DNA of 64,000 nucleotides, from assembly GCF_003581645.1 (NCBI RefSeq), contig NZ_QXFK01000015.1, positions 124,001 to 188,000 of the forward strand, given 5' to 3'. Below, piece by piece: positions 1 through 64,000 of the stretch. Each line of letters starts with the position of its first letter. Position 1 is the stretch's first letter. The DNA is from Pelagerythrobacter aerophilus (GTDB taxonomy: Bacteria; Pseudomonadota; Alphaproteobacteria; Sphingomonadales; Sphingomonadaceae). The position numbers and the translations under genes are program-made. The notes below the pieces were generated by a model. The model searched no databases, had not been told where the DNA came from, and saw nothing but the letters and a program-made list of their open reading frames with translations.

Positions 1-66
1 CTGCGCCTCCTGGAATGGCCAGGCCTTGGACACGCGGGCGGCTTCGATCAGGGTCTGCTCGGTCAT
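1..66 (-). CDS. lysK: Lysyl-tRNA synthetase, class I (5' end only)
   Basis: Only the first 22 codons are inside the window, running off the left edge. The visible N-terminus, MTEQTLIEAARVSKAWPFQE, resembles the opening of the class I (archaeal-type) lysine-tRNA ligase that many alphaproteobacteria use instead of the class II enzyme; it charges tRNA-Lys in the cytoplasm. No catalytic motif (HIGH or KMSKS) is visible, so the call rests on the N-terminal resemblance alone. The 103 bases between this start and the next gene hold its leader and presumably its promoter; no clear -35/-10 pair stands out. Confidence 0.55.
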   Translation of the reverse strand, partial: MTEQTLIEAARVSKAWPFQEAQ

Positions 67-169
67 TGCCCGCCTCTCGCGCAAGGCGGCCGATGTTGCA
101 AGTGCGAAGGCACGCACGAGAAAAGGGACGCCCCTCGCCGGAGCGCCCCTTCCCTGCGACCCTCGCGGG

Positions 170-1237
170 TCAGGCGTAGCGCACGGGGCGCCGCGCCAAG
201 GTCGGCCAGTTCGCGGTGTACTCGCTCAGGTCGATCCGCGGACGGCCGTTCTCGAACTTGCGGCCAAGCGACTGGAGGATCAGCCGCGCACGCCGGGCTC
301 GCGCCTTCGTCGAACGGAACGGGTTGGCCCGGTCGGGCTTCGCCGCGATCATCCGCTTGAGCAGCGCGTCACGCTCCTCGAAGGTTTCCGGAAGCTCCGC
401 CGGCAGGGCGACAGCCGCACCGTCGGCGGGCTGGCCGCGATAGTCATCGAGTGGATTGTGGACGTCGCGAGCCAGCTCGGGCTCGCGGACCGCAGCGAGT
501 TCGACGATCGGGGCCGGTTTGTTCTCCACCGGCTCCATTGCCACCGGTTCGGCCTCGCGTTCCGCCACAGCCATCTCGACTTCGCCCGCCCGGCGCGATC
601 GACGCCGGAACCAGGCGAAGGCCATGAATGCCAAGGCAAGCGGAATGAGGCCGACGAGCGCCAGGGCGATCAGGGCGATCCAGTCCGGATCCGTATCGGG
701 CAACGGCTCGGCCACCGCGCCGTCGGGAGCGCTGGCCGCCGTCGGCACCGATGCAGCCGCCGCTTCGACCGGAAGCGAGGCATCGGCAGCGGAGGTTTCA
801 GAAGCCTCCGCTGCCGAGTCCGGCACCGCGACCGGTGCCGCATCACGGGCAGCCTTCGGGGCCGCGGCGGGCGCGCTGCGTTCCGAAACCGGTTCGCGAT
901 CGGCCACCGGTGCGGCCGTCTCAGCGGGCGACGCAGCGGCCGCCGCTTCGGGAGCGGTCTCGCCAGCGGTGGCCGAGGGCGCTGGCGGTATATCTAGCAC
1001 GATGCTTGGCGGCTGCGTTGCCGGAGGCGTGGATACAGTCGCGTCCGGGGCGGCAGTGGCGGGCGGACTCGTTGTTGGTGCCGGGGAGACTGGGAGCTGG
1101 AGGATGATCGGCTCAGACGGGGTGGTCGGCGTCGGAGAAGCCGGCGCCGTCTGTGCAAAAGCCGAAGTGCTGCCTAGCGCGAGCATCGCTGCGATCACGA
1201 TGGGGGCGCTGCGGAGGTGGTGTCTGGTTTTGGGCAT
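170..1237 (-). CDS. Hypothetical Pro/Ala-rich membrane protein
   Basis: A 355-residue protein of unknown function. It opens with a signal peptide ending near AFAQ (about residue 29), followed by roughly 150 residues of low-complexity Pro/Ala/Thr/Glu sequence that probably forms a periplasmic linker. One transmembrane helix follows (DWIALIALALVGLIPLALAF, about residues 185-205) with an RRRSRR stop-transfer cluster after it. The cytoplasmic C-terminus has a compact basic segment (ARRARLILQSLGRKFENGRP) ending near IDLSEYTANW, the most conserved-looking part of the protein. The topology suggests a periplasmic stalk joined to a small cytoplasmic domain. It is divergent from the helicase gene to its right. 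I cannot assign a function. Confidence 0.75.
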   Translation of the reverse strand: MPKTRHHLRSAPIVIAAMLALGSTSAFAQTAPASPTPTTPSEPIILQLPVSPAPTTSPPATAAPDATVSTPPATQPPSIVLDIPPAPSATAGETAPEAAAAASPAETAAPVADREPVSERSAPAAAPKAARDAAPVAVPDSAAEASETSAADASLPVEAAAASVPTAASAPDGAVAEPLPDTDPDWIALIALALVGLIPLALAFMAFAWFRRRSRRAGEVEMAVAEREAEPVAMEPVENKPAPIVELAAVREPELARDVHNPLDDYRGQPADGAAVALPAELPETFEERDALLKRMIAAKPDRANPFRSTKARARRARLILQSLGRKFENGRPRIDLSEYTANWPTLARRPVRYA

Positions 1238-1306
1238 AGTCTCTCAAAAACGCGGCACATTTCTGCCATGTTCCTGTTTATCTGCCGTTCAGAGAGGCGA
1301 GAGCCG

Positions 1307-1340
1307 TTGATTTCGCGGCATTTAGCAACTTGATTTCGCG
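1307..1340. repeat. Direct repeat pair TTGATTTCGCG in a divergent intergenic region
   Basis: Two identical 11-base copies lie at 1307-1317 and 1330-1340, 23 bases apart start to start (about two helical turns), between two divergent genes. This spacing suits a dimeric regulator binding one DNA face, but no regulator is identified. Confidence 0.45.
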
Positions 1341-1435
1341 ACGGGACGCGGCCTCCGTGCGTTCGGGCGTTGCCCTTGTTTTGCGAATTCGTCGCCCATG
1401 TTTACTTTCCGTTCTCGGTCGAGCATCGTCCACCG

Positions 1436-4159
1436 ATGCCCGAGCCGGTGCCTCTCCCCGCCCTCCATGCCAGCCATGCCGGAACTTGGCTGCGAGACGC
1501 CAACGGAGACACGCGTGGATGCTCGAAGGGCGAGGCGATCATGGCCGCGGCGGATACGCCGGTGCTGCTGCTCAACGCGCCGCTGGTGGCTACCCGGCTT
1601 GGCTATCCCGACCTCTCGGGGCTCGATCTGCTGGAGCTATTCGCTTTCATCTACCCCGCCCGCTTCTGCGTGCCGACCCCCAAGGGACTCGCCCACGCCC
1701 TCGGGCTGGAGGAGCCGGCAAACGACGATGCAGTGCCCGCGCTGCTTCAGCAGGCGGCGGGTGCGCTGCTCGAGACTTGCGGCAGCCCGGATTGGGCGGA
1801 GCGCGAGGGCGCGTGGTCCGCGCTCCAGTCGCTCGTGCGGCTGCGCTGGCCTTGGGCGCAGGTGCTGGCGCCGCACGTCGTGCGGCCGGAGCGGGCTGAG
1901 AAGTGGCTGTTCTCGCGCCTGCCGGAGTGGGAGGAAGCCCCCGATCGCTCACCGCCCGGGCAGGTGCTGATCGAGGAACCGGAGATCGAGGCGCAACTCG
2001 CGCACCTCACCGGCGCCGGATCGGAGCGCCGCGAAGGGCAGCGCCTCTACGCGCGCGAGGTCGGCAAAGTATTCGCGCCGCGGGCGAAGCGCGCCGCGCC
2101 GCACCTGCTGCTGGCGCAGGCGGGCACCGGCATCGGCAAGACCCTCGGCTATCTCGCCCCGGCCTCGCTCTGGGCCTCGGCCGCACGGGGCACGGTCTGG
2201 GTCTCGACCTACACCAAGAACCTCCAGCGCCAGCTCCGCGGAGAAAGCCGCCGCGCCTGGCCCGAACGGCGGGCCGACGGCACCCAGCCGGTCGTGGTGC
2301 GCAAGGGACGCGAGAACTATTTGTGTCTGCTCAATCTGGAGGACGCGCTGCAGGGCGGTTTCGGCGGACGTGCTGCGATCCTCGCCCATCTGGTCGCGCG
2401 CTGGGCCGCCTACAGCCGCGACGGCGACATGATCGGCGGCGACCTGCCGGGCTGGCTCGGCACGCTGTTCCGCAAGCGCGGGATCGCGGCGCTGACCGAC
2501 CAGCGCGGCGAATGCGTCTATGCCGGGTGCCCGCACTACCGCAAATGCTTCATCGAACGCGCCGCGCGCGCCTCGGCGCAGGCCGACCTCGTCATCGCCA
2601 ACCACGCGCTAGTGATGATCAACGCCGCGCGCGGGCGGGATCATGCACAGCGGCCGACGCGGATCGTCTTCGATGAGGGCCACCACGTCTTCGACGCCGC
2701 CGACAGCACGTTCGCCGCCGCACTGACGGGTCAGGAAGCGATCGAGCTCCGCCGCTGGATCGTCGGGCCGGAACGCAAGAATCGCGGGCGACGCAGGGGC
2801 CTTGCAGCCCGCCTTGCCGACGTCGCGAGCTACGACGAGGCCGGCGGTGAGGCGATCGAGGCTGCGCTCGAAGCAGCGCAGGCGCTACCGTCCGACGGAT
2901 GGCTTCAGCGCCTCAACGACGGTGAGCCGTACGGCCCGCTCGAAGCGCTCCTCGCGGCGGTGCGGGCATGCACTTACGCACGCGACGAGAGCGGCGGGCA
3001 GGAAGCCGGGTACGGCATCGAGACCGAAGCAGCAGGCCTGCCCGGTAGCCTCGTCGAACAGGCGCAGACGGCGCGCGACGCCCTCGCCGCTATCCGCCGT
3101 CCGCTGGTCAAGCTGGGCGTGCGGCTCGAAGCTGTCGTCGAGGACGCCCCGGACTGGCTTGATGGCCAGGGCCGTGCCCGGATCGAGGGGGCCCGCCATT
3201 CGCTCGCCTGGAGGGTCGACCTGCTGCAGGCGTGGGAAGCGCTGCTCGACCGGCTTGGCGGCCCGGCGGACCCGGAGTTCGTCGACTGGCTGGCGGTCGA
3301 TCGCAGCGAGGCGCGCGAGTTCGACGTCGGCATCCATCGTCGCTGGCTCGATCCGATGAAGCCTTTCGCGCGCGTCGTGCTGGAGCCGGCGCACGGGGTC
3401 ATGCTCACCAGCGCGACGCTGCGCGACGGCGACGACTGGCAGAACGCGATCGCTCGCTCGGGTGCGCCGCACATCGAGATCGAGCCCATGCTCGCGCACG
3501 CGGAGAGCCCCTTCGACTATGCCACCCGCGCGGAAGTGCTGATCGTCACCGACATAAAGCGCGGTGACCTGCCGGCGCTCGCCGGCGCCTATGCACGCCT
3601 GATCGAGGCTGCGAACGGCGGTGTGCTCGGCCTGTTTACCGCAGTGCGGCGCCTGCGCGCGGTCCATGGGCGGATCGCCGACCGTCTCGCACGCGCAGGC
3701 CTCCCGCTCTATGCGCAGCACGTCGATCCAATCGATACCGGCACGCTGGTTGACATCTTCCGCGACGATCCCGCGGCGAGCCTGCTCGGTACCGACGCGC
3801 TGCGCGACGGGGTGGACGTGCCCGGCCACTCGCTGCGCTGCGTCGTCATGGAGCAGGTGCCATGGCCCCGGCCCGATATTCTCCACCGCGCGCGCCGCGC
3901 AGCCAACGGCGGCAGCACCTATGACGACCGCATCATCCGGGCGCGGCTGGCACAGGCGTTCGGGCGGTTGATCCGCTCGAAGGACGACGCGGGCCATTTC
4001 GTCGTGCTCTCCTCCGCCTTCCCCAGCAGGCTCCTCAGCGCCTTCCCCACCGGCACGCCTGTCATCAGGCTGACGCTGGCCGAAGCTTTACAACGCGTGG
4101 CCGCAGGTGTTTCAGGGGCCGAAGCCGCACGGGAATCGAAGGACCGCCAGCCGTCGTGA
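1436..4159 (+). CDS. ATP-dependent DNA helicase, DinG/XPD-like superfamily 2
   Basis: A 907-residue helicase predicted to unwind DNA 5' to 3' using an iron-sulfur cluster domain. The Walker A motif GTGIGKT lies near residue 230 and the DEGH box (VFDEGHHVFD) near residue 412. Four cysteines sit between them, one at YLCLLN (about 296) and three in CVYAGCPHYRKC (about 360-371), as expected for the Fe-S domain of DinG/XPD proteins. Motif VI is visible near the end (QAFGRLIRSKDD). The ATG at 1436 is chosen because the 22 in-frame codons before it look non-conserved. Its stop overlaps the GTG start of the next gene (GTGA), which implies translational coupling. It is likely a repair helicase, but the substrate cannot be read from sequence. 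Confidence 0.85.
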   Translation: MPEPVPLPALHASHAGTWLRDANGDTRGCSKGEAIMAAADTPVLLLNAPLVATRLGYPDLSGLDLLELFAFIYPARFCVPTPKGLAHALGLEEPANDDAVPALLQQAAGALLETCGSPDWAEREGAWSALQSLVRLRWPWAQVLAPHVVRPERAEKWLFSRLPEWEEAPDRSPPGQVLIEEPEIEAQLAHLTGAGSERREGQRLYAREVGKVFAPRAKRAAPHLLLAQAGTGIGKTLGYLAPASLWASAARGTVWVSTYTKNLQRQLRGESRRAWPERRADGTQPVVVRKGRENYLCLLNLEDALQGGFGGRAAILAHLVARWAAYSRDGDMIGGDLPGWLGTLFRKRGIAALTDQRGECVYAGCPHYRKCFIERAARASAQADLVIANHALVMINAARGRDHAQRPTRIVFDEGHHVFDAADSTFAAALTGQEAIELRRWIVGPERKNRGRRRGLAARLADVASYDEAGGEAIEAALEAAQALPSDGWLQRLNDGEPYGPLEALLAAVRACTYARDESGGQEAGYGIETEAAGLPGSLVEQAQTARDALAAIRRPLVKLGVRLEAVVEDAPDWLDGQGRARIEGARHSLAWRVDLLQAWEALLDRLGGPADPEFVDWLAVDRSEAREFDVGIHRRWLDPMKPFARVVLEPAHGVMLTSATLRDGDDWQNAIARSGAPHIEIEPMLAHAESPFDYATRAEVLIVTDIKRGDLPALAGAYARLIEAANGGVLGLFTAVRRLRAVHGRIADRLARAGLPLYAQHVDPIDTGTLVDIFRDDPAASLLGTDALRDGVDVPGHSLRCVVMEQVPWPRPDILHRARRAANGGSTYDDRIIRARLAQAFGRLIRSKDDAGHFVVLSSAFPSRLLSAFPTGTPVIRLTLAEALQRVAAGVSGAEAARESKDRQPS

Positions 4160-4683
4160 AGAGATTGGGATTGCTGCGCCACGCGAAGTCCGATTGGGAC
4201 GACGTGGGCAAGCGCGACTTCGATCGCGGCCTCAACGCGCGCGGACGCAAGGGTGCACGCCTGATCGGCCGGCACATCGTCGAACATGGCGTCACGTGGG
4301 ACCTGCTGTTTGCCAGTCCTGCCGAACGCGTGCGCCAGACGCTCACCGCCGCCTTGCCCGATGCAGAACCGCGGTGGGACGAGCGTCTTTACCTCGCCAG
4401 CGCCGAAACGATCCTGGACGTTGTACGCGAGAATGCGGGGAGTGCGGACGCCGTGCTCGTCGCCGGACACAATCCCGGCCTGCAGGAAGTGCTCTTCGCA
4501 CTCGTGCCCCCATCGGCCGAGAACGGGATGTTCGACGAAGCGGCGACCAAATACCCGACCGCGACGTTCGCTGCGTTCGAACTCGACATCGATGACTGGG
4601 CAGATCTGGCGCCCGGCTGCGGGCGGCTGGTTCACTTCAAGCGCCCGCGCGACCTCGACCCGAGGCTGGGGCCGGAAGAGTAA
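4156..4683 (+). CDS. SixA-like histidine phosphatase family protein
   Basis: A 175-residue member of the histidine phosphatase superfamily. The N-terminal RHAK motif (LGLLRHAKSDWDD) carries the phosphate-accepting histidine at residue 9, and the second catalytic histidine lies in LVAGHNPGLQE near residue 110. SixA-type enzymes remove phosphate from phosphohistidine in signalling proteins; alphaproteobacterial relatives are mostly uncharacterised. The start is a GTG that overlaps the helicase stop codon by four bases, so the two genes are co-translated. Its end lies two bases from the convergent soxR stop. Confidence 0.8.
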   Translation: MKRLGLLRHAKSDWDDVGKRDFDRGLNARGRKGARLIGRHIVEHGVTWDLLFASPAERVRQTLTAALPDAEPRWDERLYLASAETILDVVRENAGSADAVLVAGHNPGLQEVLFALVPPSAENGMFDEAATKYPTATFAAFELDIDDWADLAPGCGRLVHFKRPRDLDPRLGPEE

Positions 4684-4684
4684 G

Positions 4685-5131
4685 CTAAGCCATCTCGCGC
4701 AGGACGCGCGGCCCTGGCCCTTGCTCACCTGCCTTGTCGTCCGGATTGTAGAGCTTGCAATGCTTGAGGCTGAGGCATCCGCAGCCGATGCAGCCGTCAA
4801 GGTTGTCGCGCATCGCCTCGAGCTGCGCAATGCGGCGATCCAGGCGGTCGCGGATCGCCTCGCTGATCTTCCACCAGTCGAAACTCGTTGGCGTGCGCCC
4901 TTCCGGCAAGCGCTCGAGATGTTCCGCGATCTCCTCCAGCGTCAGCCCGAGCTTCTGCGCGATCAGGATGAAACTGAGGCGGCGGATATCCGAGCGGAGG
5001 AATCGCCGCTGGTTGCCGCCGGTGCGGTGGGCTCTCAGCAGGCCCTTGTCCTCGTAAAAACGGATCGCCGAGGTCGAGAGACCCGTGCGGCGGGCGAGCA
5101 TGCCGATCGGCAGAAGGTCGCTTGCTTTCAT
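4685..5131 (-). CDS. soxR: Redox-sensitive transcriptional activator SoxR
   Basis: A 148-residue MerR-family regulator. The N-terminal helix-turn-helix (LPIGMLARRTGLSTSAIRFY) is followed by a dimerisation helix and the SoxR-specific [2Fe-2S] cysteine cluster CIGCGCLSLKHC near residues 114-125, which has the family's C-x2-C-x-C-x5-C spacing. SoxR responds to redox-cycling compounds and activates promoters with an over-long 19-base spacer. The ATG at 5131 is preferred over one seven codons upstream because AAAGGAG lies just before it. It is divergent from a VOC-family gene, and the space between holds a good SoxR box. Confidence 0.93.
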   Translation of the reverse strand: MKASDLLPIGMLARRTGLSTSAIRFYEDKGLLRAHRTGGNQRRFLRSDIRRLSFILIAQKLGLTLEEIAEHLERLPEGRTPTSFDWWKISEAIRDRLDRRIAQLEAMRDNLDGCIGCGCLSLKHCKLYNPDDKAGEQGPGPRVLREMA

Positions 5132-5158
5132 ATGCGCTCCTTTAACCGACAAAGATAC

Positions 5159-5189
5159 TTGACCTCAAGTCAGGTTGAAGTTGCATGAA
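5159..5189 (+). promoter_or_regulatory. SoxR box within a 19-base-spacer promoter
   Basis: The 18-base CCTCAAGTCAGGTTGAAG at 5163-5180 matches the E. coli soxS operator CCTCAAGTTAACTTGAGG at 14 of 18 positions. It lies in a plus-strand promoter with -35 TTGACC (5159-5164), a 19-base spacer and a weak -10 CATGAA (5184-5189), which is the geometry SoxR needs for DNA-distortion activation. The element reads toward the VOC gene at 5248. The minus-strand reading gives a poorer -35. Confidence 0.7.
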
Positions 5190-5247
5190 TGCGGGCACCC
5201 GATTCGCCGACGCACGATGCGTCGGCGTAGCAACAAGGAGTGCCAAT

Positions 5248-5619
5248 ATGCCCAAGGGCCAACTCGAACACGCCAATCTTACCGTCACCGACCCGCAGCG
5301 CAGCGCCGAACTGTTCGAAAAGTTGTGCGGCTGGCACGAGCGCTGGCACGGCCCGGCCATGAATGGCGGCGAGACGATCCATGTCGGCAACGAGATGACT
5401 TACCTCGCGCTCTACACCAATCCGGACGCCACCGGCGGCTATGACAAGGGCGTGCCGCTCAACCATGTCGGCCTGCTAGTCGACGATCTGGATGCCGCGG
5501 AGAAGATCGTCATCGAAGCGGGCCTGGAACCTTTCGCCCATGCAGATTACGCCCCCGGCCGCCGGTTCTACTTCTTCGACTGGGACCGAATCGAGTTCGA
5601 AGTGGTCAGCTACCTCTAA
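5248..5619 (+). CDS. VOC-family (glyoxalase/bleomycin-resistance fold) protein
   Basis: A 123-residue protein with paired beta-alpha-beta-beta-beta modules of the vicinal oxygen chelate fold. Candidate metal ligands are the histidine in LEHANLTV near the N-terminus, the histidine in PLNHVGLLVDD near residue 75 and the glutamate in RIEFEVVSYL at the C-terminus. Members include glyoxalase I, dioxygenases and binding proteins, and the substrate cannot be told from sequence. The ATG is preceded by AAGGAG eight bases upstream, which fixes the start. Its position behind a SoxR box suggests a role in detoxifying redox-cycling or electrophilic compounds (inference). Confidence 0.8.
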   Translation: MPKGQLEHANLTVTDPQRSAELFEKLCGWHERWHGPAMNGGETIHVGNEMTYLALYTNPDATGGYDKGVPLNHVGLLVDDLDAAEKIVIEAGLEPFAHADYAPGRRFYFFDWDRIEFEVVSYL

Positions 5620-5626
5620 ACCGTCC

Positions 5627-5667
5627 CGCCCCTCTCGTTTTTTGCGGAGCGCAGAACGGGAGGGGCG
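5627..5667. terminator. Bidirectional hairpin between convergent genes
   Basis: CGCCCCTCTCGTT (5627-5639) pairs with AACGGGAGGGGCG (5655-5667) in a 13-base stem with a single G-U type mismatch and a 15-base loop. It fills the gap between the convergent VOC and ubiA stop codons, so it can serve both strands. Confidence 0.65.
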
Positions 5668-5668
5668 A

Positions 5669-6571
5669 TCAGGCGTTGCCGACGACGAGGCAGGCCGCCG
5701 CCACCAGCGCCCCCGTCCACCGATTGGCACGGAACCGCTCGAGCGGATTTGCCGGATCGGCCGGATCGAGCGTCATGACCTGCCACCCCAGATGAATCGC
5801 CGCCGGGGCCAATGCCAGCAGCGCCAGCCAGTCCTCGCGCAGAAACCAGAACGCGAGCGCCCAGAGCGCCACCGCGCCGCCGTAGAACAGCGCCACCCCC
5901 GGCTTCACGCGCCGCCCCAACCGCAGCGCAGAGGAACGAATGCCGACGAGTGCGTCGTCCTCCCGGTCCTGCAAGGCATAGACCGTGTCGTAGCCGATTA
6001 CCCACAGCACGCACCCTGCGTAGAGCGTCGCAAGCACCTCCCAGTTATCGGAACGCAGCGCGATCCATGCGACGGGCGCCCCCCAACTGAATACCAGCCC
6101 GAGCCACGCCTGCGGCCACCAGGTGATCCGCTTCATAAAGGGATAGGCGGCCACCAGCGCGAGGCTCGCCAGCGCGACGAGCTGCGCTTGCCACCGCAGT
6201 TGCAGCAGCACGACGAGCCCGACGAGGCACAGCGCGAGGAGCCAGGCCCAGGCGAGCTTCTTCGAAACGCGTCCGCTCGCCACCGGTCGCACTGCCGTTC
6301 GCGCCACCTGCCGATCGAGCTCGGCATCGACGATGTCGTTGTAGACGCACCCCGCCCCTCGCATCGCCACGCTGCCGATGAAAAACCACAAAAGCAGTTC
6401 CCACTGCCAGCCCGCGCCAGCAAGCCAGAGGCCGTAAACGCAAGGCCAGAGCAGCAGCCACCAGCCGATCGGCCGGTCGAAGCGGGCGAGCTGCGCAAGA
6501 TCGCGCGGCACCTGCGGCAGGCGCGCGACGATCCCGCGATGTTCGCTGTCGGGTACGATCTGCTCGGTCAT
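5669..6571 (-). CDS. ubiA: 4-hydroxybenzoate polyprenyltransferase
   Basis: A 300-residue integral membrane prenyltransferase that joins a polyprenyl chain to 4-hydroxybenzoate, an early membrane step of ubiquinone synthesis. Both Asp-rich motifs that bind Mg-diphosphate are present: NDIVDAELD in the first half and YDTVYALQDREDD in the second. The N-terminal FDRPIGWWLLLWP is a typical UbiA signature, and about eight hydrophobic helices follow. The ATG at 6571 (MTEQIVPDSE) is chosen over a 27-codon extension with no conserved character. The polyprenyl diphosphate synthase at 58.1 kb could supply its side-chain substrate. Confidence 0.92.
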   Translation of the reverse strand: MTEQIVPDSEHRGIVARLPQVPRDLAQLARFDRPIGWWLLLWPCVYGLWLAGAGWQWELLLWFFIGSVAMRGAGCVYNDIVDAELDRQVARTAVRPVASGRVSKKLAWAWLLALCLVGLVVLLQLRWQAQLVALASLALVAAYPFMKRITWWPQAWLGLVFSWGAPVAWIALRSDNWEVLATLYAGCVLWVIGYDTVYALQDREDDALVGIRSSALRLGRRVKPGVALFYGGAVALWALAFWFLREDWLALLALAPAAIHLGWQVMTLDPADPANPLERFRANRWTGALVAAACLVVGNA

Positions 6572-6629
6572 CGCATTCGCCCTACCGCCGCCGAGGGCGC
6601 GCGTCATCCATCGATGCGCAGCCGCACAG

Positions 6630-7499
6630 CTACGGCCCGGTTTGCCGTGCAAAGTAGATGCGGATCGCGCGCGCCATCACTTCGGCGAAGTTCTCCTGCC
6701 CTTCGAGCGTAGCGAGACGCTCGGCATCTGCGGGATTGGTGATGAAGCCGGATTCGTAAAGCACCGCAGGCACATCCGGTGCGCGCAGCACGGCGAGCGC
6801 GGCGGAGCGGCGGGGCCGGGGATGAAATACCAGCGTCCCCTCTCCTTCGCGCAGGATCAAGCTCGTGAACTCGGCCGACTCCTCCTGCACGCGGCGTTGC
6901 GACAGCTCGATCAGGATTTCGCTCACCTGTTCGCTCTGCCCTTCGATGCGCACGCCGTTGAGACGGTCGGCATTGTTCTCGCGCTCCGCGAACCGCGCGG
7001 CCGCTTCGCTCGATGCCTGCGCGGAGAGCGTGTAGATGCTCGCACCGCTCGCCTCGCTGGCCTTCGCAGCGGAATCGGCGTGAATCGAGAGAAACAGATC
7101 GGCATTCATCCGGCGCGCGATTTCCGGCCGTTCGCCGAGCACGAGAAAACTGTCGTCCTCGCGCGTCAGCGCCACGCGGATGCCGCCATCCCGCACGAGC
7201 CGGTCGCGCAGTGCCAGTGCGAGGCCGAGCGCGATATCCTTCTCGCGGTATCCTTCGACGCTCGCCCCCGGATCCTTTCCGCCGTGGCCGGGATCGATCA
7301 CGACCAGCGGCCGCGACCGGTCGGGCGGGCCGTGAATTGTCGGCAGGTCGAGGGGCGCGCCAGCCTCGGGAAGGAGCAGACGGACAACGTAGTCTCGTCC
7401 AAGATGGGGCACGGGAATCGTGAGACCGAGCGCATAGAGCGCGGCCAGCAATGCCAGCGGCGCGAGGAAAATCAGCCAGATCTGAAGCCGCATGGACAT
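6630..7499 (-). CDS. N-acetylmuramoyl-L-alanine amidase (Amidase_3)
   Basis: A 289-residue periplasmic zinc amidase predicted to cut the bond between muramic acid and the peptide stem of peptidoglycan, as in septum splitting. An uncleaved N-terminal hydrophobic anchor (IWLIFLAPLALLAALYALG) precedes the catalytic domain. Zinc ligands and catalytic residues are visible in VVIDPGHGGKDPG, in YREKDIALG (metal glutamate), in FLSIHADS and in VLYESGFITNP. No AMIN targeting domain is present, and the enzyme is shorter than E. coli AmiC. It is followed on the same strand by ubiA after 58 bases. Confidence 0.9.
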   Translation of the reverse strand: MSMRLQIWLIFLAPLALLAALYALGLTIPVPHLGRDYVVRLLLPEAGAPLDLPTIHGPPDRSRPLVVIDPGHGGKDPGASVEGYREKDIALGLALALRDRLVRDGGIRVALTREDDSFLVLGERPEIARRMNADLFLSIHADSAAKASEASGASIYTLSAQASSEAAARFAERENNADRLNGVRIEGQSEQVSEILIELSQRRVQEESAEFTSLILREGEGTLVFHPRPRRSAALAVLRAPDVPAVLYESGFITNPADAERLATLEGQENFAEVMARAIRIYFARQTGP

Positions 7500-7938
7500 T
7501 GCGCAGCGTTGTTACGGTGTTGCGGGCACAGAGCGCAACATGGTTGCCGAACCAGACCGGCAGTGCTAGCGCTGGCAGGCCGATATCCGGTCCATCTAAG
7601 CCCGCCTTTCACACTTTCGTGCGGGCCGGCCGGGGAACGATCGGCAAGCTCGGAAGTCCCTTCCCGAGCTTTACGCAACAGGTTGATGCAAGACATGAGA
7701 AGCCCCACCCCGCCCCTGACGACGCTGCCGCCGGCATGCGTCGCGGCATGGGCGGACCAGGCGGCGCAGAACAAGCGCATTCGCATGTCCGCAGACACAT
7801 CATTCCGGCGCCTCTGGACGATCCAGAGCGACCGGTCCGACAATGCCGCCCATCGCAATTCGATCGGCGGTTTCCACACATATGCGCGCGTTCTCCCGAC
7901 AGGCTTAGGCCTAAGGGCACGCGCACGGAGAATACTGA
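7500..7938 (+). other. Gene-free leader region of rne
   Basis: These 439 bases between the divergent amidase and rne hold no convincing gene. RNase E mRNAs commonly have long structured 5' regions through which the enzyme limits its own synthesis, so this is best read as the rne promoter plus a long leader. The one strong structure I see is the hairpin at 7646-7671. The start-proximal stretch (GGAGAATACTGA just before the ATG at 7939) carries the ribosome binding site. Confidence 0.5.
7646..7671 (+). other. Hairpin in the rne leader
   Basis: AAGCTCGG (7646-7653) pairs perfectly with CCGAGCTT (7664-7671) around the 10-base loop AAGTCCCTTC. It lies about 270 bases before the rne start codon. 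It may act as a terminator or attenuator, or as an autoregulatory RNase E recognition element. Confidence 0.45.
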
Positions 7939-10668
7939 ATGGCAACGCGCATGCTTATCGATGCGCGCCACCCGGAAGAAACGCGGGTGGCGGTGCTCAA
8001 GGGCAACCGGATCGAAGAATTTGATTTCGAATCTGCCGAACACAAACAGATCAAGGGCAATATCTACCTCGCCAAAGTCACCAGGGTAGAACCGAGCCTT
8101 CAAGCGGCTTTCGTCGATTTCGGCGGCAACCGCCACGGGTTCCTCGCTTTCGGCGAAATCCATCCGGACTACTACCAGATCCCCAAGGAGGATCGCGAGC
8201 AACTCCTCGCCGAAGAGGCAGAAGCGGCCGAAGAAGAGGCACGCCTGCGCTCCGAAGAGGAAGATCGCGGCGAGATACCCGGCGACGAGTACGACGCCGA
8301 CGACGAGACCGGCGAATCGCTGGTCGAGGAATTCGCCGAGGACGGTGTCGAGGAAATCGACACGTCCGAAAAGGCCAAGGTCTCCACGATCGAGGAAGGC
8401 CGGGTCGAGAACGACGACAATGACGATGACGGCGACGACGAGAACGGCGACGAGGCCGGTGATTCCCGCCGCGGCCGCCGCGGTCGCGCACGCCGTCAGG
8501 GCAAGGGCCGCGCCCGCACGAAGGAAGTCGACGAGGTTCGCGCCCGGCGGCAGGCACTGCGCCGCCGCTACAAGATCCAGGACGTCATCCAGCGCCGCCA
8601 GGTGCTGCTGGTCCAGGTCGTCAAGGAAGAGCGCGGCAACAAAGGCGCGGCGCTGACGACGTATCTCAGCCTCGCCGGGCGCTACACCGTGCTGATGCCG
8701 AACAGCAGCCACGGTGGCGGCATCTCGCGCAAGATCTCGAGCGCCAGCGACCGCAAGCGGCTGAAGCAGATCGTCGGCGATCTGAGCCTGCCGAAGTCGA
8801 TGGGCCTGATCGTCCGCACCGCGGGCCTCCAGCGCACCAAGACCGAGATCAAGCGCGACTTCGACTATCTCGCCCGTCTGTGGGACGAGATCCGCGAGAA
8901 GACGCTTTCCTCCAGCGCGCCCACCCTGATCCACTCCGACAGCGACCTGATCAAGCGTGCGATCCGCGACATCTACAACCGCGAGATCGAGGAAGTCGTG
9001 GTCGAGGGCGAAGCGGGTTACCGCTCGGCCAAGGAGTTCATGAAGCTGCTGATGCCCAGCCACGCCCGGCGGGTGAAGGCCTATTCCGATCCGGTGCCGT
9101 TGTTCCAGCGCTACGGTGCGGAAGACCAGCTTCGCGCGATGTACGACCCGGTGGTGCAGCTCAAATCGGGCGGCTATCTGGTCATCAACCCGACCGAGGC
9201 CCTGGTTTCGATCGACATCAACTCCGGGCGTTCGACCAAGGAACACGGGATCGAGCAGACCGCACTTGCGACCAACCTCGAGGCGGCGAAGGAAATCGCC
9301 CGCCAGCTCCGCCTGCGCGACATGGCCGGGCTGGTCGTGATCGACTTCATCGACATGGAGTACAGCTCCAACATCCGTAAGGTCGAGCGCGCGATGAAGG
9401 ACGCGCTGAAGAACGACCGCGCCCGCATCCAGGTCGGCCGCATCTCGGGCTTCGGCCTGATGGAGATGAGCCGCCAGCGGCTGCGCACCGGCGTGCTCGA
9501 AGCCACGACCCGCGAATGCCCGCACTGCGACGGCACCGGTCTCGTCCGCACCGCATCGAGCGCAGGCCTCTCGGCGCTGCGCCTGATCGAGGACGAAGCG
9601 GCCAAGGGCAAGGGCACGGTGATCCGGCTCGCTGCGAGCACCGAAGCGGCGATCTACCTGCTCAACGCCAAGCGCGACGATCTCGTCGAGATCGAGCAGC
9701 GCTACAGCGTCAACGTCGAGGTCGTTCCGGAAGGCGAGGAAGAAGGCGCGAAGATGAGCGTCTCCAGCTCCGGTCCCCGCCCCACGCAGGCGCCGAAGTT
9801 CGAGCCGATCGTGGACGACGACGAGGATGACGTCGAAGCCGACACCGAGGGTGACGAAGAAGGATACGACGCCCGCGACGAGGACGACGGCGACGCGTCC
9901 CGGAAGCGCAAGCGCCGCCGCCGGGGCGGCCGCGGCCGCAACAAGAACCGGGGCGACGACCACGGCAATGGCGACGGTAGCGACGAAGCGTCGGAGGACG
10001 GCGAGCGTCGTGAGGAAATCTCTGCCCGCGACGATCGCGATGGCGACGACGAGGACGGAAAACCCAAGAAGCGCCGTCGCCGCGGCGGTCGTCGTCGGCG
10101 CGGCAAGGATAGCGAAGCCGGTGACGATACCGTCGGCGAGGCGAAGCCGCTGGAGGATCTGTCGGAGCAGGTCGTCGACGACATGGCTGTAGTCGCCGGC
10201 CCCGAAGATTCACCGGAGACGGCCGAAGCGGTTGCCGAAGAAGCACCCAAGCCCAAGAGGCGCACCCGCCGCAAGAAGGTCGAAGAACCTGCCGCCGAAG
10301 TCGCCGAGACCCCGGCGGCTGAGGCAGTCCCTGCGGCCGAGCCTGCAGCGGAGGCAGAGGAAGCACCGAAGCCGAAGAGGCGCACCCGCCGCAAGAAGGC
10401 AGAGGAAGCTCCGGTCGAAGAGGCCGCGGCCACCACGCCCGAACCGGCAGTGGAAGCGGAGCCTCCGGTCGAGAAGCCCAAGCGTACGCGGCGCAAGAAG
10501 AAGGAAGAGCCGGCGGTCCAGGATGCCGCACCGGCCGAGGATACCGTTCCCGCCGAGGAGTCTGCTCCGGCAGAAGCCGCCGAACCGGCGCCCGCGAACG
10601 ACGCCGGCGACGCGGCAACCGGAGCGCCTCAGCGGCGCGGTTGGTGGCAGCGCACTTTCGGCGAGTAA
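7939..10668 (+). CDS. rne: Ribonuclease E/G family, RNase E-type
   Basis: A 909-residue endoribonuclease that starts decay of most mRNAs and matures stable RNAs. An N-terminal S1 domain is interrupted by a very acidic insertion of about 110 residues (about 87-200), a feature of alphaproteobacterial RNase E. The catalytic Mg-binding aspartates lie in SIDINSGRS (about 424) and VIDFIDMEY (about 467). The zinc-link CPHCDG lies near 527. The C-terminal third is unstructured and alternates acidic tracts with basic RNA-binding tracts, including three copies of a KPKR(R/T)TRRKK-type motif near the end. It is probably the scaffold for degradosome partners. The large reverse-strand open frame across this gene is a GC-rich shadow. 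Confidence 0.95.
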   Translation: MATRMLIDARHPEETRVAVLKGNRIEEFDFESAEHKQIKGNIYLAKVTRVEPSLQAAFVDFGGNRHGFLAFGEIHPDYYQIPKEDREQLLAEEAEAAEEEARLRSEEEDRGEIPGDEYDADDETGESLVEEFAEDGVEEIDTSEKAKVSTIEEGRVENDDNDDDGDDENGDEAGDSRRGRRGRARRQGKGRARTKEVDEVRARRQALRRRYKIQDVIQRRQVLLVQVVKEERGNKGAALTTYLSLAGRYTVLMPNSSHGGGISRKISSASDRKRLKQIVGDLSLPKSMGLIVRTAGLQRTKTEIKRDFDYLARLWDEIREKTLSSSAPTLIHSDSDLIKRAIRDIYNREIEEVVVEGEAGYRSAKEFMKLLMPSHARRVKAYSDPVPLFQRYGAEDQLRAMYDPVVQLKSGGYLVINPTEALVSIDINSGRSTKEHGIEQTALATNLEAAKEIARQLRLRDMAGLVVIDFIDMEYSSNIRKVERAMKDALKNDRARIQVGRISGFGLMEMSRQRLRTGVLEATTRECPHCDGTGLVRTASSAGLSALRLIEDEAAKGKGTVIRLAASTEAAIYLLNAKRDDLVEIEQRYSVNVEVVPEGEEEGAKMSVSSSGPRPTQAPKFEPIVDDDEDDVEADTEGDEEGYDARDEDDGDASRKRKRRRRGGRGRNKNRGDDHGNGDGSDEASEDGERREEISARDDRDGDDEDGKPKKRRRRGGRRRRGKDSEAGDDTVGEAKPLEDLSEQVVDDMAVVAGPEDSPETAEAVAEEAPKPKRRTRRKKVEEPAAEVAETPAAEAVPAAEPAAEAEEAPKPKRRTRRKKAEEAPVEEAAATTPEPAVEAEPPVEKPKRTRRKKKEEPAVQDAAPAEDTVPAEESAPAEAAEPAPANDAGDAATGAPQRRGWWQRTFGE
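10243..10509 (+). repeat. In-frame triplicated basic module in the RNase E tail
   Basis: A segment encoding PKPKRRTRRKK starts near 10243 and recurs exactly 120 bases later near 10363. A shorter third version (KPKRTRRKK) starts near 10471. The spacers are Glu/Ala/Pro-rich. The arrangement looks like internal duplication of RNA- or protein-binding patches. Confidence 0.7.
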
Positions 10669-10677
10669 CACCCGCAA

Positions 10678-10714
10678 GTCATGGCGAGGCGGCTCTTGGG
10701 CCCCTCGCCATGAC
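10678..10714. terminator. Bidirectional hairpin between rne and the methyltransferase
   Basis: GTCATGGCGAGG (10678-10689) pairs perfectly with CCTCGCCATGAC (10703-10714) across a 13-base loop. It lies between two convergent stop codons. Confidence 0.65.
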
Positions 10715-10734
10715 ATGCTGCTTGCTACCGATTT

Positions 10735-11370
10735 CTACAATCCAGCCTTCCTGCCCACGCCCCATTCCATCCATGCGAGGGGGCGCGGCATTCCCGGCAG
10801 ATAGCGCTCGCCCAGCGGCTCGACGGCGAAGCCGCCCGCAGCGACCGCCGATGTGATCGGGCGAGTCAGATGACAGCCGCCCATAACCGGCTTCCACCAG
10901 GGCTCGATCCGGTCCTGCCACCGCGCGACCTTGGGCTCTGGCGCGCGACCGTGCTCGAGGAACAGCAGCCGCCCGCCCGGCCTCAGGATACGGCGCATCT
11001 CCCGCAGAACTTGCGTTTGGTCGACTACCGAGCACATCGTGAAGGTGCACACCGCCGTATCGAAGCTGTCGTCCGGAAAGGGGATCGCTTCTCCCACGCC
11101 CCGGCGAATGTCGGCTAGCCAGCCCTTCCGCGCGGCTTCCGCGCGTGCATAGTCGAGCAGCTTGTCGCCCGGATCGATCCCCGCGTAGCGCGTGATCGCA
11201 GCTCGATCGTAGAGTTGCTGGTTGATCCCGCCCCCACAGCCGAGTTCGAACACTTCGCCGCGTGCCAGCGGGACGACCTTCTCGCGCAACTCTCTGACCG
11301 GCTTCGCTCCGCACGCGAACTTGATCAGTCGCGGAGCGCCGTGTCTCTCCCAGAAATCGCGGACGCCCAT
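10735..11370 (-). CDS. Class I SAM-dependent methyltransferase
   Basis: A 211-residue methyltransferase. The SAM-binding glycine-rich motif I is FELGCGGGINQQLY near residue 43, the acidic motif II is in YAGIDPGD, and the post-motifs are IPFPDDSFDTAVCTFTM and LRPGGRLLFLEHG. The closest resemblance is to UbiE- or phospholipid-type methyltransferases, but the acceptor cannot be named. The ATG at 11370 follows GGGAGGGG, a strong ribosome site, which rules out the longer upstream reading. It is the last gene of a minus-strand group that also holds the nucleotidyltransferase and flippase. Confidence 0.82.
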   Translation of the reverse strand: MGVRDFWERHGAPRLIKFACGAKPVRELREKVVPLARGEVFELGCGGGINQQLYDRAAITRYAGIDPGDKLLDYARAEAARKGWLADIRRGVGEAIPFPDDSFDTAVCTFTMCSVVDQTQVLREMRRILRPGGRLLFLEHGRAPEPKVARWQDRIEPWWKPVMGGCHLTRPITSAVAAGGFAVEPLGERYLPGMPRPLAWMEWGVGRKAGL

Positions 11371-11456
11371 GGAATTCCCCTCCCGACGCGTCGCAGCATA
11401 CGAGTTCCGGACCGAATTGCCATGGAAGGGCCCTTCCGGGCCGCATACGACGGGCG

Positions 11457-12227
11457 CTAGCGAACCTGCCGTGCGCCATCCCCGACCAGCAGGCGTACAT
11501 CTTCCAGATCCTGCGCCGTATCGACATCCACTGCGGCAAGCCCGTCGCTCGCAGGGACGAGAGCGGCGCGCACACCGATGCCCTCGCCCAGCCGCGCCAA
11601 CCCTCTGGCGAGCGTCAGCCGACCCAGCCCATAGGACACTAGTAATCCGAGCCCGAGCCGCGCGACGATCTTCCATGGCCGTTTGCGATCGGCCTCGACC
11701 CGCGTCCATTCCTCCACGGCGGCCCGCGCCGCTGAAGTCCGCAGGAGGAACAGGTTGCAGCCGGACCAGTGCCCGTCCGCGAAGCGCAGATAAGTCCGCC
11801 GACTGCCTGGCATCGCCGCCTCGATCCGGGCGCGTTCCGCCATCATCACCGCGAGGTCGCAGTCAGCCGGCGCCCCCTCAACCAGCCCGGAGACCCATTC
11901 GGGGCGCAGCAAGGCATGATCGGCGGTGGTGACGAGGAGCGGTGTGCCGCAAGTCTCGAGCGCACGCAGCACGCTTCCGCTCGGCCCCGCAGCCGGCGGA
12001 ACGATGTCCGCACCCAGGTCCCGCGCAAGATCCTCCACCGGACCCGCTTCGCAGCAGACGAAGACCCGCGTGCATCCGGCGTCACGCAGCGCTCCGACGA
12101 CGCGGGTGAGGAGCGGTCGGCCTCCTATCTCGATCAGAGCCTTGTGCGTCACGCCGGCTTCGAGAGCGAGCGGGTCGCCACCCGGCCGGGAGCCGGCCAA
12201 AACCAGCGCGTTCACCGCCGCCGTCAC
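11457..12227 (-). CDS. NTP transferase (MobA-like nucleotidyltransferase fold)
   Basis: A 256-residue protein with the Rossmann-like nucleotidyltransferase fold. NALVLAGSRPGGDPLA near the N-terminus is the nucleotide-binding loop, followed by HKALIEIGGRPLLTRVV. The metal-binding position is suggested by LVTTADHALL. Such enzymes activate sugars, polyols or cofactors as NDP derivatives; next to a flippase and glycosyltransferases, a role in making an activated glycan precursor is likely (inference). The start is the GTG at 12227, which overlaps the flippase stop as GTGA. Confidence 0.72.
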   Translation of the reverse strand: MTAAVNALVLAGSRPGGDPLALEAGVTHKALIEIGGRPLLTRVVGALRDAGCTRVFVCCEAGPVEDLARDLGADIVPPAAGPSGSVLRALETCGTPLLVTTADHALLRPEWVSGLVEGAPADCDLAVMMAERARIEAAMPGSRRTYLRFADGHWSGCNLFLLRTSAARAAVEEWTRVEADRKRPWKIVARLGLGLLVSYGLGRLTLARGLARLGEGIGVRAALVPASDGLAAVDVDTAQDLEDVRLLVGDGARQVR

Positions 12228-13537
12228 GCAGCCCGGTCCCGCCTGAGCACAACAAACACCGCGACGCTCATCGCGAGATAGCTGCACGCCATGCCGAGTG
12301 CGACTGCCCAGCCGATACCCACCGGGCCGAACCCGGCAAATGCGACGATGCTGGCGATCAGCACCACCGCCGCAAGACTCCGCGCGATCAGCGGATACGA
12401 CGGGTGGCCGGTGGAATGGAGAACGGGCTCATACGATGCGCTGGCGAGGTCGAACGCCGCACCGATCGCCAGCGGTATCAGCACCACGCCGCCACGCGCG
12501 AAGCCTTCGCCGCCTATCAACGCCAACAAGTCCTCGCCGAACGCGAGTGCGGCCAGCGTCACGATCACGCCGCCAATGCCGGCGATCACCGTCACTTGCC
12601 TGACCAGGCGGCTGAACCCGCCGATGTCGGTCGCCACGCGGGCGTGGGCGAATTCCGGATAGATCGCGCGGCTCAGGAGCTGCGACAGCTTGCCGAAGCC
12701 CTGCGCGAGCTGGTCTGCGAGGCGATAGACGCCCGCCGCGCTTGTGCCGAGGAAATAGCCGACCGCCAGCAGCGGCCCTTGCTTGTAGAGCGCATCGAGC
12801 GTCGAGCTGACGTAAGTGATGCCGAAGAAGCGGCCCACCCCCGGATTCTCGCGCAGGGTCTGTCCGAACGTACCAAAATGCTCCTTGCGCATCGCTTGGG
12901 GCGCGAGCCGCCAGGCGGCAATCCAGTAGGCGGCAGCAGAGATCAGTTCTATCGCCGCCCAGGCGGCCAGAAAGCGGCCCACGTTCGCCCCGACGAACAT
13001 GATTGCGAAAGCCGCCAGCAGGCGTCCGGTCGGGACGATCGCTTCGACATAGGTGGCGATGTCGAATCGGCCGAGCACGCGAACGATGCCGATCGGCGTC
13101 GTGACCCGCGCCCACAGGAGCGCGCAGTTGAAAGCGAATGCCATTGTCACGTAGCGCTCGTTCAGTTCGAGCAACTGCGCGAAACCGAAGTAGATGACAT
13201 AGGCGACGAGGCTGCCCAGCAGCGCCCCGCCCGCGTCGATCGCGCCGCAGAACCACGCGAGGCGTCCGAAGCGCTGCCAGTTCTGCTCGTGCACCGCCTG
13301 TGCGCCGAAGCGCACCATGGTCTGCCATGTCTGGAATCCGGCAACTGCGACGAGCGCCTGGCCGGTGCCGAAAATCAGCGAAAAGTGGCCGAAATCCTTG
13401 ATCCCGAGCGAGCGCGATAGCACGGCAAGATAGATGATGCTGCACACGGCACCGAAGCCCTTACCCCCCAAGAGCCACGCCAGGTTGCCCAGGATGGTCG
13501 ACAGGCCCGTGCGTGAAGTGGGAGCGCGCGACGGCAT
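12224..13537 (-). CDS. Lipopolysaccharide/polysaccharide flippase (Wzx-like, MOP family)
   Basis: A 437-residue membrane protein with about 12 to 14 hydrophobic helices, beginning with the LAWLLGGKGFGAVCSIIYLA helix typical of polysaccharide export flippases. It would flip lipid-linked glycans across the inner membrane. The ATG at 13537 (MPSRAPTSRTGLS) is chosen because the upstream in-frame extension is hydrophilic and unlike the family. It is translationally coupled to the nucleotidyltransferase (GTGA overlap). It is divergent from two glycosyltransferase genes, with about 97 bases for both promoters. Confidence 0.82.
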   Translation of the reverse strand: MPSRAPTSRTGLSTILGNLAWLLGGKGFGAVCSIIYLAVLSRSLGIKDFGHFSLIFGTGQALVAVAGFQTWQTMVRFGAQAVHEQNWQRFGRLAWFCGAIDAGGALLGSLVAYVIYFGFAQLLELNERYVTMAFAFNCALLWARVTTPIGIVRVLGRFDIATYVEAIVPTGRLLAAFAIMFVGANVGRFLAAWAAIELISAAAYWIAAWRLAPQAMRKEHFGTFGQTLRENPGVGRFFGITYVSSTLDALYKQGPLLAVGYFLGTSAAGVYRLADQLAQGFGKLSQLLSRAIYPEFAHARVATDIGGFSRLVRQVTVIAGIGGVIVTLAALAFGEDLLALIGGEGFARGGVVLIPLAIGAAFDLASASYEPVLHSTGHPSYPLIARSLAAVVLIASIVAFAGFGPVGIGWAVALGMACSYLAMSVAVFVVLRRDRAA

Positions 13538-13634
13538 GGCCGCGCTCTGGACGAGCTTGCTGGGAGGGTCAATGCCCCAGGCGGGGTGACATCGGCATGG
13601 CGCCACGGCGGACTTTACGCTAGCGGCACGCCGG

Positions 13635-14816
13635 ATGGCGCGCATCTGCTTCCTCTTCAATCACGATCAGCTCCACCAGCTCGCACACAGCCTGCCGATT
13701 GCGCTGGAGCTGGCGGCGAGCGGGCAGCACGAGGTCGTGCTGGCGACCGGCAGCGAGGGGCTTGAGCAGCGGCTGCGCGAACTTGCCGGTCCGGCGCTCG
13801 AACGGATGGGTCTGGTGCGGCTCGACTTGCGTAGCGGGCTGTCGCGGTTGGCGGCTGGCGCGCTCGAACGGATTGTGCCTGCACGCAAGATCCTGCTCTA
13901 CCGCGACAATCTCGATTTTTTCCGCGGGTTCGACGCGCTGGTGGTGTCGGAGAAGACTTCGCTCCTGCTCAAGACGCGCTACGGCCTCGATGGGCTGAAG
14001 ATCATCCATACCCGGCACGGCGCCGGAGACCGCGCGATCGGCTTCGGCAAGGAAAGCGCCCGCTTCGACCTGGTGCTGGTATCCGGCCCCAAGATCGCGC
14101 GGCGGCTGGAGGCGGAGGCAGGCGTGGACCCGGCGCGCATCCGTATCGTCGGCTATCCGAAGTTCGACCTCTTCGCAGAGCACCGCATCCCGAATCCGTT
14201 TCCCGATCCCTCGCGGCCGATCGTCCTCTATACGCCGCATCCCTCGCCCCGCCTGTCCAGCTATTACCGCATGGGGCCGCGAGTGCTGGCGGAGCTGGCA
14301 GCGAGCGAGCGTTACAACGTGATCTTTGCGCCGCACGTCATGCTGTTCCAGCGGCGGTACACGGTCACCATCGCCCCGCCCGCGATCGAACGGGTGCCGC
14401 CGATCGATCCGGCGGTTGAGGCGTGTCCGCATATCGTGGTCGACCGCGGCAGCCCGGCCGCGACCGACATGAGCTACACCAACCTCGCTGACATCTACTG
14501 CGGCGATGTGAGCAGCCAGATCTACGAGTTCCTGCTGCGCCCCCGCCCTTGCCTGCATTTGAACGCCCACGGCGTAGAATGGCAGGGCAACCCCGACTAC
14601 GCACACTGGCAGACGGGGCCGGTGGTCGGACCGGAGGCGAATATCGTCGAGGCGCTCGACCGGGCCGTCGCCACGCACCCGCAATACGCGGCGCGGCAGC
14701 AGGAGCTTTTCGCCGATACCTTCTCGACAGGCGCGCAGTCGGCCGCGATAAGGGCGGCCGCCGCCGTCACCTCGTTCATGGAAGAGAAGCCGTCATCCCG
14801 CACGAAACCAGCCTGA
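13635..14816 (+). CDS. Glycosyltransferase/glycerophosphotransferase-like protein
   Basis: A 393-residue soluble protein whose N-terminus (MARICFLFNHDQLHQLAHSL) and C-terminal half (GYPKFDLFAE, VLYTPHPSPRLSSYY, DRGSPAATDMSYTNLADIYC) resemble GT-B fold enzymes of the CDP-glycerol glycerophosphotransferase type. The segment DIYCGDVSSQIYEFL fits the place where such proteins bind nucleotide. Given its neighbours it probably adds a polyol phosphate or sugar to a surface glycan, but the donor is unknown. Its TGA overlaps the probable CTG start of the next gene. Confidence 0.68.
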   Translation: MARICFLFNHDQLHQLAHSLPIALELAASGQHEVVLATGSEGLEQRLRELAGPALERMGLVRLDLRSGLSRLAAGALERIVPARKILLYRDNLDFFRGFDALVVSEKTSLLLKTRYGLDGLKIIHTRHGAGDRAIGFGKESARFDLVLVSGPKIARRLEAEAGVDPARIRIVGYPKFDLFAEHRIPNPFPDPSRPIVLYTPHPSPRLSSYYRMGPRVLAELAASERYNVIFAPHVMLFQRRYTVTIAPPAIERVPPIDPAVEACPHIVVDRGSPAATDMSYTNLADIYCGDVSSQIYEFLLRPRPCLHLNAHGVEWQGNPDYAHWQTGPVVGPEANIVEALDRAVATHPQYAARQQELFADTFSTGAQSAAIRAAAAVTSFMEEKPSSRTKPA

Positions 14817-16039
14817 AACCGGCTCGGCTCGACGGCCGCCGCATCTGGGTCATGGCGAAGGGCTATGCTGCCGAAGAAGGCGGCATGCAGACTTACGCCG
14901 AAGGCGTGGCCGAAGCCTATGCCGAAGCCGGCGCCGAGGTGACCGTGTTCACGCAGACGGCGCTCGGTCCGCGGCGTATGCGCGTCGGGCCGGTCGTGCT
15001 GGTCGACGTGGGCCGGCCCAAATCGCCGCTGATGCCGCTGCGCCTGCGCACGGCCATGCGGCGCGAGAAGGCCCGGAACGGCGCGCCCTTCCTGGTCCAC
15101 GGCACCACCTGGCGGACGTCGATCCTGCCGATGCTGGCCGGCCTGCCCTACGTCACGACCTTTCACGGCCGCGAGTTCATGTACGGCGGTACGCGCACCA
15201 AGCAGCTCATGCGGATGGTCGCGCGCCGCGCCCGCGCGATCGTGACCGTCAGCGGCTACAGCGCGGCCAAGCTCCGCGCACGACTGGGCGAGGACCTGCC
15301 GGAGCCGATCGTCGCCTGGAACGGGCTCGGCGACAGCCCGGTCGATTGTGCCGCGCAGGGATCGTCTGCCAAGAACGATCCGCCGCTCATCTTCTCGCTG
15401 TGCCGCCTGGAGCCGCGCAAGAACATCTCCGCATGCGTTCGGGCCCTGGCTGAGATCCGCGATCAAGGGCTGCCGTTCCGCTACATCATCGGCGGACGCG
15501 GCCCGGCCCTGGCCGAAGTGCAGCAGCTCGTCGAGGACTTTGCTCTCGGAGACATGGTGGAGGTGGCGGGCTTCATGCCGGCCGAGCGAGTCGCCGCGCT
15601 CTACGGCCAGGCCGACATCTTCCTCCATCCGCAGATCGAGATCGACGATGGACGCGATTTCGAGGGATTCGGCATCGCCATCGCCGATGCCATGGTTGCG
15701 GAAACCGCCGTGGTCCTTGGCAAGGCCGGCGGCGCGATCGAGCTGATCGAAAACGATGTCAACGGAATCGCGGTGGACGGCACCGATCACGGCGAGTTGC
15801 GCGGCGCCCTTCACCGTCTGCTCTCGAACCCGGAGGAACGCCGCACTATGGCCAGCGCCGCGCGCCTCCACGCCGAATGCACGTTTCGCTGGGACCGCCA
15901 TATCGCGCTGGTCTTGCGCGATGTGGCAGCGGAAAGCTCAGCGAGTGAAGTCGACCGGGCGCCAGCCCCTCTGTCCGGCACGCCTGGCGGTCCCGGCGCG
16001 CGCGGTCACGAACCAGCCCTCGTCCGCCCAGTCGAGTAG
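14813..16039 (+). CDS. Glycosyltransferase family 4 (GT-B), probable CTG start
   Basis: A 408-residue GT4-type glycosyltransferase. The N-terminal strand and acceptor loop (RRIWVMAKGYAAEEGGMQTY) and the C-terminal donor site (FSLCRLEPRKNI, and IFLHPQIEIDDGRDFEGFGI with the E-x7-E pattern) are clear. The first beta-strand begins before the first ATG (14852), so starting there would remove part of the fold. The in-frame CTG at 14813 overlaps the preceding TGA as CTGA and gives a natural N-terminus (MKPARLDGRRIW). The in-frame reading further upstream is only a shadow of the preceding gene. The 3' end overlaps the convergent HAD gene by about 100 bases. Confidence 0.8.
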   Translation: MKPARLDGRRIWVMAKGYAAEEGGMQTYAEGVAEAYAEAGAEVTVFTQTALGPRRMRVGPVVLVDVGRPKSPLMPLRLRTAMRREKARNGAPFLVHGTTWRTSILPMLAGLPYVTTFHGREFMYGGTRTKQLMRMVARRARAIVTVSGYSAAKLRARLGEDLPEPIVAWNGLGDSPVDCAAQGSSAKNDPPLIFSLCRLEPRKNISACVRALAEIRDQGLPFRYIIGGRGPALAEVQQLVEDFALGDMVEVAGFMPAERVAALYGQADIFLHPQIEIDDGRDFEGFGIAIADAMVAETAVVLGKAGGAIELIENDVNGIAVDGTDHGELRGALHRLLSNPEERRTMASAARLHAECTFRWDRHIALVLRDVAAESSASEVDRAPAPLSGTPGGPGARGHEPALVRPVE

Positions 16040-16576
16040 CGGCGCGTCGGCGAAGCTGTCGCTGACGAACCGCAGGTGCAAATCCTCGCGCGCTATGCCG
16101 CGTTCCGCCAGCCACGCCCGCACGCGCGCCAGCTTCTCCGGCCCGTAGCAGTTGGGCTGCAGCTCGCCTTCAAGCGCCCAGTGACTGGCGATGATCTCTT
16201 CCACGTCGAGCAGCCGGGCGATGTGTTCGGCATAGAGCAGATAGGCGGCGGTCGCGATCAGGACGCGGCGCCCTTCGCGCACGTCCTCCTCCATCGCCCG
16301 TCGGGCACCCGGATGCAGCCGCGCGACGCGCGCTTCGGCAAAGGCCCGCGCTACTTCGGCGAGCCGTTCGGGTTGCGGACGCCCCAGCATCAGCCGCATT
16401 CCGCGGTGCTTGAGCGCCGTGCGGCCGATCAGCCCGAGCTTGTGCCCAATCATCAGTGCCACCCAGACCGGCAGCAGCAGGAGCCGCCACGGAGCGAGCC
16501 GCCGTGCACCGAAGATCAGGAAAGGCGTGAAAGTCGAACCGGACAGCAGCGTGCCGTCCAGGTCGTAGATCGTCAT
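15938..16576 (-). CDS. HAD-IB family phosphatase
   Basis: A 212-residue haloacid dehalogenase superfamily hydrolase. The nucleophile motif is DLDGTLLSG at the extreme N-terminus (IYDLDGTLL). Motif II is VLIATAAYL, and the late acidic motif lies in RFVSDSFADAPLLDWAD. Members dephosphorylate phosphoserine, phospholipids or sugar phosphates. A GTG nine codons upstream (16603) is an alternative start, but the ATG at 16576 places the first strand normally. A hydrophobic stretch after motif I (WRLLLLPVWVALMIGHKLGL) suggests membrane association, as in phosphatidylglycerophosphatase-like members. Its tail lies antisense to the end of the glycosyltransferase. Confidence 0.75.
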   Translation of the reverse strand: MTIYDLDGTLLSGSTFTPFLIFGARRLAPWRLLLLPVWVALMIGHKLGLIGRTALKHRGMRLMLGRPQPERLAEVARAFAEARVARLHPGARRAMEEDVREGRRVLIATAAYLLYAEHIARLLDVEEIIASHWALEGELQPNCYGPEKLARVRAWLAERGIAREDLHLRFVSDSFADAPLLDWADEGWFVTARAGTARRAGQRGWRPVDFTR

Positions 16577-16676
16577 GCGCAACTTGCGCTCCCGCTTTGC
16601 CACGTTCGCGGGCCCACTAGCGCAATCTTCACCGAAGATCGCGCCCTTTCAACTTTGCCCTGCGCTCCGCTTCACC

Positions 16677-16704
16677 TTGCTCTTGTCGCCGAACCGGTTA
16701 GATA
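16677..16704 (+). promoter_or_regulatory. Candidate sdhB promoter
   Basis: TTGCTC (16677-16682) and TAGATA (16699-16704) are separated by 16 bases and end 31 bases before the sdhB start codon. The fit to the housekeeping consensus is moderate. Confidence 0.4.
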
Positions 16705-16735
16705 GGCCGCGAAACGCAGCAGGACAACGGACGCA

Positions 16736-17518
16736 ATGGCGACCTTCACCCTTCCGAAGAACTCGAAGATCAGCGGCAAGGGCCGCGCCCACCGCGCCGA
16801 AGGCGCTGGCCGGGTCCAGAAGTTCAAGATCTACCGCTACGATCCCGACAGCGGCGAGAACCCGCGCTACGACACGTTCGAGATCGACCTCGACGATTGC
16901 GGCCCGATGGTCCTCGACGCGCTGATCAAGATCAAGAACGAGATCGATCCGACGCTGACCTTCCGCCGCTCGTGCCGCGAGGGGATCTGCGGCTCCTGCT
17001 CGATGAACCTCAACGGCAAGAACGGCCTCGCCTGCACCACCGCGATCGAGGATCTGAAGGGCGAGATCCGCATCACGCCGCTGCCGCACATGGACGTGGT
17101 CAAGGATCTCGTCCCCGACTTCACCCACTTCTACGCGCAGTACGCCTCGATCCGCCCCTGGCTGCAGACCGTCTCGACCACGCCCAGCGGCAAGGAACGC
17201 CTGCAGAGCCCCGAGCAACGCGAGAAGCTCGACGGCCTCTACGAGTGCATCCTGTGCGCCTGCTGCTCGACCGCGTGTCCGAGCTACTGGTGGAATTCGG
17301 ACAAGTTCCTCGGCCCCGCGATCCTGCTCCAGGCCTATCGCTGGCTGGCCGACAGCCGCGACGAGATGACCGGCGAGCGGCTCGACCAGCTTGAGGATCC
17401 GTTCCGGCTCTATCGCTGTCACACGATCATGAACTGCGCGAACGTGTGCCCCAAGGGCCTCAACCCGGCCAAGGCGATCGCCGAGACCAAGAAGATGCTG
17501 GCCGAGCGCCAGATCTGA
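16736..17518 (+). CDS. sdhB: Succinate dehydrogenase iron-sulfur subunit
   Basis: A 260-residue subunit of complex II that carries electrons from the FAD subunit to ubiquinone through three iron-sulfur clusters. The [2Fe-2S] ligands are in [18 protein letters not shown] with a later Cys in GLACTT. The [4Fe-4S] and [3Fe-4S] ligands are in [16 protein letters not shown] and [18 protein letters not shown]. The length matches the family. The other subunits (sdhC, sdhD, sdhA) are not adjacent; upstream is an unrelated convergent-side HAD gene. The order sdhB then zapE is seen in other alphaproteobacteria. Confidence 0.96.
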
Positions 17519-17520
17519 GC

Positions 17521-17976
17521 GTGGACACGCAAGAGCCGGTCTTCGACTACCGGGAGCATCCCGACCATCCCGGCTGGCACACCTGGAATCTGCGGGACCC
17601 GACACGCTTCAACCCGGTGGTCATGGGCGACATGCTCGTGCGCACCGAGGGCGAGAAGTGCCGCCTGCGCATGTTTCCCGAGCGCAAGCACACCAACTTG
17701 CAGGAGATGATCCACGGCGCGGTCACGCTGTCGCTGATCGACATCTCGCTTTTCGCCGCGATGCGGACGCTGACCGGCGGCGATGCCGGCCCGGCGGTGA
17801 CGCTCGAACTTTCGACCCAGTTCATCGGCGCCGGCAAGCCCGACCAGCCGCTCGACGCGGTGGTCGATGTTCTGCGTGAGACGGGACGGCTGCTGTTCCT
17901 GCGCGGCGAGGTCGTTCAGGACGACCATTTGGTGGCGGGCTTCACCGCGCTGGTGCGCAAGGCCAGCCGCAAGTGA
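17521..17976 (+). CDS. PaaI-like hotdog-fold thioesterase
   Basis: A 151-residue hotdog-fold protein. The motif NLQEMIHGAVTLSLIDISLF matches the PaaI-type active site region (helix with HG then Asp), followed by the strands AVTLELSTQFIGAG and LRGEVVQDDHLVAGFTALV. It probably hydrolyses an acyl-CoA; the substrate is unknown. The GTG start lies two bases after the sdhB stop, and its own stop overlaps the zapE start as GTGA, so the three genes form one coupled operon. Confidence 0.8.
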   Translation: MDTQEPVFDYREHPDHPGWHTWNLRDPTRFNPVVMGDMLVRTEGEKCRLRMFPERKHTNLQEMIHGAVTLSLIDISLFAAMRTLTGGDAGPAVTLELSTQFIGAGKPDQPLDAVVDVLRETGRLLFLRGEVVQDDHLVAGFTALVRKASRK

Positions 17977-19088
17977 GTGGCATGCTCGCGCGCTACGAAG
18001 CGCTGGTCGCCGCGGGAGAACTGCGCCCCGATGCCGAGCAGCGCGCTGCCGCAGAGGCGCTGGACAGGCTGCAGGGCGCCCTCGAAACCGAACAGAACGT
18101 CGGCTTCGTCGGTCGTCTCCTCGGTCGCAAGCCCTCGCCTCCGCGCGGCATTTACATGTGGGGCGGCGTCGGGCGCGGCAAGTCGATGCTGATGGACCTG
18201 TTCGTCGAGACGCTGGGAATCGCGGAAAAGCGCCGGGTCCACTTCCACGCCTTCATGCTCGAAGTCGACAAGCTGATCCGCGAGGAACGGGCGAAGGAAA
18301 GCGGCGACCCGGTAGGCCCTGCGGCCGTCCGCATCGCGCGCGAGGTGCGCTGCCTCGCGTTCGACGAGATGGTGGTCAACAACACTGCCGACGCCGCGAT
18401 CATGAGCCGCCTGTTCACCGCGCTGATCCGCGACGAGGGCGTCACCGTCGTCACCACCAGCAACCGCCCCCCGCGCGATCTCTACAAGGATGGGCTCAAC
18501 CGCTCGCTGTTCCTGCCGTTCATCGATCTGGTCGAGGCCGAGCTGGATGTGATCCCGCTCAACGGCCCGGTCGACTACCGGCTCGACCGGCTCGGCGGGA
18601 TCGACAACTGGCACACACCTCTCGGGGCCGAGGCGACCGCGCAAGTGCGCGAGGCCTTCTTCCGCCTGACCGACTACAAGCCCGAAGATGCGGCGCATGT
18701 GCCAAGCGCCGAGCTCGAACTAGGCGGCGGGCGCACGCTGCATGTGCCCAAGAGCCTCAAGGGCGTCGCCGTATTCAGCTTCAAGCGACTGTGCGGCGAA
18801 AACCGGGGTGCGGCCGACTATCTCGCGATCGCGCGCGCCTATCACACAGTGATCGTGGTCGGCATCCCGGTCATGGGCCCGGACCGCCGCAACGAGGCGA
18901 TCCGCTTCACCAAGCTCGTCGACGCGCTCTACGAATTCAGGGTCAAGCTCTTCGCCACCGCCGACGCGGAGCCGGAGGGGCTCTATCCCGCAGGGGACGG
19001 CAGTTTCGAGTTCGCCCGCACGGTCAGCCGGCTCGAGGAAATGCAGAGCGCCGACTACATGGCACGGGGCCACGGCAGCGAGGGTTGA
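17973..19088 (+). CDS. zapE: Cell division protein ZapE (AFG1-like ATPase)
   Basis: A 371-residue P-loop ATPase of the ZapE/AFG1 family. Walker A is GGVGRGKSMLMDLF near residue 65, Walker B is CLAFDEMVVNN, and sensor-like TTSNRPPRDLYKDGLNR follows. In E. coli ZapE associates with the division ring and destabilises FtsZ polymers under stress; mitochondrial AFG1 aids turnover of respiratory subunits, which fits its place beside sdhB. The GTG start overlaps the upstream stop. Confidence 0.92.
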   Translation: MSGMLARYEALVAAGELRPDAEQRAAAEALDRLQGALETEQNVGFVGRLLGRKPSPPRGIYMWGGVGRGKSMLMDLFVETLGIAEKRRVHFHAFMLEVDKLIREERAKESGDPVGPAAVRIAREVRCLAFDEMVVNNTADAAIMSRLFTALIRDEGVTVVTTSNRPPRDLYKDGLNRSLFLPFIDLVEAELDVIPLNGPVDYRLDRLGGIDNWHTPLGAEATAQVREAFFRLTDYKPEDAAHVPSAELELGGGRTLHVPKSLKGVAVFSFKRLCGENRGAADYLAIARAYHTVIVVGIPVMGPDRRNEAIRFTKLVDALYEFRVKLFATADAEPEGLYPAGDGSFEFARTVSRLEEMQSADYMARGHGSEG

Positions 19089-19155
19089 AAGGGGGCCGCG
19101 GAGCCCCACTTATCGACTATTCCGGCGATAACATCCCGCCGAGGTGAGAAAATCG

Positions 19156-19854
19156 ATGATCGACGTGAGACCGTTCGCCACGCTGGGCGCAGCCGATCAC
19201 GGCTGGCTCGACGCGCGCCATCATTTCAGTTTCGCCAGCTACCACGATCCCGATCGCATGGGCTGGGGCGCGATCCGGGTGTGGAACGACGACACCATTG
19301 CGGCGAAGAGCGGCTTTCCGCCGCACCCGCACAACGACATGGAGATCGTGACGTTCGTGCGCACCGGTGCGATCACCCACAAGGACAGCCTCGGTAACGA
19401 AGGCCGCACCGCAGCGGGCGACGTTCAGGTGATGAGCGCCGGGACCGGCATCACCCATGCCGAGTACAACCTCGAGGATGAGGCCACAACGCTGTTCCAG
19501 ATTTGGATCATCCCGGACCGGCGCGGTGAGCAGCCATCGTGGGATCAGCGCGAGTTCCCCAAGGCCGCGCGCGAGGGCGGGTTCGAGATCGTCGCCAGCG
19601 GTACGCCCGATGCGGACGACGCCCTATCAATCCGCACCGACGCCAAAGTTGCCGCAGCAACCCTCGCGGCAGGCCAGTCGGCGACATGGCGCACCTCCGG
19701 AGAGCGACACCAGTACCTCGTCGCCCCGAACGGCCGCATTCGCGTGAACGGCCTCGAGGCAGATCCACGCGACGGTGTGGCCGTCACAGGCGAACGGGAG
19801 ATCGTCGTCGAAGCGATCGACGACGCGCAGGTCGTGCTGGTCGACGCCCGCTAG
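19156..19854 (+). CDS. Pirin family protein
   Basis: A 232-residue bicupin. The N-terminal cupin shows the metal-binding set in FPPHPHNDMEIVTFV, with further histidines in GITHAEYN, as in pirins with quercetin 2,3-dioxygenase-like sites. The second cupin is more degenerate. Pirins bind iron and act as redox-responsive cofactors or dioxygenases; the role here is unknown. The ATG at 19156 is preceded by GAGGTGAG; an upstream GTG at 19144 is the alternative. It ends four bases from the convergent rpfF-like gene. Confidence 0.85.
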   Translation: MIDVRPFATLGAADHGWLDARHHFSFASYHDPDRMGWGAIRVWNDDTIAAKSGFPPHPHNDMEIVTFVRTGAITHKDSLGNEGRTAAGDVQVMSAGTGITHAEYNLEDEATTLFQIWIIPDRRGEQPSWDQREFPKAAREGGFEIVASGTPDADDALSIRTDAKVAAATLAAGQSATWRTSGERHQYLVAPNGRIRVNGLEADPRDGVAVTGEREIVVEAIDDAQVVLVDAR

Positions 19855-19858
19855 AAGC

Positions 19859-20815
19859 TCAGGCCGCCTTGGCGAGCCGTGCTTGCGCGGCCACGAGGCG
19901 GCCCATGACTTTCAGGTCCTGCTCGCGCAACTGGAGCGCGGAATCGGCCCATAGCTCGGTGATACGGTTCAGTTCCGCCAGTTCGAGGTTCCAGGAAACC
20001 TTCATCGCGCGCCGCGAATTGACCAGCCCGGCGTGGCGGCGGTCGGACTTCTTGATGAATTCGCGGCAGGCGGCGAGGCCCTGTCCATTCTCGGCGAGGT
20101 GATGCACGAGGCCGATCTCGTACATCTGCTCCGCACTATAGGTCTCGTTCGACACGATCAGTCGGTCGGCCATAGCGCTGCCGACCTTGCGGCTCAGCAG
20201 GGCGTGCGCCCCCATCCCGGGGAACAGGCCGAACATGATCTCCGGCAAACCGAACGTCGCACCCCGTTCGGCCACGATGTAGTCGAACGACAGCAGCGCC
20301 TCGAACCCGCCGCCCAGCGCCGCGCCCTCGACCAGCCCGACGGTCAGCATCGGCAGGTCGAGCGAGGCGATGTTGCGGTGGAGGATCTTGCAGCAGCGAT
20401 GGCCGTAGCGCACCAATCCGTCGCGATTGTGCTCGCGGATCAGGCGCTGGAAGAGGTCGAGATCGCCGCCGAAGCAGAACACGCCCGGCGCCCGGCTGCC
20501 AAGCACGAGGAAGCGCAGCGGCACTTTCTCCGGCCCGAACCCCTGCTCGATATAGACCTGCCAATTCTCAAAATCGCCGAGCATCGTGGGCGTGAAGCTC
20601 GGCCGTCCCTCCGGGTTCATGTAGGTCCAGAGCGTCTGCGTCGCGTCCTCGTAGAAGACGTCGAGCTCGTGAAGCTGGAACAGACCTTCGGGAATTGCCG
20701 CGTGTCGCGCGCTTTCCGCGACCAGCATCTCGTCGCCTGCACCAAGCGGAATAGCTGGCTGGTCCGAACCCGTTTCAGGTTCGACATTCTCGATTCCGGA
20801 ACTCACATGATCCAT
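19859..20815 (-). CDS. RpfF-like crotonase, probable DSF-family signal synthase
   Basis: A 318-residue crotonase-fold protein resembling RpfF, the enzyme of Xanthomonas and Burkholderia that makes cis-2-unsaturated fatty-acid signals (DSF) from acyl-ACP. Diagnostic blocks are FGGDLDLFQRLIRE, GLVEGAALGGGFEALLS, FGLPEIMFGLFPGMGAHALLSRKVG, TYSAEQMYEIGLV and NRITELWADSALQL. The two catalytic glutamates of RpfF (Glu141 and Glu161) correspond to Glu172 and Glu192 here, with the same 20-residue spacing. The protein is about 30 residues longer at the N-terminus than RpfF. No rpfC, rpfG or rpfR gene is in the window. It follows the exopolysaccharide operon on the same strand and has its own promoter region. 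A generic enoyl-CoA hydratase is the alternative, but the RITELW tail favours RpfF. Confidence 0.8.
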   Translation of the reverse strand: MDHVSSGIENVEPETGSDQPAIPLGAGDEMLVAESARHAAIPEGLFQLHELDVFYEDATQTLWTYMNPEGRPSFTPTMLGDFENWQVYIEQGFGPEKVPLRFLVLGSRAPGVFCFGGDLDLFQRLIREHNRDGLVRYGHRCCKILHRNIASLDLPMLTVGLVEGAALGGGFEALLSFDYIVAERGATFGLPEIMFGLFPGMGAHALLSRKVGSAMADRLIVSNETYSAEQMYEIGLVHHLAENGQGLAACREFIKKSDRRHAGLVNSRRAMKVSWNLELAELNRITELWADSALQLREQDLKVMGRLVAAQARLAKAA

Positions 20816-20857
20816 AAGGATCCCCCCGCTTTTCTGCGGCACCCCCCGATTTTCGGG
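20816..20857 (-). promoter_or_regulatory. rpfF-like 5' leader with two hairpin-plus-G6 modules
   Basis: Read on the minus strand, the leader holds CCCGAAAATCGGGGGG followed by GCCGCAGAAAAGCGGGGGG. Each is a short hairpin ending in six G residues. The second G-run is the only Shine-Dalgarno-like sequence before the ATG at 20815, so folding would affect ribosome access. Confidence 0.4.
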
Positions 20858-20865
20858 AAGCGTAA

Positions 20866-20881
20866 TCGACACGCGAGTCAA
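20866..20881. promoter_or_regulatory. Imperfect palindrome TCGACACGCGAGTCAA upstream of rpfF-like gene
   Basis: A 16-base near-palindrome overlaps TTGACT, a good minus-strand -35 element of the rpfF-like gene. Size and symmetry suit a TetR-type repressor; no regulator is identified. Confidence 0.35.
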
Positions 20882-20905
20882 TTGGCAAACGATTAATTAA
20901 CTTTG

Positions 20906-20931
20906 CTGACGGCCGGTCCCGATCCGGGGCA
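20906..20931. promoter_or_regulatory. Shared 26-base element, copy 1 (upstream of rpfF-like gene)
   Basis: The core is the near-palindrome GTCCCGATCCGGGGC (20916-20930). The 26-base element matches a second copy at 33766-33791 at 23 positions, in the same orientation relative to the downstream gene. It lies about 90 bases before the rpfF-like start codon, in the 137-base gap after the exopolysaccharide operon. Confidence 0.6.
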
Positions 20932-20952
20932 TACCCCAAAATCGCGTGTCCG

Positions 20953-22851
20953 CTAGCCCGATATGCCCAGGCGATCGAGCGAGCGGTCGAGCATCAGGAG
21001 CTGCCACAGTAGCCGCGAATGGTCCGACCGTCCGGCGATATGCGCCTCGGCGATCGTGCCGAGCCGGATCTCGTCGAACCAGCCGGTGCGGGCCAATCGC
21101 GCGCCGGTCGCGATCGCCCGCGCCTCACCGGCCAGCGGCCCGCGCAGCCACTGCGCGATGGGTGTGACGAAGCCCTGTTTCGGACGGAATAGCACGTCGT
21201 CGGGCAGGTAGCGGCGCATCGTGTGCTTGAGCAGCCACTTGCCCTGTCCCCCCCTGATCCGCTCGCGCTGCGGCAACTGCGCCGCGAACTCGATCAGCCG
21301 GTGGTCGAGCAGCGGCTCGCGCGCCTCGAGACTCACGTCCATGCTCGTGCGGTCGACCTTGGTCAGGATGTCACCGGGCAGCCAGAACTTGAGATCGGCA
21401 TATTGCGCGCGGTCGAGCCCGCTCCGGGCGGGCGCAGCGCGCATCATCTCCATCAGCGGATCTTCGGCGCGGTAGCCGCCGATCTCGCGCGCGAAGCGGT
21501 CCGTGTAGAGCGCCCCGCGGAGCTCCGGTGGGACAACGCCGAGCGCGCGCGCGTATCCCGCCGCGCCGTCATCGGCGAGCGACTGGAAGGTGGTCTTGGC
21601 GCGCAGGGGGCGCGGCGCCCAGTCGGCCTTGGGCCAGATCGCGCCGAGGCCGCCAAACACCGGCCGCCGCAGTGCGGCGGGTAACACAGCGCGCGCCTGC
21701 TCTTCGCGGGCATGGAAAATCTGGCGGCGATAACCGGCGAAGGCTTCGTCCGCCCCGTCACCCGAAAGCGCCACTGTCACCTTCTCGCGTGCAAGTTGGC
21801 ACACCCGCCAGGTGGGCAGCGCGGAGGCGTCGGCGAAGGGCTCGTCGAACATGGTCGCGAGCCGGTCCACGGCGGAGAAGTCGTCGGGATCGACCGTGCG
21901 GCTGCTGTGATCGGTGCCGAAACGCAGCGCGACTTGTTCGGCGTAGGCCGTCTCGTCGAGCGCCGCGACGTCGAAGCCGATCGAGCAGGTCTTCACCGGA
22001 TCGCGGCTCGATTCCGCCATCAGGGCAACGACCGAGGAGGAATCGACACCGCCCGACAGAAAGGCGCCGAGCGGCACATCGGCGACCATGCGCGAGGTCA
22101 CCGCCCCGCGCATGTGGTGCAGGAGTTCGGCGGAAAGATCCGCTGTCGCGCCCGAGCGGCGGCGAGTGAAATCGACGTCCCACCACTGCACCGGCGGCGG
22201 CGGCGCGGCCTCGTGCCGGAGCACACGATAGTGGCCGGCGGGCAATTTCTCGACGCCTCTCAGGATCGAGCGGTGGTCGGGTACGTAGCCCCAGGCGAGA
22301 TAGTCCTCAATCGCCAGAGGATCGGCCTCCCGCCGCAGCAGGGGGTGCGCGAGGAGGCCCTTGAGTTCCGAGGCGAAGGCGAGGCTTCCGTCGCTCAGGT
22401 GCGCCATGAACAGCGGCTTCACCCCCAGCCGGTCGCGCGCGAGGAGCAGTTCGCGGCGGTGCGCGTCGTAGAGCGCGAAGGCGAACATGCCGTGGAGGCG
22501 CGGCAGGCACTCGACGCCCCAGCGGGCCCAGGCGGCGAGGATCACCTCGGTGTCGCCGTCGGTGCGGAACTGCGCGCCTTCGCTCGCAAGCTCACGCCGC
22601 AGCTCGCGGTAGTTGTAGATCTCGCCGTTGAAGACGATCATCGCGCGCCCGTCCGCCGAATGCATCGGCTGTGGCGATCCCGCGACGTCGATGATCGAGA
22701 GGCGGCGATGGCCGAGGCCGACGCCCGGTCCGGTCCAGACTCCCGAACCGTCAGGGCCGCGATGCGCGAGCGCGTCGGACATGCGGCCGACCCGCTCGGG
22801 ATCGACCGGCTTGGGAATGCCGCAATGAAAGATCCCGGCGATGCCGCACAT
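20953..22851 (-). CDS. Asparagine synthase-like amidotransferase, exosortase A system type
   Basis: A 632-residue glutamine-dependent amidotransferase. Cys2 of MCGIAGIF is the glutaminase nucleophile. The synthetase domain has the PP-loop AFLSGGVDSSSVVALM near residue 262 and ALSGDGADEAFAGYRR. AsnB-like enzymes encoded in exosortase A loci form their own subfamily and are thought to amidate a sugar or peptide component of the exopolysaccharide rather than make asparagine. It is the last gene of the ten-gene operon and starts nine bases after the exosortase stop. Confidence 0.88.
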   Translation of the reverse strand: MCGIAGIFHCGIPKPVDPERVGRMSDALAHRGPDGSGVWTGPGVGLGHRRLSIIDVAGSPQPMHSADGRAMIVFNGEIYNYRELRRELASEGAQFRTDGDTEVILAAWARWGVECLPRLHGMFAFALYDAHRRELLLARDRLGVKPLFMAHLSDGSLAFASELKGLLAHPLLRREADPLAIEDYLAWGYVPDHRSILRGVEKLPAGHYRVLRHEAAPPPPVQWWDVDFTRRRSGATADLSAELLHHMRGAVTSRMVADVPLGAFLSGGVDSSSVVALMAESSRDPVKTCSIGFDVAALDETAYAEQVALRFGTDHSSRTVDPDDFSAVDRLATMFDEPFADASALPTWRVCQLAREKVTVALSGDGADEAFAGYRRQIFHAREEQARAVLPAALRRPVFGGLGAIWPKADWAPRPLRAKTTFQSLADDGAAGYARALGVVPPELRGALYTDRFAREIGGYRAEDPLMEMMRAAPARSGLDRAQYADLKFWLPGDILTKVDRTSMDVSLEAREPLLDHRLIEFAAQLPQRERIRGGQGKWLLKHTMRRYLPDDVLFRPKQGFVTPIAQWLRGPLAGEARAIATGARLARTGWFDEIRLGTIAEAHIAGRSDHSRLLWQLLMLDRSLDRLGISG

Positions 22852-22860
22852 GCGCGGCCT

Positions 22861-24420
22861 CTATCGCAGGCCGGCGACGCGGTCCATCCACGCGCCGCGC
22901 TCGCCGATGGCGGCGGTGAACCGGTCGATGACCTGCGCGCCCTCGGCTGCCGGGCGGCCCTCGACCGAGAGGATCAGCGTCGCGGTCGGGTGCCGGCGCA
23001 GCAGCAGCCGGTCGCGCATGGTGGCGAGCTTGAGTCGCGCCGCGCTACCGGTTGTAAGATCTCCCTTGCGGTAACTCGTCTCGGCAACCCGGACGAGCCG
23101 TCCGTGGGCGAGAAGGACCTCACCTGCCGCCTCCGGCGACGCCCGCCCCGGTTCCAGCCAGCGCCACGGCGTGTCGGGCACGAGCGCGCCTTCCCCATAG
23201 GCCGAAGCGTCGCGCCGGTCGTCCTGCGCCGGGTAGAGCGCGTAGAACACGTCGATCTCTTCCCCGGCGGCGTCGCGGTAGCGGCCGATCAGTCGATGCG
23301 CCGCGCCGCTTGCACGGGGTTGCCACGCGACTTCGGGGGCATAAGCGACCTGCTGCCAACCCGCGACGTCGGGCAAGGCGATCATCGGCGGCACTTGCGC
23401 CTCCACTCGCGAGGCCAGGGTGGCCCAGAGGGCAAAGCCGAGCGCCATCGCGACGATCGCGCCAAGCGCCGTGCTGGCGCCGAACGAGGCACGTTCAAGC
23501 CCGCCGAGGAACGGCGAGCGGCGGAGCGCCTCGGGATCGATCGCGGGCTCATCCGGTTCCCAGTCGAACCATCGCCAGGAAACGGCAAGCAGCACTGCGA
23601 CGACGAAAGCAAAGAATACCCACCCGTAGACGATGTGGTCGAACCCCTCGGCGAAGGCGATTCCCCGCGACTGTGCGATATAGATCGTCCCCCAGGCGCG
23701 CACGCCGTTGGCGAGGATCGGTAGCGCCAGCGCGAAGGCGAGGAACGCCGCGCGGCGGGTCCAGCTTCGGAAGCAGGTCTGCGCGATCAGCACACCGAGC
23801 GCGAGCATGGCGACGAGGAACTGCACCCCCGAGCAGGCCTCGGCCACTTCGAACAGGCCGACGGGGGTGTCGATGAAGACGCCCTCGATGACCGCGGGAA
23901 TGCCGCTGGCATGGGTGAGCCAGATGACGATGTCAGCGGTCACCATCTGCAGGGTCGGCACGAGCTCGTCGCCGAACGGCACGAGGAACAGCATGTAGAC
24001 GAGCGGGAACACCAGCCCCGCCGCGACCCGCGGGCCGAGCAGCGCGATCACCGCCGAAGGAAGCGCAAGGACCGCGCCGAGCTGGCTCGCGCTGTTGAGC
24101 CCGGCAAGCGTGCCGAGCAGCCAGAGGAACAGTGATCCCGCGACCAGCACAAGCCCGGGCCACCAGGCACGGGGCGTCAGCTCCGCCAGTTCGCGGCGGC
24201 GGTTCCACACCAGCCATCCGACGATCGGGGGCACGAACAGCACGTGGTTGTAAGTCGAGACGTTCCACCACTTGTCGACCATCGCCAGCCAGTCGCGGCT
24301 CGTGAGGAGCCCGAGCGCGAGCCAGGCGGCGGCAAGACGGACCAGCGGACCGCGCCATACGGCGGGAACGCGAGCGAGTAGCCCCTCCCCCCCAGACGGG
24401 AGGCTGACCTCAGGCGGCAT
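22861..24420 (-). CDS. xrtA: Exosortase A fused to an EpsI domain
   Basis: A 519-residue membrane transpeptidase. The exosortase part has about eight helices and the catalytic triad Cys196 (EVAEACSGVQFL), Arg241 (LANGVRAWG) and His262 (FDHIVYGW). From about residue 305 a soluble EpsI domain follows (VPPMIALPDVAGWQQV to the C-terminus), the usual companion of exosortase A, here in one chain. Exosortases cut PEP-CTERM tails and pass the protein to the envelope. No PEP-CTERM substrate is seen in the window. The ATG at 24420 overlaps the upstream gene's end by 11 bases. Confidence 0.93.
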   Translation of the reverse strand: MPPEVSLPSGGEGLLARVPAVWRGPLVRLAAAWLALGLLTSRDWLAMVDKWWNVSTYNHVLFVPPIVGWLVWNRRRELAELTPRAWWPGLVLVAGSLFLWLLGTLAGLNSASQLGAVLALPSAVIALLGPRVAAGLVFPLVYMLFLVPFGDELVPTLQMVTADIVIWLTHASGIPAVIEGVFIDTPVGLFEVAEACSGVQFLVAMLALGVLIAQTCFRSWTRRAAFLAFALALPILANGVRAWGTIYIAQSRGIAFAEGFDHIVYGWVFFAFVVAVLLAVSWRWFDWEPDEPAIDPEALRRSPFLGGLERASFGASTALGAIVAMALGFALWATLASRVEAQVPPMIALPDVAGWQQVAYAPEVAWQPRASGAAHRLIGRYRDAAGEEIDVFYALYPAQDDRRDASAYGEGALVPDTPWRWLEPGRASPEAAGEVLLAHGRLVRVAETSYRKGDLTTGSAARLKLATMRDRLLLRRHPTATLILSVEGRPAAEGAQVIDRFTAAIGERGAWMDRVAGLR

Positions 24421-25642
24421 CGCGGTGCGCCTCCGCGCGGCGCGCACCGACAATCCCGTCCAGCGGGGCGAGCATGGCGGCCCAGCCCTGATGATCGACA
24501 ACGTAGCGGCGCGCGGCGGCGCCCATTGCCTCGGCGGCGGTTCGGTTATCGAGCAGCGCGAGCGTGCGGTCGATCAACGCCCCGTCGTCGGGCCCGACGG
24601 CGAAGTGCTCCCCGTCACGCGCGTCGATTCCGGTCGCGGCCTCGGGCGAAAGTACGACGGGCCGCGCCATGGCCATGGCCTCCAGCACCTTGTTCTGAAT
24701 GCCGCGCGCGATCTCCAGCGGGGCGAGCACGGCATCGGCGGCGGCGAGGAAAGGCCGCACGTCGGGTACTTCGCCCCAGACGCGTAACCCACCCTGCCCA
24801 TCGAGCCGCCGCAGTTGCGGCACAGGCGCGCGGCCGACGACATGAAACGTCGCGTCGGGATGCACCTTTCGGACCGCCGGGAGCAGCCGCTCCGCCGTCC
24901 GCAGCGCCGCGGCGACGTTGGGCGCATAGTCCATCTGCCCGGTGAACACGAGGTGCGGCCCAGCCTGCGCGGCAAGCTCCGGATGCGGGGCGACCGCCAG
25001 CGGATCGAAGGCCGCGGTATCGATCCCGTTGCGCAGCGCTTCGATACGCACGCCCGCCGGATCGCGCAGCCGCGAGCGGAACAGCGCCGCCTCGGCTTCG
25101 CTGACGAACAGTGTGCAATGGGCGCGGTGCGCCAGCCCCTCTTCCTCGCGCGCAAGCAGGCGCGCCTCGCGCCGGTCGATCCAGGCGCGCAGGCCGCCCT
25201 GCTTGCCGTAGGCCTCGAACTTGGCGGAATCGACGTCGCACAGGTCGATCATCACGCCGCCGCCGAAGTCAGCCGGAACGTACTGCCCCATCTGTCCGGA
25301 GAACACGAAGACGGTGCCGATAGGCCGCTCGGCGAGCGTGCCCGCAATCCAGCGGCGGAGGCCGGCGTGGTCGAAGGCCGAGAGGCTGACCGGCAGGCCT
25401 TTCGCCAGCGCCTCGAAGCCAGCGAGCGGCAGCGGCTTCGCCCGGCGCGCGAGGAAATGGCTCGCGGCGATCCCGGCCAGTTCGCTCTCTTGCGCCATGT
25501 CGCCGTCGGTCTCGGCAAGACAGCCGACGTGGACCGGCGCAATCTCGGCCAACCGCTTCAGCAGATGATGCGAGCGGATCTTGTCGCCGCGGTCGGGCGG
25601 AAACGGCACGCGGTGCGCGAGGAAGAGGATTTCGCCCGGCAT
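24410..25642 (-). CDS. Glycosyltransferase, PEP-CTERM/exosortase A-associated (GT4)
   Basis: A 410-residue GT-B glycosyltransferase. The N-terminus EILFLAHRVPFPPDRGDKIR is typical of the exosortase-linked family (TIGR03087 type), and the donor site is in LVFTGQMDYAPNV and LAPLEIARGIQNKVLEAMAMARPVV. It should add one sugar of the repeat unit at the cytoplasmic face. The ATG at 25642 shares one base with the upstream FemAB stop (TAATG), which supports this start and tight coupling. Confidence 0.9.
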   Translation of the reverse strand: MPGEILFLAHRVPFPPDRGDKIRSHHLLKRLAEIAPVHVGCLAETDGDMAQESELAGIAASHFLARRAKPLPLAGFEALAKGLPVSLSAFDHAGLRRWIAGTLAERPIGTVFVFSGQMGQYVPADFGGGVMIDLCDVDSAKFEAYGKQGGLRAWIDRREARLLAREEEGLAHRAHCTLFVSEAEAALFRSRLRDPAGVRIEALRNGIDTAAFDPLAVAPHPELAAQAGPHLVFTGQMDYAPNVAAALRTAERLLPAVRKVHPDATFHVVGRAPVPQLRRLDGQGGLRVWGEVPDVRPFLAAADAVLAPLEIARGIQNKVLEAMAMARPVVLSPEAATGIDARDGEHFAVGPDDGALIDRTLALLDNRTAAEAMGAAARRYVVDHQGWAAMLAPLDGIVGARRAEAHRDAA

Positions 25643-26700
25643 TAGCCCAGCCCCCGCGCGATCGACGGACCGATACGGTTGGCGATGCCGAGCGGCAGGC
25701 GCTTCCACAGTGCGATCTTGGCCGAGTAGGCGTCACTGTTGGGATCGATGTTGCGCCTGGCGGTGCCCGGCGCGGTCCAGCTCGCATAGGCGAGCGGCTG
25801 CGGCTCGAAGCCCCAGTTCTTCTTGTAGGCCGCCGGGCCGCTGCCCGTCTTCGAACGGCCGAAGTCGAACCGCAGGCATCCGCGCCGGCGGGCATGCAGC
25901 ATGAGCTCGAAGTACATCCGCTCGTTCGCCCGCAGCGCACGCGCCGCGAACGTGCCGCCGCCCCAGTATGGGAGCACGGTGCCGGAATGATAGAACGACA
26001 ACACGCTCGCAACCGCCTGCCCTTCATGGAGGACGGTGAGGACGTCACCGTCGAGCTCGTCCAGCGCCGCGTCGAACAGCGCCCGCGGGAACACCGGCGT
26101 GCCGAGGTTGCGGACGCTTTCGGCATAGACCGCGTAGTGGGCCGCCCGGTCCGCCTCGCCGCGTCCGATACGGACCTCGAGATCGCCTTGCAGGCTCTTG
26201 CGCACTTCCGCGCGCTGCTTGCGCGGAACGGCAAGGAGCTGCGCCTCGTCGTCCGCCGCGAGATCGGCGACGAACCCGAGGTGCGCGTCGTCGCGCAGGT
26301 CCCAGTCCGGCGGGAGTGCCCCGCCCCGGAGTTCCACCGTCGCGCAACTGCGCCGCTGCGCCAGTTCCTCGGCCGCGCGGACGAGCATGGTCGCGGCGCG
26401 CTCGTCCTCGGCCAGAATGCCGCCGCCGACCGCGAAGCCGCTCGACACCAGCGCACGGCCGAAGATCGGGGAATGGATCTCGCTCAGCGGCAGCCAGCCG
26501 ACGAGAGTGCCGTGCCGCTCCCCCACGAGGCCCAGCGCATGCTGGCCCGTGCCGCGCTCCACCACGCGAAGCCACGCGGGGCGATGGAACAGTGCCTCGC
26601 CCCACTCCGCGACGAAGCGCTCGATCCGCGCGACCTCGCCCGCATCGCGCAAGTCCGCGAGCGAGACAGTGGTGGCAGCCGGAGCGAACGGCGCGTTCAT
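25642..26700 (-). CDS. FemAB-like protein, PEP-CTERM system-associated
   Basis: A 352-residue GNAT-fold protein of the FemAB type (TIGR03019-like). Features include LVGWLPLSEIHSPIFGRALVS, the C-terminal acceptor motif FDFGRSKTGSGPAAYKKNWGFEP and QPLAYASW. FemAB proteins transfer amino acids from aminoacyl-tRNA to peptidoglycan; the exosortase-linked branch probably acylates or aminoacylates the exopolysaccharide or its precursor (inference). The start overlaps the deacetylase stop as ATGA. Confidence 0.88.
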   Translation of the reverse strand: MNAPFAPAATTVSLADLRDAGEVARIERFVAEWGEALFHRPAWLRVVERGTGQHALGLVGERHGTLVGWLPLSEIHSPIFGRALVSSGFAVGGGILAEDERAATMLVRAAEELAQRRSCATVELRGGALPPDWDLRDDAHLGFVADLAADDEAQLLAVPRKQRAEVRKSLQGDLEVRIGRGEADRAAHYAVYAESVRNLGTPVFPRALFDAALDELDGDVLTVLHEGQAVASVLSFYHSGTVLPYWGGGTFAARALRANERMYFELMLHARRRGCLRFDFGRSKTGSGPAAYKKNWGFEPQPLAYASWTAPGTARRNIDPNSDAYSAKIALWKRLPLGIANRIGPSIARGLG

Positions 26701-27569
26701 GCCGCCAGCGGCACCACGCGCGCGGCTTCGCGCTGCGCGATCTCGTCCATGCGCCCCCAGGCGAACTCACGCACTAGGTCCCGCAGCTTGGGCGCCATGC
26801 GCTCGAGATTGGTGTAGTGCCGCAGGCGCGACTTGAGCGGTGCGCCGGGCACCCGCGGCTGATCGGGATCGATCTCCCACGGGTGGAAGTAGAATACGGC
26901 CGGGCGACCGTCGCGGCGGTTCACCTGCCGGATCGCCCAGCGCGAGAAGGCGTACGGCAGCACGCGGAAGAACCCGCCGCCCCCTGCAGCCAAACGCTTG
27001 CCGGCGAATGTCGCGGTGGTCACCGGGATCTCGACGAGATCGGCCCCTGCGAGCGGATGGAACGCGAAGCGCGGCGCCTCACGCCAGCCATAGTGATCGT
27101 GCACGATCGGTGCGACGCTGGAAGAGTAGGCGTAGCCTTGCTCGGCAAGTTCCAGGTAGGCCCAGGGGGTGCGCTGGTCGATCGAGAAGCTCGGCGCGCG
27201 GTAGCCGGTCACCGCCACGCCGCCCGCGTCCTCGAGCGTCTCGCGGGCGCACCGGATATCGTCGGCGAACTGCTTGCGGTCGAAAGTGAACACCCGCGCA
27301 TGGTCGTAGCCGTGGCTCGCAAGCTCGTGCCCCGCGTCGACGATCCGCCGCATCAAGGCGCCGTTGCGCTCGGCCACCCAGCCCAGGGTGAAGAAGGTCG
27401 CCTTGACCTCCGCCTCGGCAAAGAGATCGAGGATGCGCAGCACGTTGTCCTCGACGCGCAGCGCGAGATCGTCCCAGTCGCCGCGTGCGATCACTTTCTC
27501 GAACGCGCCGACCTGGAACCAGTCCTCGACGTCGACGGACAGGCCGTTGACGATGCGATGCCCCTCCAC
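26697..27569 (-). CDS. Polysaccharide deacetylase, exosortase A system-associated
   Basis: A 290-residue NodB-fold (CE4) deacetylase with the DUF3473 extension. LSVDVEDWFQ carries the catalytic and metal aspartates. AGHELASHGYDHARV holds the metal histidines, and GYRAPSFSID is motif 3. It removes acetyl groups from N-acetylated sugars, probably in the secreted polymer or its precursor. The start is a GTG (27569) preceded by GAGGAGG, a strong ribosome site. It begins ten bases after the AAA ATPase stop. Confidence 0.92.
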   Translation of the reverse strand: MEGHRIVNGLSVDVEDWFQVGAFEKVIARGDWDDLALRVEDNVLRILDLFAEAEVKATFFTLGWVAERNGALMRRIVDAGHELASHGYDHARVFTFDRKQFADDIRCARETLEDAGGVAVTGYRAPSFSIDQRTPWAYLELAEQGYAYSSSVAPIVHDHYGWREAPRFAFHPLAGADLVEIPVTTATFAGKRLAAGGGGFFRVLPYAFSRWAIRQVNRRDGRPAVFYFHPWEIDPDQPRVPGAPLKSRLRHYTNLERMAPKLRDLVREFAWGRMDEIAQREAARVVPLAA

Positions 27570-27579
27570 ACGCGCCTCC

Positions 27580-28749
27580 TCAGGCCGCGGCGCGCGGGAG
27601 CTGCCCGGTTTCGACCCACTCGATCAGCATGGTAAGAACCTCGCGCACCGAGCGCTCCTGCTCGTCCAGCCGCCGCCCGAAGGCGTCGATGCGGGCCACG
27701 AGTTCCTCGCTTTGTGCGCCGTCGTCCTGCTCCGCCGCCTGCGACAGTTCGATCACCGCCTGCTGCAGTTCCGCGATCTGCGCGTCGCGTTCGGCCAGCA
27801 TGGCCTCGAAATCCACCGCAGGCGCCTGCCCCGGCGCTGCTTGCGCGGCCTCGGGATAGACGGCGTGCTTGACCGGGCCCGGCCCGGGCGCGGGGGCAAG
27901 CTTCGGCAGCGGGCTCGGTGCCGCCTCGGGAAAGGCGTTGTCACTCTGCATTTCCTTGAGCACGGCGCTGAGCATGGCGCTGTCGATCCGCGTGCGCTGC
28001 TCGACCGCACCAAGCAGCAGCAGCCGCGTGGCTACCTGGTTGACCTTGCGCGGAATGCCGCCGGCCGCCTGGTGCAGTTCGGCGAAGACACGCTGGTCGA
28101 ACTCGGGATTGCCCTGCCACCCGACGCATTCGAGGCGGTGCTTGATGTAGGGCTCGATCTCCCCCGGCTCCATCGGCTCGAGGTGATGGGCGGCGATCAC
28201 GCGCTGGCGGAGCTGTTCGAGATCCTGATGCTCGGCGAGCACCTGACGAAACTCGGGCTGGCCGAGCAGCAGCGTCTGCAGCAGCGGGTGCGCGCCGAGT
28301 TGGAAGTTCGACAGCATCCGCAGCTCTTCCAGCGCCTCGACGCTGAGGTTCTGCGATTCGTCGACCACCAGCATGCAGCGCCGGCCCGCGCGCGCCTCTT
28401 CATGCAGGAAGCTCTCGATCGCGCCGAGCGCGCTGGCCTTGTCGTGCCCCTGGACATCGAGGCCAAAGCTCTGCGCGACGACGTGGACCAGTTCCTCGCC
28501 GTCGAGGTTGCTGGTGACCACCTGGCCGACCGTCATGTGGTTGCGATCGATCTTCTGCATCAGATGCGCGACGAGCGTGGACTTGCCCGCGCCGACCTCG
28601 CCGGTGATGACGATGAAGCCCTCGCCCTGCGCCATGCCGTAGCCGAGGTACGACAGCGCCTTACGGTGCGTCGTGCTCTCGAAATAGAAATTGGGGTCGG
28701 GGGTCAGTTGGAAGGGGCGACCCGTTAGCCCGTAAAAGTCGTCGAACAT
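27580..28749 (-). CDS. AAA ATPase, XrtA/PEP-CTERM system-associated
   Basis: A 389-residue ATPase related to ExeA/GspA. Walker A is GEVGAGKS (residues 50-57) and Walker B is CMLVVDESQNLS. After the ATPase domain comes a Pro/Ala-rich linker and a C-terminal coiled-coil-like helix (EAMLAERDAQIAELQQAVIE). ExeA-type ATPases energise assembly of envelope complexes; here a role in polymer export or exosortase targeting is likely. The ATG at 28749 (MFDDFYGLTGRPFQ) gives the family's standard N-terminus; the longer in-frame reading upstream is a shadow of the outer-membrane gene. Confidence 0.92.
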   Translation of the reverse strand: MFDDFYGLTGRPFQLTPDPNFYFESTTHRKALSYLGYGMAQGEGFIVITGEVGAGKSTLVAHLMQKIDRNHMTVGQVVTSNLDGEELVHVVAQSFGLDVQGHDKASALGAIESFLHEEARAGRRCMLVVDESQNLSVEALEELRMLSNFQLGAHPLLQTLLLGQPEFRQVLAEHQDLEQLRQRVIAAHHLEPMEPGEIEPYIKHRLECVGWQGNPEFDQRVFAELHQAAGGIPRKVNQVATRLLLLGAVEQRTRIDSAMLSAVLKEMQSDNAFPEAAPSPLPKLAPAPGPGPVKHAVYPEAAQAAPGQAPAVDFEAMLAERDAQIAELQQAVIELSQAAEQDDGAQSEELVARIDAFGRRLDEQERSVREVLTMLIEWVETGQLPRAAA

Positions 28750-28762
28750 CGCTTCAAACCCC

Positions 28763-30409
28763 TCAGAAATCGTATCGCAGGCCGAGCAGTGCGGAGGCCG
28801 AGGTGTAGTTCTCGATCGCCGCGTCGCTATCCAGGTGGTCGATCGCCACGGCGGCGCGGGCCGACAGGCTGTCGGTGATCGCGCGGCGGTAGGCAGCCGA
28901 TGCGCCGAGTGCGAGGACCTCGCCGCTATCGACAAAGCCGCTGTCGATCCGGCTCGCATAGGCGTTGGCGTCGAAGCCCGCGTTACGGCCGAGCTGCGCG
29001 GACAGGTAGTAGCTGACCCAGTAGGCTTCATCGACCACACCATTGGCCGAGGCGAGCACGGTGCCCGGTGCGGCGATGAACTTGCGCCGCTGATAGCCTG
29101 CGCCGACGCCGGTGTTGATCCGGCCGAGCTGCACGCCGTAGCTCGCCGCGATGCCGCGCGAGCGGAACACGGCCGAGCGCACCGAGCCGAGCACGCCGGC
29201 GAGACAGCTCGCGCCCTCCTCGCCCCCGACGCAGCCGGTGAAGTCTCCGCTGAGCGCGTTACGCGCGGCGGTGAACTGGATCGGCAGGTTGGCAAGCGCG
29301 GTGTTGAGCAGCCCGCCGAAGCCGGAGATCGTGTCGTAAACCGCGACGTTGACGCTGCTGCGCGAGTTCGGCGCCCAGGCGAACGTGCCGTAGTAGGTGG
29401 TGGAATCGTAACGCCGGCCGACATGCGCCTCGAGCGCGGTGCGCGTGCTCGGGCGCCACATGACGCCGACGTCCCAGATCAGGCCGTTCGCTTCGTAGGC
29501 GATGCGGCGGGGCACGCTGTCGTCGGTGACGAAGCGACCGTCGCTGCCGACCACGGGAACGCCGTCGGCATCGCGCACCGCGTCGCGGCTCGATACCTCG
29601 ACATCTTCGTACCCGACGCCGCCGACGAGCGCGAGGTCGCGTGACACCGGCACCTGCACGTCGGCGCGCACGAAGCGGTCCTGCACGCGCTGGTCGAGGT
29701 TGGAGACGTCTTCCTGCACCCAGCCGCCACCGACGCCCAGGCCGACCGGAAGCGGCTCGCCCGGGCGCGTTCCGACGTGGAAGCCCGCGGCGTGGACCAC
29801 GCTCTCGTCGAACACGTCGACCGGCGCGGCGCCGGGCGTGACGACCACCGCGTCCGGCGCTTCGACGCGGGTGTAGCCGATGCGGTAGTTGGCGTTGATC
29901 TCGACATCGCCCGCGCTCGTGTGGAGGTTGGGTCCGGCATAAGCGGAGTAGACGCGGCTCTCGCTGTCGTCGCCGACCAGCGGGTTGAGCGTCGCGCCGC
30001 CATTGCCGTCGACCCGCGTGCGCGCGGCGAGCGCCCCGCCTTCGACGGTCAGCGCGCGGGGCACGATCGTCGCATAGCCGCGCGCGATGCCGCTCAGCGT
30101 ATCGGAATCGAGTGCATCATCGCCGTAACCGATGTTGCGTTCGTAGCGCAGCGAGACCGAGCCACCGTTGTTGCGGCCCGTCACGCTGGCGTCCACGCCC
30201 GCGGCAACCTGGGTGTAAGTCACCGTATCGTCGCCCGGCGAAAGCTCCGCGACGAGGACCTGCGAGGCCTCGATATAGGGCTCGACGCTGACACGCCGGT
30301 CGCCGCGCCCTTCGCTCGCTTCCTCGGTCGCCGTCTGCTGCGCGCAGACCGGCGCCGCCAGAGCGAGTGCGGCAATCGCGCAGGCCGGGGCGAGGAAAGT
30401 GCGGGTCAT
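28763..30409 (-). CDS. Outer-membrane beta-barrel protein, PEP-CTERM system-associated (TIGR03016-like)
   Basis: A 548-residue secreted protein. The signal peptide (MTRTFLAPACAIAALALAAP) ends near AQQ. The rest alternates short amphipathic strands with Gly/Asn/Asp turns and ends with LLGLRYDF, a terminal aromatic typical of outer-membrane barrels. It is the family regularly found in exosortase A loci and probably forms part of the export pore or a polymer-binding barrel. It begins four bases after the kinase stop. Confidence 0.88.
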   Translation of the reverse strand: MTRTFLAPACAIAALALAAPVCAQQTATEEASEGRGDRRVSVEPYIEASQVLVAELSPGDDTVTYTQVAAGVDASVTGRNNGGSVSLRYERNIGYGDDALDSDTLSGIARGYATIVPRALTVEGGALAARTRVDGNGGATLNPLVGDDSESRVYSAYAGPNLHTSAGDVEINANYRIGYTRVEAPDAVVVTPGAAPVDVFDESVVHAAGFHVGTRPGEPLPVGLGVGGGWVQEDVSNLDQRVQDRFVRADVQVPVSRDLALVGGVGYEDVEVSSRDAVRDADGVPVVGSDGRFVTDDSVPRRIAYEANGLIWDVGVMWRPSTRTALEAHVGRRYDSTTYYGTFAWAPNSRSSVNVAVYDTISGFGGLLNTALANLPIQFTAARNALSGDFTGCVGGEEGASCLAGVLGSVRSAVFRSRGIAASYGVQLGRINTGVGAGYQRRKFIAAPGTVLASANGVVDEAYWVSYYLSAQLGRNAGFDANAYASRIDSGFVDSGEVLALGASAAYRRAITDSLSARAAVAIDHLDSDAAIENYTSASALLGLRYDF

Positions 30410-30413
30410 CGCC

Positions 30414-31442
30414 TTACTCCCCGTAGCCATAGTAGGTGCCGAACTTGCGGCCGCTGGGGCTGAAGTGTGCGGCGTTGAGCACGAGCTTGACGTCGGGACA
30501 GCCGGACAGGAGCTCGGCGGCGTCCTCGAGCGCGCTCTGTGCCGTCGAATCCGCACGGGCCACCAGGATCGCCTGGCCGACGTGCTTGGCGAGCTCGGCC
30601 GCCGGGGAGGCCGCAAGCGCGGGCGGCGAATCGAAGATCAGGATGCGGTTGGGCGCGCCCATGCTCAGCCGGTCGAGCACCTCAGCGGTGCGGCGGCTGG
30701 CGAGGTATTCGCTGTCGGCATTGGTCTGGTTGCCAGCGGGGAGCACCCACAGGCCCGGGATGTCGGTGCCGATCACGAGGTCTTCGGGCGGGACGTTGTC
30801 GTTCGCCAGGCAATCCATGAAGCCCGGGCCCTTGGGCAGGCCGAACGTCGAGAGGATCGAAGGCTTGGCGAAATCGGCGTCGATCAGCAGGACCTCGCTG
30901 TCGCGTTCGGCCGCGAGCGCGATCGCGAGATTGCTGGCGCAGAAGGTCTTGCCTTCCCCCGGATGCGGCGAGCAGACGAGGATCCGGCGCGAGCGCGCGG
31001 TGCCCGCCGCATGCGCGCTTTCGAGCACGCGGCGCTTCACGATGCGGAACTCCTCCATCAGCGCGTTCACCGCGCCGTCGGGGACGATCAGGCCCTGTTC
31101 GCGCAGCAGTTCCCGGTCGACCGGGAAGCGCTTTCCCTGAAGGGCGACCGCGCCGACCTGCCGCTCGACCACCACCTGCGACGGTGCAACAGGTGTGGGA
31201 AGGGTTTCGGGCGCAGGCTTCTCCGCTTGTGGCTCGGCAGCGGGCTCGGGCGTGGGGCCGCTCGGAGCGGCGGCCTCTTCCGTCCGACGCACCTTCGCGT
31301 GCTTCAGCGGGGCATCAGGCAGCCGATGCGGCACCGGCGCGGCCTTGAACGGGTCGAAGCCGAACGCGCCGCTCGCACGCTCCAGCAACGAGCTTTCCTT
31401 GGGCCCCTCGGGCGGGACGGGAATCTTCTTGTGTTCGGTCAT
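30414..31442 (-). CDS. Polysaccharide biosynthesis tyrosine autokinase (CpsD/CapB type)
   Basis: A 342-residue bacterial tyrosine kinase. After about 100 unstructured Pro/Ala-rich residues, the P-loop domain shows Walker A CSPHPGEGKT (residues 157-166), Walker A' LLIDADFAKP and Walker B ILIFDSPPAL. The C-terminal tyrosine cluster (GTYYGYGE) is the expected autophosphorylation tail. It pairs with the chain-length protein encoded just upstream, with which it would control polymer length; this is the split kinase/activator form rather than a fused Wzc. Confidence 0.92.
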   Translation of the reverse strand: MTEHKKIPVPPEGPKESSLLERASGAFGFDPFKAAPVPHRLPDAPLKHAKVRRTEEAAAPSGPTPEPAAEPQAEKPAPETLPTPVAPSQVVVERQVGAVALQGKRFPVDRELLREQGLIVPDGAVNALMEEFRIVKRRVLESAHAAGTARSRRILVCSPHPGEGKTFCASNLAIALAAERDSEVLLIDADFAKPSILSTFGLPKGPGFMDCLANDNVPPEDLVIGTDIPGLWVLPAGNQTNADSEYLASRRTAEVLDRLSMGAPNRILIFDSPPALAASPAAELAKHVGQAILVARADSTAQSALEDAAELLSGCPDVKLVLNAAHFSPSGRKFGTYYGYGE

Positions 31443-31452
31443 GTCCCCCTCC

Positions 31453-32973
31453 TCACCCGACCATGCCGACCTGGACGAACTCGACCGCCAGCAGCAGCAC
31501 GCAGAGCCCGCCCAGCGAGGCGCAGCCGGCGACGAACATCTTCATCCGCTTGCGTGCGATCGCCCGCGTCGCGTCGGTGAAGGTGTGCGAAATGGTTCCG
31601 ATCACCGGCAGGCCGAGCGACCGTTCGAGCTTGGCGCCGGTGGCGAAAGTCGAGCGTACCTGGCTGAGCGCGAAGGCAACGCCAACGCCGGCACCGGCCC
31701 CCAGGATCAGCACCCCGATCAGCAGGATCGGGCGATTGGGCGCAGCGGGTGCGCGCGGCGTCGAAGGCGGATCGACCACTTCGAAGCGGAACGAGCTACG
31801 CTCGCTCTCCACCTGGCTGCGCAGCCGCATCTCTTCCCGGTTCTGCAGCAGCTCGTCGTACTTCTGCTTGAGCACTTCGTAGTCGCGGCTGATCCGGTTG
31901 GCTTCGGCGGCGACCGCGGGCTCGTCGGCCTGAATCGCCATCATACCGGTGAGATCGGCCTGCAGCGCCGCCTTGCGCGCCATCAGCGCCTGGACATTGG
32001 CCTCACGCTCGGCGCGGATCGCGACCAGCGAGCTGTAGGCGGGGTTTGCGGTACCCGAAGCATTCGGTCCTTCGCGTGCCGCCTGCCGTTCGAGCAACTC
32101 GATCTGCCGCTTGAGCGCGGCGACGTCGGGATGGTTGTCGGTCAGGCCGCGCGCCTGGAGCCCTGCGAGCTGCGAGCGGGCCTGCATCAGCGCGCCGCGC
32201 GCGCCGCCGGCCTCACCCGCCGTCACCAGCGTGCGCGGCGTGCCGGCGATCTGCCCCTGGATCGCGGCCAGCGCGCTCTGCGCCGCGGCGAGGTCTGCAT
32301 CGACGCCGCGCATTTCCGCGCGAAGCGTCTGGACCTTGGTCGAGAGCGAGGTCGTGCCACCGACCAGGTCGGGATGCTGGGCCTCGAACGCGAGGCGCCG
32401 TTGTTCGGCCGCCTCGAGCTCGCGCTTGCGGTCTTCGAGCTGCTGTTCGATGAAGATCAGCGTCTCGGCCAGCTCACCGCGGCTCCCGGCGATGTTTTCC
32501 TCGCGGAAGATATCGATCATTTTCTGCACGACATCCTGCGCCAGAGCGGCGTTCTCCGCATCGGAAAGGCTGGACTTGCCGATCTGTGCGGTGATCTCGA
32601 ACAGATTGCCCTCGGTGCTCACCACCTTGATCTTCTCGGCCAGACTGCCGACCGCGCGCTCCATCTGCGACGGCGTGGTCACACCCTCGCCCAGCTTGGT
32701 CGAACGCACGACCTTCTCGAGATTGACCGAACTGAGGAGCGTCTTGCGCACGCGCTCGATCTCGTCCTTGCCGGCACTGGCGACGCCGATCTGCTGCGCG
32801 AGTACGTCGTCAAGCTGGACGAAGACCCGCGCCTTCGATTCATAGGTGTTGGGGATCATCGCGACGGCGAACCATCCCAGGATGCACACGCCCCAGGCGA
32901 TCGCGAGCACCAGCCAGCGCCGGTGCCACGCCGAATAGAGCGCCGCCTGCAGTTCCTCGAAGACCTCGTTCAT
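31453..32973 (-). CDS. Polysaccharide chain-length determinant (Wzz/GumC), exosortase A system
   Basis: A 506-residue co-polymerase. It has an N-terminal transmembrane helix (WLVLAIAWGVCILGWFAVAM), a long periplasmic coiled-coil (about residues 150-390) and C-terminal helices (ILLIGVLILGAGAGVGVAFA near 420 and a last one near 485). The proline-rich stretch before the second helix (DPPSTPRAPAAPNRP) is the usual Wzz signature. It would set polymer length and activate the tyrosine kinase encoded next. Confidence 0.92.
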   Translation of the reverse strand: MNEVFEELQAALYSAWHRRWLVLAIAWGVCILGWFAVAMIPNTYESKARVFVQLDDVLAQQIGVASAGKDEIERVRKTLLSSVNLEKVVRSTKLGEGVTTPSQMERAVGSLAEKIKVVSTEGNLFEITAQIGKSSLSDAENAALAQDVVQKMIDIFREENIAGSRGELAETLIFIEQQLEDRKRELEAAEQRRLAFEAQHPDLVGGTTSLSTKVQTLRAEMRGVDADLAAAQSALAAIQGQIAGTPRTLVTAGEAGGARGALMQARSQLAGLQARGLTDNHPDVAALKRQIELLERQAAREGPNASGTANPAYSSLVAIRAEREANVQALMARKAALQADLTGMMAIQADEPAVAAEANRISRDYEVLKQKYDELLQNREEMRLRSQVESERSSFRFEVVDPPSTPRAPAAPNRPILLIGVLILGAGAGVGVAFALSQVRSTFATGAKLERSLGLPVIGTISHTFTDATRAIARKRMKMFVAGCASLGGLCVLLLAVEFVQVGMVG

Positions 32974-32989
32974 CCGCCCGGCGCCTTTC

Positions 32990-33634
32990 TCAGAACATGC
33001 TTTCGGGGATGATGATCACGTCGCCCGGCTGGAGCATGACGTTGGCGCGGCTGTCGCCGTCCTTGAGCAGGTCACCGAGCCGCAGCGCAAATTCGCGCTG
33101 GCGCCCGGCCTGCTTGTCGAAGCGGATCAGTTTGGCACGATTGCCGGCGGCGAACTCGCTCAGGCCGCCGACCGCGATCATCGCGTCGAGCACCGTCATG
33201 TTCGCACGGTAAGGGATGGAGGCGGGCTGTTCCGTCGCGCCGACGATGCGGATCTGCTGGCTGAACGTGCCGGCGAACTGCGTCACGATCACCGAGACCA
33301 GCGGCTCCTCGATATACTGCGAGAGCTGCAGGCGGATATCTTCGGCCAGCATCGCCGGCGTCTTGCCGACCGCCGGCATGTCCGCGACGAGCGGTGTGGT
33401 GATGCGCCCGTCGGGGCGGACCTGGATCTTCTCCGCGCCCAGTTCGGGATTACGCCAGACGTGGATCGTCAACTCATCGAGCGGCCCGATGACATATTCC
33501 TCGCCCGGCCCTTCCTGCATCGCGACGAACGAAGCGGGGGGCAGCTGCGCGCCGCCACCGCCGGCGCAGCCTGCGAGCGAGAAAGCTGCCAGCGCGGTGC
33601 CGGCGAGCGCTTTGGAAAGTCGGGCGATGGGCAT
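32990..33634 (-). CDS. Polysaccharide export lipoprotein (Wza-like, SLBB), exosortase A system
   Basis: A 214-residue outer-membrane export protein. The lipoprotein signal peptide ends with the lipobox SLAGC (Cys23). The Poly_export domain starts at EYVIGPLDELTIHVWRNPEL, and an SLBB domain follows (QQIRIVGATEQPASIPYRAN to LQPGDVIIIPESMF). It should form the periplasmic/outer-membrane channel for the polymer. The ATG at 33634 is chosen because the signal peptide begins there. It is the first gene of the ten-gene operon, so its upstream region carries the main promoter. Confidence 0.93.
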   Translation of the reverse strand: MPIARLSKALAGTALAAFSLAGCAGGGGAQLPPASFVAMQEGPGEEYVIGPLDELTIHVWRNPELGAEKIQVRPDGRITTPLVADMPAVGKTPAMLAEDIRLQLSQYIEEPLVSVIVTQFAGTFSQQIRIVGATEQPASIPYRANMTVLDAMIAVGGLSEFAAGNRAKLIRFDKQAGRQREFALRLGDLLKDGDSRANVMLQPGDVIIIPESMF

Positions 33635-33806
33635 CGATGCACGTCCTTGCCTGTCTTGCGGGCACGACATGCGGAGCGGAGGAGCGACCTCCCTTTCCGC
33701 ACCCGCGGTTCAAGGGACGCTTCCTCGCCAAAAAGGGTGAAAATACTATTAGCCTTCTTCGCCTTCTGACGGACGGTCCCGATACGGGACAGCCAGGGCG
33801 AAAAGG
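33635..33806 (-). promoter_or_regulatory. Promoter region of the exopolysaccharide operon
   Basis: These 172 bases hold the shared element at 33766-33791 and, between it and the gene, an AT-rich tract (minus-strand GGCTAATAGTATTTTCACC) that is the best -10 region available. I looked for a sigma-54 -24/-12 pair, because PrsR-controlled exosortase systems use one, and did not find a correctly spaced GG-N10-GC. Confidence 0.45.
33766..33791. promoter_or_regulatory. Shared 26-base element, copy 2 (head of exopolysaccharide operon)
   Basis: The core GTCCCGATACGGGAC (33776-33790) is a perfect palindrome with 6-base arms and a 3-base centre. The 26-base element agrees at 23 positions with the copy at 20906-20931. 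It lies about 130 bases before the export lipoprotein start. Confidence 0.6.
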
Positions 33807-35033
33807 TTAAACGAGCATCTGCCGCGCGGGACCGTGGCCGAGGAAGTCCGCCGGCGATGCCGTCGCACCGTAGGCTCCGGCGCAGAACACGGCGACGAGA
33901 TCGCCAACCTCGGCGCGCGGCAGGTGGGCCTGGTCGGCCAGCCGGTCGAGGGGCGTGCACAGGCATCCGACGACGTTGGCCTCTTCCTCGGGCACGGCGT
34001 CGAAGTGCGTTGCGATCGCCAGCGGATAGTTCCGGCGGACGACGGTGCCGAAGTTGCCCGAGGCGGCGAGCTGGTGGTGCAGGCCGCCGTCGGTGATGAG
34101 GAAGGTCTGGCCGTGGCTGATCTTCCGGTCGATTATGCGGGTCAGATAGACCCCCGCCTCGCCCACGAGATAGCGACCGAGTTCGATGCAAAGCTCGGTT
34201 GCCGCGAGGTTGTCCGGCAGTTCCGCGAAGCGATCGGAGAGCGCCGCGCCGACTGCCTGGATGTCGAGCGGCGTGTCGCCATTGAAGTAGGGGATGCCGA
34301 AGCCGCCGCCCATGTTGAGCTTGGGCAAGGCCGCGCCGATCTCGCCCGCGAGCCGGTCGGCCAGTGCAAGCACGTTGGCCTGGGTCTCGATGATCGCCTC
34401 GGCGTCGAGCGCCTGGCTGCCGGTGAAAATGTGCAGCCCGCGCCATTCCGCGCCCGCTGCAATGATCTTGCGCGCGAGAGCGGGCACTCGCTCCTCGTCG
34501 ATCCCGAACTGCTTGGCGCCGCCGCCCATCTTCATACCCGATCCGCGCAGCTCGAATGAGGGGTTCACGCGGATCGCCAGGCGAGGCCGAACTCCGCGCC
34601 TTTCGGCGATTGCCAGCGCGCGTCGTGCTTCTCCCTCAGATTCGAGGTTGATCGTGCAACTGGCTGATATCGCGAACTCAAGTTCCTCGTCGCGTTTTCC
34701 CGGACCGGCAAAGCTCACCCATGCGGGATCGATGCCCGCCTCGCCAAGCCTCGCGAGTTCGCCCGCCGACGCGACATCGAAACCGTCGACCAGTCCGGCC
34801 ATGAATTCCAGCACGGGCGCGTGAGGATTGGCCTTGATCGCGTAGTTGATCCCCAGCCGCTCGGGCATGGTGTCCCGCAGGGCCGCCGCCCGGCCGCGCA
34901 GCATGTCGCGCGAATAGACGAACAGGGGCGTCGCCCCTGCCTCCGCGACCAGATCGCTTGCCTTGCGCCCACCGATGGCGAGTTCGCCGTCGACTGCCAC
35001 AAAACCGTCCGGAATGGGACCAAGAGGCTTCAT
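33807..35033 (-). CDS. PLP-dependent decarboxylase, exosortase A system-associated
   Basis: A 408-residue fold-type III (alanine racemase-like) decarboxylase related to diaminopimelate and ornithine decarboxylases (TIGR03099 type). Lys67 in INYAIKANPH is the PLP lysine, the glycine-rich phosphate loop is in KLNMGGGFGIPYF, and the catalytic Cys region is VVGCLCTPLDRL. The natural substrate is unknown; next to an AMP ligase and an ACP it probably makes an amine or decarboxylated amino acid for transfer. The ATG overlaps the ligase stop as ATGA. Confidence 0.9.
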   Translation of the reverse strand: MKPLGPIPDGFVAVDGELAIGGRKASDLVAEAGATPLFVYSRDMLRGRAAALRDTMPERLGINYAIKANPHAPVLEFMAGLVDGFDVASAGELARLGEAGIDPAWVSFAGPGKRDEELEFAISASCTINLESEGEARRALAIAERRGVRPRLAIRVNPSFELRGSGMKMGGGAKQFGIDEERVPALARKIIAAGAEWRGLHIFTGSQALDAEAIIETQANVLALADRLAGEIGAALPKLNMGGGFGIPYFNGDTPLDIQAVGAALSDRFAELPDNLAATELCIELGRYLVGEAGVYLTRIIDRKISHGQTFLITDGGLHHQLAASGNFGTVVRRNYPLAIATHFDAVPEEEANVVGCLCTPLDRLADQAHLPRAEVGDLVAVFCAGAYGATASPADFLGHGPARQMLV

Positions 35034-36556
35034 CCTACGATCCCCCGTGCAATGGCAGTTCGGTCGAGCTTGCCGTTCGGATTGGTCGGCAGCGCCTCGC
35101 GCCAGTGGATGACCTTGGGCTGCATGAAGTTGGGCAGGTCCTTCGCCAGCGCCTTGGGCAGCCGCTCCTCGGCATCGTCCGCCCCGGCAGCGGCGCGTAC
35201 GACAAGGTGCACGGCGTGGCCCAGCCGTTCATCGGGCACGCCGAGCGCGACCGCTTCGGCCACCAGCCCGGTTGCGATCGCCGCGTCCTCGATTTCCTGC
35301 GGGCTGATCCGGTTGCCCGCGCTCTTGATCATCGCGTCTCGCCGGCCGACGAAATAGAGGAACCCGTCCGCATCGCGTCGGACGCGGTCGCCCGACCACA
35401 CGGCCGTGCCGCCATATTCGGATTCCGCCGGAGCGGGCTTGAACCGCTCCGCCGTCCGCTCGGCATCCTGCCAGTAACCTTGCGCGACGAGCGGGCCGCA
35501 ATGCACCAGCTCGCCCTCCTCGCCAGCTGGAGTAACCTTGCCATCGTCGCCGATCACGAGGATTTCGGCAAAGGGGATCGCCTTACCCATCGAGGTTGGA
35601 TGCGTATCGACCAGCGCCGGATCGAGGTAGGTGGAACGGAAGGCTTCAGTCAGGCCATACATGGGAAAAAGTCGTGCCTGCGGGAAGATATCGCGCAAAT
35701 CTCGCACGAGATCGACGGTCAGCGCACCGCCCGTGTTGGTCAGGCGTCGCAGAGGCGCCACCGCATCTGCCGGCCAGTCGAGATCGGTCAGTTGCACCCA
35801 CAGCGGCGGCACTGCAGCCAGCGTCGTGACGCCATGGCGCGCGCAGGCCTTCGCAACGTCGCGCGGAAAGAGATAGTCGAGCGGCACCACGCAGGCGCCC
35901 GCGTACCAACTGTTGAGGAGCTGGTTCTGCCCGTAGTCGAACGACAGTGGCAGGACCGCGAGCGTCACGTCGTCGCTCGCGATCCCGAGATAGTGCGACA
36001 CACTGACCGCCCCAAGCCACATGTTCGCGTGGCTCAGCATCACCCCCTTGGGGCGTCCGGTAGAACCGCTGGTGTAGAGGATGGCGGCAAGCTCGTCCGG
36101 ATCGGCCTCGGAGGGTCCCAGCGAACCCTCGAACGCCCCGATTGCCGCGAGGGCGCCGTCTTCCGCCAAAGCGCGACAATGCCCGGGCAGATCGCCCTGC
36201 TCCAGCGTCTTCAACCGTGCCTCGGTCGCGAGCAGCAGGCGCGCGCCGCTGTCGGCGAGGATATGCGCGACTTGCGCGTGCTTGAGCAGCGGGTTGATCG
36301 GGACATGGACGAGCCCGGCGCGTGCGCAGGCGAGCGGCAGCAGACAGGTCAGTTCGCCCTTGGCCGCCCAGCTCGCCACCCGCTCCCCGCGCCCGGGTAC
36401 CTGGCTCTGCAACCATGCCGCCATGCGAGCGACACGGGTTCTTAAGTCCTTGTGGGTAAGCGTGCCCTCGCGCAGCACCAGCGCGGGTGCATCCGGCTCA
36501 CCACGTTCGGCGAGATGGTCGAGCGGCCGGGGGACTGGGTCTGGTGCGAGGGACAT
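35030..36556 (-). CDS. Acyl-CoA/amino-acid ligase (AMP-forming), exosortase A system-associated
   Basis: A 508-residue adenylate-forming enzyme (TIGR03098 type). The phosphate-binding motif is ILYTSGSTGRPKG, the core motifs are FPMYGLTEAFRSTYL and GDRVRRDADGFLYFVGRRDAMIK, and the catalytic lysine lies in LPTNPNGKLDR near the end. It should activate a carboxylic or amino acid and load it on the ACP encoded at 37.6 kb (inference). The start is uncertain: ATG 36556 is listed, and ATG 36577 is possible. Either way only 5 to 26 bases separate it from the divergent acyltransferase. Confidence 0.9.
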   Translation of the reverse strand: MSLAPDPVPRPLDHLAERGEPDAPALVLREGTLTHKDLRTRVARMAAWLQSQVPGRGERVASWAAKGELTCLLPLACARAGLVHVPINPLLKHAQVAHILADSGARLLLATEARLKTLEQGDLPGHCRALAEDGALAAIGAFEGSLGPSEADPDELAAILYTSGSTGRPKGVMLSHANMWLGAVSVSHYLGIASDDVTLAVLPLSFDYGQNQLLNSWYAGACVVPLDYLFPRDVAKACARHGVTTLAAVPPLWVQLTDLDWPADAVAPLRRLTNTGGALTVDLVRDLRDIFPQARLFPMYGLTEAFRSTYLDPALVDTHPTSMGKAIPFAEILVIGDDGKVTPAGEEGELVHCGPLVAQGYWQDAERTAERFKPAPAESEYGGTAVWSGDRVRRDADGFLYFVGRRDAMIKSAGNRISPQEIEDAAIATGLVAEAVALGVPDERLGHAVHLVVRAAAGADDAEERLPKALAKDLPNFMQPKVIHWREALPTNPNGKLDRTAIARGIVG

Positions 36557-36582
36557 CTGAGCTTTCGAGGAACGCATAGGAA

Positions 36583-37569
36583 GTGATCGCCGCCAGCTAT
36601 CACGATGAGGTTAACGTCTTGCAAGGGACGATCCAACAGGCGTCCTCGCCCTTCGAGCGGCCCGAGTGGTTCGCGTTGCTGGCCGAGAGCGGGATCAGCC
36701 CCTTCATCGCGCTGGCGCGGGACGAGGAGAGGACCGCCGCGCTTGCGCTCACCCGCGCCAACGGCCGGCTGGAACCGCTGCGCAACTGGTACAGCTTCAC
36801 CTGGCGTCAGCTTACGCCGGACGGGCCGCAGGCGGAGCAGCTGCTTGCAGGCCTTGCCCGCGATCTCAAGCGGCAGGCACACCGCGTCACGCTATGGCCG
36901 GTGCCGGACGAGGACGGCTCCGCCACCCGGCTCGAGCGGGCATTCCGCAAGGCGGGCTGGCTGGTCGCGCGGGAGCAATGCGATCACAATCACGTGCTCG
37001 AGGTGAACGGGCGCAGCTTCGCCGAATACTGGGCGTCGCGGCCGGGCCGGATGCGGACGACACTCAAGCGCAAGGCGAAGAAGGTCGAAGTCACCATACG
37101 CGAACACTTCGACGCGGCCGACTGGGCGGCTTACGAGGCAATCTACGCCGAAAGCTGGAAGCCCGAGGAAGGCACGCCCGACCTGCTTCGCCGCTTTGCC
37201 GAGGCTGAGGGAGAAGCGGGCCGTATCCGCCTTGCGGTCGCACGGCATGAGGGCGAACCGGTGGCTGCGCAGTTCTGGACGGTCGAGAACGGCACCGCCT
37301 ACATCCACAAGCTCGCTCACCTCGAAAGCCGCAAGGAACTCTCGGCCGGCACCACGCTGACCGCTGCGCTGTTCGAACACGTGATCGACCGCGACCGTGT
37401 CGCGCTGGTCGATTTCGGGACCGGTAACGACGGCTACAAGGCGGACTGGATGGAGATCGTCCGCCCGCGCTTCCGGCTCGACTGCCTCGATCCCCGGCAG
37501 CCGCGCGCCTGGCCCGCGCTGGCCAAGCGCTTCGTTCGCCGCCTTGCACCCGCTTCCGGGCGAGGCTAA
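36583..37569 (+). CDS. GNAT/FemAB-like acyltransferase, exosortase A module
   Basis: A 328-residue protein with the Acetyltransf_6 (BioF2-like) fold. The core is RIRLAVARHEGEPVAAQFWT with LEHV-type strands after it, and it ends in DFGTGNDGYKADWM, a motif of FemAB-like transferases. With the adjacent ACP it is a candidate to move an acyl or aminoacyl group from carrier to a sugar. It starts with GTG at 36583; a TTG further in is an alternative. The very short distance to the divergent ligase means its promoter lies inside the ligase gene. Confidence 0.78.
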   Translation: MIAASYHDEVNVLQGTIQQASSPFERPEWFALLAESGISPFIALARDEERTAALALTRANGRLEPLRNWYSFTWRQLTPDGPQAEQLLAGLARDLKRQAHRVTLWPVPDEDGSATRLERAFRKAGWLVAREQCDHNHVLEVNGRSFAEYWASRPGRMRTTLKRKAKKVEVTIREHFDAADWAAYEAIYAESWKPEEGTPDLLRRFAEAEGEAGRIRLAVARHEGEPVAAQFWTVENGTAYIHKLAHLESRKELSAGTTLTAALFEHVIDRDRVALVDFGTGNDGYKADWMEIVRPRFRLDCLDPRQPRAWPALAKRFVRRLAPASGRG

Positions 37570-37591
37570 GGGCGGCGCGCCGAATTGCAGA

Positions 37592-37617
37592 GCCAAATTT
37601 CAGGGCCAAATTTCAGG
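37592..37617 (+). repeat. Tandem 13-base duplication before the ACP gene
   Basis: GCCAAATTTCAGG occurs twice in direct succession (37592-37604 and 37605-37617). The second copy runs into the CAGGGGAC ribosome site of the ACP gene, so the duplication may have created or moved that site. Confidence 0.6.
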
Positions 37618-37631
37618 GGACGAGCCCGAAT

Positions 37632-37913
37632 ATGACCGAACTTGCGCCAAGCCGCAGCGATATCGACACAAAGTTGCGCGCGATTCTGCGCGACGTGCTC
37701 GGGCTCGATGCGGAACGGGTCGAGCGCTTCGATGGCGGCACCGGCCTGTTCGGCCATCTGCCCGAGCTCGATTCGATGGCCGTCGCCGGCCTACTGACCG
37801 AGATGGAAGACCGCCTCGACATCATCATCGAGGATGACGACGTCGATGGCGAAATGCTGGAGACCTACGGCGGGCTGCTCGCCTTTGCCGAGGCGAAAGT
37901 CGTCGAAAACTGA
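37632..37913 (+). CDS. Acyl carrier protein, exosortase A system-associated
   Basis: A 93-residue carrier protein. Ser48 in LPELDSMAVAGLL is the phosphopantetheine attachment site, and helix and loop lengths fit an ACP/PCP. It is separate from the fatty-acid ACP and is predicted to carry the product of the ligase encoded divergently. Its TGA stop overlaps an in-frame CTG that is the likely start of the next gene. Confidence 0.9.
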   Translation: MTELAPSRSDIDTKLRAILRDVLGLDAERVERFDGGTGLFGHLPELDSMAVAGLLTEMEDRLDIIIEDDDVDGEMLETYGGLLAFAEAKVVEN

Positions 37914-38602
37914 CGGGACGTGCTTTCACGACCTGGCCCTGCCCGAGCATCGGGGGCGGCACGCACGAGGAAATCGCGCTCACCTTCGGCGGCAAGCGCG
38001 CCGCGCGCGTGCTCGTGCTGCCCGCCCTGTTCGACGAGGCGAACAAGCTGCGGCGGCTGACCGTGGAGGTCATGCAGCGCCTCGATGCGGCAGGGATCGA
38101 CTCGGCGCTGCCCGACCTCCCCGGCTGCAACGAGAGCCGCCAGCCACTGGACGCGCAGTCGCTCGACCACTGGCGCGCGTGCGCAATGGCTGCCGCGGCG
38201 CATTTCTCCGCCACCCATGTCTTGACCCTGCGCGGCGGGGTGCTGGCCGCTCCGCCCGAAATGCCGGGCTGGAATTACGCCCCTGTCGCTGGCCGGCAGG
38301 TGCTGCGCTCGATGCTGCGCGCCCGCACGATCGCTGCGCGCGAGGCCGGCCGCGAGGAGACGATCGAGGCGCTTCAGCAACTCGGCCGACGCGAAGGTGT
38401 GGAGCTGGCCGGCTGGCCGCTCGGCGCCAAGCTGTTCGCGCAGCTCGAGGACGCCGCGCCGCAGCCTGACTCGGCTCAGGTCGAGATCGATCAGGGAACA
38501 ATCGGCGGAGGCGGCCTGTGGCTGCGCGCTGAGCCCGACGAAGCGCCGGAGCAGGCCGATACGCTGGCGGCAGCCGTCGCGATGGGCATCAGCACGGTAT
38601 GA
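37910..38602 (+). CDS. Alpha/beta hydrolase 2-like protein, exosortase A system (probable CTG start)
   Basis: A 230-residue protein resembling hydrolase 2 of exosortase A loci (TIGR03101): VLVLPALFDEANKLRR and SALPDLPGCNESRQ match the family's oxyanion and Asp regions. At the nucleophile elbow it has THVLTLRGGVL, with no serine or cysteine, so it may be non-catalytic or a partner of hydrolase 1. No ATG, GTG or TTG is available before GTG 38009, which would delete the first strand (EEIALTFGGKRAARVLVLP). The CTG at 37910 overlaps the ACP stop as CTGA and gives a full N-terminus. Confidence 0.7.
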   Translation: MTGRAFTTWPCPSIGGGTHEEIALTFGGKRAARVLVLPALFDEANKLRRLTVEVMQRLDAAGIDSALPDLPGCNESRQPLDAQSLDHWRACAMAAAAHFSATHVLTLRGGVLAAPPEMPGWNYAPVAGRQVLRSMLRARTIAAREAGREETIEALQQLGRREGVELAGWPLGAKLFAQLEDAAPQPDSAQVEIDQGTIGGGGLWLRAEPDEAPEQADTLAAAVAMGISTV

Positions 38603-39375
38603 AGCGCCTACCGCTCACTTTCGCGTGCGAGGACTCGATACTGGCCGGGACGCTGGACACGGCGCCCGCCTCGATCGGCCTGCTGATGGTCAGCGGCGGC
38701 AACGAGATCCGCTCGGGTGCATTCTCCGGCCAGGCGCAGCTCGCCGCACGCATCCAGAAGGCGGGCTTCCCAGTGTTCCGCTTCGACCGCCGCGGCGTCG
38801 GCGACAGCGAGGGCGAGAACCGCGGCTTTCGCAAGAGCCGCAAGGACATCGTCGCCGCGCTCGACGCCTTCCGGGCCATTGCACCGCAGATGAACCGGGT
38901 GATCGGCTTCGGCAATTGCGACGCCGCCAGCGCGCTGATGCTCGCGAGGGGCGCAGGTTTCGACGCGCTGGTGCTTTCCAATCCGTGGACGGTCGAGGGC
39001 GACGACGACGCCATCCCCCCGCCCGAGGCGGTGCGGGCTCGCTATGCCGAGAAGCTGAAGAATCCGAAGGAGCTGGCGCGGCTCGTCACCGGCAAGGTCG
39101 ATCTCGGCAAGCTCGCGCGCGGGATCGCCAAGGCGGCGTTGCCGAAGTCGGCGCCCAGCTCACTGGCGCAGGAGATGAAGGCCGGGCTGGAGGCATTCGA
39201 CGGGCCGGTTCGAATTCTGCTGGCCGACGCGGACCGGACCGCGCAGGCCTTTGCCTCCGCCTGGGACTCGGCCGACGAGCGCGTGAGCTACTGCAAGGGC
39301 GCGACGCATGCCTATGTCGAGCCCGAGGCGCGCGAGTGGCTCTATCAGCAATTGCTCGCGGCGTTGCGCGCCTAG
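38599..39375 (+). CDS. Alpha/beta hydrolase 1, exosortase A system-associated
   Basis: A 258-residue alpha/beta hydrolase (TIGR03100 type). The oxyanion region is MVSGGNEIRSGAFSGQ, the Asp motif is RFDRRGVGDSEG, and the nucleophile elbow GFGNCDAAS puts Cys107 where most members of the fold have serine. The late histidine is in KGATHAYV. A cysteine nucleophile suggests thioester chemistry, such as release or transfer from the ACP (inference). The start overlaps the preceding stop as ATGA. Its TAG stop shares the palindrome CTAG with the stop of the convergent ferredoxin gene. Confidence 0.88.
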   Translation: MKRLPLTFACEDSILAGTLDTAPASIGLLMVSGGNEIRSGAFSGQAQLAARIQKAGFPVFRFDRRGVGDSEGENRGFRKSRKDIVAALDAFRAIAPQMNRVIGFGNCDAASALMLARGAGFDALVLSNPWTVEGDDDAIPPPEAVRARYAEKLKNPKELARLVTGKVDLGKLARGIAKAALPKSAPSSLAQEMKAGLEAFDGPVRILLADADRTAQAFASAWDSADERVSYCKGATHAYVEPEAREWLYQQLLAALRA

Positions 39376-39707
39376 ATCACGCTCATGTCCCGGCTCTCCG
39401 CCGGAACGCGGACTTCCAGGCCGTCGAGTTCGTCCGAAAGCACGATCTGACACGAGAGGCGGCTCGTGCGCTGAACCCCTGCGGCGAGGTCGAGCATGTC
39501 TTCCTCGTCCTCACTCGCGTCGGGCAGGCGAGCGAACCATTCGGCGGCAACGATCACATGACAGGTCGAGCAGGCCATCTGCCCTTCGCAGGTTCCCTCC
39601 AGCGGCATTCCGGCCGCCTGCGCCACCTCCAGCAGCGGGGTGCCCGCCTCGCCCTCGGCCTCTACCACGCGGCCCCGCGGCGTGACGAAGCGCACGCGCA
39701 CGCTCAC
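39372..39707 (-). CDS. [2Fe-2S] ferredoxin, adrenodoxin type
   Basis: A 111-residue ferredoxin. The cluster ligands are in GTCEGQMACSTCHV plus a distal Cys in SRLSCQIVLSDELDG, the adrenodoxin/ISC-type spacing. It may supply electrons to cluster assembly or to a cytochrome P450-type partner. The GTG start overlaps the cysteine desulfurase stop as GTGA, favouring a role with that enzyme. Confidence 0.9.
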   Translation of the reverse strand: MSVRVRFVTPRGRVVEAEGEAGTPLLEVAQAAGMPLEGTCEGQMACSTCHVIVAAEWFARLPDASEDEEDMLDLAAGVQRTSRLSCQIVLSDELDGLEVRVPAESRDMSVI

Positions 39708-40783
39708 ACGCCCTGCGCCTCCGCCGCCGCATTGATGAGACCGGCGGCCTCCTCGATCTCGGCGAGCGTGGTGTAGCGGCCGAACCCGAGCCGGATCGAA
39801 CTCTTCGCCTGCGCATCGGTGAGGCCGATCGCGCGCAGTACGTGGCTCGGCGCGCCCGAGCCGCTGGCACAGGCGGACCCGGCAGAAAACATGACCTCGC
39901 GGCAGTCGCTCATCAGCCGCGCGACGTCGAGCCCGTCCTTGCGGATGTTCAGGTTGCCATGCCAGCGCGCCTCCGCGCTGCCGTTGAGCGTCCAGTCGGC
40001 GAACAGCTCGCGCGCACGGCGCCAGAGCGTTTCGATATGCGCGGCGTCCTCCGCCATCCGCGCCTTCGCAAGCTCGGCCGCCGCGCCGAAGGCTGCGCAG
40101 AGCGCAGGGCTCAGCGTGCCCGAGCGGATGCCTTCCTGCAGCCCGCCGGTGACCTGCGGATCGAGCTCCAGCCCATCACGCACCCACAGCGCGCCGATAC
40201 CCTTGGGCCCGTGCATCTTGTGCGCGCTGATCGCAATCATGTCGGCGCCGGCGATCTCCCGCTTGCCGCAGGCCTGGACTGCGTCGCACAGGAACAGCGC
40301 ACCCTTTTCCTGTGCGCGGTGGTGCCACTCGGCGACCGGCTGAACGGTGCCGATCTCGTTGTTGACCGACATGACGGCAACGAGCCCGATATCCTCCGGC
40401 AGCTCAGTCGCGAGATCGGTCAGCCCCTCTCGGTCGACCGGAATCTCCGTCACCCGGCCGAGCGCCCGGGCCGTGTCGCGCACCGAGGCGTGCTCGATCG
40501 CTGAGCAGGCAATCCCGGCCTTCCGGCGGCCTGCCGAACCGCGCATCGCGAGATTGACCGCCTCGCAAGCATTGCCGGTGAAGATCACCCGGCCGCCCGG
40601 CGGGAGCAGCGCCGCGACTCGCTCGCGCGCCACCTCGACCGCCGCCGCCGCCTGCCTGCCCATGCGATGCGGGCTGTGCGGGTTGGCGAAGCCGGTGCTG
40701 TCGGGGCCATCGAGCCAGCGCAGCATCGCCTCGCGTGCTTCGGGCGCGAGCGGGGTGGTAGCTTGGTAGTCGAGATAGATCAT
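39704..40783 (-). CDS. Cysteine desulfurase (NifS/IscS-like), copy A
   Basis: A 359-residue class V aminotransferase-fold enzyme that takes sulfur from cysteine. It begins MIYLDYQATTPLAPEAREAM. The PLP lysine is in IAISAHKMHGPKG, and the active-site Cys is in VMFSAGSACASGSGAPSH. The ATG at 40783 follows AAAGGG; a start 12 codons upstream is possible. It is coupled to the ferredoxin. A second, different cysteine desulfurase precedes it on the same strand. Confidence 0.92.
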   Translation of the reverse strand: MIYLDYQATTPLAPEAREAMLRWLDGPDSTGFANPHSPHRMGRQAAAAVEVARERVAALLPPGGRVIFTGNACEAVNLAMRGSAGRRKAGIACSAIEHASVRDTARALGRVTEIPVDREGLTDLATELPEDIGLVAVMSVNNEIGTVQPVAEWHHRAQEKGALFLCDAVQACGKREIAGADMIAISAHKMHGPKGIGALWVRDGLELDPQVTGGLQEGIRSGTLSPALCAAFGAAAELAKARMAEDAAHIETLWRRARELFADWTLNGSAEARWHGNLNIRKDGLDVARLMSDCREVMFSAGSACASGSGAPSHVLRAIGLTDAQAKSSIRLGFGRYTTLAEIEEAAGLINAAAEAQGV

Positions 40784-40852
40784 GCGGCGCCCTTTGGCAT
40801 CAATTGCGCTCTCCGTCATCCCAGCGAACGCCGGATGACGAAACGTGAGGGA

Positions 40853-41998
40853 TTATGCGTTCGACAGCTCCGCCCAGGCCTCGGCAAAGCGGTCGAGTTC
40901 CTCCGCCGTCGTGCTCCAGCCGAGACTGACGCGGATCGTGCGGGCGGCGGTCTCGTCGTCCACTCCGAAGGCCTCGAGCACGCGGCTCTTCTTCAGGGTG
41001 CCCGACGAGCAGGCGCTTCCAGCCGAGACCGCGAAACCCATGGCATCGAGCCGGATCAGCAGCGCCTGCGCGCTGAGGGCGGGATGCGTGAGAGCGAGGA
41101 TATGCCCGCATTGCACCGCGCCGGGCATGACCCGCCGATCAGCCAGAGCAGCGGCGAACGACTGTCGCTGCGCCTCGCTGGTCGTCCAGCCGCCCAGCCT
41201 GCCTGCCTCCAGCGCGGCGGCAAAGCCGAGGATTGTGGGCAGGTTCTCGGTCCCGGCGCGATAGCCCCGCTCGTGCCCGCCGACCGGTTCGAGCATGGCG
41301 AAGTCACGCACGAGCAGCGCCCCCACACCGACCGGCCCACCGAGCTTGTGCGCCGAGACGACCACCATGTCGGCATCCGGCAGCGGCAGCTTCCCTGCGG
41401 ACTGCGAGCAATCGGCAAGCAGCAGTGCGCCCGCCGCGTGGACACGGCTCCGAAGCGTGCCGGCATCGCTGGGCCAGACGAGCGTTCCCGTTTCCGGATT
41501 GACCTGCTGAACCGCTACGACCGCACGGCCAGGCTGCGCCAGCGCGGCGTCCAGCGCGGCGGGATCGACTTCGCCCGCGAGGACAGGCAGCACCGCAGCA
41601 TCGGGTGCCGCCCGGAACACCGCGTCGTGCTCGACCGCCGAGACGATCCGGCGATCGGCCTTCGCCCGCTGCAGGGCGATGGCCAGCGCCTCGCTCGCAC
41701 CCGAGGTGAAGATGACCTCTCCCGGCCAACCAAGCGCTGCCTTGACCCGTGCCCGGGCGTCCTCCAGCGCGGCCTTGGCCTTGCGCCCTTCCGCATGCGG
41801 GCTGGAGGGATTGGCCCACAGACCGAAACCCTCCTCCATCGCCGCGCGCGCTTCGGGGCGCAGCGGTGTGGTGGCGGCATGATCGAGATAGATGCGGTCC
41901 GGGATGGGGCGATGCTCGAAAGAATTGCGATTTCGGGTCGCCGCACTATATAGCCACCGACTTCGCGCACGCCACCCGGTCTGCAGCGGAACCCACAT
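40853..41998 (-). CDS. Cysteine desulfurase (NifS/IscS-like), copy B
   Basis: A protein of up to 381 residues, similar to copy A but clearly distinct in sequence. It has RIYLDHAATTPLRPEAR, the PLP lysine in VVVSAHKLGGPVG and the active Cys in FAVSAGSACSSGTLKKSR. The only canonical start gives a 35-residue extension (MWVPLQTGWRARSRW...) not expected in the family. A promoter-like element (41925-41952) for the divergent gene lies inside that extension, so the true start may be a rare codon just before RIYLDHA. The end is solid; the start is unresolved. Confidence 0.85.
   Translation of the reverse strand: MWVPLQTGWRARSRWLYSAATRNRNSFEHRPIPDRIYLDHAATTPLRPEARAAMEEGFGLWANPSSPHAEGRKAKAALEDARARVKAALGWPGEVIFTSGASEALAIALQRAKADRRIVSAVEHDAVFRAAPDAAVLPVLAGEVDPAALDAALAQPGRAVVAVQQVNPETGTLVWPSDAGTLRSRVHAAGALLLADCSQSAGKLPLPDADMVVVSAHKLGGPVGVGALLVRDFAMLEPVGGHERGYRAGTENLPTILGFAAALEAGRLGGWTTSEAQRQSFAAALADRRVMPGAVQCGHILALTHPALSAQALLIRLDAMGFAVSAGSACSSGTLKKSRVLEAFGVDDETAARTIRVSLGWSTTAEELDRFAEAWAELSNA
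41925..41952 (+). promoter_or_regulatory. Candidate promoter of the alpha/beta hydrolase at 42017
   Basis: TTGCGA (41925-41930) and TATATA (41947-41952) are separated by 16 bases, about 65 bases before the ATG at 42017. TATATAG is one of the most AT-rich spots in this GC-rich region. Confidence 0.55.
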
Positions 41999-42016
41999 CT
42001 CCGGCAGGATTCCCCA

Positions 42017-42673
42017 ATGCCCTCAGTGATCTTTCCCGGCCCCGAAGGCCGTCTCGAAGGCCGTTTCTCTCCTCCGCCGCGTCCGCGCGCGCCGGTCGCG
42101 ATGATCCTCCACCCGCACCCCCAGGGCGGCGGCACAATGAACGAGCGCATCACGCAGCGGCTCTACAAGACTTTCGTGGACCGCGGCTTCGCCGTGCTGC
42201 GCTTCAACTTCCGCGGAGTCGGGCGAAGCCAGGGCAGCTTCGACAACGGCGTGGGCGAACTGTCGGACGCCGCCGCCGCGCTCGACTGGGTGCAGTCGAT
42301 CCATCAGGAGGCGCAGACCACCTGGGTCGCTGGCGTCAGCTTCGGCGCGCTGATCGGCATGCAGCTCCTCATGCGCAGACCGGAGATCCGTGGCTTCATC
42401 TCGATCGCGCCGCCGGCCAACATGTACGACTTCAGCTTCCTCGCCCCCTGCCCGGCGAGCGGCATCTTCATCCAGGGCGCCGCCGACACCGTGGTGCAGC
42501 CCGGCGCGGTGACCAAGCTGGTCGAGAAGCTGCGCACGCAGAAGCACATCACGATCCACCACGAGGAAATCCCGCGCGCCAATCACTTCTTCGAGAACGA
42601 GATCGAGGATCTGATGGGGTCGGTCGACAACTACCTCGACTTCCGGCTGGATCCGGCCTGCCCGATCAAGTGA
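42017..42673 (+). CDS. Alpha/beta hydrolase
   Basis: A 218-residue alpha/beta hydrolase of the COG2945 type. The oxyanion region is ILHPHPQGGGTMNER, the strand-turn is RFNFRGVGRSQG, and the nucleophile elbow is WVAGVSFGALIGMQ with the serine near residue 113. The late Asp and His are in IQGAADTVVQP and PRANHFFENE. Substrate unknown. The next gene starts by a GTGA overlap. Confidence 0.88.
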   Translation: MPSVIFPGPEGRLEGRFSPPPRPRAPVAMILHPHPQGGGTMNERITQRLYKTFVDRGFAVLRFNFRGVGRSQGSFDNGVGELSDAAAALDWVQSIHQEAQTTWVAGVSFGALIGMQLLMRRPEIRGFISIAPPANMYDFSFLAPCPASGIFIQGAADTVVQPGAVTKLVEKLRTQKHITIHHEEIPRANHFFENEIEDLMGSVDNYLDFRLDPACPIK

Positions 42674-43149
42674 CCGGGATGCAGCGGCTCCTGGTCACGG
42701 CAACGGGCGGCTGCCAGTGCGGCGCGGTGCGCTACCGCGCCACGGCCATGCTCGACAACGCGCACTTGTGCCACTGCCGCATGTGCCAGAAGGCGACCGG
42801 CAATCTGTTCGCCGCGCTCGTCGCCGCTCCGGACGACGCCCTGGAATGGACGCGTGGTACGCCCGCGACGTTCGAGAGCAGCGCCGGGGTCGAACGCGGT
42901 TTCTGCGCGCAGTGCGGCACGCCGCTGTTCTACCATGCACATGCAAACGGGCGCACGAACCTGACGATCGGCTCGCTCGACGATCCCGCGGCCTTCGCCC
43001 CGCAGTCGCAGATAGGGACCGAGGCCCGCATGCCGTGGTTCGATACGCTCCCCTCGCTCCAGGACGGCGGTGAGACCGAGGCGGGCGACAACGCCGAATG
43101 GGCCGCCGCAATACGGCGTACGAGCCGGCAGCACCCGGACCACGACTGA
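42670..43149 (+). CDS. GFA-family (Mss4-like fold) zinc protein
   Basis: A 159-residue protein of the glutathione-dependent formaldehyde-activating enzyme family. Zinc ligands are visible in GGCQCGAVRY, LCHCRMCQ and FCAQCGTPL. Most GFA proteins are not proven enzymes. The start may be GTG 42670, which overlaps the hydrolase stop as GTGA, or ATG 42679. It is probably co-transcribed with the hydrolase. Confidence 0.85.
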   Translation: MTGMQRLLVTATGGCQCGAVRYRATAMLDNAHLCHCRMCQKATGNLFAALVAAPDDALEWTRGTPATFESSAGVERGFCAQCGTPLFYHAHANGRTNLTIGSLDDPAAFAPQSQIGTEARMPWFDTLPSLQDGGETEAGDNAEWAAAIRRTSRQHPDHD

Positions 43150-43298
43150 CTGCCGCACGGCGGCTTTCCGCCGATCCTAAGTCCGGTTGCGCCTCGCAAC
43201 GCGAAAGCGCTTGGCTGGAACATTAGTTATGTTGTATCATTCTTCTCAGTGAGGGCGTGCCCCGATCCTCGGAGGCGCGTCGAGGAGAGGAGAACGAC

Positions 43299-43976
43299 AT
43301 GGCCTATATCGATTCGCGCACGCCGCGGGACCGGGCGAAGTCCGTCGCCGGGGTGATCGTGGTTCACGGCGCAGTCGCCTACGCCCTGCTGGTCGGCCTG
43401 CAGGTCACCGGGGTGATCGAGGATGTGCCGAGGCTGACCGGCGAAACGGTCGTGGAAGTGCCGATCGAGCCCCTGCCCCCGCCCAAACCCGAAGTCACGC
43501 CGGAGAACACGCCGACACCGCCGACCTCCGTCCACGCTCCGCAGACGCCGCTCGACCTGACCGCCGAAATGCCGCCGATCGAGGTGCGCGACGTTCCGCT
43601 GCCGCCGATCCCCGAGGTGGTCCCCAACCTGTTCCCCAAGCCAGAGACCACGCCAGCCGCGCAGGCGACACCGGCGTTCGATCCGGTCGCACCCCGCCCG
43701 CGCAACGATCCGGGGCAGTGGGTAACCACCGCGGACTACCGCAGTAGCTGGATCAACCGCGAACTCACCGGCGTCGCCCGCTTCCGGGTCGAGGTCGGCA
43801 CCGACGGGCGGGTGAAGAGCTGCACGATCACCGGCTCTAGCGGACATTCCGAGCTCGACCGGGCCACTTGCGATCTCGTCACCCGCCGCGCGCGGTTCGA
43901 GGCAGGCCTGGACGGCACTGGCGCGAAAACCGCGGCGACCTGGTCGAGTGCGGTGTCCTGGCAGTTGCCGGACTGA
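43299..43976 (+). CDS. tonB: Energy transducer TonB
   Basis: A 225-residue TonB protein that links the proton-motive force to outer-membrane receptors. It has an N-terminal anchor helix (VAGVIVVHGAVAYALLVGLQV), a Pro-rich periplasmic spacer (EPLPPPKPEVTPENTPTP) and a C-terminal TonB domain (YRSSWINRELTGVARFRVEV with GRVKSCTITGSSGHSELD). The ATG at 43299 has a strong ribosome site (GGAGAGGAGAA). No exbB or exbD is adjacent. Upstream is an AT-rich stretch (GTTATGTTGTATCATTC) that could be a metal-responsive operator. Confidence 0.9.
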   Translation: MAYIDSRTPRDRAKSVAGVIVVHGAVAYALLVGLQVTGVIEDVPRLTGETVVEVPIEPLPPPKPEVTPENTPTPPTSVHAPQTPLDLTAEMPPIEVRDVPLPPIPEVVPNLFPKPETTPAAQATPAFDPVAPRPRNDPGQWVTTADYRSSWINRELTGVARFRVEVGTDGRVKSCTITGSSGHSELDRATCDLVTRRARFEAGLDGTGAKTAATWSSAVSWQLPD

Positions 43977-43977
43977 C

Positions 43978-44190
43978 CTATCCGGCCTGGCCCTGCTCGA
44001 CCCGGTCGAGCGGGGCCTCGCCCCCGGCGTCGGGCACCGTCCAGATCGCGATGTTGACGAAGCAGATCACCGCCAGCAGCACCATCAGCAGCACCTGCTT
44101 GCGCGAGCCGCCCCGGCGCCAGAGCACGAACGCGCCGAGCAGCAGCAGCAGACCCGCCAGCATGACGATCGACAGTACGGTACCCATCAT
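43978..44190 (-). CDS. Small two-helix membrane protein
   Basis: A 70-residue protein with two hydrophobic helices (VLSIVMLAGLLLLLGAFVLW and VLLMVLLAVICFVNIAIW) separated by a basic loop (RRGGSRKQ), then an acidic tail. The function is unknown. It ends one base from the convergent tonB stop. ATG 44190 or 44187 may be the start. Confidence 0.65.
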   Translation of the reverse strand: MMGTVLSIVMLAGLLLLLGAFVLWRRGGSRKQVLLMVLLAVICFVNIAIWTVPDAGGEAPLDRVEQGQAG

Positions 44191-44290
44191 GTGCGCGATA
44201 CTCCTCCGCTAACGCCGCTCCGCCTAACCGCATCGCGCGCCCGCCGCCAGTTGGTTTGACAGCCGGGCGAGCGCGCGCCAGACATTGCGC

Positions 44291-46144
44291 ATGACTCACA
44301 TCACCACCGAAATCACCCGCCGCCAGGCACTTGCAGGCCTCGGCGCCGGCGCCTCCCTGCTCGCGCTCGGCGGATGCGAGCGCGTGCTCAGCCAGTCCGC
44401 CTCCACGCAATCCGGCGAAGGCGCCGCGCTGCTGGAGGATGTCGCCTGGAACCTGCTGCGCCACGAGCCCGAGCGTGCGACCAGCCTCGGCGTCGACACC
44501 GGCGCGCACGCCGCGCTGCGGGCCGAGCTCGAGGACCAGTCGCCGGCCGGCCAGAAGGCCTATGCCGAGACGCTGCGCACCGATCTCGCGCGCGTGCGCG
44601 CGTTCGACACCGCCTCGCTCGACGCCGACACCCGGACGAGTTTCGAAGTGGTCGAGAGCGCCTATTCGACCGCGCTCGACGGGTTCGCCCTGCCCTATGG
44701 CGACGTCGCGGTGGGGAGCTGGCGCAATTCGCCTTACGTGGTGATCCAGAACGTCGGCACTTACCTCGACATGCCGCGCTTCCTGGACACCAGCCATCCG
44801 GTGAAGACGGCCGCCGATGCCGAGGCCTATGTCGCTCGGCTCGAAGCGCTGCCAGCCGCGCTCGACGGCGAGCTCGCGCGGATCAAGGCCGCGCGGGACA
44901 TGGGCCTTGTGCCGCCCGACTTCCTGCTCGATGCGGCAATCTCGCAGATGGAGCAGTCGATCGCCGAGACCTCCGGCGGTGGCACGATGGTCGATTCGCT
45001 CGTGACGCGCGCGAAGGAAGCGAGCCTGGCGGGGGACTGGGATGCTCAGGCACGGCCGCTGGTTACCGGGCCGGTCACCGAAGCGCTCAAGCGCCAGCTC
45101 GAGGAACTCAAGGCCGAGCGGGCGGTGGCGAAGTCCGACGCCGGCATGTGGGCGCGGCCGCAGGGTGAGGAATGGTATGCCTGGGGCCTGAAGGCGGCGA
45201 CCACGACCACGCTCTCGCCCGACGAAATCCACCAGATCGGCCTCGACGAGCTCGACGAACTGCATGGCCGGATGGACCCGATCCTGAAGGAGATCGGGTA
45301 CACCTCGGGTTCGGTCGGCGAGCGGATGCGGGCACTGGCGAAAGATCCGCGCTACAAGTTCGCGGAGGGCGATCCCGGCCGCAAGCAGATCATGGACTTC
45401 ATCCACGAGCGAATCGAGTGGATCACCGCGCAGATGCCGCGCGCGTTCAACACGCTGGTCGATCCCAACCTCGAAGTCCGCCGCCTGCCCCCGGCCGAGG
45501 AACCCGGCGCGCCGGGCGCCTATGGCGGCGCGGGGAGCAAGGACGGAACGATCCCGGGGCGGATGTGGATCAATCTCCGTTCGACCGACATGCACCGCAA
45601 ATACGACCTCGCGGACCTCACCTATCACGAGACGATCCCCGGGCACGTCTGGGAAGGCGAATATTCGAACCGCCTGCCGCTGATCCGCTCGATCCTCTCG
45701 TTCAGCGCCTTCTCCGAAGGCTGGGGCCTCTACGCCGAGCAGATCGCCGACGAGCTCGGGGCCTACGACGATTTCAAGGTCGGCCGCCTCGGCTATCTCC
45801 AGAGCCTCGCCTTCCGCGCCTGCCGGCTGGTGGTCGACACCGGCCTCCACCACAAGCGCTGGACCCGCGAGCAGGGCCGCCAGTTCTTCGTCGAGCGCAA
45901 CGGCTCGCATCCCGACGAAGTGGCGAGTGAGGTCGACCGCTACTGCTCCTGGCCCGGCCAGGCTTGCGGCTACAAGATCGGCCACAGCGAGATCGTCCGC
46001 CAGCGCACCCGCGCGCAGGAGGCGCTGGGCGATGCCTACGACTTCAAGGCGTTCAACGACGCGGTGGTGCTCGGCGGCAATGCGCCGCTCGACGTCATGG
46101 CGAAGAACGTCGGCCGGTATATCGAGCGGGCGAAGGCGGGCTGA
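44291..46144 (+). CDS. DUF885-family lipoprotein (putative zinc peptidase)
   Basis: A 617-residue exported protein. TRRQALAGLGAGASLLALGG is a twin-arginine signal with a lipobox ending at Cys, so it is probably folded before export and then lipidated. The conserved DUF885 motif YHETIPGH lies near residue 445 and resembles a zinc-peptidase site, and the C-terminal WPGQACGYKIG is also typical. The activity is not established for most members. The ATG at 44291 is preferred to a TTG two codons upstream. A TTGACA lies about 37 bases before it. Confidence 0.85.
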   Translation: MTHITTEITRRQALAGLGAGASLLALGGCERVLSQSASTQSGEGAALLEDVAWNLLRHEPERATSLGVDTGAHAALRAELEDQSPAGQKAYAETLRTDLARVRAFDTASLDADTRTSFEVVESAYSTALDGFALPYGDVAVGSWRNSPYVVIQNVGTYLDMPRFLDTSHPVKTAADAEAYVARLEALPAALDGELARIKAARDMGLVPPDFLLDAAISQMEQSIAETSGGGTMVDSLVTRAKEASLAGDWDAQARPLVTGPVTEALKRQLEELKAERAVAKSDAGMWARPQGEEWYAWGLKAATTTTLSPDEIHQIGLDELDELHGRMDPILKEIGYTSGSVGERMRALAKDPRYKFAEGDPGRKQIMDFIHERIEWITAQMPRAFNTLVDPNLEVRRLPPAEEPGAPGAYGGAGSKDGTIPGRMWINLRSTDMHRKYDLADLTYHETIPGHVWEGEYSNRLPLIRSILSFSAFSEGWGLYAEQIADELGAYDDFKVGRLGYLQSLAFRACRLVVDTGLHHKRWTREQGRQFFVERNGSHPDEVASEVDRYCSWPGQACGYKIGHSEIVRQRTRAQEALGDAYDFKAFNDAVVLGGNAPLDVMAKNVGRYIERAKAG

Positions 46145-46173
46145 ACCCCCTAGCCCAAAGGTAGGAACAGAAA

Positions 46174-46202
46174 CGCCGCGCTCGTCAGGTGACGGCGCGG
46201 CG
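46174..46202. terminator. Hairpin 1 between DUF885 gene and hup
   Basis: CGCCGCGC (46174-46181) pairs with GCGCGGCG (46195-46202), and inside it CGTCA pairs with TGACG across a GG loop. The two stems nearly stack, with a single bulged T. Confidence 0.65.
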
Positions 46203-46211
46203 TGTTCGTCG

Positions 46212-46236
46212 CCCGGGCCGCGAGGTGCGGCCCGGG
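46212..46236. terminator. Hairpin 2 between DUF885 gene and hup
   Basis: CCCGGGCCGC (46212-46221) pairs perfectly with GCGGCCCGGG (46227-46236) around the loop GAGGT, 18 bases from the hup stop. With hairpin 1 it forms a double terminator between convergent genes. Confidence 0.7.
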
Positions 46237-46253
46237 AAATCAGAGCGAATGGC

Positions 46254-46526
46254 TCAGTTCACGCTGTCCTTGAGACCCTTGCCGGCCTTGAACTTGGGCT
46301 GATTGGAGGCCTTGATCGTCATCGGCTCACCGGTGCGCGGGTTGCGCCCGGTCGACGCCTTGCGCCGCGCGACGGAGAACGTTCCGAATCCGACCAGTCG
46401 CACTTCATCCCCCTTGGACAGGGCCTTCGTAATCGAATCGAACACGCCTTCGACCGCGTTCGAGGCATCGCTCTTCGAAAGACCGCTGGAATCGGCGACG
46501 GCGCTGATCAGATCGTTCTTGTTCAT
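46254..46526 (-). CDS. hup: DNA-binding protein HU
   Basis: A 90-residue HU/IHF-family histone-like protein that bends and compacts DNA. It begins MNKNDLISAVADSSGLSKSD. The DNA-binding arm is VRLVGFGTFSVARRKASTGR followed by NPRTGEPM, with the Arg-Asn-Pro tip, and the family length is exact. The AGGGGG ribosome site lies just before the ATG. It is downstream of lon on the same strand, an arrangement seen in many proteobacteria. Confidence 0.96.
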   Translation of the reverse strand: MNKNDLISAVADSSGLSKSDASNAVEGVFDSITKALSKGDEVRLVGFGTFSVARRKASTGRNPRTGEPMTIKASNQPKFKAGKGLKDSVN

Positions 46527-46591
46527 TCTGGGAACCCCCTAAAGTCTCGATGAAAACCGGTTTCGGTGAATCGCCTCTCCGAAAGGAGCGA

Positions 46592-46621
46592 TTTGAACGC
46601 GTTTTTGACGAGGCTGTCAAA
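46592..46621 (-). promoter_or_regulatory. Candidate hup promoter with overlapping inverted repeat
   Basis: On the minus strand, a consensus -35 TTGACA (46615-46620) and TTCAAA (46592-46597) are 17 bases apart. The -35 is part of the inverted repeat TTTGAC-N6-GTCAAA (46604-46621), so a dimeric regulator could compete with polymerase. Confidence 0.5.
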
Positions 46622-46715
46622 GGCAAATCCCGCCGAATACGGATACGCGCCCGCGATCCGGCACGATTCGTCCCAAATCGCGCCGGATCGTGAGGTCCCG
46701 ACGAGGCTACTGCGC

Positions 46716-49115
46716 TCAGTGCGCCGTGGCGGGGCGGTCTCCGAGCGGATGGCCCGGATGGGCCGGCTGGCTGGCGATATCGTCGGCCTCGGTCCATTCG
46801 ATCGGCGCCGGCACGGCGACGAGCGCCTTCTCCAGCACCTGGTCGACGTGGCTGACCGGCACGATCTCGAGCCCGTCCTTCACGTTGTCCGGAATCTCGG
46901 CCAGATCCTTCACGTTCTCTTCCGGGATCAGCACAGTCTTGATCCCGCCCCGCAGCGCCGCGAGCAGCTTCTCCTTCAGCCCACCGATCGGGAGCACGCG
47001 CCCGCGCAAAGTAACCTCGCCGGTCATGGCAACGTCGGCCCGCACCGCGATGCCGGTCAGCATCGAGACGATCGAGGTGACCATGCCGATGCCCGCGCTG
47101 GGCCCGTCCTTGGGCACGGCGCCTTCGGGCAGGTGGATGTGGATGTTCTTGCGCTGGAAGATCGACGGCTTGATCCCGTAAGCGGGTGCGCGCGCCTTCA
47201 CGAAGCTGAAGGCGGCCGCGACGCTTTCGGTCATGACCTCGCCCAGCTTGCCGGTCGTCTTGATCTCGCCCTTGCCCGGCGTGGTCACGCTCTCGATCGT
47301 CAGCAGCTCGCCGCCGACCTCGGTCCAGGCAAGCCCGGTGACCGCGCCGACCTGCGGCTCTTCCTCCGACATACCGTGCTTGAACTTCCGCACGCCGGCG
47401 AACTCGCCGAGGTTGTCCGGCGTGATGACGACGCTTTCCGCCTTCTTCTCGAGGATCCGGCGCAGCGACTTGCGCGCCAGCCGCGCGATCTCGCGCTCCA
47501 GCGTGCGCACGCCGGCCTCGCGGGTGTAGTAGCGGATCAGGTCGCGCAGCCCGTCCTCGGTCAGCTCGAACTCGCCTTCGGCCAGGCCGTGCGCCTCGAT
47601 CTGCTTGGCGATCAGGTGACGCTGGGCGATCTCGACCTTCTCGTCCTCCGTGTAACCCTCAAGCCGGATGATCTCCATCCGGTCGAGCAGCGGCTGCGGC
47701 AGGTTGAGGCTGTTCGCGGTGGTCACGAACATGACGTCGGAGAGGTCGATGTCGAGCTCCAGGTAGTGGTCCTGGAACTTGGAGTTCTGCTCCGGATCGA
47801 GCACTTCCAGCAGGGCCGAGGCGGGATCGCCGCGGAAATCCTGGCCGAGCTTGTCGATCTCGTCGAGCAGGAACAGCGGATTGCTCGCCCCCGCCTTGCG
47901 CAGGTTGGTGACGATCTTGCCCGGCAGCGAGCCGATATAGGTCCGCCGGTGGCCGCGGATCTCCGCTTCGTCGCGCACGCCGCCCAGGCTCTGGCGCACG
48001 AATTCGCGGCCCGTCGCGCGGGCGATCGACTTGCCGAGGCTGGTCTTGCCGACGCCGGGAGGGCCCACGAGGCACAGGATCGGGCCCTTGAGCTTCTGCG
48101 TGCGCGCCTGCACCGCAAGGTATTCGACGATCCGGTCCTTGACCTTCTCCAGCGCGTAGTGGTCCTCGTCGAGGATCGCCTGCGCTTCGGCGATGTCCTT
48201 CTTGAGCTCGCTCGTCTTGCCCCACGGCAGGCCGAGCAGCACGTCGAGGTAATTGCGGATGACGGTCGCCTCGGCGCTCATCGGCTGCATCGACTTGAGC
48301 TTCTTGAGCTCGCTCTGCGCCTTGGCCTTGGCTTCCGCGGAGAGTTCGAGCGTGTCGATCTTCTCCTGCAGCTCGGCGATCTCGTCGCCTTCCTCGCCGT
48401 CGCCGCCGCCGAGTTCGCTCTGGATCGCCTTGAGCTGCTCGTTGAGGTAATATTCGCGCTGGGTCTTCTCCATCTGCCGCTTCACGCGGCCGCGGATCCG
48501 GCGCTCGACCTGCAGGACCGAGAGCTCGCCCTCCATGAACGAGAGCACCATCTCCAGCCGCTTGAGCGGGTCGCGCTCGGTCAGCACGGCCTGCTTGTCG
48601 GCGACCTTGGCGCTGATCGCGGCGGCGATCGTGTCGGCAAGCTGGCCGGCGTCGTCGATCTCCTCGAGATCGTCGCCCGCGCCCTCGCCCAGCTTCTTGT
48701 TGAGCTTGGCGTACTCGCCGAACTGCTCGACCACCTGGCGCATCATGGCGACGACTTCGCTGCCCGAGGCGGTTTCAGGCTCCAGCACGGAGACTTCGGC
48801 GACCATGAAATCACCGTTCGGCCTGATCTCCTCCAGCCGCGCCCGCGCCGTGCCCTCGACCAGCACGCGGACCGTGCCGTCGGGCAGCTTGAGGAGCTGG
48901 AGCACCTGGGCGACCACGCCCACGTCGTAGAGATCGTCCGCGCCGGGATCATCGCACCCGGGATCGAGCTGGGAGAGCAGGAAGATGTCCTTGCTGCCCT
49001 CCATCGCCGCTTCCAGCGCCGCGACCGACATGTCGCGGCCGACGAAAAGCGGGACGACCATGCCGGGGAAGACGACGATGTCGCGCAGGGGGAGGAGAGG
49101 GTGTTGCTGGTTCAT
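46716..49115 (-). CDS. lon: ATP-dependent protease Lon
   Basis: A 799-residue Lon protease that degrades damaged and regulatory proteins. The N-terminal substrate domain starts LPLRDIVVFPGMVVPLFVGR. The AAA+ domain has GPPGVGKTSLGK and FLLDEIDKLGQDF, and the protease domain has the Ser-Lys dyad with the catalytic serine in KDGPSAGIGM. The length is standard. The ATG at 49115 gives the conserved N-terminus; longer in-frame readings lie in the leader. Confidence 0.97.
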   Translation of the reverse strand: MNQQHPLLPLRDIVVFPGMVVPLFVGRDMSVAALEAAMEGSKDIFLLSQLDPGCDDPGADDLYDVGVVAQVLQLLKLPDGTVRVLVEGTARARLEEIRPNGDFMVAEVSVLEPETASGSEVVAMMRQVVEQFGEYAKLNKKLGEGAGDDLEEIDDAGQLADTIAAAISAKVADKQAVLTERDPLKRLEMVLSFMEGELSVLQVERRIRGRVKRQMEKTQREYYLNEQLKAIQSELGGGDGEEGDEIAELQEKIDTLELSAEAKAKAQSELKKLKSMQPMSAEATVIRNYLDVLLGLPWGKTSELKKDIAEAQAILDEDHYALEKVKDRIVEYLAVQARTQKLKGPILCLVGPPGVGKTSLGKSIARATGREFVRQSLGGVRDEAEIRGHRRTYIGSLPGKIVTNLRKAGASNPLFLLDEIDKLGQDFRGDPASALLEVLDPEQNSKFQDHYLELDIDLSDVMFVTTANSLNLPQPLLDRMEIIRLEGYTEDEKVEIAQRHLIAKQIEAHGLAEGEFELTEDGLRDLIRYYTREAGVRTLEREIARLARKSLRRILEKKAESVVITPDNLGEFAGVRKFKHGMSEEEPQVGAVTGLAWTEVGGELLTIESVTTPGKGEIKTTGKLGEVMTESVAAAFSFVKARAPAYGIKPSIFQRKNIHIHLPEGAVPKDGPSAGIGMVTSIVSMLTGIAVRADVAMTGEVTLRGRVLPIGGLKEKLLAALRGGIKTVLIPEENVKDLAEIPDNVKDGLEIVPVSHVDQVLEKALVAVPAPIEWTEADDIASQPAHPGHPLGDRPATAH

Positions 49116-49557
49116 GCTGTCAATCCGTCCGTGGAGCGCGGACAGCGCGCCCCGTTTGACCCTGGATATGGGAACCCGCCGCGCGGGCCGCAATGCCGGC
49201 GATGGCCGAAGCTGTTGACACATGTGACGCGGTGGCGGGGCAAAGTGTCACCTTGTGGCGCCGCTTTCCCCGAGCCGGTCCGCGCATACTGGAGGCGCGG
49301 GGGAGCTGGCTCGGCGGGACGAGGCAACGAGACTCGGCATCGGATGACGATGGCAAATCGGGGCCATGTAGGAAAATGGTTTAGGGCGAAGCGGCTTTGC
49401 AACCGGCACGGCAGCGCCTAATATCACCGCATGACGTTCATGATCTTCCATCGCGCAGCGGCATTCCCGCTCGTTTGAGCGGATCGCGATAGCGAACCGA
49501 TCGGCGCCACGATGAGCGGGCGCCGCGAACTCCTGCACATTCGATTGGAAGTCCCTC
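49116..49557. other. Gene-free region upstream of lon and the dioxygenase-like gene
   Basis: I see no convincing gene in these 442 bases. They hold the divergent promoters. Near lon there is a heat-shock-like element (TTGCGG, 15 bases, CCCATAT) and further up a near-palindrome GACACATGTGAC (49217-49228) followed by GTGTCAC near 49245. Confidence 0.5.
49166..49193 (-). promoter_or_regulatory. Candidate RpoH-type promoter of lon
   Basis: On the minus strand, TTGCGG (49188-49193) and CCCATAT (49166-49172) are 15 bases apart, about 50 bases before the lon start. CCCATAT matches the heat-shock sigma -10 consensus core, and lon is a classical heat-shock gene. The -35 is weaker. Confidence 0.35.
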
Positions 49558-50352
49558 ATGACCCCTGACACCACCGCTGCGCCCGATGCCGACGCAATTG
49601 CCGCGTTCCTTGCCGACGGCTTCATCCGCATCGACCGCGCGTTCTCCCAGGCGATGGCCGAGGAAGCCCGCGCGATCCTCTGGCGCGATACCGGCTGCGA
49701 TCCGCACGACCGCTCGACCTGGACCCGACCCGTCGTACGACTCGGCCACTATGCGCAGCCGCCGTTCCGCGATGCGGCGAACGGCCCCGCGCTCCACGCG
49801 GCCTTCGACGCGCTGGTCGGGCCCGGGCGGTGGCTGCCCCCGATGGCACTCGGCACGTTTCCGGTCCGCTTCCCCTCGCCCGAAGATTCGGGCGACGACG
49901 GCTGGCACGTCGACGTCAGCTTCGGCGAGGAAAATCCGGATTTCATGGAATGGCGCGTCAACATCCACAGCAAAGGCCGCGCGCTGCTCATGCTGTTCCT
50001 GTTCTCCGACGTCGGGCCCGAGGATGCGCCGACCCGCATTCGTGCCGGGTCGCATATCGACGTCGCGCGCCGGCTCGCCCCCGCAGGCGAGGTCGGGCTG
50101 ACGCTGCGCGAACTGGCCGCCGATGGGTTTGCGGCATCGGCCGACCGGCCCGAGGTGCTCGCCACCGGCGAGGCCGGCACGGTGTATCTGTGCCACCCGT
50201 TCCTGGTCCATGCGGCGCAGCGCCATCGCGGAACCGAGCCCCGCTTCATGGCCCAGCCCCCGCTCCTCCCGCGCGAGCCGATCCGTCTCGAGCGGGAGGA
50301 CGGTGCCTACTCGCCGGTCGAGCAGGCGATCAGAATGGCAATCGGAACCTAG
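49558..50352 (+). CDS. Phytanoyl-CoA dioxygenase family protein
   Basis: A 264-residue Fe(II)/2-oxoglutarate-dependent oxygenase. The facial triad is visible as HVD in DDGWHVDVSF and a distal His in LCHPFLVHAAQRHRG, with the Arg for 2-oxoglutarate shortly after. PhyH-family members hydroxylate lipids, halogenated compounds or secondary metabolites; the substrate here cannot be inferred. It appears as a single gene before the ECF sigma operon. Confidence 0.85.
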   Translation: MTPDTTAAPDADAIAAFLADGFIRIDRAFSQAMAEEARAILWRDTGCDPHDRSTWTRPVVRLGHYAQPPFRDAANGPALHAAFDALVGPGRWLPPMALGTFPVRFPSPEDSGDDGWHVDVSFGEENPDFMEWRVNIHSKGRALLMLFLFSDVGPEDAPTRIRAGSHIDVARRLAPAGEVGLTLRELAADGFAASADRPEVLATGEAGTVYLCHPFLVHAAQRHRGTEPRFMAQPPLLPREPIRLEREDGAYSPVEQAIRMAIGT

Positions 50353-50429
50353 CGCCGGCCGCCCGGTGCTTTCGGCCGCGTGTAAGAAATCCCCTCCCGC
50401 CTGCTACTAACGGCGCGAAGGTGGGGAAA

Positions 50430-50939
50430 ATGACCGACGCCGAACGCAACCGGATTTTCGAGGAGTGGATCGAGGCGCACAAGGCGATCCTGTTCAAGGT
50501 GGCGCGCGCCTACGGCTCGACGCATGCGGACCGCGAAGACCTGTTCCAGGAGATCGCACTGCAGGTCTGGCATTCGGTCGCGGCATTTCGCGGCGATTCC
50601 GCGGTCGCCACCTGGATTTACCGCGTGGCGCTCAACACCGCCCTCGCGTGGAGCCGGAAGGAGCGCAAGCACGGCACCGGGCGACAGGACTTCGACGCGG
50701 CGACCGCGCTGCTGGTTGCCCCGCCGGATCGCGATCCGCGGCTCGAGTGGATCTACCGGCAAATCGCCGAGCTCGACGAGGTGAACCGGTCGCTCGCGCT
50801 GCTGATGCTCGACGGCTTCAGCTACCGCGACATGTCGCAGATCCTCGGCCTCGGCGAGAGCAACGTCGGGGTCAGGATCAACCGCATCAAGGCGGCGCTG
50901 ACCGCCCGGCTGGCGAAGGAGCAGACCGATGGACTTTGA
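50430..50939 (+). CDS. ECF-type RNA polymerase sigma factor
   Basis: A 169-residue group IV sigma factor. Region 2 is YGSTHADREDLFQEIALQVW with AVATWIYRVALNTAL. Region 4 is SLALLMLDGFSYRDMSQILG with GESNVGVRINRIKAAL as the -35 recognition helix. No C-terminal extension is present. It overlaps the following membrane-protein gene by 11 bases, the usual layout for a sigma and its regulator. The stretch TGTAAGAAATC about 50 bases before the start could be its own autoregulated promoter (weak inference). Confidence 0.92.
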   Translation: MTDAERNRIFEEWIEAHKAILFKVARAYGSTHADREDLFQEIALQVWHSVAAFRGDSAVATWIYRVALNTALAWSRKERKHGTGRQDFDAATALLVAPPDRDPRLEWIYRQIAELDEVNRSLALLMLDGFSYRDMSQILGLGESNVGVRINRIKAALTARLAKEQTDGL

Positions 50940-51558
50940 CCAGATGATGGACGCCTGGAAATCGCAGGACGAGCGGCCGCTCTACGGCGTCAACGGCGAC
51001 CTGCTGCGGCTGGTCCTCCGGCACGAGCAGGCCGATATCCGCCGCGCGCTGCGCTGGGACCAGTGGACGACGTACGTGGTCGGAACGGTCATGGCGGCGG
51101 TCGCGATCGCTTCGCTATGGGCGTTTCTCCATCTTCGCGGCATGTCGGTTCCGGCCGTCGCGGCAATGTCGGCCGCGCTGGGCGCCGCCATGCTGTGGAT
51201 CGGGGCGCTGTGGCTGAGCCGCCGCCGTCAGTCCGTGCGGGAACGCGAGTTCGGCAGCACGCTGCAGGAGGAGGTCCGCCGCAACCTCTCGCTGATCGAC
51301 TACCGGCTCTCGCAGGTCGGGCGCTGGAGCAACCTGCTGCTCTGGTCGGCTCCGATCGTGGCGAGCGCCTCGCTGATCGTCTGGCTGATCATGGAGATCA
51401 ACGGGATCGAGGACCTCTGGCTGACTGCCGGGACCGCCGCCTTCCTGATCGTCTCCATCGCGGCGACCACTTACGAAAGCAGCCGCACGGCCCGGCAGGA
51501 GCTCCTGCCGCGCCGGCAGCGGCTGGCGGAATTGCTCGAGATGCTGAATTCGCCGTGA
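50929..51558 (+). CDS. Four-helix membrane protein, putative anti-sigma partner
   Basis: A 209-residue protein. About 45 soluble N-terminal residues (MDFDQMMDAWKSQDERPLYG, then a helix with LRLVLRHEQADIRRAL) precede four transmembrane helices starting near residues 47, 74, 125 and 153. There is no zinc-binding HxxxCxxC motif and no recognised anti-sigma domain. The position directly after, and overlapping, the ECF gene argues for a cognate regulator in which the soluble N-terminal helix holds the sigma at the membrane (inference). Confidence 0.72.
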   Translation: MDFDQMMDAWKSQDERPLYGVNGDLLRLVLRHEQADIRRALRWDQWTTYVVGTVMAAVAIASLWAFLHLRGMSVPAVAAMSAALGAAMLWIGALWLSRRRQSVREREFGSTLQEEVRRNLSLIDYRLSQVGRWSNLLLWSAPIVASASLIVWLIMEINGIEDLWLTAGTAAFLIVSIAATTYESSRTARQELLPRRQRLAELLEMLNSP

Positions 51559-51603
51559 GGTGAGCACGTGGCGGGCAGGTCCGATCGCCCGGCCCTCGCC
51601 CGG

Positions 51604-52551
51604 TCAGTCCAGCGCGATCCCCGGATACCATCCGCTCTGCGCCAGGAGCGCACGCGCGTCGGGGGCCTCGATCAGATCGCGGATTGCGGCGCGCTTGTCG
51701 GGTGCGCGGCGGTAGTAGGCTTTGGCGATGCGGTAGCCGACCCAGTAGCCGAGCTGGCCGGGATCCTCCGCGGTCGTGTTGTCGAACCAGGCGGACAGGT
51801 CGGTCTTGCCGACGTCGGCGAGGAAGCGGGTTTCGATCTCGCGCTCGCGCCCCTCGGCCGAGGCGTGGACCGCAACGTTGGCAAGGCCGCCCGAAATCAG
51901 CTCGCCCACGAATTCGGCCACGCCTTCCGCGATCGTGCGCTGCAGCACGGTCGGCGCGTCGCGCTCGGCGGGCTGCTGCACATGGATGTATTCGTGCGCG
52001 ATCACGTTGACGAAGCGGTCGTCGGCATCGCCGCCGAGGACTTTCGCCGCCAGGTCGGAGCACATCCCTTCGAGCGCGACCTGCACGCCGTGTCCGCGCT
52101 CGGCGATGGCGATCGGCTTGCCGCGGCTCACCAGGATCGTCACCGGCGGCTTCTCCGCTTCGGGATAGATCTCGAGCAGGTTGCGGAAGGTCCGCTCCAG
52201 CCGGTCGGCGATCCGTGGGAGGGAGGCGAGGCAGGTCCGCGCGTTGGTGTAGAGTTCGGGCCTTTCCGCAAGCGCGCGAGCGATGTTCTCGGCGTTGACG
52301 TTGCGCGCCGCGAGCAGGTGACGCAGGCCGGTCGATCCCCGGTCGAGATAGTCACGCTGGATCTGTTCGGCGCTCGGCTGCCCGCCGGTGGCTTCGTAGA
52401 GATCGTAGAAGCGCGCGACGTCTTCGGTCTGGACCTCGATCGCGGCGGGCGCGGGCGGCGTATCCACTGGCGGAGCGGGTGGAGCGCAAGCGGCCAGCAG
52501 GCAGGCCGCGGCGCCCGCGAGGCTCGCGCCTGCGGCGGGCCTCACACGCAC
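51604..52551 (-). CDS. Putative zinc metallopeptidase lipoprotein (HEYIH)
   Basis: A 315-residue lipoprotein. The signal peptide ends in LLAAC (Cys22), and a short Pro-rich linker follows. VNVIAHEYIHVQQ (HEYIH at 186-190) with a downstream Glu in TIAEGVAEF (about 210-214) resembles gluzincin or DUF2268-type peptidases. The surrounding sequence is helical. It is probably an envelope peptidase of unknown target. It sits between the ECF pair (convergent) and ybaB. Confidence 0.75.
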   Translation of the reverse strand: MRVRPAAGASLAGAAACLLAACAPPAPPVDTPPAPAAIEVQTEDVARFYDLYEATGGQPSAEQIQRDYLDRGSTGLRHLLAARNVNAENIARALAERPELYTNARTCLASLPRIADRLERTFRNLLEIYPEAEKPPVTILVSRGKPIAIAERGHGVQVALEGMCSDLAAKVLGGDADDRFVNVIAHEYIHVQQPAERDAPTVLQRTIAEGVAEFVGELISGGLANVAVHASAEGREREIETRFLADVGKTDLSAWFDNTTAEDPGQLGYWVGYRIAKAYYRRAPDKRAAIRDLIEAPDARALLAQSGWYPGIALD

Positions 52552-52582
52552 CTCCGGCCGGATCGGTCTGCCCCCCGGGCGA

Positions 52583-52924
52583 TCATCCCATTCCCGGCAG
52601 GTTGAATCCCGGCGGCAGCCCCAGGCCGCCCTGCATCTTCTTCATTTCCTCGCCCGAGACGCGGTCCGCCTTGTCGCGGGCGTCGTTGAAAGCGGCGGTG
52701 ACGAGGTCCTCGACCATCTGCTTCTCTTCCGGCTTCATCAGGCTCTCGTCGATCTCCACGCGCAGGATACGGCCCTTGGCGCTGGCGCGGACCTTGACCA
52801 GCCCGCCGCCGGCGGCACCCTCGACCTCGATCGCGTCGAGCTTGGCCTGCATCTCGCCCATCTGGCTCTGGATCGTCTCGGCGGCCTTCTGCGCGGCCTG
52901 AATCATCTCTTCCATCGATTGCAT
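52583..52924 (-). CDS. YbaB/EbfC family nucleoid-associated protein
   Basis: A 113-residue DNA-binding protein that forms tweezers-like dimers. The N-terminal helix is MEEMIQAAQKAAETIQSQMG, the beta core is GLVKVRASAKGRILRVEIDE, and the C-terminal helix is MVEDLVTAAFNDARDKAD. The family is usually found just after dnaX, as here. The ATG at 52924 is set by the family's start. Confidence 0.93.
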   Translation of the reverse strand: MQSMEEMIQAAQKAAETIQSQMGEMQAKLDAIEVEGAAGGGLVKVRASAKGRILRVEIDESLMKPEEKQMVEDLVTAAFNDARDKADRVSGEEMKKMQGGLGLPPGFNLPGMG

Positions 52925-52946
52925 CGAATAGTCCTCTTTCGTCTCG

Positions 52947-54725
52947 TCAACGGCCCCAGGCGGCACGGCCGGAGCTGTGGATCTCGGCTTCCTCGACCGG
53001 TTCGGCCTCGGGAAACGCGGCATAGGCAGCCTCGACCAGCGGGTGCGCACGCACTTTCGCCTGCTCCGCGGCCTTGGCGGCCTCATCCTGCTCAACGAGC
53101 GAGGGCGCACCTTGTTCTTCGCATTGTTCGACGATCCAGCGCTGACCGGTCGCGGCCGTCAGGGCATCGCGCAGTTGCGGCGCGATGTCGTCGCGGAAAT
53201 GGGCGGCGCGAGCGTAGCGCAGCGTGCCCATTTCGAGCGCGACCACGCGGATCTGCAGTTCCATGATGCTCGCTGCGTGGTGGTGTCCCGCGGCCCGGAC
53301 CTGATCGACCAGCTGCCGCCAGTCGAGCGCCGCCGCCGGGGCACCGCCGCCCGCGCCCTGCCCGCCGCCCGCAGGCACGGCGATGCCGTTCGCAGCCATT
53401 TCATCGAGCTTCTTCGCCAGCTTGCCCGGGTCGGGCAGGTCGGCGGCATGGAGCACGCGCAGCAGCGCCATCTGCGCCGAGACCAGCGGATCTGGCGCCT
53501 GACGCACTTCCTCATGCCCCTTGAGCAGGAGCTGCCACAGGCGGTGGAGCTGCCCGGCGGACAGGCGGCCGGCCCATTCGGCCAGCGCGGCGCGCTCCTC
53601 GGCGCTCGGCGCTTCGGGCTCGCCGCCGCCGATCTGGGCGACGGTAATGCGGTGAACGAGGTCCATCAGCCCGCGCATCAGCGCCAGCGGTTCGACCCCG
53701 AGCGCATACTGGTCGGCGACTGCGGCGAGCAGGCCCTTGGCATCGCCTTCGAGGATCGTGCCGAGCAGGCGGCGCTGGGCGCTCTTGTCGGCAAGGCCGA
53801 GCATGTCGCGCACGAGCGCCGCCGTCACCTTGCCCTCTTCGCCCATGTCGGCATGGGCGATCGCCTGGTCGAGGATCGAGAGCCCGTCGCGCACCGAGCC
53901 TTCGGCTGCGGCGGCAATCATGTGCAGCGCCTCGGGCTCGGCCGCCACGCCTTCCTCCTCGCAAACCCAGGCGAAGTGCGCCTGGAGCAGCTCGGTCGGG
54001 ATGCGGCGCAAGTCGAAGCGCTGGGTGCGGCTGAGCACCGTGACCGGCAGCTTGTCGACCTCGGTTGTCGCGAAGAGGAACTTCACATGCGCCGGAGGTT
54101 CCTCAAGTGTCTTCAGCAAGGCATTGAAAGCATTGCGCGACAGCATGTGAACTTCGTCGATGATGTAGATCTTGTAGCGGGCGCTGACTGCAGCGTAGCG
54201 GACCGCCTCGATGATCTCGCGTACGTCGTCGACGCCGGTATGGCTGGCGGCGTCCATCTCGATCACGTCGATATGGCGCCCCTCGGCGATCGCCTTGCAC
54301 GGTTCGCACACGCCGCAGGGATCGATCGTCGGGCCGCCCTCACCGTCCGGCCCGACGCAGTTGAGCGCCTTGGCGATCAGGCGCGCGGTCGAGGTCTTGC
54401 CGACCCCGCGCACGCCGGTCATCAGGAAGGCATGGGCCAGCCGGTCGCGCGCGATCGCATTGGCGAGCGTGCGGACCATCGGCTCCTGCCCGATGAGCTG
54501 GGAGAAGGTCTGCGGCCGGTACTTGCGCGCGAGCACGCGGTAGGGCTGCGCGGAGGTCTCGGGCTTGGCGGCGGGCGCAGACGCGGGTTCGGGCGGCGGT
54601 GGCGGCGCGTCGCCGAACATGGCCGACTGGCCCGCCGCCTCGAGCTCGGCGGCGCTCGGCTCGGTCTGGTCCTCCTCCCCGGTATCCCAGGGGAGATCGC
54701 CCGAAGTGTCCGGTGAATCACCCAT
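52947..54725 (-). CDS. dnaX: DNA polymerase III subunits gamma/tau
   Basis: A 592-residue clamp-loader ATPase. After a 60-residue disordered acidic leader, the core begins YRVLARKYRPQTFSQLIGQE. Walker A is GVRGVGKTSTARL, the zinc module is CVGPDGEGG...PCGVCEPCKAI, and Walker B is IYIIDEVHMLS. The C-terminal part is shorter than in E. coli tau. I did not see an A-rich slippery site for a shorter gamma form. It precedes ybaB on the same strand. Confidence 0.96.
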   Translation of the reverse strand: MGDSPDTSGDLPWDTGEEDQTEPSAAELEAAGQSAMFGDAPPPPPEPASAPAAKPETSAQPYRVLARKYRPQTFSQLIGQEPMVRTLANAIARDRLAHAFLMTGVRGVGKTSTARLIAKALNCVGPDGEGGPTIDPCGVCEPCKAIAEGRHIDVIEMDAASHTGVDDVREIIEAVRYAAVSARYKIYIIDEVHMLSRNAFNALLKTLEEPPAHVKFLFATTEVDKLPVTVLSRTQRFDLRRIPTELLQAHFAWVCEEEGVAAEPEALHMIAAAAEGSVRDGLSILDQAIAHADMGEEGKVTAALVRDMLGLADKSAQRRLLGTILEGDAKGLLAAVADQYALGVEPLALMRGLMDLVHRITVAQIGGGEPEAPSAEERAALAEWAGRLSAGQLHRLWQLLLKGHEEVRQAPDPLVSAQMALLRVLHAADLPDPGKLAKKLDEMAANGIAVPAGGGQGAGGGAPAAALDWRQLVDQVRAAGHHHAASIMELQIRVVALEMGTLRYARAAHFRDDIAPQLRDALTAATGQRWIVEQCEEQGAPSLVEQDEAAKAAEQAKVRAHPLVEAAYAAFPEAEPVEEAEIHSSGRAAWGR

Positions 54726-54830
54726 GCGCGTTTAGGTAGGGCCAACCGCCGCCAATGTCATGCATGGCGGCTCAAACCGGCGGTGAAAACGGCCGTGCGC
54801 GACGGCGGGGTGTGAAAAGCGGGTGAAAAA

Positions 54831-54920
54831 GGAGCCGAGCGACCCGCTGCCATCCGTTATGGCTGCTTCCTTCCGGACCTGACCAGGTTGGCGGACGCGA
54901 ACGTCCACCCGACTCCCGCG
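54831..54920 (-). ncRNA. ffs: Signal recognition particle RNA, small bacterial type
   Basis: The minus strand contains the universally conserved core CAGGTCCGGAAGGAAGCAGC, the SRP RNA tip that binds Ffh. Flanking sequence closes a hairpin: GGAGUC near the 5' end (54911-54916) pairs with GGCUCC at the 3' end (54831-54836). A run of five T follows (minus strand, 54826-54830) as terminator. The exact 5' end is uncertain by several bases. It lies just upstream of dnaX, a common neighbour. Confidence 0.93.
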
Positions 54921-54976
54921 GCGCATATGGCGGGGGACCGGGCGAATTGCAACCGTCGAGGCCCACCCTGCTGCGA

Positions 54977-55025
54977 CTAGCCAGCAAGCTGGCAAGTCTC
55001 GCGCCCCTCCCGCAGGCGGGAGGGG
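54977..55025 (-). repeat. Palindromic repeat element, copy 1
   Basis: The element has a small palindrome GCCAGC-AA-GCTGGC inside CTAGCCAGCAAGCTGGCAAG and a 10-base perfect hairpin CCCCTCCCGC/GCGGGAGGGG (55004-55025). It follows the stop of the complex I gene on the minus strand and may end its transcript. A related copy is at 58032-58081. Confidence 0.6.
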
Positions 55026-55054
55026 TAACCGGTGCGCCCTACGCTTTCACCTCA

Positions 55055-55333
55055 TTAGCGGAAATTGTCCGCGTAGGCCTGGATCTTGAGGTGGCGCGGA
55101 GGCGTCGCATGAACGCGGGCGGGAATGCCGTACTTCGCGGCATAGGCCTGCGCGGCTGCCATGTCGGGGAACGTGAGCACGACCTGCGACTGGGTGTCGG
55201 CGCTGCCGGTCCAGCCCATCAGCGGGTCCGGGCGCTGCGCTTCGGAGCGTTCGAATTCGAGCACCCATTCGTCGGTGCGCGCCTTGCCGGACTGCATCGC
55301 ATTCTTGGGTCGCTGATAGATTCGTGCAGACAT
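55055..55333 (-). CDS. NADH dehydrogenase (complex I) accessory subunit, NDUFS4-like
   Basis: A 92-residue protein of the ETC complex I subunit family (mitochondrial 18 kDa NDUFS4). MSARIYQRPKNAMQSGKA, DPLMGWTGSADTQSQVVLTF and AAKYGIPARVHATPP match the conserved blocks, including the GWTGS-D core. It is an alphaproteobacterial accessory subunit encoded away from the nuo operon. Confidence 0.92.
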   Translation of the reverse strand: MSARIYQRPKNAMQSGKARTDEWVLEFERSEAQRPDPLMGWTGSADTQSQVVLTFPDMAAAQAYAAKYGIPARVHATPPRHLKIQAYADNFR

Positions 55334-55430
55334 TCTCGTTTCGTCCTCAAACGCCGGGCGGCGGGCATCCGCCCGTCTTGGCTTCGCAGTCGCGCTTGCG
55401 GGCCGTCTTTGCGGCCCGAGGCCGCCAAAA

Positions 55431-57863
55431 TCAAGCGCCTCCGTTCGAGAAGGCGTTCTTCGTCTTGAGGCTCGGAGCTTCGGCCCACGGCTCCTCCGGC
55501 CAGCGGTGTTTGGGGTAGCGGCCCTTCATGTCCTTGCGCACCTCGGCCCAGCTTCCGCGCCAGAAGCCGGGGAGATCGCGCGTCGCCTGGATCGGCCGCC
55601 CGGCAGGACTGGTGAGCTTGAGGAGCAGCGGCGTATCACCGACCATCGGATGCCGCTCGAGCCCGAACAGCGCCTGCACCCGCACCTCGACGCTCGGCGC
55701 GTCGTCGCCGGTATAGTCGATCGCGTGATGCGTGCCGGCGGGCGAGACAAACTCGCGCGGAGCGGCGCGGTCGAGGCGCTGGCGGCTGTCCCAGTCGAGC
55801 TGGCCGAGCAGCGCGTCGACCAGCTTGCCGCGCGACACCGCGAGATCGCGGCGCCCTTCGAGCAAGGGCCGCAGCCAGAGGTCGGCCGTTTCCGCAAGCG
55901 CTTCCGGCAAAAGCGCTTCGATCCCGGCGTAGCGCGCGCGGGCGAGGAGTTCGGGCGGGAGCAGCGTCCCCAGGCTCTCCACCGCCTTTTCCACAAGGAT
56001 ATCCACAACCGCTGCCGGGTCCGGCGCGGGATCGGGGCCGCTGGCGAGCACGATCGCGCCGAGGCGGCGTTCGAGCCGCGCCTCGACCCTGCCCTCGCCC
56101 CCGTTCCAGCGCAGGACCGAGCGGCGCTCGATCCGTTCGGGCAGCCAGCGTTCCAGGTCCGCCTCCTCCAGCGCCAAAGCGGCGGTGATCCGCGCGCCTT
56201 TCGCCTGCCCCTGCGCGTCGCCGATCGCCAGCCATTCCGCGCGCGCCAGCGGGCTCGCCGGATCGAGCACGAAGCCGCGCCCGCCCGCCGAAAGCCAGTG
56301 CTCGCCCGAGGGATCGCGGCGACGCGCTACGTTGTCGGGCAGGCCGGCGGCGAGGAGAATGGCGGAAGGGACGTCGCCATCTGCCGGCCCGGCGACTTGC
56401 CGCGCCGCCCGCTCCGCCCAGCGCGCCGCGAGCTTGCGGCTCGCCTCGGCGCGGGGGGAGCGGTCGGCGTTCCAGCGCTGGAGGCGCGCGCCGAGGTCCT
56501 CGCCGCGCCCGCCGAGGCCGCGTTCCTGCAGCAGCAGTGCGATCTTCGCGGCCTCGCGCGCTGCGCCCTGCTCCGCGCCGAACAGGACCATCGCGCCGTG
56601 TGCCGGGTCGAGCGGCAGGGCCGCAAGCATTTCGCCGCGCGGGGTAATCCGCCCTTCCCCGTCCAGCGCGCCAAGCCGCATCAGGCGCTCGCGCGCGGAG
56701 GCGATCGAGGCGGCGGGCGGCGGATCGAGCCAGGCGAGCGAGGCCGGGTCCGCCGTGCCCCAGCGCGCGAGGCTGAGCGCGAGCGGCGCGAGGTCGGCCG
56801 TGGCGATCTCCGGCAGGTCGAATTCCGGGCGGCCGGGGTGCGCGGCCTGTTCCCACAGGCGGTAGGCGACGCCCGGTCCCTGCCGCGCTGCGCGGCCCGC
56901 GCGCTGCCCGACCGAAGCCTGGCTCGCCCGGCGGGTGACGAGATGCGTGGTGCCGGCCGCGCGGTCGAACTCGGCATGGCGGGCGAGGCCGCTGTCGACC
57001 ACCACCGACACGCCGTCGAGCGTCAGCGAGGTCTCGGCGATAGCCGTGGCGAGGACGATGCGGCGACGGCCCTGCGGATCGCGGCGGATGGCGGCACGCT
57101 GCCCGGCCGGCTCGACCTGACCATGCAGCGGGAGAATCGGCACGTCCGGCAGGCGCTCGGCCAGCCGCTCGCGCGTGCGCTCGATCTCGCGCACCCCGGG
57201 AAGGAAGGCGAGCACGTCGCCGCTCTCCTCGCGCCAGGCGGTGAGCACGGCCTGCGCCATGGCGTCTTCGACCCGTTTGTCGGGTGACGATCCCAACCAT
57301 CTGATTTCCAGCGGAAAGGCCCTGCCTTCACTCTCGATCACCGGCGCCTGTTCGCCCAGCAGGCGGGCGAAGCGCGCACCGTCGATCGTCGCGGACATGA
57401 CGCAGAGGCGCAGGTCTTCGCGCAGCACCGCGCGGCTTTCGAGCGCGAGCGCCAGGCCGAGGTCGCTGTCGAGATGCCGCTCATGCGCCTCGTCGAACAG
57501 CACGGCGGAGACACCGGCGAGCTCCGGGTCCTCGACGATCCGGTTGACGAAGATCGCCTCGGTCATGACGAGCACGCGGGTGCGGGCCGAAGTGCGGCTG
57601 TCGAGCCGGGTCAGATAGCCGACCGTCTCGCCCGCCTTCTCCCCAAGCAGCTCGGCCATCCGCTCGGCCGCGGCGCGCGCGGCGACCCGGCGCGGGCTGA
57701 GGAGGATCACCTGCCCCGTGCACCAGTGCTCGCCAAGCAGCGCAGGCGCTACGGCGGTCGTCTTGCCGGCGCCCGGCGGCGCGACCAGCACCGCCGCGCC
57801 GGACGTGCGCAGCGCGGCGAGGAGGTCCGGCAGGACGGTATGGATGGGGAGGTGGTCTGGCAT
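55431..57863 (-). CDS. hrpB: ATP-dependent helicase HrpB
   Basis: An 810-residue DEAH-box helicase. Walker A is VAPPGAGKTTAVAP near residue 26, the DEAH box is LFDEAHERHLDSD, and motif VI is RASQASVGQRAGRAARQGPG. The C-terminal HrpB domain (RLDRAAPREFVSPAGTHHAI, GRPIQATRDLPGFWRGSW) is intact. The physiological role is poorly defined in bacteria. The ATG at 57863 is set by the conserved N-terminus. Confidence 0.95.
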   Translation of the reverse strand: MPDHLPIHTVLPDLLAALRTSGAAVLVAPPGAGKTTAVAPALLGEHWCTGQVILLSPRRVAARAAAERMAELLGEKAGETVGYLTRLDSRTSARTRVLVMTEAIFVNRIVEDPELAGVSAVLFDEAHERHLDSDLGLALALESRAVLREDLRLCVMSATIDGARFARLLGEQAPVIESEGRAFPLEIRWLGSSPDKRVEDAMAQAVLTAWREESGDVLAFLPGVREIERTRERLAERLPDVPILPLHGQVEPAGQRAAIRRDPQGRRRIVLATAIAETSLTLDGVSVVVDSGLARHAEFDRAAGTTHLVTRRASQASVGQRAGRAARQGPGVAYRLWEQAAHPGRPEFDLPEIATADLAPLALSLARWGTADPASLAWLDPPPAASIASARERLMRLGALDGEGRITPRGEMLAALPLDPAHGAMVLFGAEQGAAREAAKIALLLQERGLGGRGEDLGARLQRWNADRSPRAEASRKLAARWAERAARQVAGPADGDVPSAILLAAGLPDNVARRRDPSGEHWLSAGGRGFVLDPASPLARAEWLAIGDAQGQAKGARITAALALEEADLERWLPERIERRSVLRWNGGEGRVEARLERRLGAIVLASGPDPAPDPAAVVDILVEKAVESLGTLLPPELLARARYAGIEALLPEALAETADLWLRPLLEGRRDLAVSRGKLVDALLGQLDWDSRQRLDRAAPREFVSPAGTHHAIDYTGDDAPSVEVRVQALFGLERHPMVGDTPLLLKLTSPAGRPIQATRDLPGFWRGSWAEVRKDMKGRYPKHRWPEEPWAEAPSLKTKNAFSNGGA

Positions 57864-57918
57864 TTCGTCCGCTCTACCGACCTCGCCATTCGGGGGAAAG
57901 CGGATCGCCCGACCAAAG

Positions 57919-57966
57919 CCCTCTCCCGTTGACCCTTCGGGTGAGCTTCGCTTCCAGGGGAGAGGG
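57919..57966. repeat. Long hairpin in the hrpB leader
   Basis: CCCTCTCCC (57919-57927) pairs with GGGAGAGGG (57958-57966), enclosing 30 bases with a small internal stem (ACCC/GGGT). It looks like an intergenic palindromic element and lies about 55 bases upstream of hrpB. Confidence 0.5.
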
Positions 57967-58031
57967 TTGGGAGAGGGAGGACCCGCGCAACGTTCGCCGT
58001 CCGTTGCGGCTTCAGCCCCTCTCAACTTCGG

Positions 58032-58081
58032 CTAGCGAGCAAGCTCGCAAGCCTCCGTATCTCTCCCCTGAAGGGGAGAGA
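58032..58081 (-). repeat. Palindromic repeat element, copy 2
   Basis: The layout is the same as copy 1: CTAGCGAGCAAGCTCGCAAG with the palindrome GCGAGC-AA-GCTCGC, then the hairpin TCTCTCCCC-TGAA-GGGGAGAGA (58060-58081). The palindrome differs from copy 1 by a compensated G/C swap. It follows the polyprenyl synthase stop on the minus strand. Confidence 0.6.
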
Positions 58082-58091
58082 GCGTGACCCC

Positions 58092-59102
58092 CTAATACCC
58101 CCGCGCCACCGCGAAATGCGCGGCTTCGGCCATGGCTGCGCGGGCCTTGCCGTCGGGGAAGATCGAGATCGCGTCGACCGCGCGGGCGGCGAAGTGGCGG
58201 GCGCGGTCGCGGGTCGCCTCGACCGCGTCGTACTTGCCGATCAGCGCGATCGCTTCGGCGAGGTCGTCGTCCGACGTCCGGTGGCCGGCGATGGCGGCCT
58301 GCCAGAACTTGCGTTCCTCCGGCGTGCCGCGGGCGTAGGCGAAGATCACCGGCAACGTCATCTTGCCTTCGCGGAAGTCGTCGCCCTGGTCCTTGCCCAT
58401 TTCGGCAGCGTCGGAATCGTAGTCGATCGCATCGTCGACGAGCTGGAAGGCGACGCCGAGATTGCGGCCGTAATCGTCGAGCGCCTGCTCCTCCCGCTCG
58501 CCGCATTCGGCGACCACGGCGCCGATCCGGCTGGCGGCGGCGAACAGCGCAGCGGTCTTGGCGCCGATGATCTGGAGGTAGCGTTCCTCGCTCGTCTCGA
58601 TCTGGCGCTGCGCGGTGAGCTGGGAGACTTCGCCCTCGGCGATGATCGCGCTCGCGCCGGAGAGGATCTTGAGCACCTTGAGGCTACCGTCCTCGGTCAT
58701 CAGCTCGAACGCGCGGCTGAACAGGAAGTCGCCGACCAGCACCGTCGCCGGATTGCCGAAGATGATGTTCGCGGCGGCCTTGCCGCGCCGGAGCTCGCTG
58801 CCGTCGACGACGTCGTCGTGCAGCAGCGTGGCGGTATGGATGAACTCGACCGCCGCGGCGAGCTTGTGGTGGCGCGCGCCCTGGTAACCGACCAGCTCCG
58901 CCCCCGCGAGCGTCAGCATCGGGCGCAGGCGCTTGCCCCCGCCCGAGATCAGGTGCCCGGCGAGGCGCGGAATCAGCGGAATGTCGCTCTGCATCCGCTC
59001 GAGAATCACGGCATTGACCGCGTTCATCCCGTGCGCCGTCAGCGCAAGCATCGGGTCGAGCGTGGGGCGGCGGCGCGGCAGGGGAACGACGTCGGCTGTC
59101 AT
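58092..59102 (-). CDS. Polyprenyl diphosphate synthase (IspB-like)
   Basis: A 336-residue trans-prenyl chain elongase. The first Asp-rich motif is LLHDDVVDGS and the second is QLVDDAIDYDSD; GGGKRLRPMLTL is the substrate loop. It makes the long isoprenoid tail for ubiquinone, probably C45-C50, which cannot be fixed from the chain-length region by eye. It would feed the UbiA encoded at 6 kb. The ATG at 59102 is about 80 bases from the divergent chorismate mutase gene. Confidence 0.93.
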   Translation of the reverse strand: MTADVVPLPRRRPTLDPMLALTAHGMNAVNAVILERMQSDIPLIPRLAGHLISGGGKRLRPMLTLAGAELVGYQGARHHKLAAAVEFIHTATLLHDDVVDGSELRRGKAAANIIFGNPATVLVGDFLFSRAFELMTEDGSLKVLKILSGASAIIAEGEVSQLTAQRQIETSEERYLQIIGAKTAALFAAASRIGAVVAECGEREEQALDDYGRNLGVAFQLVDDAIDYDSDAAEMGKDQGDDFREGKMTLPVIFAYARGTPEERKFWQAAIAGHRTSDDDLAEAIALIGKYDAVEATRDRARHFAARAVDAISIFPDGKARAAMAEAAHFAVARGY

Positions 59103-59180
59103 GGGGCGCACGCATTGCTGCGGCAAACAGAGCTTGGCAAGCTTGGAATTGCGCGCTGCTGCGTGATAAGCCCAGCCGTG

Positions 59181-59480
59181 ATGCCCGATTCCAACTCTGC
59201 AGGCGATGCGCAGCTCGCCGCCTTCCGCCGCAGCATCGACAATATCGACGCCGCCCTGATCCACATCCTGGCGGAGCGGTTCCGCATCACCCAGGCCGTG
59301 GGCGAGTACAAGGCCGCCAATGCGCTGCCTCCGGCCGACCCGGGGCGCGAGCAGAAGCAGATCGCACGGCTGCGCAAGCTGGCCGAGGAAGCCCGCCTGG
59401 ACCCCGAATTCTCCGAAAAGTTCCTGCGCTTCATCATCGATGAAGTGATCCGCCACCACGAACGCGCGCGCGGCGGCTAG
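59181..59480 (+). CDS. Chorismate mutase, AroQ type
   Basis: A 99-residue monofunctional AroQ mutase that converts chorismate to prephenate for Phe/Tyr synthesis. FRRSIDNIDAALIHILAERF is helix 1 with the conserved Arg. ITQAVGEYKA is helix 1-2, and the C-terminal helix is FLRFIIDEVIRHHE. The length is typical. It ends close to the convergent lipoprotein gene. Confidence 0.92.
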   Translation: MPDSNSAGDAQLAAFRRSIDNIDAALIHILAERFRITQAVGEYKAANALPPADPGREQKQIARLRKLAEEARLDPEFSEKFLRFIIDEVIRHHERARGG

Positions 59481-59488
59481 GCGCCGCG

Positions 59489-59977
59489 TCAGTCGTCGCG
59501 GTCGCGCCGGTGGCGACGGCGGTCGCGCCGATCTTCACGCCGGTCGCGGCGATCGTCGCGCCACTCCTCGCGCCGCTCGCGGCGGTTTTCGCGCCAGTCC
59601 CGGCGACGCTCGCGCCGGTCTTCCCGCCAATCACGGCGGCGGTCGCGGCGATAATCGGACCAATTGTCGCGCCATTCGTGATCGCGATACCGCTCGCGAT
59701 AGGCCCGGCGGCGCGCTTCCCAGTGGCGGCGCGTGGAATCGTTCCAGCGATGACGGCTGCCGCTACGATCATAGACGTAATATCCGGTGCCCGGATAGTA
59801 ATAGTCGTCGTACCAGCCGTAGTACGACGAGCCGTAGCCGTCGTAATACCCGTCGTAATAGCCGCCATAGCCGTACGACGCGCTGCCGTATCCATAACCG
59901 TCGCCGTAAGTGCTGCATCCCGCGACGGCGAAGGTCGCCGCCACGGCGAGCGCGGAGCGTGTGAGGGGTGATGCCAT
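59489..59977 (-). CDS. Tyr/Gly-rich and Arg/Asp-rich lipoprotein
   Basis: A 162-residue lipoprotein of unknown function. The signal peptide ends at AVAGC. About 45 residues rich in Tyr and Gly follow (GYGGYYDGYYDGYGSSYYGW), then a short core (YYVYDRSGSRHRWNDSTRRH), and finally a tail of about 80 residues made almost only of Arg, Asp, Glu and Trp in RRDRREDRR-like repeats. Both segments should be disordered. The Arg/Asp tail resembles polyampholyte or polyanion-binding sequences. It lies just downstream of the histidine kinase gene. Confidence 0.7.
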   Translation of the reverse strand: MASPLTRSALAVAATFAVAGCSTYGDGYGYGSASYGYGGYYDGYYDGYGSSYYGWYDDYYYPGTGYYVYDRSGSRHRWNDSTRRHWEARRRAYRERYRDHEWRDNWSDYRRDRRRDWREDRRERRRDWRENRRERREEWRDDRRDRREDRRDRRRHRRDRDD

Positions 59978-60095
59978 TTGCTCTCTCCCGAGCGATTTTG
60001 CTCTTCGGCCCGAGTCGACCCGGGCGAATTTGCTTTTTGAAGCCAGGAGCTTGCGCGCTCCGTATTGAACCCGGCGTGAACCCGCGCCCGAAGGG

Positions 60096-61487
60096 CTACC
60101 CGCTGCGGGGCAGCAGCAGTCTGACCAGCAATCCGCCGAGGTCTTCGCTCTCCCCAAGGTCCACGCTGCCACCGTAGATCTCCGCCACGTCGCGCACGAT
60201 GGCGAGGCCGAGGCCGGTGCCCGGCTTGTCGGTGTCGAGCCGCGCGCCGCGATCGAAGATGCGGATGCGCTCTTCCTCGGGAATGCCGGTGCCGTCGTCC
60301 TCGACCCAGATCACGCAGCGTTCGGCCTCGGGCTCGGCGTCGATGGTCACGAACACGCTGCCGCCGCCGTACTTGGCGGCGTTCTCGATCAGGTTGCCGA
60401 GAATCTCGTCGAGGTCCTGCCGCTCGATCGCGACGCGCACTTCGCGGTTGCCGTCGATGTCGAAGCGAACGTCCGGATAGAGCCGCTCGACCGCGCGGCG
60501 CACCGCTTCCGCGCTGTCCCACACCGTCGTCCGCGCATGGCCGACCGAGCGCCGGCCGACGGCGCGCGCGCGGGCGAGGTGGTGGTCGACATGGCGGCGC
60601 ATGGCGCGCGCCTCGCGGATCACCGTGTCGGCGAGATCGGGCGCGTGCGCGGTGGCGGCGTTGTTGACCACGGTCAGCGGCGTCTTGAGCGCGTGGGCGA
60701 GATTGCCGGCGTGGGTGCGCGCCTCCTCCGCCTGCCGCTCGGAATGGGCGAGGAGCATGTTAATCTCCTCCACCAGCGGCTGGACCTCCAGCGGCAGCGG
60801 GTCCGACACCCGGTTGCTTCCGGTCGTGCGGATCCGCTGGATCGCCGCGCGGATACGGCGCAGCGGCAGCAGGCCGTAGTAGCTCTGCAGCACGGCCATG
60901 GCGAACAGGCCCAGGCCAAGCGCGGCGAAGCTCCACACCAGGATCGATCGGATGCGCGCGATCTGCGCATCGAGATTCTCGCGCGCGGAGGCGACCATGA
61001 AGGTCCAGCGCGTGTTGCTTTCGGGCAGGATCACCGTGCGCTCGACCACGCGCAGCGGCTCTTCGGGGAACTGGTTGTTGTCGTAGAAGTGCGGCTCGTG
61101 ATCGACGTGGTCGCCCTGCGGCTTCAGCGTCCGGTCCCACAGCGACTGCGAGGGCTGCGCGCCGAGGGAGAACGATTCGAAGCCCTCGCGGCCCTCGGCG
61201 GTGATCTGCCAGTACATGCCGCTGTTCGGTTCGAGGAAGCGCGGCTCGCCGATCGGACGGATGAAGTAGACCTCGCCGTCCGGGCCCACTTCGGAAATCA
61301 CGATCATTGTGTTGAGCAGGTAGCCGAGCTGCTCGTCGAAGCTGTTCTGGACCTGATTGGTCAGCGTGCGTTCGAGCGCGATCCCGCCGCCGACGAGGAG
61401 CACGAGGATCCAGCCCGCGGCAATGAGCAGCATGCGCCGCGCGAGGCTGCCCGTATGCGGCGTCTGGCCGTCGCTCTCGCCGTCCAC
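60096..61487 (-). CDS. Sensor histidine kinase, PhoQ-like
   Basis: A membrane kinase of at least 463 residues. Two transmembrane helices (MLLIAAGWILVLLVGGGIAL and a second near SILVWSFAALGLGLFAM) enclose a periplasmic sensor of about 140 residues, then a HAMP. The H-box NLAHALKTPLTVVNN is of the PhoQ type. The ATP-binding domain has NLIENAAKYG, EDDGTGIPEEE and GTGLGLAIVRDV. The start is unresolved: GTG 61487 is listed, while GTG 61619 would overlap the regulator gene by 74 bases. It forms an operon with the response regulator. Confidence 0.88.
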   Translation of the reverse strand: MDGESDGQTPHTGSLARRMLLIAAGWILVLLVGGGIALERTLTNQVQNSFDEQLGYLLNTMIVISEVGPDGEVYFIRPIGEPRFLEPNSGMYWQITAEGREGFESFSLGAQPSQSLWDRTLKPQGDHVDHEPHFYDNNQFPEEPLRVVERTVILPESNTRWTFMVASARENLDAQIARIRSILVWSFAALGLGLFAMAVLQSYYGLLPLRRIRAAIQRIRTTGSNRVSDPLPLEVQPLVEEINMLLAHSERQAEEARTHAGNLAHALKTPLTVVNNAATAHAPDLADTVIREARAMRRHVDHHLARARAVGRRSVGHARTTVWDSAEAVRRAVERLYPDVRFDIDGNREVRVAIERQDLDEILGNLIENAAKYGGGSVFVTIDAEPEAERCVIWVEDDGTGIPEEERIRIFDRGARLDTDKPGTGLGLAIVRDVAEIYGGSVDLGESEDLGGLLVRLLLPRSG

Positions 61488-61545
61488 GGCGCCGTCGCCG
61501 GACGGAGCCTCCGGCTCGCCGGAGGCGGGCGCCGACTTCGGGGCG

Positions 61546-62223
61546 TCAGGCGCGCGGGGCGTCTGCGGGGTCGTCGAGGCTGTAACCGAGGCCACGGATG
61601 GTCGTGATGACTTCCGCACCCAGCTTCTTGCGGATGCGGGTGACGAAGACCTCGATCGTGTTCGAATCGCGGTCGAAATCCTGATCGTAGATATGCTCGA
61701 TCAGTTCGGTGCGGCTGACCACCTTGCCCTTGTGGTGCATGAGGTAGCTCAGCAGCTTGTATTCCTGCGCGGTCAGCTTGACCGGCTCCCCCTTGAGCGT
61801 GACCCGGCCCGAGCGCGTGTCGAGCCGCACGTCGCCGGCGGTCAGTTCGCTGGAGGTATTGCCCGAGGCGCGGCGGATCAGAGCGCGCAGGCGGGCGATC
61901 AGCTCTTCGGTCTGGAAAGGCTTGGCGAGATAGTCGTCGGCCCCGGCGTCGAGCCCGGCAACCTTGTCGGACCAGCTATCGCGCGCGGTCAGCACGAGCA
62001 CGGGAAAACCGCGCCCTTCCCGGCGCCACATGCCGAGCACGGTGAGCCCATCGATTTCCGGCAGGCCGAGGTCGAGGATGACCGCATCATAGTCCTCGGT
62101 CGCGCCGAGGAAGTGACCGTCCTCGCCATCGGTCGAGAGATCGACGGCATATCCGTTCTGTTCGAGCGTGGACTTGAGCTGCTGGCCGAGCGTGGGTTCG
62201 TCCTCGACGATCAGGATGCGCAT
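61546..62223 (-). CDS. Response regulator, OmpR/PhoP family
   Basis: A 225-residue regulator. The receiver domain has the phospho-acceptor Asp51 (AVILDLGLPEIDG), the acidic pocket IVEDEP and Lys in YLAKPFQ. The winged-helix domain ends EVFVTRIRKKLGAEVITTIR then GLGYSL. With the adjacent PhoQ-like kinase it forms a two-component system, perhaps for envelope or cation stress. Confidence 0.95.
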   Translation of the reverse strand: MRILIVEDEPTLGQQLKSTLEQNGYAVDLSTDGEDGHFLGATEDYDAVILDLGLPEIDGLTVLGMWRREGRGFPVLVLTARDSWSDKVAGLDAGADDYLAKPFQTEELIARLRALIRRASGNTSSELTAGDVRLDTRSGRVTLKGEPVKLTAQEYKLLSYLMHHKGKVVSRTELIEHIYDQDFDRDSNTIEVFVTRIRKKLGAEVITTIRGLGYSLDDPADAPRA

Positions 62224-62327
62224 TGCTGGTTCGTTCCCCCTGGATCAGGCTGACGCTAAGTGGGCTTTCGGGGTGAACGCGTCAACAAGGGAGCAGGTTT
62301 CCCTCCCCTGCCGAAACCCACCCCGCA

Positions 62328-62633
62328 TCAGCGGCTGCGGCGCACGACACGGCCGGTCCGCGCGTCGACGTCGATGAAGGTCACGCGGCCGTCGCGGATG
62401 AACTTGAGGCGGTAGATCATGGCCGTCGAATCGTAAGCCGGGCCGAGATATTCCGCGCCCCTCATCTGCGGCAGCACGCGCCGTTCGATCTCGCGCAGCG
62501 GCAGCACGTTGCCCGCGCGCATTTCCTTGCGCGCCTCGCCCTGGTCGTTGCGCGACTGGGCAAACGCCGGTGCGGCCGCAAGGCCGGAGACCACCAGCGT
62601 GGCAGCAAGGCAGGAGGCAATGAGCTTTCGCAT
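62328..62633 (-). CDS. Small secreted PepSY-like protein
   Basis: A 101-residue periplasmic protein. The signal peptide (MRKLIASCLAATLVVSGLAA) ends near AFAQS. The remainder (LPLREIERRVLPQMRGAEYL, KFIRDGRVTFIDVDARTGRV) matches the PepSY-like alpha-beta pattern with the ID-DARTG ending. Such proteins are often encoded beside two-component systems and may modulate the sensor or inhibit peptidases. It precedes the regulator gene by about 100 bases on the same strand. Confidence 0.8.
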   Translation of the reverse strand: MRKLIASCLAATLVVSGLAAAPAFAQSRNDQGEARKEMRAGNVLPLREIERRVLPQMRGAEYLGPAYDSTAMIYRLKFIRDGRVTFIDVDARTGRVVRRSR

Positions 62634-62715
62634 AGTGCCAACCTGCCTAGACTGCACGGATTGAACAAGCTCTGAATGCACGCACGGCGTAGCGTTCAGC
62701 AACGAAACCAGCGCT

Positions 62716-63432
62716 CTAGCGGGTCATCTCGTACTTGACCGTGACGGTCACGCCGGTGCCGACTTCGCCGGGCTCGATCTGCGTGCCCGCGTCGGCCGCC
62801 TCCGCGCTGGCGCGCATCATGACCGGCTGCGGACCGCCATAGCTCTGGAAGGTTTCGGAGATCTCCAGCAGGCGCACGCCGGAAAAGCCGGCCATACGGG
62901 CATATTCCTGAGCCATGGCCTGACCGCTCTGGTACGCCTTGGTGCGCGCCTCCCGCTTCGCGGCCTCGTCCGCTTCGAGCATGAAGTTGGGGCCGTAGAT
63001 GTTGTTCGCCCCGGCCGACACGAGCGCGTCGAGCACTTCGCCCGCGCGTTCGAGATCGCGCAGCTTGACCTGCACCTGGTTGTTCACGTCGTAGCCGACG
63101 AACGTGCGCGAGCCGCCGTTCCGGTCGAAGTCGTACTGCGGGTTGAGGTTGAAGTTGGAGGTCTGGATATCGCGCGCGGCGATGCCGAGCTGGCGCAGCT
63201 TCGCGATCACCTGTTCCATCGCCTGCGCGTTCTGCTTCACCGCCTCCTGCGCGGTCGGCGCACGGGTCGTCACCCCGGCGCCGATCTGGGCGACGTCGGG
63301 CGCGGAGTGGACGATCTCGTTCACGGTCAGCTCGATCACCGGACCCTGAGCCTGGATCTGGACTTCGGCGGCGTGGGCGGTGGTTGCGGCCAGCGCGGTC
63401 ATGGCAAGCACGGGAACGGCGTAACGGATCAT
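62716..63432 (-). CDS. SIMPL domain (DUF541) periplasmic protein
   Basis: A 238-residue secreted protein. The signal peptide is MIRYAVPVLAMTALAATTAHA. The SIMPL domain shows IELTVNEIVHSAPDVAQIGA, RDIQTSNFNLNPQYD and VGYDVNNQVQVKLRDL, and the C-terminal GTGVTVTVKYEM is typical. DUF541 proteins relate to mouse SIMPL and E. coli YggE and are linked to oxidative stress, with no firm biochemical role. The ATG at 63432 is set by the signal peptide. Confidence 0.88.
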   Translation of the reverse strand: MIRYAVPVLAMTALAATTAHAAEVQIQAQGPVIELTVNEIVHSAPDVAQIGAGVTTRAPTAQEAVKQNAQAMEQVIAKLRQLGIAARDIQTSNFNLNPQYDFDRNGGSRTFVGYDVNNQVQVKLRDLERAGEVLDALVSAGANNIYGPNFMLEADEAAKREARTKAYQSGQAMAQEYARMAGFSGVRLLEISETFQSYGGPQPVMMRASAEAADAGTQIEPGEVGTGVTVTVKYEMTR

Positions 63433-63553
63433 TTGGAAGCTCCTTGGCGAATTCTCGCCTTTTGTTGGGTCCGTCACGCTTACGCGTGGCTGAACCGGGT
63501 TGTTCCGAAGCGCCTTCACGGCAATAGGGGGCACAAAGGGAGGAAGGGTCAGA

Positions 63554-64000
63554 ATGACGATCTTGCGCGCACTTACCATGATTTTCGCGCTGGCGTGGAG
63601 CGCCGCGGCCGCCGCGCAGCCCGGAATGCAACCGGTGCCCGACCGGCCGGCAGGCGAAGGCGAAGGCCCCTACCCCTCGCTGGTGATCCGCGGCGCGACG
63701 ATGATCGACGGCACCGGCGCCCCGCCGATGGGGCCGGTCGACATCGTGGTCGAGGGTGACCGCATCGCCGAGGTCCATCTGACGGGTGCGCCGCAGAAGG
63801 TGCTCGACAGCGCCAGCCGCACGATCGACGCGAGCGGCATGTACGTGCTCCCGGGCTTCGTCGACGTGCATGGGCACAACGGCGATCCCGGCAAGGCACC
63901 GCAGCCCTCCTACGGCTACAAGCTGTGGCTGGCGCACGGGGTGACGACGGTGCGCGGCGTCTCGTTCTACTTCGGCCCCGACCAGCCCGACCTGAGCGAC
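63554..64000 (+). CDS. Amidohydrolase family protein (5' part)
   Basis: The first 149 codons of a secreted amidohydrolase that continues past the window. The signal peptide (LTMIFALAWSAAAAAQPG) is followed by the N-terminal beta-sandwich (LVIRGATMIDGTGAPPMGP) and the metal-binding HxH in LPGFVDVHGHNGDP, then LAHGVTTVRGVSFY. The substrate cannot be told without the rest of the barrel. Confidence 0.88.
   Translation, partial: MTILRALTMIFALAWSAAAAAQPGMQPVPDRPAGEGEGPYPSLVIRGATMIDGTGAPPMGPVDIVVEGDRIAEVHLTGAPQKVLDSASRTIDASGMYVLPGFVDVHGHNGDPGKAPQPSYGYKLWLAHGVTTVRGVSFYFGPDQPDLSD

Follow-up and report, generated by a model that had tools for sequence, protein, structure and literature searches.

The two elements and their genes

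Two similar intergenic elements, one upstream of an rpfF-like gene and one upstream of an exopolysaccharide export gene, raise the question of whether a single regulator reads both and, if so, which protein this would be. Both lie in the 64-kb window (the whole stretch of DNA analysed), copy 1 at 20906-20931 (CTGACGGCCGGTCCCGATCCGGGGCA) and copy 2 at 33766-33791 (CTGACGGACGGTCCCGATACGGGACA). Recomputation confirmed the 23 of 26 identical positions claimed in the initial annotation, and both copies indeed sit between two minus-strand genes in equal orientation. The likely ATG codons are those at 20815 (rpfF-like gene) and 33634 (export lipoprotein gene), some 90 and 130 bases away, respectively. 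The perfect 15-base palindrome ascribed to the second copy was not recovered, as its 6-bp arms GTCCCG and CGGGAC pair and the inner ATA is unpaired. The 26-base likeness is confined to part of the genus; between genera only a 15-bp core endures, the dyad GTCCC-N5-GGGAC.

By profile search, the minus strand of the window carries an exopolysaccharide locus of the XrtA/PEP-CTERM type, in the order TIGR03099 decarboxylase, TIGR03027 export lipoprotein, TIGR03007 chain-length protein, tyrosine kinase (scoring under its family cut-off), exosortase XrtA, TIGR03108 amidotransferase and rpfF-like crotonase. The genes and dyads discussed below are the following.

33807..35033, minus strand: XrtA-associated PLP-dependent decarboxylase (TIGR03099), the gene before the export-gene dyad
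33776..33790, unstranded: exact GTCCC-N5-GGGAC dyad, core of the putative operator that precedes the XrtA exopolysaccharide export gene (sequence and family comparison)
32990..33634, minus strand: XrtA/PEP-CTERM exopolysaccharide export lipoprotein (wza), operon head (TIGR03027, 218 bits, cut-off 180)
20953..22851, minus strand: XrtA-associated amidotransferase (TIGR03108), the gene before the rpfF-like dyad
20916..20930, unstranded: GTCCC-N5-GGGGC, the one-mismatch core of the putative operator that precedes the rpfF-like gene (sequence)
19859..20815, minus strand: rpfF-like crotonase (NF006452/PRK08788 above cut-off; below the RpfF cut-off)

The crotonase, scored from a start six bases later than 20815, passes the PRK08788 family cut-off (352.5 bits, cut-off 177) and does not reach that of the NCBIfam RpfF equivalog (206.7 bits, cut-off 550), so that signal synthesis by this enzyme is only a guess. 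Pelagerythrobacter rhizovicinus is among the nearest named relatives, with 97% in the crotonase.

Copy number against chance

The core is not commoner than chance in the window, where 15 matches with up to three mismatches were counted compared with 15.9 in shuffled sequence, and in its own genome GTCCC-N5-GGGAC is rarer than a backwards control, both exactly (2 versus 6) and with up to one mismatch (86 versus 177). Pooled over 22 genomes, exact dyads again number fewer than the control (73 versus 116). The one-mismatch core was discarded as a genome-wide marker because it gives fewer matches than the control. The 25-mer long form with up to three mismatches was found twice in the 3.65 Mb of the genome and its control not at all. 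The initial annotation had named random scatter across the genome as evidence against a shared element; loose copies are indeed scattered and fall below the control, and the long form stands at two places only. The features above chance are this long form and, chiefly, the conserved position of the dyad in relatives. Seven genomes of the genus were scanned with the extended motif, which has two matches each in this genome and three others and none in the remaining three. Two of these last three were compared at the loci themselves, and in both the dyad is exact before wza and has one mismatch before rpfF.

The same one-mismatch site was also seen on two contigs (L004 and L005; G000 C6 and C14) of this assembly, for which contamination is given as 4.71%, and the gene that follows it at L004 encodes a secreted protein that looks rich in glycine.

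Conservation upstream of the export gene

To follow the dyad through the family, 80 regions around the export gene were taken from 79 genomes, 78 of the regions having both flanking genes. An exact dyad precedes wza in 33/78 regions (dinucleotide-shuffle mean 0.01) and a dyad with up to one mismatch in 48/78 (shuffle mean 0.53); both counts include L087, which lies outside the main clade and whose site touches the end of plp, and the 48 also includes L126, whose site is downstream of the second conserved element described below. Across the 80 loci (1.58 Mb) there are 33 exact dyads, all before wza, and no copy of a control dyad of the same composition. Absence upstream of orthologues in close relatives, which had been named as grounds for abandoning the proposal, is thus not what we observed for the export gene, where the site is present. 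All the orthologues belong to a single family and share ancestry, and the counts are of genomes, not of events; on the protein tree most dyads fall within one clade, and at least five gains or losses are needed. Genomes without the dyad before wza have no other dyad in common there. The dyad is probably a control switch that has been kept across about thirty related genera, likely read by one regulator.

A decayed wza dyad occupies the usual place in L109 and L103, which belong to one genus, and one of these two genomes is without prsR.

The dyad as DNA or as RNA

Base by base, the arms of 46 wza sites selected at up to one mismatch are fixed to 82-100%, and their middle is variable. Toward the gene follows a second conserved element.

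33736..33752, minus strand: second conserved element, here CTAATAGTATTTTCACC and in the family consensus CTAACGGTATNTTCACC, maybe a -10 region or the site of a second factor

In 47 regions (excluding L126) the spacing from the dyad to this element is 29, 38-40, 49-52 or 59-62 bp, a periodicity with a resultant of 0.91 near 10.7 bp, and the spacing class has switched at least nine times on the protein tree. Since the spacing to a conserved element changes by whole helical turns, a protein probably reads the dyad as DNA.

A dyad could alternatively act in the transcript, as a hairpin or terminator closing the preceding gene, and its start does often fall 16 bases past the preceding stop codon. 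All 14 of 14 single arm changes, however, destroy pairing (a set drawn at up to one mismatch cannot contain compensated pairs), and L078, L103, L109 and L127, the four regions that match the dyad at best with two mismatches, also fail to restore it. Covariation is absent at the inner pair (paired 34 times, versus 35.4 in shuffles), and no run of four T is found within 12 bases after the dyad on the gene strand in 46/46 sites. Together with a spacing that tracks the DNA helix, these observations make an RNA function extremely improbable, and an intrinsic terminator was rejected since the dyad has neither a compensated stem nor a T-run. It is very likely, judged from these comparisons, that the dyad serves as an operator for a DNA-binding protein, and both arm conservation and helical phasing would fit a dimeric one.

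The second element, CTAACGGTATNTTCACC, occurs before wza with up to three mismatches in 66/78 regions, including regions without a dyad. With up to one mismatch it has 16 places in eight genomes (control 5); by position, 4/4 exact copies are at wza and 9/12 one-mismatch copies are elsewhere, so by itself the element marks nothing. If its TATNTT is taken as a -10 hexamer, the spacing at wza is out of step with rpfF and the other promoters.

The putative promoter of the rpfF-like gene

Upstream of the rpfF-like gene, promoter-like features follow the dyad.

20883..20888, minus strand: -35-like TTGCCA, also conserved among relatives, 35 bp after the centre of the putative operator
20875..20879, minus strand: GANTC (GACTC) in the promoter spacer
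20860..20865, minus strand: putative -10-like TTACGC, 17 bp from the -35-like hexamer

With up to one mismatch the dyad is found in 11/29 rpfF upstream regions (shuffle mean 0.24), none of the 29 being exact. A set of 79 named rpfF loci, which overlaps the 29, has the site in 8/79 with up to one mismatch and in 54/79 with up to two. The expectation that rpfF-like orthologues would carry the element is therefore borne out in part: the site is kept above shuffles, and it is weaker than at the export gene, with mostly two mismatches. Where a -35-like hexamer follows the dyad in these relatives, it mostly does so at 35, 37-38 or 45-47 bp.

GANTC is the target of CcrM methylation and of GcrA in alphaproteobacteria. 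It lies within 30 bases of a -35-like hexamer in 38/79 named loci (L264-L343), and the window has 93 copies per 64 kb in total; the rpfF-like gene may be cell-cycle timed.

A probable wider set of targets

Exact dyads were scanned for in 22 genomes, picked for having a wza site, and number 73, comprising 20 before wza by position and 53 elsewhere. Although 85% of the latter loci is intragenic, 39/53 of these sites are outside called genes (the calls come from a simple ORF finder, and at least one start, at L199, is too long). Recurrent gene families follow 27/53, a number that includes L199 and L232, added by reading; the family names are by reading unless Pfam is named.

6 sites (L202, L231, L235, L239, L249, L261): protein of 51-63 aa with a PEP-CTERM-like tail, between apparent hisF and hisE
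7 sites, plus the second exact site of the P. aerophilus genome: L,D-transpeptidase (LDT; YkuD by Pfam)
4 sites: DUF1465 (Pfam)
4 sites: small ORF beside a zinc-ribbon gene
in pairs: PilZ (Pfam), TonB-receptor and HU-like genes

One of the PEP-CTERM-like proteins (L235), whose likeness is by reading, and one small ORF have no Pfam match. Sequences resembling -35 and -10 hexamers adjoin some of the operators. TTG is found at +16 after the dyad in 5/6 PEP-like and 4/4 small-ORF promoters, where the ATG lies 50-55 after the dyad, as if these transcripts started at or near the start codon (near-leaderless). The LDT and DUF1465 promoters are a poorer fit, with TTG at +16 in 1/8 and 0/4, respectively; in several LDT promoters CATAAG-like bases stand where a -10 hexamer would be expected. 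Judging by these neighbors, the regulon seems wider than two genes, with other targets that would be mostly envelope genes.

A candidate regulator

One motif match in the P. aerophilus genome lies 12 bases before a gene of the NtrC family (P0001; G000:C2:55000-56418, about 68 kb before the window), which stands between an apparent pntA and an SDR gene. Its product has a receiver domain (PF00072), an AAA+ domain (PF00158) and a Fis-type helix-turn-helix (HTH; PF02954), all above the Pfam cut-offs, which is the makeup of an NtrC-family bacterial enhancer-binding protein (bEBP), and it reaches the cut-off of none of the 24 NCBIfam equivalog families listed, the best being ntrC at 290.9 bits (cut-off 558.6). 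The usual receiver residues are intact by eye, and the HTH aligns to the DNA-binding domain of NtrC (1ntc) and is nearly invariant across orthologues. The sigma-54 loop reads GAFPGA instead of GAFTGA. The same genome encodes another NtrC-family protein with an intact GAFTGA (L153), and a further one 3.7 kb away.

An orthologue of P0001, over most of its length and with at least 42% identity, is present in 78/80 genomes, including genomes where wza is without a site. Of these, 70 were examined and eight distant ones left out. The 60 bp preceding the regulator start contain a site with up to one mismatch in 31/70 (mononucleotide-shuffle mean 0.22), mostly 11-15 or 21-25 bp before the ATG; by kinship these are 28/52 nearer relatives and 3/18 farther ones outside the clade. 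Conserved CCTTAA and TTT-CCC-like bases upstream of the gene suggest that the operator there is probably near the transcription start. This operator is slightly different, its left arm often being GTACC or GTGCC.

The fourth loop residue is T in 13/70 orthologues and P or A in 57/70. A wza dyad accompanies a non-T loop in 46/55 genomes and a T loop in 3/13 (Fisher's test, 6e-5, which ignores kinship); this comparison omits two regulators without a wza region and counts L087 and L126 as having the site. On the tree there are at least eight loop changes and at least four site changes, with L087 and L126 here set as lacking the site. As a point against the account proposed below, three T-loop genomes have the wza site.

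On balance these data favor the NtrC-family protein as the factor that would bind the dyad; counting against it, 39/70 orthologues are without a site within 60 bp of their start. Another dimeric regulator might instead bind the operator, with the NtrC-family gene merely one of its targets. This would suit the presence of the gene where the targets have no site, the deviant left arm of its own operator and the many other genes that carry the site. On the other side, the Fis-type HTH, the altered GAFTGA and the sigma-70-like targets cohere, the site at the regulator start recurs in genomes outside the clade, and the listed downstream genes show by reading no further transcription regulator save a RodZ-like HTH protein (L252) and HU-like proteins (L203, L263). 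We regard such another regulator as the less likely alternative, one that deserves to be kept in mind.

A further candidate is PrsR, in which case the site would be the sigma-54-dependent enhancer that serves the PEP-CTERM system. PrsR is encoded in 77/80 and RpoN in 80/80 genomes, and the site is found at an XrtA gene and a PEP-CTERM-like gene. The published PEP-CTERM enhancer is a 17-nt motif ending TTTACA and followed by a -24/-12 site (PMC1569441), a description that the dyad does not fit. TGG-N9-10-TGC is absent from the wza and rpfF regions of the same genus (L072-L077), and it occurs family-wide in 14/78 wza and 7/29 rpfF regions, several times inside the neighboring gene. The PrsR recognition helix is nearly the same with or without the dyad (30 of 31 read), and none of 24 prsR upstream regions (24 placed of 31 tried), which served as a control for the regulator-start sites, carries the site. 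PrsR was discarded as the binder on motif, promoter type and recognition helix despite the co-occurrence of PrsR, RpoN and XrtA, and we consider its involvement very improbable.

Proposed mode of action and related systems

The palindrome would be an operator for a dimeric regulator with a Fis-type DNA-binding domain, and the binder is predicted to be the orphan NtrC-family response regulator described above (receiver, AAA+ and Fis HTH). The change of the GAFTGA loop to GAFPGA suggests that this protein would use promoters of the sigma-70 type instead of sigma-54 promoters. Before the export and rpfF-like genes, the operator would precede the promoter and keep to one face of the helix, an arrangement that fits activation by contact with RNA polymerase, and the envelope-gene promoters may likewise be contact-activated and of the sigma-70 type. 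At the regulator's own gene, the operator near the likely transcription start would fit self-repression. Activation at the export operon is, in our estimate, somewhat more probable than not, and the account as a whole, an NtrC-family dimer that represses its own gene and activates sigma-70-type promoters, appears reasonably likely from the genomic comparisons. The initial annotation had proposed a common dimeric regulator linking signal synthesis to polymer export. Of this proposal the shared regulator gains ground: the site is conserved before both orthologues, the exact copies in the 80 loci are confined to the export gene, arms and phasing fit a dimer and there is now a candidate. The link to signal synthesis fares less well, as the crotonase is below the RpfF cut-off. 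The regulon appears wider than the two genes proposed.

As a tentative evolutionary reading, which we hold at somewhat below even chances, a sigma-54 enhancer-binding protein of the Erythrobacteraceae could have switched sigma partner when the T of GAFTGA was replaced, its operator being recruited to XrtA export, the rpfF-like gene and genes of the cell wall, where it would be an activator site of the contact type, in phase with the helix. The residues T, P and A at this one loop position offer a natural series on how an enhancer-binding protein leaves sigma-54. For XrtA exopolysaccharide loci, the comparisons supply a cis code that can be put to the test, along with a candidate for the protein reading it, distinct from the published PEP-CTERM box, and the same code joins these loci to an rpfF-like enzyme and to cell-wall genes.

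In the open literature (subscription papers being mostly outside it) we found no paper on such a regulon, on GAFTGA with Sphingomonas exopolysaccharide, on rpfF with exosortase, or on RpfF or diffusible signal factor in Erythrobacter or Novosphingobium, and nothing apt for the motif letters or related regulators. Four known systems are comparable in part. Exopolysaccharide is the target of VpsR in Vibrio cholerae. The candidate has only a weak sequence match to this protein (7v2b, 106 bits). According to PMC10274813, VpsR (spelt VspR there) and the NtrC proteins of Caulobacter and Rhodobacter are bEBPs without GAFTGA that act at sigma-70 promoters, and Caulobacter NtrC affects envelope polysaccharide. 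The Caulobacter and Rhodobacter proteins share with the candidate the NtrC architecture and the loss of the sigma-54 loop, sigma-70 action being a prediction here; they differ in having lost the loop by deletion, according to that source, and in controlling nitrogen, whereas here the loop is kept with T changed to P or A. PrsK/PrsR with the PEP-CTERM box (Haft 2006) likewise combines a cis site tied to XrtA systems with a Fis-family regulator, but the motif and protein are different and the sigma-54 promoter is theirs. The E. coli NtrC operator is TGCACC-N5-GGTGCA. It resembles the present dyad in its 5-bp spacer, in keeping with the alignment of the candidate HTH to 1ntc, and is unlike it in the half-site, here GTCCC, and in the targets.
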